Assembly: GCA_003024785.1 (NCBI GenBank)
Contig: PUQB01000144.1
Location: 248,001-312,000 of the forward strand
Direction of reading: 5' to 3'
Source: Selaginella tamariscina
Lineage: Eukaryota > Streptophyta > Lycopodiopsida > Selaginellales > Selaginellaceae
DNA: 64,000 nt
In this document: one piece after another, positions 1-64,000 of the stretch
Numbering within the stretch: position 1 is the stretch's first letter
How the letters are laid out: the number at the start of each line of letters is the position of its first letter
The notes under the pieces: generated by a model
Told to the model about the DNA's origin: nothing
What the model saw: the letters and a program-made list of their open reading frames with translations, nothing else
Database searches by the model: none
Translations under genes and position numbers: made by a program

Positions 1-123
1 GAAATAGTGGATTCTTGCTCCATAGCGTAGTGCTGAAATGCAAATACAGATAATTAGCATTTTATGAATTCATTGAACAAATACATAGAGATACACACAC
101 CTGCAAGCTGAAGCCATAGCCAT
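1..123 (-). CDS. 5' end of a two-exon-plus gene cut by the window edge
   Basis: On the minus strand a leader containing TTTAGGGTT (complement of about 128-139), typical of plant 5' UTRs, precedes an ATG at 123. Exon 1 (123-101) reads MAMASAC and ends TGCAG before a GTGTGT donor. A 68-bp intron (100-33) ends TTTCAG, and exon 2 (32-1) continues in frame as STTLWSKNPLF to the window edge. The start is rich in Ala and Ser, hydroxylated and without acidic residues, which would fit a plastid or mitochondrial transit peptide; that is inference from 18 residues. An inverted partial copy of the exon-2 region lies near 19.96 kb. The product cannot be named because the rest of the gene lies outside the window. 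Confidence 0.45.
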
Positions 124-141
124 TAAACAACCCTAAACCAT

Positions 142-1284
142 TTTATTTATTTTCTTTATTTTCTGACTTTAAAATGTCTTCAATATTAAAACACCACACA
201 CACACGTATGCATACGTCCGAGCTCACCACATTCAAAGCTATTTATAAGAAACACGTATACAAGTACATTCTTATTATTAATTATAAATTTTTAACTAAA
301 GATTCCTTTATAATATATATATTCATTAATGATTCACCATAGTAAGAATGGCAACATAAACAAACATAAATATTTCATAAACAATAACACAATGAATCTC
401 AAAGGACTCACAAAAAGTATCAACTTAATACAAAAAATGTCATGAATATTTTATTTAAAAATTAAATAAAATTTCTAAAATAAAACTTTTATGTTAATAT
501 ATTTAATTGTGGAAAATATAATATAGTTAAACTTGAAAAGAATTAATGCGGTGGTTTAAATCAAAAAGAGCTGAAAATTAAGAAGAATATTTAATTTGAT
601 AATGTATTTATTAAGAAGTTATTGAATAGCTCTAAGAAACAAAAAAGAAAAAATCCATATAATGGAGAAGGTAATTAATAATAATTATAAGTTTTGTCTT
701 CATTATTAAGAAAATAAAAATTAAAATGGGAATTTAAAAATGATAGTTACCGAGTTTAAATAACACTTGCAAATTTACAATAGAATTAAATAATTTAAAA
801 GTAATGTAATAGAATGATACAAAATAATTAATGTTGAAAATACTATTTTAGTATGATTATATTAGTTAAAATGATGATAATCATTTCTATACTCAAATGA
901 TAAATAATACATAATTAAATGTATTAATAAATTTTTGAATTGTAAATATTAAGAAACATTCATAGAATCTAATTGGGCAATCTCATAGTTATTATAATAT
1001 AAAGTAAAAATAGTAAAATGAAGTAAACAATATATCACATTATTATATTATTGTGAAATTCATGTAGCATGGTGAAGATTTTGTCTTTATAGAACTAATA
1101 AGAATAAAATATACAAAGTATTTCTACTTAATGATATAGTAATAAATAAAGTGAGTAATACGAATCACTTAAATAAGTGAATTCAATGACAATTACTAAT
1201 TATAATAATCCCAAAAGTATGTTTCCTACTTCACACTTCCATATTAAATATAAATTGAAAAGGAATAATATATTACAAGATACA
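142..1284. other. AT-rich stretch without a gene
   Basis: I see no coding region here. The sequence is strongly AT-rich with short A/T runs and one short CA run (about 183-204). It shares scattered words with the AT-rich DNA at 8.7 and 20.2 kb but I could not define an element boundary. Confidence 0.6.
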
Positions 1285-1292
1285 CCCATGAG

Positions 1293-4200
1293 TCCATGGT
1301 TTAACCTGACTTGACCCATCACGGGCTAGGTCTGGGCTGACCCATGGGTCGGGCCAATTGTTCTGACCCATTTATCAAATGGGTTGGGTTGAACGCCACA
1401 CGTGAGTGACCCGGCGATGACCTATTTAACTTAAAAGACTAAAATATATGAAGTGACTTAAAGAACGTGGCACCACATATGCAAGTACCACGTTTAGTCC
1501 GTCCTTGAAACCCTAGCTAAACATGACTAATCTTGAAGAGTAGACAATGGCTACCAATACAGATGACATCTATGGGGAGTCTATTAATGCTGAGACAGAG
1601 GAGGAGACAGTTCCTTAGAAGTGCTCGAGGAAATCTACATCATTTATGGGGAGCATTACACACATGAGTAAATAGGTATTTCATTACAAGTGTGCCAAAT
1701 TGACCCCAATTGTGGTACTATACCGATAGCCAATGAATTGTATATTTTATACTATATATTTTATATTAGATGGAAAACCAAAGGTACTTTGCAAGTATTG
1801 CAAACGTGTGTTCTCCAATGAGCTGATTGCTAGAACCACACACCTTCACTGTCATGTTAATGAGAGGTGTTCCTCACGGGGTTGGCAACTGGAGAAGAGG
1901 CATAAAATATTAACGATTGGCAAAGGAGGAATAGCTAGAAATCCTTTGACGTCGTGTGCTTTTAACCAAGAAACAAGCTGACATGATCTCGCCAAGATGC
2001 TCATCATCCACGAGCTACCATTTAGAATGGTGGAGTATCCAACGTTCTATAAGTTTTTTATGGGTCTCAGCCCACAATTCAAGATGCCCATCTGCACAAC
2101 AATGCAAGATAACTACATCAAATTGTACATCAAGACAAAGGTTAAAATCAAGGCAAAGCTAAAATTACTACTTGGCTGAGTATCATGCACATCTAACATT
2201 TGGACATCAAACCTAGACAATTAAGTATGCTAAGTTGTATTGCAGTGGACTATGATGTGCACTTTACTAATCCATGATTCTAATTTTTGATTCTACATTT
2301 CAATTACATGGCATTCACATAGCACTATATCACAAAGGATTAGAAGTTACAGAAGCAGATCCTTAACTTTTGCAAATTTCCCTCGCCACACACCGGCATT
2401 AGCATTGCAAACAAGGTGGAGAATTGTCTATTGAAATAAGATTTAACTCCACATCAAGTGATTGCCAAAATGATTCCTTTTGATGTTGGTTTTTGTTGTG
2501 ATTCTATAAACTAAAGTATAATATTGTGGAATTAGTGTATGGCTATTACATTGACAATGCTGCTACCAATGATGTAGTTGCATGCACACTAGTCACAAGC
2601 CTACATCAGACTCAAAGGGACCACTTGTTGTTTAGCAAAAAACATTTCCATATTTATTGTTTTGCTCACATCCTCAACCTAACCGTGCAACATAGAATTA
2701 AGAATGTTGCTACAATTGTGGGGAAGGAAAGTCTTTATTTAGGATGTTGGTAAGATGGATGTGGCATAACATTGCATAATCTAACTAAATTTGTGTTTGT
2801 AAATCCAAGAAAGTGTCAAGTTTGTTACTGGATTTTTTGCTTATAAGCATGTCTTTCATGATAACAACAAGCATTGCAATATCACTATTAAGAAGTAGCT
2901 AATTCTCAATGTGTTAACATGCTAGAATTCAACTTTTCTTACGCTACAATCCATCATTCCATACTGTCAAGTCCTAGAAGACTAGCATGCCCACTACAAG
3001 TTGTGCCCTAATAGTGATGAATTAAGACCCTATGCAAATTTCTTAAACCATTTTATGATGGTATGCATCATTCTAGCCTTCTTGTTTGCTGATTAATTAT
3101 GTAAACATATAGCTCACACAACTTGTTCAGCTACTATTTTTTCTTTGGCAACCAATACTTGACTGCCAACTTGTTACTTGCTGAGGCCTAGAAGGTCTAC
3201 ATCAAGCTTCTTGTTGCCAAGCAAAAGATTGACACCTTCATCCGCAACATGGTAGAGCCAATGAGGACCAAGTTTAAAAAGTATTGGGTTAACACGAACA
3301 TCATGTTCGCCATCTCAACAATCTTGGATCCTCGATTTAAGTTTTAAGTCATTGAGTTCACCTTTAATCAAATTTATGGTGCTAGGAGCAAGGAGGCTAA
3401 GGAGCACATCCGTAAGATGAACTTAAGGTTCTTTTGTTAACTTGTATTACTTGAGTGGTTTCTTAATAGCCTCTTTGGTTTCTTTGCCATGAAATATGAC
3501 CTCAACCCACCTACTTTATAGCTTGAACAACCTAATTCAAATTTCACTACCTCACTTGCCTTCATCATCAACTAGGAGGATGACCTTGACAACTCCAACG
3601 ATTACCTGGCCTCCACCACCTCCACTTCTACTATCCGCAAGACAGACCTTGAACGATACATGGATGACCCACTCTATCCCATGATGATATGTCAAAACTT
3701 TGACATCCTTTAGTGGTGGCAGCTTAATGAGGAAAATATCATGTTGTGACCAAAATGACCCGAGACTTCCTAGCTATGCTGCAAGCACTGTTACAAGTGA
3801 ATTGGTACAAGTGTTACTCTTTTTTTTTTAATTTTGCATACATCCATTTAGCTAAATCTGACACTACATTTGAACGTTCAGGCTTTCAACATCATAGATG
3901 TGTGCTAGATGAATTATGTAGTTCAATGAAACCTGAGACCTTTGAGGCACTGGTATGTGTTATAGATTGGTTGCATGCAGCAGCTCGAACAAATAGAGTA
4001 TGTGTGACACCTTGATTTTCCTCCCCCCGATTTAAAATGTAGTCTACTTTTTTACTCTTTTTATATTCAAAAATACATCAAAACATAAGTTCCTATTGCT
4101 ATGTTGTCTTATACTTGCAGATGGTCAAGAAAAATAGTAAATGGGTTGGATTACTAAAGAAAAACATTAGACTATGTTGGGCCTTGATCTAGTTGGGTTA

Positions 4201-4351
4201 GGCCATGGCAGGGGCTCACAAGCAATGGGTCAAGTCAGGTCAAGGCCTGGATTTGCAAGTATTGGGTTGGGTTGGGTTGGGTCAAGGCCAACACAAAGAG
4301 CTATGGGTTGGGTCATGAGGCAAGCCCTAACCTGTCCCAGTGGCAACCCTA
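1293..4351 (+). mobile_element. Decayed hAT-superfamily DNA transposon
   Basis: The element is bracketed by the 8-bp direct repeat CCCATGAG (1285-1292 and 4352-4359; nine bases match if the preceding A is counted), the target-duplication length expected for hAT elements. Both subterminal regions are unusually GC-rich for this window and are built from GGGTTGGG, CCCATGGG and GGGCC words, as in many plant hAT elements. The right end read inward (TAGGGTTGCCACTGGG) looks like a hAT terminus. The left end (TCCATGGTTTAACCTG) matches it poorly, so the exact left boundary is uncertain. The interior holds a broken hAT transposase in the plus direction. Confidence 0.6.
1547..4015 (+). pseudogene. hAT transposase remnant (BED finger, RNase H-like core, dimerisation tail)
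   Basis: Pieces appear in the order of a hAT transposase. A start at 1547 (MATNTDDIYGES) leads to a BED-type zinc finger at about 1770-1875 (CKYC then HLHCHV). The catalytic-core motif with DNAATND and HIYCFAHILNL lies at 2526-2710. The segment at about 3210-3380 reads FIRNMVEP, KFKKYW and ILDPRFKF, typical of the RNase H-like domain. The C-terminal dimerisation region has WWQLNEEN (about 3705-3740) and VLDELCSSMKPETFEALVC with DWLHAAAR (3894-4000). Stops and frameshifts separate every block, for example TAG shortly after the start, so no functional enzyme is encoded. A full-length enzyme of the family has about 600-700 residues. Confidence 0.75.
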
Positions 4352-4359
4352 CCCATGAG

Positions 4360-5860
4360 CTATGTGTCTTTGAAGTCCTTTTCATTGGTGGAGAAGTTGA
4401 TTAATATATCTCAATTCATATTTTTCTTTGTCTTTGTCTTTGTGTCCAAATCCTTGGGGTGGTTATTTTCTTGTTTTTATCAATGATTGTTACGCTCTCA
4501 TAGACCAACTTTTATGTGCAATAGTAGAACAACAACTACAAACATAATAACTTCTTAATGTCTTCACACATCTAACTAGTTATAATTCTCATTTTGCCCA
4601 AATTTTTTATTTAACATTGTTATGAAACATGCACATGCTTAAATTGAGCATTTCTGTATGGTGGTGGATTATTATCAATGGGATCCTATTCATCAGCTTT
4701 ATGAGTTGCCTCATCATCTTCATGGATCTATTGTGTTGTAGTTTTAGCATTTGGCTCTAGCATTGAAGTCAATAATGGATTTGTCATTATCCACATTGGC
4801 AATTGCTTTTAATCATTATGTGGTTTTTTAAATAAGTTTTGTGATTTAAATATGTTCAAAGTGGAACTTCTTTTATTAATTACTTAGTCTTACTAGAATT
4901 CTTGTCCGTGGACATCGTCCAGAATAAGATAACTTAAGTACTTGAAGTGGTTCTTTTGCTTGTCTTCAACCTGGACTACTTGGTCCAACTCTTTTTGCTC
5001 CTACAATTGCTCATTCATAGTCTATAGATGTAAATGTTTCAGTTTCTTAGGTTGTATTTCAGCAAGTTTGATGAGGGCAAAGACGTGATTGTGAATATGG
5101 TGAAAATGAATGTGATTATTAACAAGGTTGTGATATACAATGTTTTGAGTGCTAAGGATTTGGTTAATCGATAATATCTAATGCACCAAGGTGTTTAAAA
5201 TGTGAAGGTTGTAGCCCCTCTAATGGATGTATTTTCTTTATTTCATAATAATCAAGAAAATTAATTCCCATCACTAATACAGCAAAGGGATTGAATGATA
5301 AGGTTTTTACAACCTTTGTGTTTTGTAATGTTGTGTTACAAGGTGTTACTAACATACTCAATAAGAAACATGTGGTATTTGTTCTTAAATTTTTGTGTGT
5401 GATTGCCCAATATTTATTTTTCTTGATTCTTGTTCAACAATTTCATATGTTAATGATATGGTGCTCTCTTCTAGTAAACATGCTTAAAAACACTTTCAAT
5501 ATTGTACATGAACAACAAGTCTTTCATTCTTTCTTTACAAGTTGCACCTTCACATTTTAAAGCATTACCTCTTTGGGTGATGCTTTCTTGAATGTGTGGA
5601 CTTAAGCACGAGGGAGGTCTTCATTCCTAAATGTTCCTTTTTGCAAGTGCAGTCTATAATACAATTTGAATTGTACAACTTTTCAAGTTGTTATAAATGT
5701 TTTTTGATTCCTCTACTTAATGCCATCAAGTTGTTTTGGAACAGCTTCTCAGCCAGTTTCTAAATTTATAGCAATTAGTTATTATTAAGAGAACTACTAT
5801 CAACAATTAACATTGGATTGATATTTAAAATGTTGCACCAATCAAAGGTCCATTTCATTA
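4360..5860. other. Intergenic sequence, no convincing gene
   Basis: Moderately AT-rich sequence between the hAT element and the gypsy remnant. Short open frames occur on both strands but none has a recognisable domain. It may hold further degraded retrotransposon sequence upstream of the reverse-transcriptase remnant. Confidence 0.5.
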
Positions 5861-5899
5861 TTAATCTTTGCAAGAGAAGTAAGAGATGTCATAAGTTGT

Positions 5900-6170
5900 T
5901 TGGGATATGTTAGCTTAGTGAGTGGTGCATCCTTAATATAACTCATGGGCTTTCGAGCTTCACATTGTTCATCAATAAACTAGATAAAGGCATATGTTTT
6001 ATAATTGATTTTTGGCCTTTAAAAAATGCAATTATGCTAAATAATTATCACATGCAACACATGAATGACCTTATTAACAAATTAAAAAAGAGTTCTTGGT
6101 TTACAACATTGCATTTAATATCAAGTTATTGGCAAGTTCTTCTTTAGCTTGCAGATGCCAATGTTTTATC
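5900..6170 (+). pseudogene. Ty3/gypsy reverse-transcriptase fragment
   Basis: The frame at 5965-6147 reads FINKLDKGICFIIDFWPLK, then NNYHMQHMNDLINKL, then WFTTLHLISSYWQV. This matches residue for residue the pattern of the start of gypsy reverse transcriptase (V-KKDG-R-CIDYR-LN, NRYPLP-IDDL-D-L, F-KLDL-SGYHQI). In another frame just upstream (about 5930-5975) NSWAFELHIVHQ resembles the NSPWASPVLFV motif that normally precedes it, implying a frameshift. After 6147 a stop replaces the next residue, followed by LADANVLS, like the AEADIPKTAF segment. The catalytic YxDD part is absent, so this is a short dead remnant. Confidence 0.6.
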
Positions 6171-6183
6171 ATTAATTTTTTTT

Positions 6184-6440
6184 TTAATTATGTAATATAA
6201 AATTATTATGTGGAACTTAGTTATATAAAATGTAAAATATATTATATAATTTTATAAAACCTTTCTTAATATTTAATTCTGAAAATAAATATTCTTACAA
6301 GATTTTTCGCTTATTAATTAACTCAAATCCAAACTAAAACAAACACAACATATATTTATTGTATATTAAATGAGATTTTTAAAAGTTATAGAAAACTATT
6401 CATGAAATTAATTTTATTAATTATACTTTAATTTATTTCA
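6184..6440 (+). repeat. Dispersed AT repeat, family 1, inverted relative to 8390-8590
   Basis: The words TAATATAAAATTATTATGTG, GAACTTAGTTAT and AACTAAAACAAACACAACA recur as reverse complement at about 8395-8580 (ACATAACTAAGTTC, TGTTGTGTTTGTTTTAGTT). A third copy of part of it lies at 9980-10060 in the 8.5-kb orientation. Confidence 0.5.
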
Positions 6441-7029
6441 AAGAAATACAAATGTGACATTAAAAATATTGAATTTATTTTATACTAAATTATTTTATTA
6501 TTAGGAATACAACTACTTGTAATTCATATAATAACAATGCTAGCTCTATAATATTATGGTAAAAACTTACATTAATATTATTTTTAATGATAGTAAAAAG
6601 CCAGTATTGTAACAATATAATATGGAATGTTAAAATATTATAATGAGATAATATGAGTTTGCGTTTAGATTAAAAAAAAAAAAATCTTTTACAATTACAT
6701 ACATATTTCTCATAAAAAATAAATTTTCATTCTTAAGTAGAAGAAATGAACTTATATTAAGATAAAATTAAAATAATAAATGGTTATGTCATTTTGATTA
6801 AAACTAATAATTAATAAATTAGAATAAATATAAAATTTGATCTTCTTTACTATAAAAGATGATTATTAAAATAAAATATAATAATATATGATTATAACAT
6901 TTGATTATAAAGGATTTAATTTATTATTAAAATGATTAAAAGTAACATATATAAGGCATAAAGTATTATCATTAAAATGATTAGTGTGATTTTGTGTGAC
7001 AAATTTTAATTTCTTGAAACCATATAATA

Positions 7030-7360
7030 TATTACTATTTATTTTAAATAATACCATATCTATATTATTAAATCCTATATTATTAAGATTCATTATATTG
7101 AATCTTATATATACATGTACCATAAACTAATGTGTTAAAAACTATTCTTATATTATTAATTAATTAAAATTACTTAAACAAAATACATGTGCAATATTAT
7201 TATAAATTATGGATGTCCTTATTATTACTGGTTTATTATTAATCATGATTGTTTTTATTAATATGTTTATACTTCTTAAGTTTAATTCTTTAATTATTTT
7301 AAAGTTGTATATGCCTTATATATTTTACTTATTAAGTAATTACTCAAATCAAACTATTGG
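7030..7360 (+). repeat. Dispersed AT repeat, family 2, copy A
   Basis: Shares with copies at 12.95, 20.56 and 23.3 kb a series of ordered words: ATTAAATCCTATAT, AAACAAAATACATGTGCAAT, TAATTATTTTAAAG and TATGCCTTATATATTTTAC. No coding potential. Confidence 0.55.
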
Positions 7361-8389
7361 TTTTAATTATCATGTCCATTGTTAATGGGATAATTATTTA
7401 ATAAAAATTTATTAATTAATGGACTCTAAGTTGGGCTTAATTATATAATAACCGTTAACTCAATAGCCTTAAGTAAAGTTTATCCCAAAGTTGAATCCTT
7501 AATTTAATGATTAATTAAATTGTTATTCTTAACTTAGTGAGTTTATTACTTAACATGATAAATTTACCCATGCCTTTATCCTATGCATGGTCATGAATGA
7601 CCAATGCTTGATCCAATGGTGTGGATTTAATACTTAGAATGACCGTTGAATGGGGTGTTAATGATACAAAGAACACACACTTATTAATTATATAAGATCA
7701 ACCGTCAGACGCAGTCACATAAGGTTTAAGATTTAAAATAGCTAGGTCTAATAAACTTATGAGTTTAAAATTTAAAATGATCATTGATGGGGTATTAATG
7801 ATAAACAAACACACACATTTAATAAATTTAATATATAAGATACTTTATAATGAAATGCAAAAGAAAATGATTATCTTATATAAAAGATAATATTAAAATA
7901 AGATATAATAATATATGATTATATTATTTTATTATATTCTTTATTATCAAAAAATCTTAATCATTTATTATTTATTTTAATTTTAATATAAGTTCAATAT
8001 TATATATAACTTTGATATATACGCATATATTACATATGTATACATCTTTGTCCTCTTCTTAAAGAATGTAAGCTTTTCCTTTTATAAAAAATATTAATAT
8101 AAATGTAATTATATTTATATAAATGTATATTATTTTTTTTGTCTACATGCAAATTCATATTTTGTTATTAAAAGTGTTTTTACATTCCCATATTTTAGTG
8201 GTTTTTCTTCTTTTTTTTTAATTTTGTTTTATAAAAAAGAATATTGATATAAGTTTTTACTCTTAATTATAATTTTTAAAAATAATTTAGAATTAAATAA
8301 TTATGAAATAATTCAATGTTTTTAATGCCACATTTTATTTTCATAAATAGTTTTTTTGTGTTTTTTTTTTTTTCTTTTTCTTTTCTTTT

Positions 8390-8590
8390 TTTTGTGTGTG
8401 TTTGTTGTGTTTGTTTTAGTTTACAATTTTGAATTAATTAATATATGAGAAATCTGGTAAAAGACTATTATTTTTACAATTACATTTAAAATTTTAAGTT
8501 ATAAAAGTTTTATAAATGGCATAATGCATTTTAAAGTTTACATAACTAAGTTCTACATAATTTTTATATTACGTAAAGTATTGAAAAACA
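8390..8590 (-). repeat. Dispersed AT repeat, family 1, second copy
   Basis: Reverse-complement partner of 6184-6440. The pair could be arms of one larger palindromic element or two independent insertions; spacing is about 2 kb. Confidence 0.45.
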
Positions 8591-11500
8591 TAAAAAATAC
8601 AATTAATATATTATATATTAAGAGTTTAAAAAGACATTTAAAATTACAATTAAACATTTTCTCTTTTCGCTTTAAAACATTGAAAAATTAATTTGAACAA
8701 ATCATTGTTTTGAAATGGTTACAAAAACTATATAAATTTATAAATTACATATTATGAGTTCACCATGAAGAATGAAATTTAATTTTACAAAAAATAATAA
8801 ATTTAAAATAATGCACAAATAAAAAGAATGTTCATATATTATATATAAGAAATAAATATTTTTCTTATATTATAAGATACATCTTGTATAAAGATAATAA
8901 TAAATGGAGATAAATTTTAAATATTTTTTATGTTAACAACTCAACTTTTAAGTATTTTAATATTTTTCTTCTTTTACACTGTTATTAAGTAACTAAAATA
9001 CATGAATCAAATACATATAACATGTATATTTAAAAGTAATGTGTGTACATGTATACACACTTATTTAAATTATGTATATACATCTTTAGATGCACATATA
9101 TACTATGGATGAAGAAATTTAAATAAGCATCAAATCGTTTAAAAAATTAATGTTACAAATTATTATATGATAAAAAAAATTAAAATTGTAGTAAAACCAA
9201 AATAGTAAATAAATATTTTAATAAGTGGCCGTTAATAATTTATTTAAAATCATAATGATGACTTATTAAATAAGAATATTTAATGATAAGGGTTTTCAAA
9301 TAAAATAAAATGAATGATAATATGTTTTCATAATAATAAATTTTTGAACAACGATTATGTTATTTAATAATAAAAATTCAGAATGAAAAAATTCATAAAA
9401 GAACTATTTAATTTGTTAAATAACATATATATGAGCTAATTAATAAATTAATGTATATATATCAACTTAAAATAATAAATAAATCTTATAATTATGTTTT
9501 ATTAAAAAAAGGATTAAGATAATTGTAACATTTAAAACAATTACACTTCAAATTATATTTTTTAATTTTTTTATTTTCTATTTGGTAAACTGTATTGACA
9601 AAGTTGTTATTGTTTGAAATCTTTAAAAATCACATAAATTTGTGTAAGTAAATATTTTTATATAATGTGAAAATATAAAATTTAAAAATTAAGTCAGAAC
9701 AACTTGTTCTTTATATATTCATTCATTTACATATTTATTTGTATAAAATTACAATTTACCAACTATATTAAATTTTAAATAATAAATATTTTTTTAACAA
9801 TAGTGAAAAGTTAAATTGAAAGAATGATATTATATAATCGTGACTTTAATTTAATGATTTTAATGCCGCATTTTGTATTTGTTTAACATAAATTATTTTT
9901 TTCAATATTTCTAATAAATTATATGTTGTGGATTTTGAGTTTTGGGTATTAAAATTTAATTAAAATGATTTTTGTAAAATTACATAGTAGATTTATATTT
10001 TACATAACTAAATTTCACATAATAATTTTTACATAACATAAGATATTCAAAACAAATAAGAAAAATAAAAATTAATATATACACATTAAAAATTAAAAAA
10101 GATATTTAATATATTGTTAGGGAACCTAAAGTGGGTGATACTTAACTAGCGATGTTAGTTCCTTCTTGTGCTATGTGTTATTAATAAATGTCAAGCAGCC
10201 CAATAATTTATATCATTAACGGGTGGGAGCCGTTGATTAAACATACATTCTTTTTTATTAAAATAACTTCTCTAAATAATAACTTAAACATCTATTTTTA
10301 CTTTAATATTTTATTGCGTTCATATAAAATAACAAATAATATAACAAAAAAAAATTAAAAGAAAAGAAAATACCAAATTTAAAAAAAAAAGAAAAGCTAC
10401 TAACAAAATCAAAACATTTAGGAAATTACAACAAAACATTAATTTTGAACATTTGATAAAAATAACACAAAATAATAAATTAAATATACCCAATTAATTT
10501 TCTCTCTAACATTGATGAACATTTTATAAATATAAAAGAAAATAATAAATAATTATATAACAATATAGAAGAAATAAACAATAATTTTCAAAAATTGTTG
10601 CTATAAATGCACAACACTATATAATATAATAGCACATTATAAATATAAATTGAGAAAAATATTAAATTAATTTTGAAATAGTTCAAACAATATATAAAAT
10701 TTAGAAAAATAATAAATTCTCAATAATAGAAACGGTATTTCAATATAACTGAATAATATAATTAACTTACTTCAAAAATGCATTATTTATTTTAATAAGA
10801 TTACAGCATCTTAAGAAATATTAAATAAAATAAGTGATTTATTGTGCATTTGAAATTTAATAGTAAAACAAATTAAATATATACTTAAGAGATTACATAT
10901 TTATGAATTCACATAAAAGGAGTTTTAATTTCTTTTGAATGTAAAATCTAATTAAATAAAATTGTAATTTAAAAGAAATTAGAAGAATGTTTAGATGTTA
11001 TATATAACAAATTAAATGTAAATTAACTATTTACTATAATAACATATTTACATAAAATAAAAATTTAATTAAATAGATACACATGACATCTACTTCATTT
11101 TCACACAAAATAAATTTAATTTTTTTAACTAGTTAAATTTATTATGTATTTTAATCATAATCAAATTAGTTTAATTAGTTTAATTTAATTTTTAATAAGT
11201 GTTAATGATAAACTTTCAATAGGATATACTTTCTGGATATTAATTTTTGAGAGGGTCTATTGTTAACATAATAGCATTTTGGACACACATGCTATTAATG
11301 TTTGTTACAAATTTATTATTTAATACAACTAATTATAATTATGTCTTAATTTAAGTTAGCTATATTTAAGGTTTGTCTGTGTTCCATGAAACCCAAGATA
11401 TGCTCATTACTGTTGTTGGATTTCATTATATATTTGTATTCAACGGGATTTCATTATATACACAATGCTATTATTGAAATTTGTGGAATAGGAATTTACC

Positions 11501-12949
11501 TCGTGTAGTTAATCTAGCAATTGTGTAGAGGTAATTAATAAAACATGTTAGATTTATATAATTATGTGATTATGTACAAGTATCTATTGACTTTGTAAGC
11601 ATATACATGATATGTACCTTATTCTTATTTATGATACAATTAATTATAACCTTATATATTAAGATTTTAAAATTATTATTTATTATTTTATAAAGGTTTC
11701 AGTGCACTCATGTGGTTAGGTGTATGAACAAAGAAAAGTCTGTGACATGGATGATTGCTGGCTAATCACAACATGAGTCTAATATGTTTAATGTTTAGTC
11801 AATGCTTGATTTAGATCAATCTTGAATTGTTTGTCTTACCTTTGGGAAATGAATTACCAATGTTTGTAAAGGTATATAAACCTTACTTATTTGTTATTTA
11901 TTTTTCTTTATTGCTTGTTGCAAATTTATTTATAAATTCATGATACTTGAATTTTGAAATGTTAATATAAATTATTGTTTGAAAGGATAATATTTCCTAT
12001 GGTTATTACAATTTGCATTCTACCAAATGTGTTGTTGCCTCATTGTTGCTGCATTTGAATTTAACTTTGATAAAAAAAATGAAGACTCTTCTATAAAAAG
12101 TAAGTTTTAGTCATTTTTTTTGTTATATTTACTTGGTTTTATTACAGACTTAATAAAAATCAAGCACCAATTTTTTCAATGTTCAGACTCACTAAAGAAG
12201 TACCTTGATCATTAGCAATATCTGATTTTTCTTTTTACTATTACAAATAAGGGTCAAGTTACTCAATGTGTTGGCCATTTTGACCTTATTATAAAGATGA
12301 AAATTATTATTTTAATGGGAGAATCTTAAATATGTTGGTTTGTATATCTTTTCTTTAACTCATTGTGCAAATTTAATCACATTTGATTATAGGTATGGGC
12401 ATTTTGTAAAGGGCATTGGAAAAAAAAAAGAAGCACATGTTTTGTGAATTGTTGGACCTTTGTGGCCAAGTTATAATGAATTTAGCAGCTCATTTTATTA
12501 CCTTGGCACTAAACTTTTCTCATTAGTTTCATGTGGAAAAATAAATTCAAATTTTCAACTTTAACATTAAATTTAAAAAGCCATGGAATGGTGCAATGTG
12601 AGTTCAATGTTGGATAAGATTGATGAATAGGTACATCGACACTAATATATCAAAGCAACTTTTTTGGTTCCATAAACATGAATAATATACTTGTGATAAC
12701 TTTGTTGCTGCAGTGTTTTGAGTTTGTTAAGAAGCATCTTAAAGTAAATATTTAAGTGTCTTTTAAAGTGTAGCCTTACTAGTTCTTTTTAAATAAAGAT
12801 ATCGTTGCCACAATATACAACAAAATTACCAATATTGAATACTTAAATTAAAGAAGCAAAACAAAAGAAAGCTCTAATTGTCCTATTATTCTTGCAGTCC
12901 AAGTTATTAAATAACAAATATTTGTGTGATATATATTAATTTCTAAATT

Positions 12950-13390
12950 TTAAATGACAATTTAAAATATATATTCTAAATAATATCATATTTATATCAT
13001 TAAATCCTATATCAGAATATTATTTTTCGTATACACGTGTACTATAAAATAATGTTTTGAAACGTATTCTCATATTATTAATTAATATAAATTTAATTAA
13101 ACAAAATACATGTGCAATATTATTATAAGATATGCATTTCTTTATTATTACTTGTTTATTAAAATATCAAGATATATTATTGTGTTTATATTTTAAAGTT
13201 GAATTGTTTAATTATTTTAAAGTTTGATATGCCTTATATATTTTACTTTTAATCATTTTTGTAATAAATTAAATCTTTTATAATCAAAGGCTATAATCAT
13301 ATATTATTGTATTTAGTCTAATAATCATCTTTTATATTTATTCTAAGTTATTAATTATTCATTATAATCAAAATGATATAATCATTTCTC
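12950..13390 (+). repeat. Dispersed AT repeat, family 2, copy B
   Basis: Same ordered words as copy A. Its 3' part (13230-13390, with ATAATCATATATTATT and ATAATCATCTTTTAT) is present as reverse complement at about 6780-6960, directly before copy A. Confidence 0.55.
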
Positions 13391-13639
13391 ATTTAGTTTT
13401 ATTTTAATATAAAAATTCAGTATTTATATGTAGTTTAAAGTATACATCGTTTAAGAATGCAAACAGGCGCACACAGGCACACAGTATATATGAATATATG
13501 TTGATGCATATCAAACATGCTAAAGTTTGTAGCTGGTAATAGTAATATTATATATATTCCAAAAACATTAATATTAATTCATATATTTACCTATTATAAC
13601 ATGTATCTATGCATATACATACGTATCAAGCCACTTGTG

Positions 13640-14300
13640 GATACACACATGCAGGAACATCCAGACACCCATGAATACAAAGCACAACTGCAGAAAGAGA
13701 GTACCTTTACTAGTTCTGCTCATTGTTAATTTGTTACGATCAGCATTCCCAGCTTTGACCTTATCTGCCCAGAAGAAAAAGTATATTACATACGTACTAG
13801 AATATGCATGCATGTGTGCGTGCGCGCGTGTGTATGTTGCAGAAGTATATCTATCTATCTATCTATCTATATCATTATCTCCTTGTTCACAATTGTATGT
13901 GTATAGACACCTACAGGTTTGCCTGTATGTGTGTATGCGTGCGTGCGTGCGTTACCCGTGGATGGAGATCGTTTAGGAGGCAACACGTCAGTCTTTAGAT
14001 TTAAATGCCTTAGATCTTTCATCCTGCCATTTTCTCACTTTCTTAAAATTAAAGAACATAAAGAAACCACAAGAGACTTAGCTCAGCAGGAGTGAGCTTC
14101 AATGTTTGCAAATTTAAACAGTACTCTGAAAATAAATATTTATATATAGAAAATATATTTATAAAGATTTTGGTTTATATAATACTTATAAAATGTGTAT
14201 GTTTTCCATAATACGTATATATACTTACACCAATCTGGTCTAGGCCTGCGCACACCATGGGCGTAGAGTGTTCTACCGTCAGCTGAATTAATTCTTTTTA
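13640..14300 (-). pseudogene. Broken inverted copy of the first exons of the 29.8-kb gene
   Basis: On the minus strand this segment repeats exons 1-4 of the plus-strand gene that starts at 29798, with splice sites in place. Exon 4 (13764-13705) has the same 60-nt length and reads DKVKAGNADRNK. Exon 3 ends near 13957 and begins DERSKAFKSKD but then meets TGA where the other copy has Trp. Exon 2 (about 14120-14080) has a TAA after STV and has lost the donor G. The exon-1 region lies at about 14240-14290 and carries small deletions. The flanking 5' sequence TTAATTCAGCTG is shared. It is therefore a non-functional duplicate. Confidence 0.7.
13847..13871. repeat. (ATCT)n microsatellite
   Basis: About six consecutive ATCT units in the intron of the copied gene. 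Confidence 0.85.
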
Positions 14301-14334
14301 TCATTCTTTTATGACTTTAATTATATCATGATAA

Positions 14335-14397
14335 AGGAGCTGCCAGGTGTGCAGAGCTTAGTGGTCCTGAAGAGCTTGACTTCGATTTTTAAAGAAT
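14335..14397 (+). pseudogene. 3'-terminal scrap of a PPR gene (copy of 26.8 kb)
   Basis: The plus strand reads GAARCAELSGPEELDFDF-stop. The functional-looking copy at 26.8 kb (minus) ends AARCAEHV ... CSGPEELEYEF-stop, so about 20 internal residues are missing here. It sits only about 40 bp from the copied first exon of the divergent gene, whereas in the 26.8-29.8 kb original the two are 2.9 kb apart. Nearly the whole PPR gene has thus been deleted from this copy. Confidence 0.65.
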
Positions 14398-14409
14398 TCA
14401 AACTATTTG

Positions 14410-14480
14410 TGATTCACTGGCTTCATAAGAACACATTATTCATAATAACCAGTTAATATTCAAACACACGCATCCATGTG
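14410..14480. repeat. Short repeat shared with 18.38 kb
   Basis: The string CTTCATAAGAACACATTATT followed by AATA-CCA-TTAATATT-AAACACAC is also present at about 18385-18440. Both copies run into CA/CG-rich microsatellite. Confidence 0.6.
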
Positions 14481-14587
14481 TGTATAACGTGATTTTTAGC
14501 TGGTTATTTTTCATATATAGTAGTAAAAGAAAAATCAACGAACTTTAGGGTTTTCACTGGTTTTATCATGTTACACTAAGTTCCAAG

Positions 14588-16105
14588 GTGTGCCGTCCAT
14601 ATGGGATCACCCATGCTGCTCTTAGTCAGTACCGGAGTAGCATAATCAAGCGTGGCTTATCCCTTTGTTGTGTGCGTGTGTTTAATATAATTAAGAAGTC
14701 ACAAAAGGTTTTGTGTGCAGGAGGTCATGGAAGTCATAAAGGAGGTTGTGCAAGAGGAGATTCAGCAAACAAGGGCAAGAACCACGCTATTCAGAGATTT
14801 GTGCTCATCTAGCATCTACTTGAGCTATGCAATCGACGACCTGCGAGATCCACAGAAGATGCTCAACAGATGGAATCCACAGCCGACTACAAATTCGATG
14901 ACCTCGACTTTATTATTAACTTTGAATACAGACTGTGAAGTACTTTGAGGCGGTGCAGTCCTTTGAATGTAGCCAACTTGCAGTGGAAATTCCTGCTATT
15001 GCATCTGTAATCTACAATATCAGGTAATTAAACATGGACACGCTATATATATGATATGATATGATATTCATGATTTATTAAGCAGGAGGTGGTTGGTAGA
15101 CAGTGTGTTTGAGTTTCCTTCTTGGAGGGAGAAAGAGTAAAAGCTTATGAAAAATCTAAAGCCACACCTCTGATCCATGTACAATGTTTGAGCACTTTCA
15201 CGAGGACTAGTCCTTGAAGAGGCATATGCTGCTATTGAGGGGTAAGGACATGCAACAGTTGAGTGGTCTCAAGAGACTCCTTGAGGAGCTCACTGAGCTC
15301 CTCCGAGACAAATTACAAAAGCTTCACACTCTAATCGCGTGGAATTACCTGTTTAAGTTTCTAATTTTCTTATAAACTTACAGTCCATTACGTATGGAGT
15401 TTAGGGTTCCTATACACCTTATATATATATATATATATATATATAAGAGTACAGAATGCATTTAAAATGTGATTCCAATTTGTTCCGATAAGGATTTATG
15501 AATATCCGATGCATAGTTAAGTACTCAATAGCATATACATTCTGCACCATGAAGACGTTTTATTTTAACATTCACGAACAAGCATTAAATATATCAATTA
15601 AGTTATTATAATATTGTAATTGAATTTATGTGTGTTCTTCTGGTGCAGGCCCACTTGCATGGGAATGGAAGTTGGTTGGATGACGAGAAGAGAACTGATC
15701 ACATAGTAGGGTTATGACATAAAGACCATGGCCCTGCACATGATTGACAGGGTGCTCGAGTTGTCAACCGCTCATGACAACCGGAAAGATGTTATGTACT
15801 CGCAAAAACATAAAGGGTGCAAGCGCATGTTGGCAAATAATGATGTACAGAAAGTGCAAAAGTTATATGAATATAACATTGATAATTTTGTTCCTACTCA
15901 TATTCCAAGTGTTCCAATTCATGTTCCTACTCTTGCTCCTACTTCAAATGGTATAATTCATACTTATGTTCTGGTCCAATTCATGTTCCTGATTAGTCGC
16001 CAATCCTTTTCAAAGTTCTGGTGCCTTGTCTATAATTACGTAGCGTTTAGCTTTTGTAGTGTTTTTTCATGTAAATTTCAATATAATAATGTAATTTCGG
16101 TTTAA
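14588..16105 (+). CDS. Exon-like segments of an unrecognised gene
   Basis: The base composition rises above the surroundings and several exon-like blocks occur. At 14597-14690 a frame reads VCRPYGITHAALSQYRSSI. After a GTGTGCAG acceptor (14720) a charged helix-like block follows (EVIKEVVQEEIQQTRAR, then LYLSYAIDDLRDPQKM-like sequence) to about 14900. At about 15225-15345 a frame reads LLRGKDMQQLSGLKRLLEEL then TELLRDKLQKLHTL, amphipathic and faintly like the K-box of MIKC MADS proteins. A last block at 15728-15950 reads MALHMIDRVLELSTAHDN and ends in a Pro-rich stretch. Stops and frame changes separate some blocks. No MADS domain is visible, so I do not assign the family; it could be a pseudogene. 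Confidence 0.35.
15419..15445. repeat. (TA)n microsatellite
   Basis: About 13 TA units. Confidence 0.9.
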
Positions 16106-16109
16106 TAAA

Positions 16110-17110
16110 TTATTTTTGATTCTTAATATATTTCAAAAGAATATTGTATCATTCAATTTTCTAGACAAATTAGTACGTTGTGAACTTAATTAAATATAGA
16201 TTGTTATATCTTACTAATATGCATTAATTATTGAAAAGTTAAATTAATGTGTTGTGGTGCCTAGTTACATATATAAGATAATGAATAAGTTAAGAAATAA
16301 TCTTATTAAATATTTAAAATATTATAAGTTCTTTAAACATGAAAATGGTCTTAATATAAACATATTTGATGTTTATTACCTCATACTTATAGGGTTTATA
16401 ATATTACAAATATATATGAATATGCTTTGTAACATGTAATAATATAATATATACAATATTTAAAGACACAATTAACTAAATTATATCTAGAAGAAGGTCC
16501 TAATTATTAATCTTTAATTAATGTTTTAAAAATTATTTATATGGTTCACTAAATTAATTTATTATATGTATTTAAACTTTGGAATACGAATTTATGTAAG
16601 TATATATGTACATATATTGTGCAGCTTGTCAATTGTTTACCTAAATAAAACTAAAAATTATAAAGAAATTGAACAGAAATCTAAACAATTAGTAATTACA
16701 CAATAAATTGCTTTAATGTTTGAATTAAAATATTGTATCTATATATAACTTTAGTGCACGATGTGTTATAAATAATGTATGTGAAAGTGTAAGCCAATCA
16801 AAATAAATAATATGGTAAATAATAAGTATAATTATTACAAACTTATACTATGTTCTATGTAATACATTTTTTCATTCTAATTGTCCAATACGAAGATAAA
16901 AGTTAAACATATATATTAACTTAAATAATATTATTATCCCCTTCTTATTTTTATTTTTACATGTTACGGCATGTTTAACATGTAAACAATAAAATCCTTC
17001 ATTATATTATTATTATTATTAAGGCTTTTACCCATAAATCATACTCTCTTAATATGATGTATAATTGTTACACCTCTAACCTCTTAATTGTCTCAGATTA
17101 AGGGCACATA
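16110..17110. other. AT-rich stretch without a gene
   Basis: The open frames here consist of Ile, Asn, Lys and Tyr codons only and look like chance. Confidence 0.55.
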
Positions 17111-17112
17111 CA

Positions 17113-17116
<4 letters not shown>

Positions 17117-17185
<69 letters not shown>
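17117..17185. repeat. Compound (CT)n(CA)n microsatellite
   Basis: Eighteen or so CT units pass directly into about 17 CA units. The same CT-then-CA transition recurs at about 28244-28278, 32727-32780 and 39650-39705. Confidence 0.95.
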
Positions 17186-17186
<1 letters not shown>

Positions 17187-17489
17187 GTACTTGTCCATGC
17201 GTAGATGATCGTAAATCTCGTCTAATAAAATGAATATTCTATTCACTGCTTTTAACAGTCAGTAAAGATCGAGTACACACAGGACCATATATATATATAT
17301 ATTCAATCTTTACTATAATATAATATAAAAAAATATGTTCATAGTCAAGTATTTGCATGATAACATATTTCTCCCTCCTTCCCTCTAGGCTATATATATA
17401 TATATATTCAGCTGTAAGTGTACCCGGCGTGTAAATTATAAACGTTCGAGAGAGACAAATAAAACATCAAATAAATACAGTAAGTATTG

Positions 17490-17770
17490 GATTTAAGTTT
17501 GCATATGATTTATATGATTTATAACGTATCGAAACACTTGTAAGATTATTAAGTGAGTGTGAGTAAACTTATTAACGACTATCGAGAGTTTAATCTTTAC
17601 CATCAATAAATTTAATCTAATTTTAAAGTTAATTTAATACTTTTATGAAATCAAAAAGCTTATATAATATGTTTAATAATGCACGTACAATATGCGTGAG
17701 AGTTCTATGTTAAAACAATTACGATCGACCATGTAACACGATGTGTAATTATACAAGATCAGTGGTAATA
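17490..17770 (+). repeat. Dispersed repeat, family 3, copy A
   Basis: Shares with 33290-33560 the ordered words TAAGATTA-T-AGTG, CTAT/CTATCAACG, AGAGTTT-ATCT--ACC, AATTACGATC and GTGTAATTATA-A-GATC followed by GGTAATAAA. No coding potential. Confidence 0.55.
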
Positions 17771-17789
17771 AATACCATACTAATATATA

Positions 17790-19700
17790 TAAATCTTATA
17801 AAGATGAAGATTTTTATTTTAGAAAATATACTTGCTTTAAACATAGACTCTTTTTATTTGCAAAAATTAGCTTATTGTTTTTGTTGGTTGCACACCATTC
17901 TTCGTCGCGGGGCGCTCAATTGAATTTATAAATTATAAGAATTTTCCTGAAGTTGTTGAACAAACCGTTAAAAAATAAATAAGTTTAAGTTAAAAAATGT
18001 ATAAAATAAATATCACAATTAAATATATTTTGAATATAAATTTATATGCATGGGTAAACGTTTTGTTATTGCATTTAAGACGTGCGTGTGAGGAAGAGCT
18101 TAATACGATTTTAAAGAATCACAAATTAACTATTTGTAAATTCACTCTTTAACAATTCTTTAATGATAATTAATTAAAACTTAATTAATTAATAAATACA
18201 GAAAATCAGGAAAAAAAAATGTATATATACCATATCATGTATATAAATGAAATGCATTAAATCACGTATATAGATGACCGCTCAAAGGTTTTTTAATTTA
18301 CATCTTAAATGCATATAAAATTATTAAAATAATTAAATTAATTAAGTGTGATTAAGGAACGGTTGTGAAAACTAAGTTTCACTGACTTCATAAGAACACA
18401 TTATTTACAATAGCCAAGTAATATTAAAACACACAAAACACACGCACGCACGCACGTTTCTTCATGTATCGCTTGATTTTAAATATTAATTTATGGTTAT
18501 GATATATAAATACATAAATTTATGTATAGTAGTATAAAAGTAATAACGAACTGTTCGAGTACAACTAATTAAACTAAGCTTCATGTTTCACACTTGCGCG
18601 TACACACACACACACACAGCTAGTTTAAGACATGAATGACTTTAATTTTCATACCTTTATAATAAAGCTTCCTGTATTCATATTATAAAACAAGTAAAAT
18701 ATATATTAACTTTTATACATTATCTATAAAATCTTTGATATATTCTATGACATATTTTAACATATACTAAGAATATTTATATTTTCACACTTCTAATATA
18801 TATTAACTATTAAGAATATTATGATTAAAACTAAGCTAATTAAGGTTATTACGATTAAAGTGTTTTATACATGTGTGTGCATATACATTTAAAAATATCT
18901 CCACAAGCTTTTTAATATTCACCATGAGCTTAAAAATATTAAAATTTTAATTTATTATATCTATATAATATAGACATAGCCTAATTTTTTATTACTATTC
19001 TTAAATAATTACTCTTTTCTATATATGCATATTTGTACATATTTTCAGTTAGTTAATACATGTATATGTTTGTGTTTACCGTAAGTTATTAATAATTTTA
19101 TTACTATTCTGATTAAATCTAAGCTTAAAAACATTAAGTAAAATAACGCATTTTTTACACTATAAATCAAATTTAGACTTATATTTAAGTTCAAAATGAA
19201 GATTTGGAAATGTAAATTGATTCAATATATTAAGTAAACTCCTTAGTATTTAATTTAATTCGCTACTAAATATTAACTTATAAAAAACACTCATAAAGTA
19301 TCATATTTATTCTATGTGTAATTATTAAGTTATATTAACAAACATAATTAACATACTCATATTTAACTTTAAAGTTATTCATATTTAATTTTAAAAGGAG
19401 ATCGTAAATACTTTAAAGCTAATGCATAATATTATATAAATGAGATAATAAAATCCCATTTTCCTTTGAACTAGAAACTAGATATTCCACTTGTATGTGT
19501 CTTATTGCAGTAAATTTTAATGTGCTGACTATAATATACGTGCTGAATATAGAATTTAAATTCTGAAAGTTTTCATTAAATGTCCTTTTAACCTTTTAAA
19601 TCAAATTAATATATTTTGGAGAATTAAAATCCTTGAAATTTTTAATTCGTAAAACTAATTGAACTTCAAGATTAAAAAACATTCATATTAAATATTAAAT
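17790..19700. other. AT-rich stretch without a gene
   Basis: Contains CA/CG-rich microsatellite at about 18426-18458 and 18597-18620 and the second copy of the short 14.41-kb repeat near 18385. No coding region seen. Confidence 0.5.
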
Positions 19701-19702
19701 AT

Positions 19703-19814
<112 letters not shown>

Positions 19815-19929
19815 TATCAATACATACATACATATATAAGAGTTAAGAATTTAAAACATAAAAGACAGTATCACCTATATATTAAAGACAGTTACATGTA
19901 GTTTTTAAATCACTTTTGTACATGCAATA

Positions 19930-20060
19930 AAAGAAAATTCATTGATGCTAGTTATCTGCTGTTATGGAGCAAGAATCCACTATTTCCTTACAAGGACAAC
20001 GCTTATGTACACTATCTACTCTTTAAAAGCCAAGATAAATACACACAGGCACGCACGCAC
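19930..20060 (+). pseudogene. Inverted partial copy of the gene start at 1-123
   Basis: Twenty-two consecutive bases, TGGAGCAAGAATCCACTATT with TC following, match the reverse complement of positions 1-22. The flanking ATGCTA-TTATCTG also matches, with about 21 bp around the exon-2 acceptor missing here. The frame that gives LWSKNPLF in the left-edge gene stays open in this copy and continues PYKDNAYVHYLLFKS. This shows what the next residues of the left-edge gene may resemble. The lost acceptor and exon 1 make this copy unlikely to be expressed. Confidence 0.55.
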
Positions 20061-20559
20061 GCACGTACACATCTTCTAAGTGTGTATTCTTTTCTAGTTA
20101 GACCGAGAAATTAAATATAAAATTAATTAAATATATACTTAGAAGATAATCACTACATATTTATGAATTCACCATAAAGAAATTTTATATTTAGAAATTT
20201 GTTATGACTGTGAAATTTAATTAAAAAAAATTAATTTATATAAAATAATTAAATTTCAAATAATGTACAAATAAAAAGAATGTTTAAATGTTAAGAATGT
20301 TAATGTTAACTAGTGGAAGTACTTGTTAGTATATAAAATAATAATTTTAAAAATATTTATTGTAATAAGTAAATACATATTACATTTACTTCATTTTCAC
20401 ACAAATTAAATTTAATCTTCTTTTAATTAAATTAAATTATTTTTTAAAATCATATTCAAATTAATAAATTTTTAATAATTTGTAATGAGTGTTTATGATA
20501 TAAATTTTGTATACAACTTCTAATTTTTAAAATTTTAAATAAAAAGATATCATATATTA

Positions 20560-20960
20560 CTAATTTATTCTAAATAATACTATATATATATATCATTACT
20601 CTCTTATACATATACAATAAAATATGTGTTAACAATTATTTTCTTATTATTTTTAATAAAAATTTATTTAAACAAAATACATAAATAAACAAGTAATAAT
20701 AAAGAAATGCATATTTGTAATAATATTTATTAATCAAGGTTTTCTATTGTGTTTATAGTTCTTAAGTTTAATTATTTAAATATTTTAAAGCTTGATATGC
20801 CTTATATATTTACTTTTAAATAATTAGTTGAATCAAATTAATCATTTTAATAGTAATTCTTTATAATCAAATGATATAATCATATATTTTATGTTTTATT
20901 TTAAGAATCATCTTTTATAATAAAGAAGATAAAACTCCTTTTTAATTTATTAATTATTCT
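20560..20960 (+). repeat. Dispersed AT repeat, family 2, copy C
   Basis: Carries AAACAAAATACATAAA, GTGTTTATAGTTCTTAAGTT, TTGATATGCCTTATATATTT and AATCATCTTTTATAAT in the same order as copies A and B, followed by a similar 3' part. Confidence 0.5.
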
Positions 20961-23309
20961 TTATAAAATCATTTATTATTATATTATATTAATTTAAGTT
21001 CAGTGTTTTTGTGGTGTAAAGTGATACATACATATTTAAATATGTATACACCTTTTTATTTTACTCAAGAATGTAAATTTTTCTTTTTTTAATAAAAATT
21101 ATTTATATAATTGTAATACTTTTTTTTGTCTAAATGCAAAATCACATTTTTCTGAGTAAAAATGGTTTTAATAATTTGATATTATATTGTTACAATAGTG
21201 TTTCTTTGTTCTTTTTTTTTTCATTAAAAATAGTATCGAGTGTTTAAGTGTTTACCTTTTGAATAATAATAAAATTATTTTAAATATTTAATAATGAAAA
21301 TTAATTATAAGATGTATATCTTTTATTATTTCAAATTAGTACATGCATATTAATTCATTAGTTAAATTAATTATATATTGTATGTATGTTCGTCATTTTA
21401 AATCGTTATTTAAGGGATTAAATAGTTTTATCTTTAAATTGCTATTTAAAAAACTTTCTTGAGTGATTCTTTTGTTGTTTGAATATTTTATTTTAAATAT
21501 CATAAGAACATAATATTTATTTATTTTCTTTTATTTTAAAAGTCACAATTAAGAATCTTTATTTAATAAGTTATCATTATGATTTTCTTGAAGTGTTTAT
21601 TGATATTCATATTTATTATTTAAATTTGTTTATTAAAGTTAATACTTTTTAATTATTAATTCTTTAAATAATTTGAATTGATTTTATCACATCATAACAC
21701 ATAGTTCTTTTTATAATTTAATATTTTTTTATTATACATTAATATTTTATACAAAATTAAAAATTTTTACCCTTAATTAATTTTACTTCTTTACCCTTAC
21801 ATATATACTTATAAAATTTGAATATTTATAATATATTAAAAACATGAACTATGTTAAAAATACATTGAAAATTTTAAATAAGATTTTCTGGTCATTTTAT
21901 TTGTTTTATATTTTAATTTTTTTTTTAAATTATTAATTATAGTTTTAGTTTTTTATATTTATTTTTTAATTTCGTAGTAAATTTTTCTATTTTTATATAT
22001 ATTTCTCATATAAACATTCATCAGTATATAAAGGGATAGTTATATATAAAAGAATATGATTTAGTTTAATTAATATATTATATAATAATTTTAAATTTAT
22101 TTTTTGGTTTATTATTCAAAAAATTATTAATTCGAACTTGACAAAATGATTTTACAAATTAAATATTTTATAATTAATTTGCTTGATTCTATTATTTCAA
22201 AGAGGAGGAAGGAAATAAAATATATTAAGAATAATATTAAGGATAATATTCTTTCTGTTTTTCTTATTACATGTGATGATAATATTGAATTGTCTTAAAA
22301 TATAATATTATATATTTATCAAAATAAAAATTTAAATGGCCAATTAATTTGAAACCTTATTACTAATAGATATATTAGTAATGGAGAGAATAAATAAAGA
22401 TTTTAAATTATTATAAAGTTACAAAAAGAATAATAAATGCTGCAAATTATTTTAAGCATAATATAACACTAGTATTCAAAATTTATTAAGTTTAGTTGGT
22501 TTTAATAAATTTAAAAATTTTAAAAATTCAAAAATATGATTTTTTAAATGGTTTATATAATAATTAACTTATTATTCTATTAATATTTAATGTTTGAGTA
22601 TTAAAATATTAAATAGTTTAATAAGATGATAAGAAGAACTTGTTATAATTATAAAACTTTAGCATTATAAAGAATTTTTACACATATAATACATATATAA
22701 TGTTAAATAAATGTTATTTGTAAACAAATAATAATAGTTGTAAAATTATAATTTCATTTAACCTTAATATGCATTATCATTAAATAAAAATTATTGATAT
22801 AAATGGCTACTCCAGATATAAATTATTTTTTGTCATAATTAATTATCATAAGATATAATTTAAATCCATAAATAAATCTTAAATAGCACTTATTAAAATT
22901 TAAATTCATTAAATCATGTGATTTGAGAATTATATAGGTTTTAATTCACAATAAAGAAATATTTTTCATTTTATAAATCTTTCCATGTGTTTTATAAAAT
23001 TTTATATAGTTTTTCATAAATTTACGAGTCGTTAGTAATTGCTGATACAGTTATTGTTTTACGATTGCTCCTTTTTTTAAAATATTATCAAGATATGTAA
23101 ATAAAATCAACATATAAATTTATTTATACTAATATATAAAATAAATGAATAATATAAATAATTATTGTATGATCAAATGTAATAAATGTTTTTTCTTTTT
23201 CTTTTTCACAAACTTACTTACCAAGTGATCGTAAACATTATCGTTCAATGTGTTAAAAATTATTTTATTGTTATTGAAAAATGTATTGAAAATTATTCTA
23301 TTATTATTG

Positions 23310-23620
23310 AAAAATGTGTTAAAAATTATTTTCTTATTATTTTAATAAAAATTTATTGAAACAAAATACATGCGCAATATTCAAAATCCAATCAAACCCT
23401 TTTAAAAATAACTCATAATACATGTTTATAATTATTAATTTTATATACTCTTTTTAAATTTTTATTTTAATGTTAACGCTAGAAGTTTACATCTCAACCA
23501 CAATCAAATATTAAAAATCTAATATAGCTTTTAAGTATTAAAACACCTTATTATTAATTAAGGTTTTTTATTGTGTTTATAATTCTTAAGTTTAATTGTT
23601 TAATTATTTTTATTTATTTA
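23310..23620 (+). repeat. Dispersed AT repeat, family 2, copy D (partial)
   Basis: Begins with TTTCTTATTATTTTAATAAA and AAACAAAATACATGCGCAAT, as in copy C, is interrupted by unrelated sequence, and resumes at about 23565 with TTGTGTTTATAATTCTTAAG. Confidence 0.4.
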
Positions 23621-25281
23621 ATTTTTATTTAATTATTATATTTATTTTATTTATTTATTTATTTTAAAAATAATTAAATATAACTTGAGTTTTTCACATT
23701 TGTTTCTTAATTTCATATTTAAATATTATTAATGCTTCCTACATGTTGTAAATTGTCTTGTCATGTTAAATTTATTTTTTAATTTTATTATTAATAAAAT
23801 TATTACTTCTAGCTTGACAAAATGATTTTACAAATTAAATATTTTATAATGACATTAAATTGTTCCAGGAATATAATATTAAATATTTATCATAAATAAA
23901 AATCTAAATGATTAGGAGAGGATCGTATCAATAAGGCTCTCTTTGTTGTGAGTGATTTTCCACGCAAGTTAATTAAGGAGAACAACTCCAAAAATATATA
24001 ATTAGGTAAAAGGAAGTTGGGCGGCCTAGTAAGAGAAAGTAAGAAACAAGTCACAAATAAAAAGTAAAGCCTAATTTTTAAAACATTTTTAATTATATTA
24101 GTACTTTTTTTTAATTGTTAAAATGTGATTTATATATTTGTGTGCTTAAACATAAGCACATAACATTTTAAATTAGCAACAGATTAAATGAGTTTAACTA
24201 AACATTAAAATATTTTAAAAACTGTTCTGAACGACCAGTTCTTTGGAGTGATTTATTACTTACAAACAAGATTTAAACAATATGGTAATTAATTAACTAT
24301 GTGTTTCTTTTTCTTAATTAAACCTTGTTAGTAATAATTTATTTAGATATATTAGTGGCAGAGAGTAAATAAAGTTTTTTAAATAATTATAAAATTACGA
24401 AAAGAATAATAAATGTTTCAAATTATCTTTAACGCAATATAACAATAGTATCCAAAACATATTAAAATTAATTGGTTTTTATAAATTTAAAAAATTTAAA
24501 AATTCAAAAACATGATTTTTTAAAATGGTTTATATAATAATTAATTTATTGTCCTATAATATTTAATGTTTGAGTATTAAATATTAAATAGTTTAATAAG
24601 ATGATAAGAAGAACTTGTTATAATTATAAAACTTTAACATTATAAAGAATTTTTGCACATAAAATACTATTATTGTAAACAAACAATAATTGTTGTAAAA
24701 TTATAATTCCATTTAACCTTAATATGGATTATCATTAAATAAAAATTATTGATATAAATGTACCTAAATACATATTATTTTTTGTCATAGTCAATTATCA
24801 TAAGATATAATTTAAATTCATAAATAAAATCTTAAATGACATGTATTAAAAATTAAAATAATTAAATCATGTACTTTGAGAATTATATTGTTTTTATTTC
24901 ACAATAAAGAAATATTTTTTATTTTATAAATCTTTTTATGTGTGAATGTATTATGTTTTCAAATAAGTCTAATAAATATAAAATCTAAAAGGACATTTGA
25001 GTCTTATTTTTATATATACATTTTATTATATATAAGACATGTACATTATTTTATTTGTGAAGCTTCTTTTTTTAAAATAAATGTTAATTAGGGTTAAACA
25101 TTCTTTTTGTAAAATATATATTAATGTTATGGAACTAAAAATGAAAAAATATTGAAATATTTATAAACATAGAGACTTGAAAAATAAACATTAAATAAAT
25201 TTAAAATTTAATTAATTTTAATATTATATAAAGTGCATACAATTTATATTACTTGTGTATTATATAGTTTATAATATTTGC

Positions 25282-25313
<32 letters not shown>

Positions 25314-26799
25314 ATATTATATATAAGAGAATATGATTCCATTTATATACATGGACAAATGTATGTAAATAATTTTATAAAATAGTTTTTATGTAATTAT
25401 TTTTATGAGTATTTGATGTGTAAATTTTTTTTTCAAATATTTAATTGTTATAATCAATTCTTTTAGTCTAGTCATTTAAAGATATTAATTAATTCATCAT
25501 TATTTAATTTATGTTTTATTAATCAATATTTTAGTTTAAAATGTATTATTTGACTTCATTTAAAAATAATAATTTTTGTTCTACAAAGTTAAACAAGTTT
25601 TTTATTTTCATGAAAGTATACCTACAATAATTAAAGGAAAATAATAATTTATTAAACAAATAATTAAGTTTAAAGGCCAACTTAATAAAAAAATTAACAA
25701 TTCAGTTGTATTAAAGAGATGTAGTTATAAAAAAATTATAATCATCTTATATTGAACAAATTACTATAAAAAAAATACAAAATTAATAAGGAAAAAAATA
25801 ATTTGTGAAAGATTTAAAAATGACTTTAAAGATTACCAATTGATTTTTCTTAATATATGAATTATATTTAAAAGTTTGAATACAAAAATGCATTAATTAC
25901 ATATAAAACATTATATGCTACTTATATATTTGTATTTATACTCTAATTTATTTAAGTATTTATTTAAAAACATGGTTTATAACTCTATATAAATGTGTGT
26001 GTGTTGTGAGAAATTCACCATAGAGAAAACTTCAATAATAATAATTTGATAAGAAGAAAACTTTAAAAATTTATATGTTAAAAAGTATTTAAACTCTTTA
26101 AATTTTAAATTATCAAGACAGATAATGTATATTATTTTGTTCTTTTGTAAATAGATATCGAATGTAACATGGTCAAAAGTAAATATAAGTTAATTTGATT
26201 CTTAAAATTTCTAATATATAATGAATAATTTAAGCTGTTGATATTAATTCTAAATTCTTATAAATTTCAATTAAAACTAAGTATAATTTTCAATTAAGAA
26301 TTATATATTTTCAATTATTATCATATACACTAAGATAAATATATATTATAATATTACACAATTATAAAAATAATTATCAATAATATATTATATATTAATA
26401 AGTATAATTTCAAATACAATCGTCTAATCTAATTCACTAACTTTAAAATAAGATATTTTAATTTTTCTACTGCTCAAATTTGATTCCACACGTGTATGTT
26501 TATTTAAATTAATTATTACATTTGTCAGCTTTAAATTGTTAATATGAAATTGGTGTGTGTGTGTGTGTGTGTCTGTGTGTACTTTATATCTTTAAACATA
26601 ATGTATCGTTTCCAACACCATTACGGAATAAGGCAATGCAGAACTGGTACATACAAAATGCTTACGCATATAGACAACACAGTACGTGTACATACGTCAA
26701 AGCATACGTGCGTGGTGCGTGCGTGCGTGTTACAGATTATTTACAGATAATAAGAATAAGGTGCAGTCCTGAATTTACAATAGTTTACCTGTGAATTCT

Positions 26800-28242
26800 T
26801 TAAAACTCGTATTCAAGCTCCTCAGGACCACTGCAAATGTTGGACAGAAGAATATATGGCCCGGATATAGTTGTTTCTAAGCTAGAAACATGCTCTGCAC
26901 ACCTGGCTGCACACTCGGCCTCCTAATACATGTATATTATCATGTTATATTGCTGTATAATGTCTACACACTGGTATTGATCTGTACATTTATACACATA
27001 ATATTGATACATAATATGTGCACGCATACACATTACACAACGCATACCTGATGCACCTTACACGCACCAACTAAAGTCGTCCATGCTACAACATCTGGCT
27101 CAAACGGCATCCTGTATATAGCAGAAGTTATTAGACATGCATCATGTGTGTTTGATGGAACATGTATATCTCTATAGAAGCATAGTATGTACACACACAC
27201 ACAACCTGTAAAGAAGCTCCTCGGCTTCAGAAACCAAACCGAGTCTTCCCAGCAAATCAATCAAACAATGAAAATGCTCCTGAATAACAACACATCTCTC
27301 GCTAGACATCCATCGGAATATCTCAAAACCTTAAGGAGAGAAACAAGTCATGATTACTACACGCGCTATATATAAATTGTACATACCTTCGTCTACAAGT
27401 CCGGCATGAGCACAAGCATGTAAAACGCTCATAAAAGTGATTTCATTTGGCTCAATGCCTTCCTGAAGCATCTCTTGCAGCAGCCCCTTTGTAACTTCCA
27501 CACATGCAAACCTCGAACTTGCAGATATCATCGTATTCCAACAAACAGGGTCCCTATCATAACAAAGATGTGTGTGTGGGTGTGTATGCATGTACGTGGG
27601 TGTGTATCTCTGTGTAATATATAAACATGTAATATAACACATACTGTGTGAGTGTGTGTATATCTACATATACTAGCGGTGCCTCGACCTTCACAAGTAG
27701 CCATTTTTCACTTACACATATCATATGTGTGTATAGCACACACACACACCTATATATACGTACCTTTTTGGCTCGTGTGGAATATATTCTTTGCAACATG
27801 GAAGCTCCCACACCTCGAGTACATACTGACAAGTCCATTCTTCAATAGTGCCATCGGATTGAATCCCAATACTCTTGATCCTCCTGTGAACTTGTACACC
27901 AATAGAAACATCTCCAATGTTCGCACACGAAGCCAACACTTTAGAAAACACAAGCACATCAGGCTCAGTATCCATCTCTGTGTATAGCTTCACAACTTCT
28001 TCATGTAGCCAGCCTCCGCATATGCAGCTAACATGGCATTCCACGATACTACATTCTTTATGTATTCGATCAAAAGTGTTCTTTGCTGATATAATGTCCC
28101 TGCATCTCCCATACATGTTCACCAGGGCTGTCCCACTATCACGTCGGTATCAAGCTTCTTACTCACTATATAAGTTCATGTATTCCCCGGCCTGTTAACA
28201 AATCTTTCGGACCTGAAAAAAGTGCATACGTATATGTACACA

Positions 28243-28278
<36 letters not shown>

Positions 28279-29557
28279 GTAGATCGATACATACATGTCA
28301 ATATATCTACATAGTACATATGTAGAATTCACTAGATACAGTAAACATGCAACAGACACTATCTTTGCCTACAAGTGTAGTTTTCAAAACGGGGCAGGAA
28401 AACAGACACACACAGGTACATATTGACATGTATGTACCTGTACAAGCACACAGCACCGTGGAGAACGTGTATGCATCCGGCTCAAGAGCGTATTTCTTCC
28501 AAAGCTTCCCTGTACATTCCCACAGCTCGGTCATTATGACCTGCCTCAACAAATGCTGCGATTATCGCTGTGAGGCAGACCACGTCCTTGTTTATAACCT
28601 TCTCATAAGAAAAACTGCCTGTTCTAGCTTTCCCCACCTTGAATACATTCTCACTAAAGCTGTACCGACAACTACATGTCCCTCTAGTCCATCAGCCTTT
28701 ACCGATCATGAACAATCTGTCCCTCTTGTAACCCGCAAATTCCCAGAACAATCGAGAATGTAAACACATCTGCATTTATCCCTTCAGAGTTCATCTCCCT
28801 GTACAAAATCATAGCCTTTTGGTATGCCCGGTCTGAGCATAACATGAAACCATGGCATTCCACGTAGCAACAGTCCGGACTCCATTCTCTGGAACACCCG
28901 ATATGCCTCATCTGAGCATCCGCATTTCCCATACATATCAATGAGAGTTGTAACAACTCCCTTGAGAATCATACCCAGTCGAAACCACCTTAGAATGGAT
29001 CGATTTCCTCCGACAAGCACGTAATGAGAGCACGCAACGAGGGCGCGGATGAATATCTGTGAGTTCGGTTCCACTCCTTTACTTGAAAGTTCCTTGTAGA
29101 GTTTGAGTACTTCAGAGTGTTCCCCATTGTGCCCAAATGCATCTACAAGGTTGCTCCATGCCACTACATTGTGTTCGAGGTTGAACTCGTGGAATACAGA
29201 CTTTGCCAGTGTTGGGCATCCGCAATTGCCATACATACGCATAAGAGCATGCCCAAGAAGGTGTTTCGTGTGTGTCCAGCTGAGATATCTGAGAATGTAT
29301 ACGCTTCCGTGCTGTAATGAGTCTGCTGTGTTGCATTTGCGAAGGAGAGATGCTAGCGTCTGGATTAGGTCTACCTGGAGATGAGGACGTGCAGGAATTT
29401 CTTCTGCTGGTCTTCTTCTTCCCGTGTGTGGATTCTCCATGGAAGGCGCTTTGGCGTGGGACTTACCAGGATGTTGATTGCCGCTGCCTCCAAGACACGC
29501 TTCCTCCTCCCCGGCTGTAGATGCCGCCATTGCATTCTCCTCTCCTCTCATCTGCAT
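26800..29557 (-). CDS. PLS-type PPR protein with E-like C-terminus, spliced, frameshifted
   Basis: PPR proteins bind organellar RNA sequence-specifically; PLS-class members with E motifs mostly serve C-to-U editing. The start ATG at 29557 lies just behind a TTTAGGGTTT leader. The repeats contain NVVAWSNLVDAFGHNG, GVEPNSQIFIRALVACSH, LIDMYGKCGCSDEAYRVF, ATWNAMVSCYAQTGH, NADVFTFSIVLGICG, PDAYTFSTVLCACTG, GLVSMYSRCGSFHVAKNIF, IEPNEITFMSVLHACAHAG, HCLIDLLGRLGLVSEAEELL and PFEPDVVAWTTLVGACKVHQ. The gene ends AAECAARC-like, GPYILLSNICSGPEELEYEF, stop 26802-26800. There is no full E+ or DYW domain. The last exons are 27764 and upstream, 27553-27387, about 27351-27206, 27111-27048 and 26922-26800, all with GT-AG borders and consistent phase. 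At least four frame changes fall inside otherwise well-kept repeats (near 28870, 28820, 28510 and 28050), so it is either mis-assembled or a recent pseudogene. Confidence 0.8.
28244..28278. repeat. (CT)n(CA)n microsatellite in a PPR intron
   Basis: Compound repeat inside the intron between PPR exons near 28.2 kb. Read on the gene strand it is (TG)n(AG)n. Confidence 0.9.
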
Positions 29558-29566
29558 AAACCCTAA
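29558..29566 (-). promoter_or_regulatory. Telo-box-like leader motif of the PPR gene
   Basis: AAACCCTAA on the plus strand (TTAGGGTTT in the gene's direction) directly abuts the start codon. Such telo-box motifs are frequent in plant 5' leaders of housekeeping and organelle-biogenesis genes. Confidence 0.5.
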
Positions 29567-29797
29567 ACCTCTTCGTTAAATACATCATATATATTATGTC
29601 TGATAAAAAAAAATGCTTAGTGTGTGCGTGCGTGCGTATCTTGTCAAATATCAGAGATCAAAATCTACAAGTTCATCGATAGTTAAAAAAAAAAAGAATA
29701 AAAATTTAAAGTAGAATATACTAAAAGAATATTCCTGAAATGTTAAACTCCATTAAAGTCAGTTAATGTGTTCTTGACGTGTTAATTCAGCTGGAGC

Positions 29798-32726
29798 ATG
29801 GTGATCCGTGGTAGATCACTCTACGTCCATGGTGTGCCACGCAGGCGTAGACCAGATTGGGATGTAAGTTATATACACATATTATGGAAAACAGACACAT
29901 TTTATAAATATTACATAAGAAATATATTTTTTTATATATAAATTTTTATTTCCAGAGTACTGTTCATGATTTGCATATATTGAAGCTTACTCCTGCCGAG
30001 CTGGTAAGTCTCTTGTGGTTTCTTTATGTTCTTTAATTTCAAGAAAGCGGGGTTTCTTGAAAATGGCAGGATGCAAGATCTAAGGCATTTAAGTCTAAAG
30101 ACTGGACCTGTAGCCCCCTAAACGATCCCCATCCACGGGTAACACACACACACGCACATACACGCACACACATGCATGTTTATACACATACGACTGTTTT
30201 AACATTCACTAGACTATATACATACATACATACTTTTGATGCAACATACACACACACGCACGCACACATGCACAACAGATAAGGTCAAAGCTGGGGATGC
30301 TGATCGTAACAAATCAATAATGAGCAGAGCTAGTAAAGGTAATCTCTGTGTGTGTGTGTGTGTGTGTGTCTGCCTGCAGTTGTGCTTTGTATTCATGTGT
30401 GTGTGTGTGGTTCTTGCATGTGTACAAATGTCTGTGTGTGGCTTGATACGTATGTACATGTTATATAAATATATGTATTCAAATATTAATGTTACTACAC
30501 TATGTGCGTGTGTGTTTGTATCTATCATACTGTAGAACTTATCACTATGTATAATCCATAGAGGCTGTTATGGTAAAGTCTACAAGGAGCTCCGACGAGG
30601 ATGATGATGATTTTGATGAGGATATTCGCCGCTTGGAATCTCTCCAAATGCAAAGGCCTCGGTTCACAAACCTTCACATTTCCGAAAGAGAAAGTAAGTA
30701 GAAACACTCTCTCTATGTATATGTGTGTGTGTGCGTGCGCGCGCGTGTGTAATGTGTGTATGTATAGGAAATAATGAAGTGGGAGTACGAGGAAGTCCAA
30801 ACCTTCTGCAATATCTGGAGATGGAAATGCACAAAGCATGGTTTGAAATATGCACAGCAAAAGCAAAGCATAGACCCAAGCATAAAAAGGTACATTCTCG
30901 TGTGTGTGTGTGTGTGTGTACTCATGCATCATGTGTATGTATGTGAATTTATATATACATATCTCTGTGGTTAATTTATGTAATTAGATTAAAAAAGAAT
31001 GAAGCTGCAAATACGGAGGAAGAAGGTCCCAAGTGAAGCTAATAAAGTGCTGAACATGATCTTGGCTAATCAAAAGTCCACTGCAATCTCACAAATGAAT
31101 CCTTTATTCAGGTTTGCACACACACGTATGCATGCATATACACACATATTAACATGTACATTCCCCAGGAGTTGAAAACCAGCCTGTAATTGACCAGCAG
31201 AAAGTGATACAAGAATGAATGAGTTTCGTATTTCTGCAACAAAGGAACTTAGCAACCTTGTGGTAACGATGCTTAGTTTAATAACACTGCCGTGTGCGTG
31301 CGTACGTGCTTGCGTGTGTGTGTTATATAAGCATCCCGATAAAATAAAGGTGTATTTGTACGTATAACTGGATGTGCAGGAGTTAGTCCAGAAAATGCTC
31401 TCAATTCAGCAATCAAAAGCTCCAGTTGTGGATTTGCCGGAGAGACGATGGGATTAATAATACTATAGTTGAAGGTGTATATATAAAAGATATAACATCA
31501 ATATATGCATATGTGTATTATATACCTGTATGCATATTATTATTAATATTTGTGTTATTTTTAAATGACATTAGTTTGTTATTAATATCTGCGCAGCAGG
31601 GATACGTCACTTGTGAACCAAGATCGACTCAACTACATATACCCCAAATGGTATTCCCCTAAGGCAAGATAGTTTTTAGACACATGTTTGTACACGAGTT
31701 AGCCTCGTTGTGTTGTGTGTGTACAGCATTGATATATATATATATTATATATTTATTCACACGGGAAGTGCCTACATTCTTAAACAGCGATTCAATGGTT
31801 CATCAGCCTCACTCTTCATTGCAAGGTGTTCTTCTCGCGGTATGCTTAATAATATTATATGTATAGTAACATTAATGTACATAGTTTATTATATTTATAC
31901 AAATATCTTCGTTTATATACATGTACTCTCTCTCTATACACACACGCAGCACGCACACACGCACAAGGCACAAACCTATTTACACGATATATTAACAGGA
32001 GAAGGCCAACCAAACAAGGCGCTAAACCCATAGAAACAAGAGAAGGCTTCCATCATGTACATTAAAACAAGCTCACGAGTTGCAACACGTGGATCAAAAT
32101 CACACGTGGACGAGTTTGACAGGCGAGAAATCCATTATTCGAGTCCGAGAAATGCATTGCAATTCAACGTGGTCCATTCAAGAAATCTAGGGTTCATGAG
32201 CATCCCACATCACCAGCTTGGAAAGGTGTGTGTGTGTGTGTGCGTGTGCGTACATTTTTTACATGCATATATACTCATGTGTATATTTTCTAAGGTGAAG
32301 GTACACAAAGTTCTAAAGAGGTTGAAGTTTACCATGCCAAGGTCAAAAGACTTCAACATGTAAACCTATATCAACTTTTATATCACCGACACTTAACCAG
32401 GTCAAGTCATCTAAAACCTAATTCACCATCAATTTCTTCACCAATTGTAAACCTAGTAATACGTCAGCCCTACGACCTTACATGTCATGCAAGGGTAACG
32501 TACGTCACCAACGACCACGTTTGAAGTGTGCCAACGTTTCTGAAGGTGTACCAACTCATAGGCCGTCAGCCACATGCAGGGCTCAAATGTACCAACGTTT
32601 AGGTCACGTGATCATTCAAATGCTGCTAGAGAAGATCGATCTACAACGTGTATATTACCAGCGGGAAGCCAGAGGTAGCTAGAAAACAGCCAGCAGTAGT
32701 GGAAAAACTTACTGAGTCTCAGGTGA

Positions 32727-32764
<38 letters not shown>

Positions 32765-33013
32765 GCACGCACGCACGCACGCCCATATTCAACGAAGTAT
32801 TGTTTCTAGGCTGTGTGAATGGACCAAGGTACAAACTGCAGGGATGGTCTGCAGCATTCCTAGATAGACCAGTAAGTATATAGAATGTAATCTTCCATGT
32901 ATTATGTATCATAATATACACCATGCTCTTATTTGCATATAACTATTATTGCAGGCAAAGAATAATGCTCAGAGATGTGGGATCAGGAGAGCATAGTCTC
33001 AGTAGTTTTAGTT
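29798..33013 (+). CDS. Intron-rich gene of unknown function
   Basis: The gene is divergent from the PPR gene, with starts 240 bp apart. The proposed start at 29798 gives MVIRGRSLYVHG, then PRRRRPDWD. Exons with GT-AG borders: 29798-29863, 29956-30003 (STVHDLHILKLTPAEL), 30070-30138 (DARSKAFKSKDW...), 30279-30338 (DKVKAGDADRNK...), 30562-30693 (acidic run SSDEDDDDFDEDIRRL) and 30768-30889. Later exon-like blocks lie near 30990-31110 (VPSEANKVLNMILANQKST), 31170-31260, 31380-31465 (ELVQKMLSIQQSKAPVVDL), 31595-31665, 32000-32225 and 32800-33000. The phase slips by one base between exons 3 and 4, and two frames compete in the 30768 exon, so the model contains errors or the gene is damaged. I recognise no domain; it looks like a mostly disordered, charged, possibly nuclear protein. 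Exons 1-4 are duplicated at 13.6-14.3 kb. Confidence 0.5.
32727..32784. repeat. Compound (CT)n(CA)n(CGCA)n microsatellite
   Basis: CT units pass into CA units and then into GCAC units just before an exon-like block of the unknown gene. Confidence 0.9.
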
Positions 33014-33289
33014 TGATGCTTTATATTTAATAAAATAACAATATTATTAAAGTAATATTTATATTAATGTTTTTGTTCTATATGCATGTGTGTGGTGTGA
33101 AAGTTAAACAAAGCAATTAGTTTAATAAAATATCATATGAACGAATTTAGTGATTATTCAATGTAACTTAACACTACGTTCAAATGACATATAGTTGTGA
33201 CAAGAAAAAAAACAATAATATTCGGACTATTTGTTAAAGTACATATATATATTTTTTACAGTTTAAATGGTGAAAATATATTTTAAATA

Positions 33290-33560
33290 TTATAAAATTA
33301 ATGTAGTAAAGTATATTAAAACAATTATAAGATTACTGAGTGCGAAGTGAGCCTATCAACGGCTGTAAAGAGTTTGATCTCCACCGTTAAAATTTGAGTT
33401 AGTTTTAAATTTAAATTTGACATTTATTAATAAAGAATTAAATATTATTAAATATATAATATGATTAACAATATGAAAGATTTTTTGATAATAAATCGTT
33501 AAAATAATTACTATCTATAATATAATGTGTAATTATAAAGGATCGTTGGTAATAAAAATG
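33290..33560 (+). repeat. Dispersed repeat, family 3, copy B
   Basis: Partner of 17490-17770. About 75 bp downstream, at 33633-33645, GGGTTCGAATC resembles a tRNA B box (RNA polymerase III promoter element), which would suit a SINE; I see no A box. Confidence 0.5.
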
Positions 33561-33799
33561 TACTAGTATTGTTAAAATTTAACTGATGAATCACATGAAA
33601 AACGATCAAGAAAATTAAAAGCTATAAAACTACGGGTTCGAATCTAAGGCATTTAAAATCCAAAACATTACGTACGTTTTGCATGTATATACATGTGTGT
33701 TACCCTCGTGAACACCGTGGATCGCACACACACGCACGCACACGTGTGCTAACGCAAATCATATAAAATTTATTAAGAAGATGTCTTTAGATCACTTCC

Positions 33800-34191
33800 T
33801 TAGCAACAGGCAAGCTTGCCATTGTCGTTGCTAACGTGCTCAGGTCTAACTGTGTTCCATTTGCATGCGCATGTTATGACATTCGCTGGATATCACAGCT
33901 AACGAGTTCCGGTATACAGTCCGTCATACGGATGGACGTAAACCTCACCGTGCCGCTGTCGTTAGGACACGTGGTTTCAGAACTGTAAGTCTTCGCAATG
34001 AACTTATTTGCACTGCATGAGTTGATGAACGGGTTACAGCCCTCAGAAGTACCCTGCAGTATGTTTAATTTATATTTTAGAATACAATTTAACTTATATA
34101 TGTTTTATTAAACTAAGCTTAATTGATTGATTTACTCACCACAAGTGCAAGTACAAAGCAAACTATGCAACAATGAGAAGCTTGTAGCCAT
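33800..34191 (-). pseudogene. Broken copy of the small secreted cyanovirin-like protein gene
   Basis: Alignment with the better copy at 36939-37324 shows the same two-exon layout, intron and splice sites. The signal-peptide exon (34191 downwards) starts MAT and has two one-base deletions plus one substitution in 54 nt, which abolish the hydrophobic core frame. Exon 2 has several one- and two-base differences. Its last residues SNDNGKLACC-stop are kept, with a conservative Arg-to-Lys change. As read it cannot make the secreted protein. Because almost all differences are indels, sequencing error must be considered before calling it dead. Confidence 0.6.
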
Positions 34192-34447
34192 TCAGATGGA
34201 TGTTGATATATAAAGTATGAGAAAAACTGAAATGTATTAGCCTGTATTGAGTTTATTTATATATGGTATTGACGGTGGCTTGACGGGTGCTCTAGACAGA
34301 GATGATATTCTTGATGGTTTTGTCCCAATGGTGTTTGGGAGCATTATATAGAAAACGTTAAGAAATAGAATATACTTTATAATTTTATTTATACAAAAGT
34401 AATAATATACCCTTTTAAATTAAAAGGTCATTGTATTTTAATTTTTA

Positions 34448-34451
<4 letters not shown>

Positions 34452-34515
<64 letters not shown>
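34452..34515. repeat. (TA)n microsatellite
   Basis: About 30 TA units. At the equivalent place in the right copy of the duplication (about 37842-37855) only about seven remain. Confidence 0.9.
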
Positions 34516-34522
<7 letters not shown>

Positions 34523-35888
34523 AATGAAACAAAATGAAGTTGCATCATAAAAATTATAAATAAAGAGATGCCAATAAATCTACTATATTGTGAGATATAT
34601 GTTGAAGTTAAATATTACAAATTAATTGAAATTTTTAGTTCATTTCTAAATATATTCCATTCTTTAAGTTGAAGTATATAAAATTTTAAATTGATACACA
34701 CATATTCGGGTGTATTTCACCCAACTATATATTATAACATGCACACACAACATATCAGTGTATGTTATATATTTTATGTAGGCACAAATAACAACTTCAT
34801 TCTTATTTTATTTATTATGTTAATATAATAAGAATATGTTATTTGAGAATGAAAACATGTTATTAAAAAAATTATAATTTAGTTTAATAATTTTCATTTT
34901 AATACTAATCAAATAAACTTAAATTGATTAATATACTTAGGGAGTATAAATAATATTAATCAATCTTAATCATTTAAAACACACACCTCTATGTGCATGT
35001 ATGCGTGTGTTTTGCTATACGTACATCTACGTAGGCATTGGTTGACAATAATCGGCAAGTAAATTTTTTTCTTGTCATGTACTATGTACATATATACATT
35101 TTAAATTGATCACTGTATTTTAATTTTTAATTTAATAAAAATATATGAAACAAAATGAAATTTATTAAATGAGCATTAGTAAATTATCATTAAAAATTAT
35201 AAGTAAAGAGACCAATATATTATATTGTGATATATATGCCTGTTTTGAAGTTAAATATTACGAACGCACGCACGCACGCACGCAGACATACATATACCTC
35301 TAGTGTGCAGCACGGATTTCCCTTCTGTTCGATGTGTATTTCACCAAGTTAATTTCACAAATTGACTTTCATAAAATACTTCACAAATTGACTTTCATTA
35401 AATTATTTCTTTAATTTATTGCATCACAAAATTAATACATATGTATATTCATATTAAAACATTTATTGCACATGAAATATAAATTTAGATAAACAATATG
35501 TTATTAACATATTTTAAAATTTGAACCATTATAATTCTTAAATGAAATTTAAATCCAAAAGAAAACTAAGAATATTAAATGCAATGCATCGTCCATATCC
35601 AAACACTTCAAGTTAAGATTTTATTTAATATATTTTAATAACATTTTCTTAATCAAAATGTAAAGTTGTATAAAATTTAAACTACCTTGTTACTTAATTA
35701 CTTTAATTACAATTTTTAAAATAAAATTTAAACCATAATTAAAAAAATAAATATCCTTAGGATACATTTCTTATTTACATGTGAAACAATAAAATGATGT
35801 ATCTCGATCTGATAATAATTATGTTAATCAATTAATTAAATTAAAATTACTTAAATAAAGTTTTAATACATAATTTAACACTATCATT

Positions 35889-36618
35889 TAGGACCGATTC
35901 ACACCATACATTAAGTTGTGAACATTACATTATCTATTATTAATTTAATGTTATTAATTAATGTCATTGATTTTCACACCAGCATTAGTTAATCATAACA
36001 TTAGAAAATTTTAATTAATGTAACATAATTTAATTTAATTTAATGTAAATGACTTCACACTATATTACATTAAAGTTATTAACATATACGTTGTTTTTAC
36101 ATATGTTTTACATTAACTTTATATTAAAAGCTCAATTTATTATATTTAAATATTAAATATTATTTTAGGTTCCACAAATTTTGAATTTTCCTTTAGTTTC
36201 CGCATACACATGCGCACACACATAAATTGAGATTTAAAATAATATTTAATATTTAAAAATTTTAATTTAAAGATTTAATTTAATTTAAAAATTTAATTTA
36301 AATATATGTTTAGCTATCTACCATGTCTGAGGAGCGTTTGGAGCTCTTGCCGTTTGCACGCCTAATATAAAGCTTAAAACCTTTGGCATTAAGTTAATTC
36401 TAAGAAATCTTAGCATTAACTTAATGTCAAATTTTATAAAGAAAACATTAATTAAGCATTATCTTTTTAATATTTAACTGGTGTACATAAATTTGCATTA
36501 ACAAATGACATTACATTATCTTTTCAAAATTTAATCTAATATTTTATGCCAGTGTAAAGACAATTACATTAAATTTAACTAATGTTCATAAGTTAATGTG
36601 TGGTGTGAATCTGCCCTA
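35889..36618. mobile_element. MITE with about 40-bp terminal inverted repeats
   Basis: The left end GGACCGATTCACACCATACA, continuing TTAAGTTGTGAACATTA, is the inverted match of the right end (read inward GGGCAGATTCACACCACACA, then TTAACTTATGAACATTA). About 31 of 37 positions agree. A TA dinucleotide flanks both ends (35889-35890 and 36617-36618) and could be the target duplication. The 726-bp interior has no coding capacity and is rich in ATTAA words, partly arranged as further inverted repeats. The superfamily is unclear: a TA target suggests Tc1/mariner, while an imperfect TTA/TAA would suggest PIF/Harbinger. Confidence 0.65.
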
Positions 36619-36938
36619 AGTTTATATATTTAATTATATAAACCAAATCAACTGTTTCTCAATTATGATTTCATTAAAAGCTATAAACTAGGAAACACAA
36701 TATATTAAAACAGTTAAAATAAAAATCCCAATATTTCATTAATCATAACTATGAACATAAAGATAGAGAGCTAATCTCCCAGTGGATCTAAAGTATTTAA
36801 AAATCCAAACACTACGCACGTATGTATGTATGTATTTATATTGTAATATATGCGTGTGTGTGTACACACGCACACACACGTGCGAACAATGAATCGTATA
36901 AAAATGGCACTTGTTTTTATTAGGAACAGTTCACTTCC

Positions 36939-37324
36939 TTAGCAACAGGCAAGCCTGCCATTGTCGTTGCTAATGTTGCTCAGGTCTAACTGTGTTCCAT
37001 TTGCATCCACGCATGTTATGACATTCGCTGGATATCACAGCTAACGAGTTCCGGTATACAGTCCGTCATACGGACGGACGTAAACCTCACCGTGCCGCTG
37101 TCGTTAGGACACGTGGCTTTCAGAATTCTAGTCTCCGCAATGAACTTATTTGCACTGCATGAGTTGATGAATGGGTTTACAGCCCTCAGAAGTCCCTGCA
37201 GTTATTTTAGTATACAATTTAACTTGTTATATGTTTTATTAAACTAAGCTTAATTGATTGATTTACTCACCACAAGTGCAAGTACAAAGCAAACTACTGC
37301 AACAGTGAGAAGCTTGTGAGCCAT
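36939..37324 (-). CDS. Small secreted Cys-rich protein, cyanovirin-N-like
   Basis: Exon 1 (37324-37271) encodes MAHKLLTVAVVCFVLALV, a signal peptide of 18 codons, and ends at a GTGAGT donor. A 75-bp intron ends CTGCAG. Exon 2 starts at 37195 in the same phase and reads GLLRAVNPFINSCSANKFIA, then ETRILKATCPNDSG and TSVRMTDCIPELVSCD. The frame then stops at 37018-37016. Shifting one frame at about 37030 gives ANVITCVDANGTQLDLSN, then ISNDNGRLACC and stop at 36941-36939. The patterns L-ATC--DSG--T and TC-D-NG--LDLS-IsN-NG-L-C fit the half-repeats of cyanovirin-N homology lectins, known in ferns and fungi. At about 85 mature residues it is shorter than the usual ~100. Role inferred: extracellular carbohydrate-binding or defence protein. 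It may be frameshifted by one base or truncated to 77 residues. Confidence 0.5.
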
Positions 37325-38656
37325 TCCAAAGGATGGATGTGTATATATAAGTATGAGAAAAACTGAATATGTATTAGCCTGTATGTGAGTTTATTTATAT
37401 ATGGTATTTGACGGTGGCTTGACGGGGTGCTCTAGACAGAGATGATATTCCTGATGGTTTTGTCCCAATTAGTGTTTGGAGCATTATGTAGAAAACGTTA
37501 AGAAATAGGAATATACTATATATTTTATTTATACAAAAGTAATACTTTTTTTTTTTTACATATATAGATAATTTAAGTATTGTATACGCATTGTCTCAAT
37601 ACTATATGTTAAATGTTGAAACTAATATTTTGATATTAATTAGTTTATATCAATATATATTTTTCTGTCTCTTTTTATTAAAAAATATTTTTATTAAAAA
37701 CAAACAATTCATAAATAAAATTACCAACTTGGAAATGCTTGAAAATATTAAACTTACATATATACACTTTAAATTGATATATATACCAACTTTAAATTAA
37801 AAAGTTCATTGTATTTTAATTTTTAAAATTATGATGATTTAGTATATATATATATAATTAAATGAAACAAAATGAAGTTGCATTATAAAAATATAAATAA
37901 AGAGATGCCAATAAATCTACTATATTGTGAGATATATGTCGGAAGTTAAATATTACAAATTAATTGAAATTTCTACCAACTATATATTATAGCATGCATA
38001 CGTACGGACACACACACATCAGTGAGGCACAAATAACAACTTATATTTATTATGTTAATATAATAAAATATAATGTTATTTGAGAATGCAGACATGTTAT
38101 TAAAAAAATTATAGTTTAATTTAATTAATTTTTATTTTTTAATAATAATCAAATAAACTTTAAATTGATTAATATACCTTAGGTGAGTATATCCTAGATG
38201 TTATAACATTAATAATATTAATCAATTTTAATCATTTAAACACACACCTCTATGTGCATGTATGCGTGTGTTTGTGTTATTACGTACATCTACGTAGGCA
38301 TGGTATCGGCAAGTAAATTTTTTGCTATGTAAGTGCTTGAAAATATTATACTTACATATATACATTTTAAATTGATATATATACAATTGTATTTTAATTT
38401 TTAATTTAATAAAAATATAAAAAAAATGAAGTTTATTAAATGAGCATTAGTAAATTATCATTAAAAATTATAAGTAAAGAGTAGCCAATAAATATATTAT
38501 ATTGTGATATATATGCCCTGTTTTGAAGTTAAATATTACGAACCAATATAAATTGAAATTTACACACGCACGCACGGACGCACGCAGACATACATATACC
38601 TCTATTGTTGTGGTGTGCAGACACGGATTTCCCTTCTTTTCGATGTGTATTTCACC

Positions 38657-38687
38657 AAGTACACACACACACACACACACACACACC
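38657..38687. repeat. (CA)n microsatellite
   Basis: About 14 CA units in the right copy of the duplication, at a position where the left copy has no comparable run. Confidence 0.85.
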
Positions 38688-39155
38688 AATGTATGTATAT
38701 ATTTTATGTAGGCACAAATACAACTTCATTCTTATCTTATTATTATGTTAATATAATAAGATATAATGTTTTGTGAATACAAACATGTTATTAACAAATT
38801 TATAGTTTAGTGGTTATAAGATTCATTATTCTTTATTTATTTTTATTTTATAATAACAGCCAAAAAAACTTTACATTAGAATTTATTAATATAGGTGCGT
38901 ATATCCTAGATGTTATACTTTAATAACATCTTTGTATCAATAATTTGTAATCATTTAACATCTGTGTGTGTGTGTGTACATTGATTGTCGTAGTTAAATC
39001 CGTAATGGATACACACACACACACACACACACATATATGCACCAAAATACATTTACCAGAAAAATAAGGAAAGGATAATAAATATATTAACCATAAAAAA
39101 GAAAACATAATGAAATTAATAATAGAAAACGAACCGTTTAATACTGATGATCAGG

Positions 39156-41715
39156 TTAAGGGTTCTGCTGCCCAGTCCTTTGCCCATTGATTGATTGAAG
39201 TACCGACTGTAATTGATCCCCGAACTGTGGACCCATAACATAAACATTAAACAAAGAAACACACTTACACACGCGCACACGTAATATTCGGTGTTGTAGA
39301 TATTTGAATGTACACTTGGAGTAGCTAATACAACTTACAAACGCACTGTTAATGTAAATCTATAATGCATTCACTGGGCAAATAAATAAAATGTGAGTCC
39401 AAATGTATTATGATGTTAAGATTATCTTATCTTATATAAGGTAAGAGATCGATTACATATGTACCATGTCACCGAAGTTGAATCGATGCTGAAATCCCGT
39501 TGCTGCTCTTCCCTGATTGTTAGTGCTACCCGCTTGCTGGCTGTTAGGAGCTTGTTGCTCATTCTCAAACAAGTTCCTCATTCTGTCCACAATTTCTTCC
39601 GATACATCCACGCCAACTGCAAGAAACTCAATTCGTTTTGAAAGCTCCCTCTCCCTCTCCCTCTCCCTCCCTCCCTCTCTCTCTCTCTCACACACACACA
39701 CACAGAGTGCATGATTACTCTTATACCAGCTTCGGGGGTTGTAGCGTCATTTGTTGGAGTAAAAAGATTTGCCCCAAACTGAGCAGTTACATTGACACCA
39801 GGAATGCGTATTTCAGGCTAAAACATCACCATTGGTTAATTCGCCGTTTCATTATCCGGTATGATAACGTACCTCTGCCGGTCTGCTGCTATGGGCCATT
39901 TCATCAAGCTTTTGCCTTGTGCTCTGTAGTACAAAGTCAGCTACCAATCGATTTAACCTATGTGCCATTTGTGCCTCAGCATAAAGACTTGAAGGCAAGT
40001 ATCAAAATATATAAATCACTTACAGACACATACACACACGCACTTTATTTATATATATATTGTCATATGCAAATCTACCTGAAGATTTTCGTTTGCTGAC
40101 GTGTTATAAGGATCCACCTCTAAAGCTGGAAACAACCACGATGTCTCAAGTGGTTATCATAGCTCTCTCTCCCTCTCCCTACATATATATGTGCGTGCGT
40201 GTGTGCTTGTTTGTGTGTGGAGATGCTTACCTTTACTGAACCAATCAATGGCTTCCTGGTAACGTCCTTGAGAATAATACACAAGGCCCAATCGACTGTA
40301 CGCCTTACTGTAACGTGGGTTTATCTCAATAGCTTTGTGACAATCCATAATTGCTGCCACCGGATTTCCTGCTTGTGTATGAGCAGCTGCTCTATAAGAA
40401 AAAACACCACCAATCAGGTTTTGCACGAGATGATCACATGCGTACACACACACATGTATACATGTTGCACTATACATATGTTATCAGGGCACATACACAG
40501 GATGTGCTTGCATACATACCATCGTATATAATGAACTGTTACCTGTTTGCGAAGTAGATGGCATTGTTACCCCACATAGAAATCGCTAAAGTATAAAGCT
40601 CGATGGCCTCCGTATAACGCTTAGCTGCCATTGCCCCATTTCCTGTTTTAAATGAAAACATAAATAGTGTCGAAGACGTACAAAACATGGATTTTTCGAT
40701 TGAAATTAACACAACAGCAGAAGTATTTTAATTTGATGACGGACCTTACCTTGTGCCTTAAATGCTTCAGCAAGTACTTCGGATCGGCATTTGCCTTGAT
40801 ACTTCTGCAAAACAGAACCAAGTTACAAAACCTCAATAAACCTCAATATAGTGCATTGCAAAAGATACACCAAACTCTTAACATATCGTATCATATAATT
40901 ACAATATAATCTCATAGGCATGCGGCAAACCTTCAGAATAAATATAATAGAAGCATGCCTTTAAGGTCTCTGAGAAAGGGTTTTAGCTTGAGCTAAGCGA
41001 GCTTCACGTTCGTTACTAAGGAATCCGGCACTCTCTAAGCCTTCAACAAACTGCCCATAACCTGCATTAATAGAGAGTTAGACTTGCAACGCTAATGCAT
41101 AAACAACTGAATATTACCTTCTCCTAGGTCTCGTTCCTGTAGCGTAAGAAAGAACATAAGTAAACATACTAAACGTTAAAAAGACTAAACTGCAGATTAT
41201 ATGTATAACAATAATGTAATAACTACACAACAACATTGAATCTATAGAAAATACGTTATATATATATATATAATATATATGCATAATGTCATTGGTACAG
41301 ACAATAGTGAATAGCAAATATATTAGATACTCTCTCTCTATATATATACATACATGTTTACCTCTTCAGGAGCCGCTGTCGGTTGCTGTATCAAAGCGTC
41401 TACAAGAGAAACTCGCGCATTTTCTTCATTATCCACCTGATTCCGTAGATCAAAGACCTGATTCAAGCATTCGACAGCAACCTCTAATCCTTCCGCATCT
41501 ACGCCCGGAGCAACCTCAACTATAGACAGAGCACGTACACACTTAAGAAAGTCCGCATAAAAACACAAAGATTTCTCAGCGAAATCAGCAGAAAAAAATG
41601 AAATCAAGCAAATCCCCCAATATGAGATATTTGTACCTGAATTCTGTAGAAAATCAACGAAAGATCTCACAATCCTCCTTGCATCTTCGGAATCGCTCGG
41701 AATGCGCCTCGCCAT
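39156..41715 (-). CDS. SGT: SGT/SGTA-type TPR co-chaperone, 12 exons
   Basis: SGTA-type proteins bind Hsp70/Hsp90 tails through three TPRs and hand tail-anchored or mislocalised proteins on in the cytosol. Exons (minus, GT-AG): 41715-41637, 41519-41362, 41136-41118 (19 nt), 41061-40931, 40804-40750, 40642-40543, 40391-40231, 40125-40079, 39974-39873, 39817-39727, 39616-39465, 39224-39156. Total 1164 nt, about 387 residues. The N-terminus (RRIVRSFVDFLQN, GLEVAVECLNQVFDL) fits the SGTA dimerisation domain. The TPRs cover about residues 145-260: NGAMAAKRYTEAIELYTLAI, IYFANRAAAHTQAGNPVAAI, CHKAIEINPRYSKAYSRLGL, YYSQGRYQEAIDWFSKALEV. The C-terminus is Gln-rich (NEQQAPNSQQAG, QRTGQQNP-stop). Phases agree throughout, but exon 4 reads into TAA at 40963-40961; an adjacent frame stays open, so a base is missing or the exon border differs. 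Confidence 0.85.
39650..39705. repeat. (CCCTCT)n(CT)n(CA)n microsatellite in an SGT intron
   Basis: Imperfect CCCTCT units pass into CT and then CA units inside the intron between exons 10 and 11. Confidence 0.85.
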
Positions 41716-41762
41716 AGACCCTGAATGAACAACCCTAAGCGAGAAAAAAAACCCTCTGGTCC

Positions 41763-41770
41763 TAGGGTTT
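41763..41770 (-). promoter_or_regulatory. Telo-box-like motif upstream of SGT
   Basis: AAACCCTA in the gene's direction, about 50 bp before the ATG, within a leader that also contains a second ACCCT word. Such motifs near plant transcription starts are associated with growth-related genes. Confidence 0.45.
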
Positions 41771-41879
41771 TGTTCGTATCTTTAGCAACTACGGTGATTC
41801 CACCTGCATTGCGTGCGAAATCGAACTCGGGCTGAAAAATCCCTTGTGTTCTTTGAGCAAGCGTGATATAATAATAATA

Positions 41880-44800
41880 ATAATAATGAAAGATATTCTT
41901 ATTTTATAAAACGTTTTTATTATATAATATGGTAAATTTTTTACCATAATGACGTATTATAAATATTTCGTTTTTTAAATATTTTAAAAATTGACTAAAG
42001 TTTTTGTAAATTTTAAGCGTAAACATTCAATTTGACGTTAAGAGATTTTATAAATTTTTAAATATTTCAAATAAAAACTGATTAAATTCTTATAATTTTT
42101 TATATAAGAAACATTTGTAATGTTAAATCTTAGTCATTTAATTATATATAATTAAGTATTTTAAAATATTATATAATTCATTATACATTTCTTCCAAATT
42201 AAAATGTACATACTTATTTATTTTTTTAATACATGAAAAATGTTTTACAATGAGTGAAAGATTATGGGTATTTACAGTAATACTTTTCTTATCACACTTA
42301 AATTATATATATTGTAATATTTTTCTTTATAATATCAGCACTTTGTATCCTCACATTAAATTGTTGCTAGCCATGAGTTATAAACACAAGTAATTTTATT
42401 AATTATACATTAATGAAAAATTAATATTTTAATATGAACATTATAACAGCACAATAACTTATTATTGTTTATTGTTGTCTTAAAATTATAAGTAAGTTAA
42501 AAAGTCTATTATGTCAAGATTGAATAAATATAATATCAATGTTATTTAAAATTATTTCATTTATATTATAATATAAAACTATGATAAATTACATGACTAT
42601 TTAATATTTTATGAATAATGCTTACATTATATCATATATCTTGTTATTATTCTATTTAAAATACTTAATTTTCATAATATATCCAATTCACTAATTTAAT
42701 GTGGACCTCTTCAAGTTCAGCTTTCCAAATCGTGGTATACAGACAAATTTATCAGCATTGTATAAGTATTTAACAAACATTCATTTTTATATTCAAACAT
42801 TTAACAAACATTTTTTTTTATGTTCAAACATTTAACAAACGTTCTTTTTAATATTAAAATTATTCTTTAAATATAATTGTCTTTTAAAAGTCATAATAAA
42901 CTACTATAATTTAAATTACATTACATTTACAATTTAATGATTAACTCCTCTCACATTAAGTTATTAAATTGAATATATAATAAAAATTAATCAATCTTAC
43001 TTAAGTAAAATATAAAAAATAAAAAAGATTATTTATAAAGGTATTAAATAGCTATGCATTATGTAAAATTATTTATAAAAATAAAATAACCTAATATTGT
43101 TCAATATATACCATGCTATAAATTTCAATATATTATAAAATAATTTTTAGTTATTAAAATTTATTTAATATAAGAATTACTTATTATCATACTCAATCGT
43201 GGCAAAATGGATTTGTTAATTATAATAGATGGACTTTATACTTAGTTATAAATAAAGATCGAATTTAATTAATTACATTAGAGATTCAATTAAAGAGCTC
43301 TTAAATTTTTTAAGTGGTTGACTATGTATAAATATTTTACATGTATGATTATATATATCAAATTATCCAAGATTATATCAAAATTTAATCAAAGAATAAA
43401 AAAAACATTAACAAAACAATAAGAATAGAAGTATAAATTTTTAAATGAATGAAAATAATCTTTTTAATGAAAACATGTAATACTTAAAAAGATATATTAT
43501 TATTACGAAATAGATTAAATTAAAATGTGAATAATTATAAAAAAAATTAACAATCGTAAAAAGATCATGTTTAACCTTATATTACTTTTTTAATTTGGGA
43601 TGCTTCTTTTTTTTCTTTTTACTGTTCTCTTTATTAAAAAGAATTTAAAATTCATTTAAGAATAAGTAACAAGTTAAGATAAGATATTAAGAACACTCAT
43701 TAGTTTAGGTAAATAATTTAATAGTGTTGAAAATAATTAAGAGTTAAATTTATATTATTATGTATTATTTTCATTCATAATCAATTTATATATTAGCAAA
43801 AGTAGACATAATTCATTACTATTATGTCTCATTCCATTCCCTTCTTACTTTTAATTTTAATATATGTAATACTATTTTAAAGATATATTCTAATCATAAT
43901 CTTAGTTCTTTTTTTTATATTCCAAGTAACATATTGTTGTATTAATCTTAATTTTTATTTTTATTAATTTCAAAATATTTATGTCAATTTTTTATTTTAT
44001 ATATTCTATCTTTGATTTTCGATAATGTATTATTATCCTAATTTTCTTTGATTTTAGGTAACATGATTATGTATAGTTTATTTTCTTATATTATATATTT
44101 GATTCTTGATAATGCATTTCTCAATTTTAATTTTCTTATATTTTTATATCTTTAATTCTTGATAAATTAATGCATTTATATCCTAATCCTAGTTTTTTTT
44201 TTTTATTTTTTTCATATTTAATTCTTAGAACATATTTGTCTTAATTTTAATTTTATTTCTTTCTCTCTTTGCAATCATATTTTTACTATTTTGTTTCATT
44301 GCATTGGGATCTGTAGTTATACTTTTTTTTTATTAATATTATAGATATATGTAAATTTTATATTTTCTTGTACAAGTCATTCTTATTAATATTATAGATA
44401 TATGTAAATTTTACATTTTCTTGTACAAGTCATTCTTACCTCCATATCACAGTTGAGATTCATAGTGAATAACATCACTCATTAATATTAAAACAGTACT
44501 CATACTCGTATTGAAATTCACACAACACATTAATATTAAAATATAGCCATAATACCAAATGTGCATTTTATAATTTAACACTTAATATTTTATAACTTAT
44601 TATTTGTGCATCAAACTTATAGTCTTATCATCAAATGCATGCAACACCATTATTACAGTAGTAAAATTTTATGTATTTAATTATTTATATTGAAACAGTG
44701 GACAAATGATTCCCATCACACAAAGTCACAAGTTTCAAACCTAAAGGTTTTAAGTGTTGTTTTTTACAAAATAAGTTTCACTTGACTTTAATGCATATAA

Positions 44801-46850
44801 ATCTACTCAAAGAGAGGCTTAGATTGGAAACACATGCATAAATATAATACCATATGTAGTTACAATTATAGCTAAAATTGTTAATATATAAAACTTTACA
44901 TTCTATAATGGAGAGAGAGGTGTAACATGTACAGAAGCATGTGTACGAATCAACAAATATCTTAGTTAATAATAATGTGGATACATAGTCCATTATATAT
45001 ATAAATATCTATTCCCAATCATATTCGTGGTATGAGGGAGCTATAACGGGTCACAAAGTGGCAAGTGAGGCATCAATAGTCAATTATGCAGAACTATAGA
45101 GCAAGCTCACAAAGGTAGAGGAGAAAGTGGAACCTCCAGAGTAGCTTTAAAGCAGCAATGAGGAAAAAAAATTTAATGGTAGACTAATTACAAGAATGCA
45201 TTTGAAGAACATAAGTTGCCATAAGAGAGGCATATATATTGCCTTACAAAGAAATATATTTTGTGTTTATGCATTATGTTAAAGCCAAAAAACACACACT
45301 ACAGTAATAACTTTTGAATATAGTTAAATAAATAAATATGAAGGTTAGTATGACTATTTAAATAAATCATAATAATGCAAGTCTTACACACATCTAACAA
45401 TGCAAAATATAATTTTGCATTCAGTGTAATGGTAATAACATAAAATATAGTAAGCATATAATAATTGTAAAAGAGAAAAAGATAAATAGGTATGTTATTA
45501 AAATTAGATTATATCAATATAGAAAATATAAAATTTAGATTAAAACAATTAAGAATCAAAGATAGAATATAAAAGAAATAAATTGTGATTATGACATAAA
45601 CACTACAATATCAAAAACAAATATGAAATATAAAAGAAATAAGTTGAGATTACACATAAATACGTTATATAAAGAAATAAATTACTATTAAAATTTGTGT
45701 TCACTTTTATACTAATTTGAGTTGGATTATAAATAGAATAATAAAATATGGACCCCTACCTTGCATTGGAATTACAATCTATCTGAATGTTTTTATATTA
45801 TTTGAGTTTTGAATACAATCTTCTTGCCATTGGTATAAGTTTCTTATAATAATTTATATTTTGGTTTATTAATAATTGCTTTTATTTTGTACTTTCTTTA
45901 TGTTACAACATACTTATGTTTAATATATTAATTTCTTATTTTACAATTACTTTGTTTAATTGTATTTACCTATGCAAAGCAAAATGTATTATGTAGTTAA
46001 AACCTGGTTAAAAAAAAGTGACATTGTGTCACTCAAAATTGATGAATTATAAATTTTAAATCATACTTATACATCATTAATTGCACTATAATACATATTA
46101 TGGCTATGACATGGTCATTAAATGTATGTGCCCTTACTATTTGATTGAACAATTAGTAAAATATATAACATTTGTCATTTCACACTGTATGTGGTTTATG
46201 TGAAACATACTATTAAAAAGTGAGCCATACGTGGATTATACGTGTTTATTTAGAAGTTTTATTTTAATAATTCAATGAGTTCCTCAATTTTAAATACTTT
46301 ATAAGAAAACTTTTGAGAACATATGTGTTTATTTAATGAATTCTCATTATTATAAAGTGAGATTTGAATGTTGTATATAGATATGAATTATTCACCTCTT
46401 GATTGTGTATCTTCATCAGTTGAGACTGTGAGTCCGATGTGTCTTATAATTTAACATAAGGTAGATTTATGTATTATTAATGCATCTGAATTACCTTAAT
46501 CATTAAATTTAAATAAATGAATAACCCATACTTACTAAGCAAAATTATTGAACTACCATTTGTGTTGTTGGATTTAATTGGATTGAATGGTGAAAATTAT
46601 TTAATTCAAAGTTCACTTTGTGAATGCATCACTTAATTAGTGTAATTAAATATATAAAAACATATTTTCTTTAAAATGATTTTTAAAACTTCTTTAAAGA
46701 AAATTGTGAATATATAGTTCACATAATGAACATTCATGTTACTACGTGAAGATTAAATGAGTTGGAATTATCTTGGGTTAATAATATACATAATATTTTC
46801 AGAAAGTTATTTTTCATTCCCTTTGGAAAAAAATTTAAGTTAGTAAATAA
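41880..46850. other. AT-rich stretch without a gene
   Basis: No coding region seen. Poly-A/T runs and AT-rich words dominate, with low-complexity (AAT)n at 41871-41887. Confidence 0.55.
44331..44436. repeat. 53-bp direct tandem duplication
   Basis: Two adjacent copies (44331-44383, 44384-44436) beginning TATTAATATTATAGATATAT and containing TTTTCTTGTACAAGTCATTC differ at one base, so the duplication is recent. Confidence 0.9.
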
Positions 46851-46856
46851 GAAAAC

Positions 46857-46919
46857 AATTTCATATGATTAAAGAAAAGACAATTTCATATGATTAAAGA
46901 AAAGACAATTTCATATGAT
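46857..46919. repeat. 25-bp tandem repeat, about 2.5 copies
   Basis: Unit AATTTCATATGATTAAAGAA plus AAGAC, perfectly repeated, directly before the 21-bp array. Confidence 0.9.
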
Positions 46920-46947
46920 AATGGTCATTACCAATGAAACTTCATCC

Positions 46948-47440
46948 AGTCCCACAAAGCGAGACTCAAACCCTATGAAGTGAGGTCAAGGACTACGCCT
47001 TATGAAGTGAGACCCTTTCTTAAAAAAGTGAAGATTTTAAACCTACTAAGTGAGATTCCATACCCATGAAGTGAGACTCATGACCCACAGAGTGAGCCTT
47101 CAAGCACACCAAGTGAGGCTCCAAGCATGAGTCGTGGCCCACAAAGTGAAATTTCATGCTTATGAAGTGAGTCAAAAAGCCCACGAAGTGAGACTACATG
47201 CCATGACATAAGATTCTATGGCCACAGAGTGAGGTTCATGCCACCTAGAGTGAAGGTCATGCCCCATAAAATGAGACCCCAAGCCCACGTAGTGGGACCT
47301 CATGTACACCAAGTGAGCCTCCAAGTCCACAAACTGAGACCCCATACATACAAAGTGAGGCTCTCAGACTACAACGTGAGACTCAATGCCCATGAAGTGA
47401 GCGAAGCCCTAAAAATGAGGCTCCAAGCCCATGGATTGTG
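46948..47440 (+). repeat. 21-bp minisatellite array A
   Basis: About 20 degenerate units with consensus near GTGAGACTCCAAGCCCACAAA. The 21-nt register is kept through most of the array. Because 21 is divisible by three, the plus strand can be read as a 7-residue repeat (HKVRLQA-like, 47229-47441), but there is no sign of a real gene. Confidence 0.85.
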
Positions 47441-47914
47441 ATGAGGAGCGACTCCATAAAACTCTAAGCCAACGAAGTAAGATTTAGGCCCATCAAGCAA
47501 TAGTCTAGCTACATGAAGCAAAACTTCACATGTTTCACAAAGTAAACAAAGAAACAAGTTCTTAAAACTAAAGAAGAACAAGATACATTCAAAGAAGTTC
47601 AGTGAAATTAACATTACATTTATCATTTGTTTGCATTATTAGTGGACTCTAAAGTTTTTTGCTACTGCAAGTGCAATGTTTGTAACACCTCTCATCATAG
47701 TGACCATGTTATTCTTCTTCTTACCAATTGAATTAGACTTCGATTGTTAATTAGATGTTAAAATATCGGTTACATCATCTTTTATATAATGTTGGGCAAC
47801 ATGAGTATATCATTACAACTGCCTATATTGTTTATGTTGACTACATATTTTCATATATTATAAATTTTAAGGCGGTCGAGAGTGAAGCATATCCCTCATA
47901 ATGCATGCCCAAGG

Positions 47915-49273
47915 TGTCATAGTTTTTATTATGATCTTTACTTTTACTTTAGAGTTGATTGTTTAGGGGTAGTCTAGCTAGCTGTCTTTAACTACCTTAA
48001 GAAATTCTAAGCAAAGGTAGCACTTACCTTTTAAAATCTCTTTATCCTCGTTTTTCATGTTCTAGTTAGGTTATTGTTTAGTTTCAATAAGTTCAACATG
48101 TTGAATATGGGTATGACACCCCTACTCGAGTTAGGGTTTAAGGGTTGATGTGTCATTAAGTTAACTCACCAAGTATATTTCCATTGGAAATAAGATTTTG
48201 TGCTAGCCCACTTTACAAAACAAGAAAATAAGGGGGAGCCTTTGTCACATATATTAAGTAGTACTTGTAGGAGAGTTTCTAGGTTCATGACTAAGTTCGT
48301 TACTCTTTTACCAGTGCAAGCTCTAGCTTGTGTCATTAAGGCACAACCCTCTGTTATGCTGCCCTAACTTCTAAATGACAAGAGTATGTCGGTAGCTACC
48401 CTTAACATTGACAAATCCATGCATGGGAGGTCCTATTGAAATGCACATTCCAAGGGTCAGAGGATGAGACATGTCTTCATCTTCCTCCTCCATGTTACCT
48501 AGTTCCTGAGAGGGTTTTAGAGTTGACATTTATAAATCATGTTTGTGACATTTGATGTAACTCTTGAATTTAAGGGGCTATGGCATGATACCCCCATCAA
48601 GGGAGACAGTGTCACATGAAGATGTGACACTAAGCTAGACAACACGTTGTACAACACTCGAGGCATGCCTTTTGGGGTTGTGTCATGGGTTTAATGCTAA
48701 GGGGTTGGATACTCTAGCAAGCAAGTGTGTTTGTGCTAGCAGGTTATGAGGCATTCATGAGGTCGTGCATTCAAGGTTATCCAAACTTAGCCTTAGAGAG
48801 TTTGCTTAGCAGAACACTCGTGTCTGCCTATGGAACACACTCATGGCCTCAGTAAGTACTAGCCTTAGGTCTAGAGTATGACTTGGCCACTCAAACCCTT
48901 AGGGGTTAGACGTGGTTTAGGGTACTCCTTATCGCCCTATAGGGTTGTACTTTTAGATGAGGGTGATTTCTTTAGGGGTAAGTGACAATGCCTTAACTCT
49001 GTCATGGGAGTATGTGTGAGACACGTCTCCTTAATGAGGTTAGGGCATGAGCCTGTCTAGGTCTCTTAAGATAGAGTCCTAAAGTTTACTCAGGTTGTTC
49101 TTTAGGGTTCAGGGGATGGTCATTATAAGGGACTTAAGGTAGGATGGGCATTTGAGTTAGGCTCTAGAGGTTGTTTTGAAAAACTTAATGTTGCTCATAT
49201 AGGTGATGATGCCAGATGGCCACTTAGCAGCTATGTGTTACATGTGTTGACCCTTCGGGTTAAAACTCTGACA
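47915..49273 (+). mobile_element. Solo LTR, decayed, related to the 54-kb element
   Basis: Starts TGTCATAGTTTTTATTATGA and ends GGGTTAAAACTCTGACA, the same termini as the LTRs at 53998 and 59597. It runs collinearly with them over 1359 bp against about 1750, so it carries deletions. No internal region follows. The flanks CAAGG (47910-47914) and CAAAA (49274-49278) could be a mutated 5-bp target duplication. Most differences from the 54-kb LTR are C-to-T or G-to-A, as expected from methylated, silenced DNA. Confidence 0.75.
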
Positions 49274-49279
49274 CAAAAC

Positions 49280-50150
49280 CTCTTACATAGTAATAAATCC
49301 TTTATACTTGGACCCTTTGAATCCATCCACATGCACACAAATGAATATAATTAAACTTTATTTAAATAAATAACAAAGCAGACCTCGACTCTTGCCTCAT
49401 AATGCTCTAGTTGTGTCCATATTTACTACATATTTCAATGTCTTTATAAAAAGATTTCAAAGTGAGGTTTATATACAAAATTGGGTGAATATATTGTAAT
49501 TATGAAAGAGTCCAAAGGGAATGAATATATATGAATCATATTCATGTCTTAAAAAAATGAGCATGCGATTCGAAACCTTCACCTATACAACTTCCAATAA
49601 AACATGTTTGACAAACTCTTTTTAATTAGAAAAGCATGGTGAATGTGCTTACAAACTGTAGAAAATGGTTTCATTTCTTTATGGGAAGCTGGCTTACACA
49701 CACTTGAAGGGAATGAATGAAGTATTTGAGGATATGCTGAAAACTTGTATGGAGGTATGCATGACAATAATACGGGTTTGGTCTCATGAATGGATATTGA
49801 ACACAAATGATTAATTGGTTTCATCACTAAATATGCAACACAAATGATGGGTATAGTTCATCGATGATTTGTCTATAGGTATATTCACTCTGTGTGAATT
49901 ATAAAGTACATTTATACATATTTAGTGTTGCTCCATAATGGAGCTTGCATGAAGGAGAATGCAGGTTGTGGTTTATATTGTCGAAAAATTAAAACACAAT
50001 ACATTGTGATTTTAAATAATCGTCTTACTATGCATTTTCCTTGCCTTTCTAAGTTAACTAAGTCACTATCTAACTTCTAACTTTTTATCTTTCTCCCATT
50101 TCATATCCCAATAAGCCTTTCGTTGAGGGTTGGTTGGTTGCTTGTTCGTG
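49280..50150. other. Intergenic sequence without a clear gene
   Basis: The minus-strand open frame at 49827-49579 has no recognisable domain. I see nothing else supportable. Confidence 0.45.
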
Positions 50151-50775
50151 TCATATATGAAGAGACACATACTCCCGTGACAAAACTAAGGCATTGTCAC
50201 TTACCCCTTGAGGAATCACCCTCATCCGGGAGTACAACAAAGCCCTTTCTTGCACTTTGTGTTTTGGGGTGTATTCATTGGCCTTCATAAACACGGCATC
50301 TGCTTTCATGATGATGTTTTTTCTTGTTTGGAAACATAGTTGTTGCAACTATGCAATGGCATGCTGACCTCTATTTTTCCTTCACTCAAACCCATAAGTC
50401 CCCTATGGAATAACCATGTTGCACTCAATTGGCATTTTGGGAGTAATGTTCGTGATTTTCACCTTTTTCTCTCCATCAGGTAATGTCATTATAGTCCACT
50501 CCATGGAGAACACAACATACCTCATAGTTTTATCCTCTGAAGACTTTTATGATAATCGTTGTTGCTTTGTCCTTTTTTAATCCTTGTAATTGACAAAGTC
50601 ATTGTACACCTTCTTATCAATTTGGACGGTGAAACTAAAATACAAGGTCTTCTATCCTCATTTTGAACATCACCATCAACTTCTCTTTCTTTGGTATCCT
50701 CATCATCACTAAAGTCGTGACAAATTTGGTTCACTTCTATATTACAATGATATGATTGCGGCGGCCTCAAGTTTC
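50151..50775 (-). pseudogene. Degenerate coding remnant, unknown
   Basis: Minus-strand frames at 50770-50522, 50521-50390 and 50348-50151 look protein-like (FSDDEDTKEREVDGDVQNE, MPIECNMVIP, FMKANEYTPKHKVQERAL, RVIPQGVSDNALVLSREYVS) but are separated by stops. It may belong with the remnant at 52.9-53.8 kb as one old transposable-element gene; I do not recognise the family. Confidence 0.35.
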
Positions 50776-51539
50776 TTCAAAGCTCATGAGGAACATTAGC
50801 ATTTACATGTTGTGCTTGTATCCCTTAGATGAACCTTTAAGGACCTTGGTACAATGCCTCATTTTTGATAGTCAACTGACCACGAGCGCTTCCAATGCAT
50901 GTAGTAAGTTGTTGAAGCCTATAGGCTAGTATACACATGTTCTGCTTCCTAAACCACCTAAGTCAATAGCTTGCATCCTAGGTTGGGGAATCATGCCATG
51001 AAGAAAAGAGGGATGAGGAAGTAGAATAATCAACGGTTGTTAATGAACATATTTTTGTATTGGATAGAATGAGTTAAAAGTTGGTGGCTATTAATACAAA
51101 GTGGAATAAGGTTGTTGTGGAATCAAACATTTAATGCCCATTATACCATGTTGTGGCAAAACACTAACAACTACTATAGATATTGTAGCACTTTCTAGCT
51201 CATTATTTGGTGATGCATTATCCATATCTGCCTAGGTTATACCCCTGCATGTGGCATTGGTCATAATGTCCTTGTTTTATTTCTACAAGTGTAGATTCAA
51301 TTAATGAGGAGAGACATTTTAGTCATCACAACAACACTTACAAATACTGTGGATATGGTAGATGCCCACTACAATGACTTTCTTTCCAATGTCATGTGCT
51401 CAATTTTAGTTTTCTCCTTTTCATCATACTAATGAGGATTCGAGAATTTGGACAAGTTGTAATCGATTGCTTTTGAATAAATTGCAAGCAATTGTATGTG
51501 TTCAAGAATAAATTCTTGACATAAGCCACCATAATTAAT

Positions 51540-52235
51540 GATGGATTCTCACTTTGGTCACTACTTATGGCTTGAATCTCACTTTGTGAGATTGGAGTGT
51601 CATTGTGTATGACATGAAACTCACTTAGTGTGATTCGGGACTCACTTTGATGGGGAATGACCTCTCACTTCGTGGGTTAAGAGGCTTACTCCTTGGGCAT
51701 GACCCTCATTTCATGGGCATGAAGTTTCACTTTGTGGTCTTTGAATCTCACTTTGTAGGCTTGGAAGTTCACTTTATGAGCATGGGATTTTACTTAGTGG
51801 GGAGTGTCAAAAGAATCTCACTTTGTGAGCTTGGAATTTCACTTTATAAGGCAAGAGTCTTAATTCGTAAAGTAAGAGTCTCACTTCATAAGGTAAGAAT
51901 CTCATTTTGTAAAGCAAGAGTATCACTTCATAAATCAATAATCTCACTTTGTAAAAAAAGTCTCACTTCATGTGCTTGGAGCTTCACTCTTATGAGCTGA
52001 GCCCTACTTCATTTCTTGAAGCCTCACTTCATAGTCTTTGAACCTTACATTGTGGGATTGGAGCCTCACTTTGCAGGCTTGACACCTCACTTTGTGAGCT
52101 TTATATCAACTTGGAGTTTCACTTTGTGGGTTTCGAGTTCTAAAGACTCACTTCATGGGGCGTGATTCTCACTTCATAAGTCAATAGACTCACTTCGTGG
52201 GGCATGACTTTCACTTTGTAAGCCAATAATCTCAC
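51540..52235 (-). repeat. 21-bp minisatellite array B, opposite orientation to array A
   Basis: Units such as TCACTTTGTGGTCTTTGAATC repeat every 21 bp, about 30 times. They are the reverse complement of the array A unit (GTGAG--TCCAAGCCCACAAA). A 117-codon open frame (51647-52000, 7-residue repeat RVSLHKV) is a by-product of the 21-nt period. Confidence 0.85.
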
Positions 52236-52917
52236 TTACAATATTAATTCATACAAAAAATTTTCAGATAATTCTCTTGTTCAAGCATTATTGACACTTT
52301 TTAAGTTGGAAATTAATCTAATATATTAAACTAGATTGTACAAAATTTACGATATCTTGCCCAGTCTAAATAGTCCAAATAATTTGAATTATGGAACTGT
52401 TGTTTATGGTGATTGCAAGCTACTCTCTTGTATTTTGTTTGATATTTACTGAAAACTTTATTTTTTAACATAAATGTAATCAAGAAACTAATTACTCATT
52501 GAAATCAAGTGATCAATTCTAGTTTGGTTATTGTTGTTGATGCAAAGCTTTTATATCATCGATAAATTGGGTTATGCCATGTTGTGGGTGATATGCTAAC
52601 ATAGTTGATATTGGTAGATCCATTCTCGATCATGAGCACTGCCCTAGTCTTTTATCTTACCCTTCACAATACCCCTTCATAATCAAGCATGATTCATCGG
52701 GCTGCCGAACATGATACTCTGAAATCATTCCCCTAATAACATAGTTTCCAGTTGCTGCAAGGCCAAGGTGCAACCATGTGTAATCATGTACTACATACCT
52801 GCATGTGGGTTACTTAATAAAAAAGAACCAAACATGTAATATGATATGATTGTTCACAACTAAGCTAGTAATTGCCCACTTTTGTGAATCCATCAAGGCA
52901 TATCAAGCAATCTTTAT

Positions 52918-53820
52918 TTAATTGTTTGTGCCGGTACTACATGTTCTCGGATAATTGTGAAGTGCTGAAGTGATATCTGACAAGGGAGTCACAACCAATA
53001 CACATGTTCTAGGCATGATGCTTTGTGAATAAGGTTGATCCATTACATTTAAATACACAATCATGTCCTCCCTAACTAGTTGCAACTGATCCGAACTTAA
53101 TATGTACTGATGAATAAAATGGGCAACCTTTTGCATTACTAGTTGCATAATGTCTTTAAAGACTTGCAATTATTAAGACATATTGTTAATCACTTGCTCT
53201 TTTGTAACAATTTCCCTATCCTTAATGGCCAGCTCTTCTTTTATCTTATGTATCTCTATGTTATGATCTTCAGTCGATTGCTCTTGTTCCTCCTCCAACA
53301 CCACAATCCTTTCTTGTAAAACATTCATGCTTTTCAACTCATCAACCATGACAGTGATTGTTAAGAGCTCATTGTTTGAATTGACATCATGCATCTTCTT
53401 TGCTTCGCACTTTCCCTTGGTATGCTTGTTGTAGGTGCTATTGTAATCAACTTTGAGTCTCAAGAAGTAATTGACATACACTTACTTGCATAGCTAGATG
53501 TTAAGATCCAAATTTTGTGCTTTCTCTTCTCGAATTTGAACATGCCTCTACACCAAAGCTTGCTGATAACCTTTGTTCTTGCAGAAACCAAGATTTTAAT
53601 TGTCGTTGAAAATATTATTTTCAAACTTGTCCACATCTTTAGTTTGAACCAGTGCGTCCACTTCCTCATACTCCAACCCTCTTACCATAATAGATCCATA
53701 ACTTGTCATTATCACCTTTATTACTTTAGCACCAATCCCTTTCTCTCAAGTTATGGGGATTGCACAAGCAAGGTGATCATGCATTACAGACATTAGCTCC
53801 ATTCCAGTTATAAGCCATAT
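52918..53820 (-). pseudogene. Degenerate remnant with a coiled-coil segment
   Basis: From about 53800 downwards the minus strand reads SYGSIMVRGLEYEEVDALVQ, then stops, RHVQIREEKAQNLDLNI, then at 53481-53173 a long acidic/basic heptad region (LQERIVVLEEEQEQ, IHKIKEELAIKDREIV) typical of a coiled coil, and at 53169-52918 a Leu-rich block (LQLVREDMIVYLNVMDQPY). Several in-frame stops make it non-functional. I cannot name a family. Confidence 0.4.
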
Positions 53821-53992
53821 ATTTTCTAGATATTCAATCTCATGATGTTTAGGTCCACCTTGTAGAATTGACAACAACTAAGGATCAAGTTGAATCCCAC
53901 ATTCTCTGTGTTAATTGCCAACATCATTTTCCACCTTATTTATCCTTCTACAATAATTTATGGTGTTGAAACTCTCTAGGTATTTCGTAATT

Positions 53993-53997
53993 GTTGT
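53993..53997. repeat. Target site duplication, left
   Basis: GTTGT, repeated at 61344-61348 directly after the right LTR. Confidence 0.8.
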
Positions 53998-55763
53998 TGT
54001 CATAGTTTTTACTATGACTCCTCTTTACTTTGGACGTTGACTGTTGTTACCTACTGTACTATGTTGCAAGCCCTAGATGTAGTGAGAAACAGCCCCGCTT
54101 AGTGCACTTAGGTGTTTAGGGGTAGTCCGGCCGGCTGTCCTTAGATATCGCGAGAAACTCTAAGCGAAGGTAGCACTTACCTTCTAGAAAACTCTTACCC
54201 TCGTTTTCCGTGTCCCGGTTGGGTTAATGGTTAGTTCCGGTGAGTTCGGCGTGTCGGATATGCTTAGAAATACCCCTAGGTTTGACAGGTTAGGGTTTAG
54301 GGGTCGATGGATAACTCACCAAGTATGTTCCCTCTGGGAATGAGATTTCAGTGCTAGCCCACTTATGTAAACAGGAAAACAGGGGGGGGGGCTCTGTCAC
54401 ATAAATAAGGTAGTATATAGGAGTGAGGGTTCCTGGGTTCATGACTGAGCTCGTTACTCTTCTCCCGGTGCAAGCTCTAGCTTGTGTCGTCAAGGCACAA
54501 CCCTCTGTTGTGCCGCCCTAACTTCCAGATGCCAGGGGTACGTCCCACCTTCGGGGTAGCTTACCCTTAACGTTGGCGAATCCATGCCTGGGAGGTCTTG
54601 TCGGAATGCACGTTCCAAGAGGCAGAGGTTGAGGCTTGTCTCCAGCCTCCTCCTCCACGTCAAGCTAGGTGTAGCACTCACGGCCAAGCAAGGCACATCC
54701 GTGTCCTTGTCCAACTGTGGGCGTGGGATCTTGTTTGACAGGTTCACTTACCTGGTTCCTGAGGGTTCATTGAGGGGTTCTAGAGTTGGCATTTAGGAGC
54801 CACGTGTACTTGGTGCAACTCTTGAATCTAAGGGCTATGGCATGATAGCCCACATCATGGAAGGCAGTGTCACATGGAGATGTGACACTGGGCTAAACGT
54901 CACATGGTACAACGCCCGAGGCACGCCCTTTGGGGTTATGTCATGGGCTTGTCGCAAGGGGTTGGATACTCTAGCAAACAGACATGCTTGTGCTTGCACT
55001 AGGGTGCTAAGCCTTGGGCATCCGCTCAAGGGAGGTTAGGTCTAACTAGGTGTGCTTTGGCACACTTGGCTAGGGGAGTGTTCTCCTTGGAATTCAAGGG
55101 TTGAACAACCTAAGCGTGTTAGCAGGAGCCCTTTCGTGAGGCACTCGCAAGGTCATGTGCTTAGGGTTATCCCAAACCTAGCCTTAGGGAGTTTGCTTAG
55201 CAGAACACTCGTGTCCGCCTACGGCGCACACTCGTGTCCTCACTAAGTACTAGCCCTAGGTCTAGGGTATGACTTGGCCACTCAAACCCTTAGGGGTTAG
55301 TCGTGGTTCAGGGTACCCCTTGTCGCCCTAAAGGGGTTGTACTCCGGATGAGGGTGATTCCTCAAGGGGTAAGTGACGATCCTTAGCTCTGTCACGGGGT
55401 ATGTGTGGAACACACGTCTCCTTGATGGGGGTTAGGGCATGAGCCTGTCTAGGTCTTCTAGGGCAAGACCCTAAGTCAACTAGGGTTATCCCTCAAGGGT
55501 TTTGGGGGAGACACTCTAGGGAGACTTAGGCTAAACCCTAAGTCAACTAGGGTTATCCCTCAAGGGTTCTGGGGGCAGACATTCTAGGGAGACTTAGGCT
55601 AAACCCTAAGTCTCCTGTCCACTTGGGCATTAGAGTCTAACCCTAGGGGTCGTTGGGGTTGTTCTGGGAAACTTAGCGTTGCTCACACAGGGTGATGACG
55701 CCGAATGGCCACCTGGCAGCCACGTGTTGCCACGTGTTGGCCCTTTGGGTTAAAACTCTGACA
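53998..55763 (+). repeat. Left LTR (1766 bp)
   Basis: Begins TGTCATAGTTTTTACTATGA and ends GGTTAAAACTCTGACA. Contains the tandem internal repeat of about 70 bp CCCTAAGTCAACTAGGGTTA...AGGCTAAA (55469-55615, two units). A run of eight or more G lies at about 54382-54391. Confidence 0.88.
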
Positions 55764-55765
55764 AT

Positions 55766-55778
55766 TGGTATCGGAGCC
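55766..55778 (+). other. Primer-binding site (initiator tRNA-Met)
   Basis: TGGTATCGGAGCC, two bases after the LTR, matches the plant consensus TGGTATCAGAGC for the initiator methionine tRNA 3' end with one change (A to G). Confidence 0.85.
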
Positions 55779-58700
55779 TATTCTCTGCGGTCAGTAGGAC
55801 TACCTAAAGTGTAGTGTATTTTAGGGTTTAGTTAGTTCTAAATTCTTGAAGTACTCTATCACTTTCGGCTAATGTCTGAATTCTGCGTGGAGAGTTGGTC
55901 CTGAGATCTATAACTCTTCAAGAGTAACCTACTTCATAAGTGGGTGTGGGTTATGGACTCCAGTAGCACTGGAAGGCAACTTCCAAGTTGTATGCCAGGT
56001 TATTTACCTTATGGTTGTCAGGTTACTTTACCATTTACTTCCACAAGACGTGGCATGTTAGTTTGTTCTGGCTTACAAACTAAGTCTTGTGAGATGGGTC
56101 TTGTGATATCCTATTTACACATTATTGAAAATTTTTCTTTTTCTTTAAGGTGTTTGGAATTTGGATAACACATGATTTGAGAAACTATGTCGATTGAGTT
56201 TTGGCTTACGTCAAGATTCAATATTGAGTCCAACTAGTGTTCAAATGGGGAAAGGCTTATATTAAATGTGCGTCTTTGGCTTTGGGAGAAGGGACATATT
56301 CAAACATAAGAGTGAACACTACATTCTGACCGAAGTTGTAAAATAAGCTCTCATTATAGTGCATTTTTCTAGAGTGTAACTCCAGAAGCAGACTATAGTG
56401 ATGAACTTATAATACAACGGAATGTCGGATATTGACATATGATAAATATGTTATGTAGTGGGTTTGAAGATGCAATGTAATCAAAGTATTGTCTGATGTT
56501 GTAATATTTTGATGATGCTAGCTACAAATAACTTTAGGTGGAACAGTTTACTAAGTTCAAGTCCCTTGATTTGAATAAAGTATAACGTGAAACCTTAGTT
56601 AGTTGTAAGTGTGCACTTTATATTTAGGTTGGCTAACTTAGTTAACTCGTTGAAGTTGTATCTCATATGGATCATGAGAGAGATTTGGATAACAATTTAA
56701 GGATTTCGCTTTCTTATCGGTACAGTTTCAGGATAGATGGCATGATCTATCATAAAGAGTAATGTTGGAAACATACATTTACATTTTCAGTTTACTGAGT
56801 AATGAAGGACTTGCATAGTGAAGGCGTTCGGTGCACACTTGCGCATTTTTCATTATTAACTCTTTAATATTGAAATTTGTAGCGTTGTTTGCAATGTGGG
56901 GATAAGTTCTTGAACAAGGGTGATTCCTTGGTTAAGAAGAGCATGATTTGGGATTCTTCACTTATTTATCAACTAAGTAAGGAAACTGCTAAGTTTGATA
57001 ACTTATATTGAGAATTACCAATGAGCTAGTAACAGTCGGATTTCTATTGGAGGTTTAAGTGCATGTACCTCCTCGATATTCGATGAGAATCAGAAATTAG
57101 TATTGTTTTTTTAATAACGATTTCATTTAGTATCGAATGATTATTCAAAAGACGTTTTCTTGATGTTGCATCATGGTCGCAAATGTGGGCACTTAAAGAA
57201 CAAATAAAGTATGTATCTTCAGTTTTTTTTGGAATATTAAAAATAAAATATTTTTGACTTGAGGTTTAATTGTATTTCTTGGGTTAGTTATCGGTTCTAT
57301 CTCAAGGTTTGGATGGTGTTCCTTGAGTTGGTTCAATATTCTTGTAATATAATATTGAGTAGGGGATTAGCTCAAGAAGATGTCCTTCTTGATGATCGTA
57401 GTTCAAGGTTCCTAACGTATGGTCCAATATCTAGTTCAAAAATATGAGGTTTTATCACCTCATTCATTGAGATTTCATATCTTAGACTTTGTAAGTATTT
57501 ATGACAGTCTTTTAAGATTGATTATAAATGACTTGTCAAAGTAAAGTATGGTATCTCTTTAATATTGAGTTTGGAGCGCTCAATATCAAAACTTGGTTAT
57601 GATCACATGAGTGGCCATAATCATATAATAGAAAGACTCAAGCAACTTGAGTTTAACACTTTGGTAAGGCACTACCTTAGTGTTATAACTTGAAACATAT
57701 TTTCAAGTTATTTGAGAAATGAGGTGTTTCTTAATACATTGCTTGAGGGGCAATGTAGTACTTTGTAGATGGCTAGGTGTTTAAATGGATAATGTATTTT
57801 GAATATATCTTATTCATGTTTGGGAGATTTGCTGAATTATGAGATATAATTGCAACATGAAGTTAGTGTGATACTTTGGTGTCATGATAACATTAGTCTG
57901 GAAATAATATCTTACTAAATCAGTTAGATGAACCAAACATTAAGTCATGATTCCTCTTGGTCCCTGAACTGTTGCTTGATGCATTATAGCATTATATTTC
58001 CGTCTTGAAACTAAAGTTCGGGTAATATCAAGAACTAATCCTCATTCCATAATAACTACCGCGTTTTAATATTTTGATAGTTTCATGTAGTTATGTTTGA
58101 TAATGTAACTATATGCGTTCACGAGAGCAAAGCACTTGAGTATGCGAAGTATTTAACAACCATCACTTGTTAAATTTTGAACTTAAGGTTAGTCAATGAT
58201 CACGGAACAAAATATTATCAGTATCAAGAATGCAAAGGTTATATGAAATAGGGTTGTCTGAAGGTATTTCACGAACACTAATTAAATCAGACGATAAAGC
58301 ATTACTTTTGATAAATTCAAAAGTAAGTTACTTTAATTGAATGATTCAAATTAGTGACACTGTTGTGTTTCAATATTAGCTTATTGAAATCTTGTGTAAT
58401 CAGTTTTACGAGTTGGAAAAGTATAATATTATAATGATTTGGTATTCGAGTTTAGAGAGACTCTTATCATAAAGTCGGAATCTCTTAACTTAATTCTAGG
58501 ATTAAGTTATGTGGCCTTAGCGAGATTAAGAGTTAGGAATTATTGAATGCATCTAGTATGTTGTGCTCTTTGGGGAATGAGTACAATGAGAGTGTTAGTT
58601 AAGATATGTGCTATTTAAAGATTGTTGTTTGAAAGCACTAGAGATGGGTTGAATTTCCTGGTTTCCACATTGGTTTGTAAGAAAGATATGTTAGCTTATC

Positions 58701-59582
58701 TGATTCTGAACTGGTCGGTGTTATGAAAGAGTACAAAGTTGATTGCGAAAGACAAATGGTAGTGCTATCACACTTGGTCGCGGATTTGACTAAATTTGAT
58801 TCCTATCAGAATAATTTATGTTAATAACACACCAAGTGAATGGTAGTTAGTAGATTGGTAAGACCTTGTTGTATACATGTGTACAGCCCGCCTCTGTGAT
58901 CGCCTCTGGCCAGATTGACATGTTTACAAAGAAAAGGGTTTTACGACTTGTACTCTTATATCAGAAAAGAGCTTGATTCCGATAAAAGTCTCATACTTAG
59001 TCTGCGTAGCTATATACTAATGAGAGATAGGTATAGTAGCAGACCCTTATGAAAAGGTAATGAGAAGCACTGAGGGATGCAGAGATGTAAGCTATAATAT
59101 CGTAACATGTGAGATGTGGGACCATTGGAAAATCAAAAGAAATGCGAAGGTGTTTGGTCAAGCATTTGAGAAGTGCTTGTTATGTGTTAACAACAGAGGT
59201 CGTCAGCATTTAATATTAAGGAATAAAGCAAGTCTTTATTTCTTGTTAACCAAGGGGCCGGCAACAACACTAACTAGAGGCCTCCAATATAAATTCTAGT
59301 TAAGTAAAGAAATTAACCAGTGTTGTGTGCGTCGGGTGACAGACTTTGCAGACGTGCAAAAGTCTCCAAGTGACTTCATGTCGTAGGTGGTGCCTCTGCA
59401 GCTAGTTTACGACTTAGTGAACGACGGTTCTGAAGTACTTGGTTTCGCGTAATGCAAGGGGGGTAATAAAACTTATGTGAACTTTTGGCTGACTCCGCAT
59501 AGAGTGATATGTTAGTTTTGGTTAATTTTCTCTAACATTATCTAGTCTTGGAGTTGGACGTCAACGAGGACGTTGACATTTT
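55779..59582 (+). other. Non-coding internal domain of the LTR element
   Basis: The longest open frames are under 80 codons (55944-56168, 57259-57447, 59060-59299) and none has a zinc knuckle, DTG, YxDD or integrase motif. GC content drops in the middle (56.1-58.6 kb) and rises again towards both ends. Confidence 0.7.
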
Positions 59583-59596
59583 CAAAGCGGGGAGTG
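59583..59596 (+). other. Polypurine tract
   Basis: CAAAGCGGGGAGTG immediately before the right LTR, the expected plus-strand priming site. Confidence 0.75.
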
Positions 59597-61343
59597 TGTA
59601 TAGTTTTTACTATGACTCCTCTTTTGGATGTTTCTGTTGTTACCTACTGTACTATGTTGGCAAACCCTAGATGTAGAGAAACAGCCCTGTTTAGTGCACT
59701 TAGGTGTTTAGGGTAGTCCGGCCAGTTGTCCTTAGATATCGTAAAAAACTCTAAGCAAAGGACACTTACCTTTTAAAAAACTCTTACCCTCATTTTCCGT
59801 GTCTTGGTTGGGTTAATGGTTAGTTCGGTGAGTTCGGCGTGTCGGATATGCTTAGAAATACCCCTAGGTTTGACAGGTTAGGGTTTAGGGGTCGATGGAT
59901 AACTCACCAAGATATTCCCTCTGGGAATGAGATTTCAATGTAGCCCACTTATGTAAATAGGAAAACAGGGGGGGGGGGCTTTGTCACATAAATAAAGTAG
60001 TATATAAGAGTGAGGGTTCTTGGTTCATGACTGAGCTCGTTACTTTCTCCTGGTGCAAGCTCTAGCTTGTGTCGTCAAGGCAAACCCTCTGTTGTGCCGC
60101 CCTAACTTCCAGAGTAGGGGTACGTCCCACCTTCGGAGTAGCTTACCCCTTGGCGAATCCATGCCTGGGAGGTCTTGTCGGAATGCACGTTCCAAGAGGC
60201 AGAGGTTGAGGCTTGTCTCCAGCCTCCTCCTCCACGTCAAGCTAGGTGTAGCACTCACGGCCAAGCAAGGCACATCCGTGTCCTTGTCCAACTATGGGTG
60301 TGGGATCTTGTTTGACAGGTTCACATTACCTGGTTCCTGAGGGTTCATTGAGGGGTTCTAGAGTTGGCATTTAGGAACCACGTTTGTGGTACTTGGTGCA
60401 ACTCTTGAATCTAAGGGCTATGGCATGATAGCCCACATCATGGAAGGCAGTGTCACATGGAGATGTGACACTGGGCTAAACGTCACATGATACACGCCCG
60501 AGGCACCCTTTGGGGTTATGTCATGGGCTTGTCGCCAAGGGGTTGGATACTTAGCAAATAGCATGCTTGTGCTTGCACTAGGGTGCTAAGCCTTGGGCAT
60601 CCGCTCAAGGGAGGTTAGGTCTCATAACTAGGTGTGCTTTGGCACACTTGGCTAGGGGAGTGTTCTCCTTGGAATTCAAGGGTTGAACAACCTAAGCGTA
60701 TTAGCAGGAGCCCTTTCGTGAGGCACTCGCAAGGTCATGTGCTTAGGGTTATCCCAAACCTAGCCTTAGGGAGTTTGCTTAGCAGAACACTCGTGTCCGC
60801 CTACGGCGCACACTCGTGTCCTCACTAAGTACTAGCCCTAGGTCTAGGGTATACTTGGCCACTCAAACCCTTAGGGGTTAGTCGTGGTTCAGGGTACCCC
60901 TTGTCGCCCTAAAGGGGTTGTACTCCCGGATGAGGGTGATTCCTCAAGGGGTAAGTGACGATGCCTTAGCTCTGTCACGGGGTATGTGTGGAACACACGT
61001 CTCCTTGATGGGGGTTAGGGCATGAGCTGTCTAGGTCTTCTAGGGCAAGACCCTAAGTCAACTAGGGTTATCCCTCAAGGGTTTTGGGGGTAGACACTCT
61101 AGGGAGACTTAGGCTAAACCCTAAGTCAACTAGGTTATCCTCAAGGGTTTCTGGGGCAGACATTCTAGAGGAGACTTAGGCTAAACCCTAAGTTTCCTGT
61201 CCACTTGGGCATTAGAGTATAACCCTAGGGGTTGTTGGGGTTGTTTTGGGAAACTTAGCGTTGCTTACAGGGTGATGACGCCGAATGGCCACTAGCAGCC
61301 ACGTATTGCCACGTGTTGGCCCTTTGGGTTAAAACTCTGACAG
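59597..61343 (+). repeat. Right LTR (1747 bp)
   Basis: Collinear with the left LTR. Differences are a mixture of C-to-T/G-to-A changes (for example CCCCGC to CCCTGT, CGCGAG to CGTAAA, CTCGTT to CTCATT, mainly in its first 250 bp) and many one- to three-base deletions. Confidence 0.88.
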
Positions 61344-61348
61344 TTGTC
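61344..61348. repeat. Target site duplication, right
   Basis: GTTGT, matching 53993-53997. Confidence 0.8.
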
Positions 61349-61689
61349 TAAACAATAGCAATTGATGATCCTGCATTTAAATTTATCATCTCAACATCTA
61401 CCATTCTAAACCCAAAAAAATAAGTGCAACATTTGGGTACAAATTAGGATTTGAGATTCGTGACATCCAAATGATTAAAATTTGACTGCATAATACTCTC
61501 ACTTTTTAATCGAGACTCTCTGTAAAACAACTTATCCCTAAGACCCAAACCCTTGACAAAAATTGTAGCGGCCCAATAGGAATGTGACAAGTACAATTGA
61601 GTATTTCATGCATTCATTAAAAGAATTTAATTATAGATGGTCGAAATGGTGTTTCTCAACTCACATGAGATTTTTGTTACAATATTGAG

Positions 61690-62480
61690 AGTAGTGTTCG
61701 TTTCATGAATTTAGTGTTCAATTCATAAGATTAGTGTACATTGAGTGAGATTAGCTTCCACTGCGTCAAACATTAATCCAGTCCATGAGATTAATGTACA
61801 CTTCGTGAGATTAAAGTCTATTACATAAGATTATCATCCACTCCGTAAGATTATTACACTTCATGAAATTAATGTTCACTATAGGAACCAAGAGCAGAAG
61901 GCAAGGAGCAAGACAAGACAAGATTGATCATAGAAAGACAAGAAATTAGCATTAATTGCCTAAACTTAAATTATACTTATAAGGTTAGTGCTTACTTCAT
62001 GAGATTAAGGGTCATTGTGTGAAATTAAAATCCACTACATGAGATTAAGGTTCACTCCATTATTGTTCATTAATGCATATTTCATGAGATTAACTATCCA
62101 CTTTGTAAGATTAGCGTTCACTCCAAGAATAATGTTTATTGCGTAAGATTAACATACAAACCGTGAAATTAATTTATTACATGGAGATTAGCATCCACTT
62201 CATGAAATTACGTCCAATGCTAAAGATTATTATTCAACTTTGTGAATTAAGTCCAATGCTAAAGATTATTATTCAACTTCATAAAATTAGCATTCACTAT
62301 ATGAGATTCATTAACATTCCCATTTTAAGATTATTAATCACTTCGTGAGATTAGCATTCATGGTGTGAGCTAAAAATACAATTCGTGATATTATTTCATT
62401 TCATCGTATTAGTGCCCACAGTTACACTTTGTTACATTAGTGTTTAATCCATGAAATTAATGGTCAGATGCAATTTTATT
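61690..62480. repeat. 20-bp minisatellite array C
   Basis: Units such as AGATTAATGTACACTTCGTG repeat with a period of about 20 bp. The motif CACTTCGTGAGATTA is close to the array B unit (CACTTTGTGAGATTGGAG), so arrays A, B and C are probably one family. Inside it a 36-bp segment (GTCCAATGCTAAAGATTATT...) is duplicated at 62211-62275. Confidence 0.75.
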
Positions 62481-62499
62481 AGAATTATATTACAATTCA

Positions 62500-64000
62500 T
62501 TAAAGTATGTGAGATTAACAAGATTGTGCGAGTCATTATTAGGGTTCTCTTTGTGACAAAAGCGACATACAAATTCAAAACTAATCCATATTTATATTAT
62601 GCAAGTTCAAATGTGTATAATTCATAAGTATCTACAACCTCTTGTAAGCAATTATCTGTTCTTCATCATCTCCTTACATTACATGTTCAATGTGTTCCTC
62701 TAGTGATCTTCTTAACGTTGAGCTAGTGTACACTCCAATGTGAGATCTAAGATGATCTCGTAATTCTTATCGAGCTCAAAGACATGCATACCGTACATCT
62801 TGTATGTTAAATTTTGAACAATTTAAAAACCTTATGAGAACTTTAAGTAAATAATAAGATTAATTGTGTTCGCTTTTAAACTTTTCTGAGGTAAAGTAAA
62901 GTCATTTGGAAGTTATTACTTTTGTTGTGGAAGAATGTATGATCCTGCAGTAAAATGTTAAAGATAATATAGAATAATGTTGGGAAAGACTAAGCAATTG
63001 CCTGAACTCCCTCTTTAATGGACAAAATCTTTCATGGGCTATTTGGAAGATTAATATTTAAGACACTTTTTTTACCTTATGTAAATTTCAGTAGTCGACC
63101 CAGTCCTATGTTCTAATTGGAATGAAAACAAAATGGAAATAATGCATGTGAAATTTACTTTTAAAAATTAGAATGTTAGACTTCTTTAACTTATATACAA
63201 GATCCTTATAAAACCGATCATATAGGTCCCTCCACATGCACTCCATACATTGCATTACAATTTATGATGAATACCATTGAATTTTTAATTACAATTGGCA
63301 TACCTAATTATGTACATTGTTACTATAAATGAAAACTCACTCTCTAAACCATGTGTCTTCCTTCACAATTTCAAATTCCTATGCAAAATCAAATCACATT
63401 ATTTTTGATCATTTAAACTTCTTCATCATCTTAACATAAACATCAAAAATGACAACTGCATTCTTCTGTGTGGTCACCCTCCTATAATCTATCTTGTGTC
63501 ACCATCTATGATGATGTGTATATATATGTCAGAATGCTTCAACTTGTAATGACTTAAAACAAATGAAGAAAACATCATTGGGTCAACACATGTCAAAATT
63601 TATATATGACTAGTTTATGCAGTAAATGTTGCATAACCAACAACACACTTGACACCTATTGTTGATGTGTGCTACTGAGCATTAAGAATAATTAAATCCC
63701 TTTCTTCCTCCAAATTTACATGGCTTATGAATTTAAAATTTTTAAAACCTCATGCGATTAATCTTGAGTTTTTTATATATAACATGCTCGTGGCCATAAC
63801 AGAATCCCATGGTAACAAACATGAAAGCATATCAACAACACTCTTGAATGTAAAGACATCAATTTAATTTTGAACTACAGAGTATGATACAAAGTTTCTT
63901 AACTATTCTGCAATGTCCTTAATTGTATCATATTGCAAGCTAAAATAACTTACATAATTAAAGAAATCTTTTACATATAGAAACCTAAAAAAATCATAGC
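62500..64000. other. Intergenic sequence without a clear gene
   Basis: Mixed AT-rich sequence with short open frames only. I see no domain, RNA gene or repeat that I can support. Confidence 0.45.

Follow-up and report, generated by a model that had tools for sequence, protein, structure and literature searches.

A putative compact cyanovirin-like lectin gene, present in tandem copies, in the lycophyte Selaginella tamariscina

The window analysed here is a 64,000-nucleotide stretch of the Selaginella tamariscina genome (GCA_003024785.1, contig PUQB01000144.1, positions 248,001 to 312,000), and contains two direct copies of a small gene on the minus strand. Copy A runs from start codon to final stop at 37324–36939 and copy B at 34191–33800, at a spacing of ~3.14 kb. 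Both have a TATA-like box, a signal-peptide-like exon 1, a short intron and a Cys-rich exon 2 (Table 1). A preliminary description, made from the sequence without database searches, had proposed two copies 3.1 kb apart, each with a signal peptide, a short intron and a Cys-rich domain; the arrangement, boundaries and parts were borne out, with exon 1 of copy A judged signal-like by eye. The intron donor and acceptor of copy A are preserved in copy B and in a third copy of the gene on another contig, C719, where exon 1 has the same reading as in copy A. The TATA-like element also occurs in copy B, and is one base shorter in C719.

Table 1. Positions of the gene copies, their parts and related features (window coordinates unless a contig is named)
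Feature	Position	Strand	Remarks
Copy A, exon 1	37271..37324	-	start codon and signal-peptide-like hydrophobic sequence MAHKLLTVAVVCFVLALV; open frame, 18 codons
Copy A, intron	37196..37270	-	75 nt, GT...AG, phase 0
Copy A, exon 2, CVNH-like first half	37016..37195	-	frame closes at TAA 37018-37016
Copy A, exon 2, second half	36939..37034	-	ITCVDANGTQLDLSNISNDNGRLACC; different frame; own stop 36941-36939
Copy B, entire gene	33800..34191	-	frame-broken in exon 1 and exon 2 second half; blastn identity to copy A 91.5% over 634 columns
TATA-box-like element	37392..37401	-	TATATAAATA; 68-77 nt upstream of copy A start codon; by sequence
Left duplicated segment (gene B and upstream region)	33789..35349	.	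blastn vs 36928-38660, several aligned pieces
Right duplicated segment (gene A and upstream region)	36928..38660	.	blastn vs 33789-35349, several aligned pieces
Canonical CVNH gene	C494:133315-133783		convergent with short paralog; Pfam CVNH 31.8 bits at 133523-133783, above cut-off
Convergent canonical and compact CVNH pair	L013 (G000:C494:132902-136168), 414-885 and 1483-1827	+ and -	

The two duplicated segments are separated by ~1.4 kb of other sequence, and between the copies lie 61-nt inverted repeats (35867–35927 and 36580–36640; 77% complementary, spanning ~770 bp in all) that are probably the ends of a MITE. A neighbour of the gene pair is a TPR co-chaperone gene resembling SGT/SGTA, seen as exons at 39456–41781 on the minus strand (SGTA_dimer match just below the cut-off). 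Elsewhere in the window are a hAT-type transposase remnant (3731–4012, plus strand; Dimer_Tnp_hAT match below the cut-off) and two direct repeats of ~1.75 kb, 94.6% identical (54002–55767 and 59600–61346), which are probably the LTRs of one retrotransposon, with related sequence at 47960–49136.

As assembled, neither window copy can be read through in one frame. The frame encoding the first domain half of copy A is open in 37019–37201 and stops at 37016, with the second half open in a different frame (36942–37034). The C-terminal motif highlighted in the preliminary description is indeed present in copy A, only not in the frame of the first half. This break between the domain halves is common to both copies, and copy B has further breaks in exon 1 and internally within its C-terminal half. 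Common descent, or joint polishing, explains a break shared by both copies better than two independent errors, and this particular break may be genuine.

The copy on C719 is intact. A search of the plant's own genome (300.7 Mb, 1391 contigs) returned three matches, the third being this copy at C719 220880–221305, which forms a single open frame across both exons, with a signal-like exon 1 and an exon 2 encoding 85 residues with eight cysteines. C719 aligns colinearly with both flanks of the pair (window 44.7–36.8 kb and 34.4–17.3 kb) and carries one gene only. On the copy B side the two contigs differ by 0.57% substitutions overall; on the copy A side divergence is at most 0.2% at 38.0–41.5 kb, 6.8–11.8% at 42.0–44.7 kb, and 3.4% over the whole piece. 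Judged from these alignments, C719 is probably the other haplotype of the locus, the divergence at 42.0–44.7 kb being the reason why this is not sure.

As C719 holds a single copy, the pair may exist on one haplotype only, or be an effect of assembly in which two haplotypes with one gene each were joined end to end. The colinearity of C719 on both flanks of its one gene fits such a joining, as does the position of the left copy in a base-poor stretch that perhaps derives from few reads. It nevertheless appears rather unlikely, since substitutions between copies A and B amount to 3.0% (19/634 columns), against 0.2–1.4% in most of the blocks nearby when the two contigs are compared, and since the ~1.4 kb between the copies, with its MITE-like element, finds no match of at least 120 bases in 26.9 kb of C719. 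Moreover, the C719 gene (220896–221294) resembles copy A in the 5′ part and copy B in the 3′ part, the switch, placed by eye, lying near the end of the intron. Intragenic recombination between the members of an older pair, on the other haplotype, would give such a mosaic, which would equally fit a collapsed assembly.

The quality of the assembly bears directly on the frame breaks. Among 16 of the 18 repeat pairs in the window (two short pairs were left out), one-base indels occur at 0.9–2.7 per 100 columns, independent of the level of substitution (Spearman 0.28, p 0.29). Because indel frequency does not follow divergence, indels weigh much more heavily against substitutions in the youngest pairs: 55:87 in the three youngest, compared with 99:869 in the other thirteen. 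Within the duplicated segments, single bases are missing more often on the copy B side (24 vs 7, p 0.003). Comparison with C719 over 17–34.4 kb gave 25 of 35 500-base blocks at ≤0.4% substitutions; in the seven such blocks of 31000–34404, 7–12 gap events per block are missing in the window, and five of the seven are at ≤1.4% substitutions. The excess of missing bases in 31000–34404 is a sign of weakly supported consensus. Similarly, a PPR gene (27334–29575, minus strand) has many frame hops despite good repeat motifs throughout (by eye); where it hops, C719 has a 182-residue open frame, and the C719 PPR gene is also not in one frame. With one-base indels so frequent here, single-base frame breaks are poor evidence of decay, and many of the breaks in the window look like assembly indels.

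The window copies could alternatively be true pseudogenes, with a real break preceding the duplication, so that this haplotype would yield at most a truncated half-domain of ~77 residues, or nothing, and C719 would carry the intact gene. In favour of this, the two copies have the same sequence across the break, at which C719 is open, and copy B has its several further breaks. Set against this are the frequency of one-base indels between repeat pairs at any divergence and the bases missing from blocks barely diverged from C719. In addition, the other exon 2 indels between A and B sum, by eye, to multiples of three, and shared errors could arise when near-identical copies are polished with the same reads. 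Pseudogene status is a serious possibility, albeit one falling well short of even odds.

Kinship with the cyanovirin-N homology (CVNH) family was assessed using a profile of single CVNH halves, built without the window from 12 sequences taken from solved structures and one cyanobacterial protein. In a scan of all 2796 six-frame segments of at least 15 residues in the whole window, the first half of copy A ranked first (15.3 bits) and its second half ranked second (10.9 bits), the latter matching over a short stretch only (profile positions 31–47 of 50). Local shuffling that preserved dinucleotides gave 100 control windows, of which none reached 15.3 bits and one reached 10.9 bits, and no pair of matches of at least 6 bits within 400 nt on one strand was found in any of them. 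The C-terminal piece of copy B ranked third at 6.4 bits, which alone is meaningless because 78 of the 100 shuffles reach that score, and the first half of copy B was absent from the 12 best rows of the scan. For the intact C719 exon 2, the same profile found two domains totalling 20.6 bits, the best shuffled version giving 10.5 bits (2000 shuffles, of which 1835 obtained a score). Both tandem CVNH halves are therefore found in copy A and in C719, the resemblance exceeds chance, and the relationship of the gene to CVNH in both halves is supported. The likeness to CVNH proposed in the preliminary description thus stood up in a profile search of all six frames.

Matches to the Pfam CVNH family (PF08881) lie below its curated cut-off of 24.5 bits for every short-form query (16.0–21.6 bits). 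The window pieces bridged by X scored 20.5 bits (E 8.5e-4), aligned to profile positions 1–40 only, and a query with just the first half of copy A scored 16.4 bits; the first half of copy B, and the second half alone, gave no Pfam match. C719 exon 2 scored 21.6 bits alone (E 3.7e-4) and 20.6 bits with its signal peptide. Weak Pfam matches to PetM, Yeast-kill-tox and RRP40_N_mamm (E 0.019–0.13) were dismissed. Phmmer searches of the PDB with the X-bridged window pieces and the intact exon 2 retrieved no CVNH chain; their one match, 8h2i chain P22, consisted of many stretches of at most 5.5 bits each and was also dismissed. Profile–profile alignment gave an E-value of 2.1e-6 over 83 columns, nearly the full length, with the longest gap (12) between the halves, and a scripted repeat scored 31.3, whereas 200 column shuffles reached 20.2 at most. 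A scan of genome contigs with a CVNH alignment yielded one cyanobacterial relative of cyanovirin-N (CV-N), and viral contigs scanned for CVNH gave no match.

More distant relatives occur in the same genome. A protein search returned 12 matches, on C719 (one), C443 (four, the window copies), C494 (two), C140 (one) and C812 (one), and on C291, C951 and C996 (three together), the last showing no CVNH-like pattern by eye and being taken as noise. One C494 short form (C494:134387–134728) is an intact, intronless 114-residue frame; in the assembly, the reading frame is broken in the second form on C494 and in the C140 and C812 ones. The intact form is 30% identical to that of C719, and each has eight cysteines at nearly equal spacing, a C-x-P-x3-S-C linker and a GKL-x-CC end. 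It reached 16.0 bits against Pfam CVNH, for which the second C494 short form had no match. By eye, the C719, copy A and C494 proteins all have a hydrophobic N-terminus. At all four short-form places (two on C494, and C140 and C812), there is a nearby convergent CVNH gene of the canonical type, or the broken remnant of one, similar pairs to that in Table 1 being found near 170 kb on C494, on C140 and on C812, some of them frame-broken. C812 is probably a sister contig of the second C494 place, to judge by 96.5% identity over 12 kb. The shortening of the domain, also raised in the preliminary description, does not stem from the broken state of the window copies, as the intact C719 form and its distant intact C494 paralog share the same short linker. 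The existence of intact relatives suggests that this slim form is a real protein type.

The cysteines of the compact form are spaced C-x6-C-x15/16-C-x16-C-x6-C-x8/13-C-x21/22-CC. In C719 exon 2, the cysteines that correspond by alignment to the C8–C22 and C58–C73 pairs of CV-N are C13/C29 and C53/C62. A full-length CVNH domain (~100 residues with its linker) is not matched, as there are ~80 residues and a 12-residue gap between the halves. An AlphaFold2 model of C719 exon 2, from three sequences, reached pLDDT 84.7 and pTM 0.71 at best, with five models at pLDDT 65.5–84.7; the C494 paralog, modelled alone without an alignment, gave pLDDT 55 and a useless model. When the C719 model was compared with the PDB, the best 23 Foldseek rows were all cyanovirin-type (E 5.3e-4 to 0.14, five rows at ≤0.001), as were the best 18 VIA-align rows, so that the compact protein, as modelled, has the CVNH fold. 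The sequence is short and its Pfam scores are sub-threshold, which would be compatible with a chance resemblance in an unrelated cysteine-rich peptide. That explanation is highly improbable, given that an unbiased scan found both halves on one strand and in the correct order, and that the top ranks for the predicted fold hold cyanovirin-type chains only.

In CV-N, lobe A consists of residues 1–38 and 90–101 and lobe B of residues 39–89, with the tighter site in B (PMC9725752). The residues without a partner in the profile alignment correspond to about CV-N 44–55 (D44–I55), within lobe B. Some of these presumably contribute to the lobe-B site and to the domain-swapping hinge. The SIDLN-type motif is altered in the compact form (TSIRMTDCI), and the lobe-A elements, namely the C-terminal NDNGKL/NSDGKL loop and the N-terminal SC segment, are retained in both lineages. 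Loss in lobe B with lobe A kept points to a compact, mainly one-site lectin, or to a non-lectin descendant. The latter would be a secreted, cysteine-stabilised protein that kept the fold and lost sugar binding, perhaps put to another use such as binding proteases or microbes. The missing lobe-B residues and the altered motif would agree with such a loss, as would the C494-type short forms, for which a selection test detected no purifying selection (13 non-synonymous to 1 synonymous, not significant, p 0.16). This outcome is rather unlikely, with the preservation of the lobe-A loop and SC segment in both lineages counting against it. The C494 and C140 short-form paralogs also show ~19.5 non-synonymous to 1.5 synonymous changes (not significant, p 0.15).

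The preferred reading, given a probability of roughly two in three from the sequences and the model, is that the locus is a gene for a compact, probably secreted CVNH-like protein, whose window copies are broken as assembled, with many assembly-like indels, and whose C719 copy is intact. Such a gene would encode a small protein of a compact subtype, with a signal-like peptide followed by ~80–85 residues and eight cysteines, that is predicted to fold like CV-N, with ~12 residues missing from between its two halves and smaller gaps within the second. The protein would be secreted and may be held rigid by extra disulphides. Since part of lobe B is missing, mannose-type glycans would be bound mainly via the site formed by the two ends, equivalent to CV-N lobe A, and the likely role would be in apoplastic defence or recognition. 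A wider proposal, judged to be only just short of even odds, is that of a miniature cyanovirin, in which a plant lineage trimmed CVNH to an eight-cysteine, largely one-site form, with one lineage kept in a convergent pair with a canonical lectin, and another duplicated and recombined.

Like the compact form, CV-N (PDB 1iiy and others) has a two-half fold with a cysteine pair per half, whereas the compact form lacks counterparts of about D44–I55 and has a shorter second half. CrCVNH of Ceratopteris richardii (PDB 2jzj) has, in a 95-residue stretch, four cysteines with the second and third 36 apart, compared with eight in the compact form and 24 between those aligned. Type III MoCVNH-LysM lectins (PDB 2l9y, 5c8o), which appear among the VIA-align rows, have a CVNH fold altered between the halves by an inserted domain, whereas the compact form has residues missing. 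A contrast within the same genome is provided by the canonical C494 gene, convergent neighbour of a short form, in which the linker GNGDGELVYPGASYLDTC is retained and the second half is full.

CVNH is reported in bryophytes, lycophytes and ferns and as lost in gymnosperms and angiosperms (PMC6362431), agreeing with the earlier remark that these lectins are rare in plants; the same source gives CVNH as the second largest lectin family of Salvinia cucullata (PMC6362431), and a fern CVNH, CtCVNH, is described as carrying a signal-peptide-like sequence (PMC3645700). Among the literature matches listed, no title or abstract opening describes a shortened CVNH, which is not proof of absence. The view of the window gene as a CVNH relative shortened between its halves and present in tandem copies holds up well. 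Short CVNH relatives fall below the Pfam cut-off, so surveys may miss them. CVNH proteins have been studied as antiviral lectins, and little is known of what they naturally do in plants or how widely they occur there. A natural compact CVNH lacking the linker and with additional cysteines, if true, would reveal how much trimming the fold tolerates, and could be compared with the canonical paralog of the same plant.
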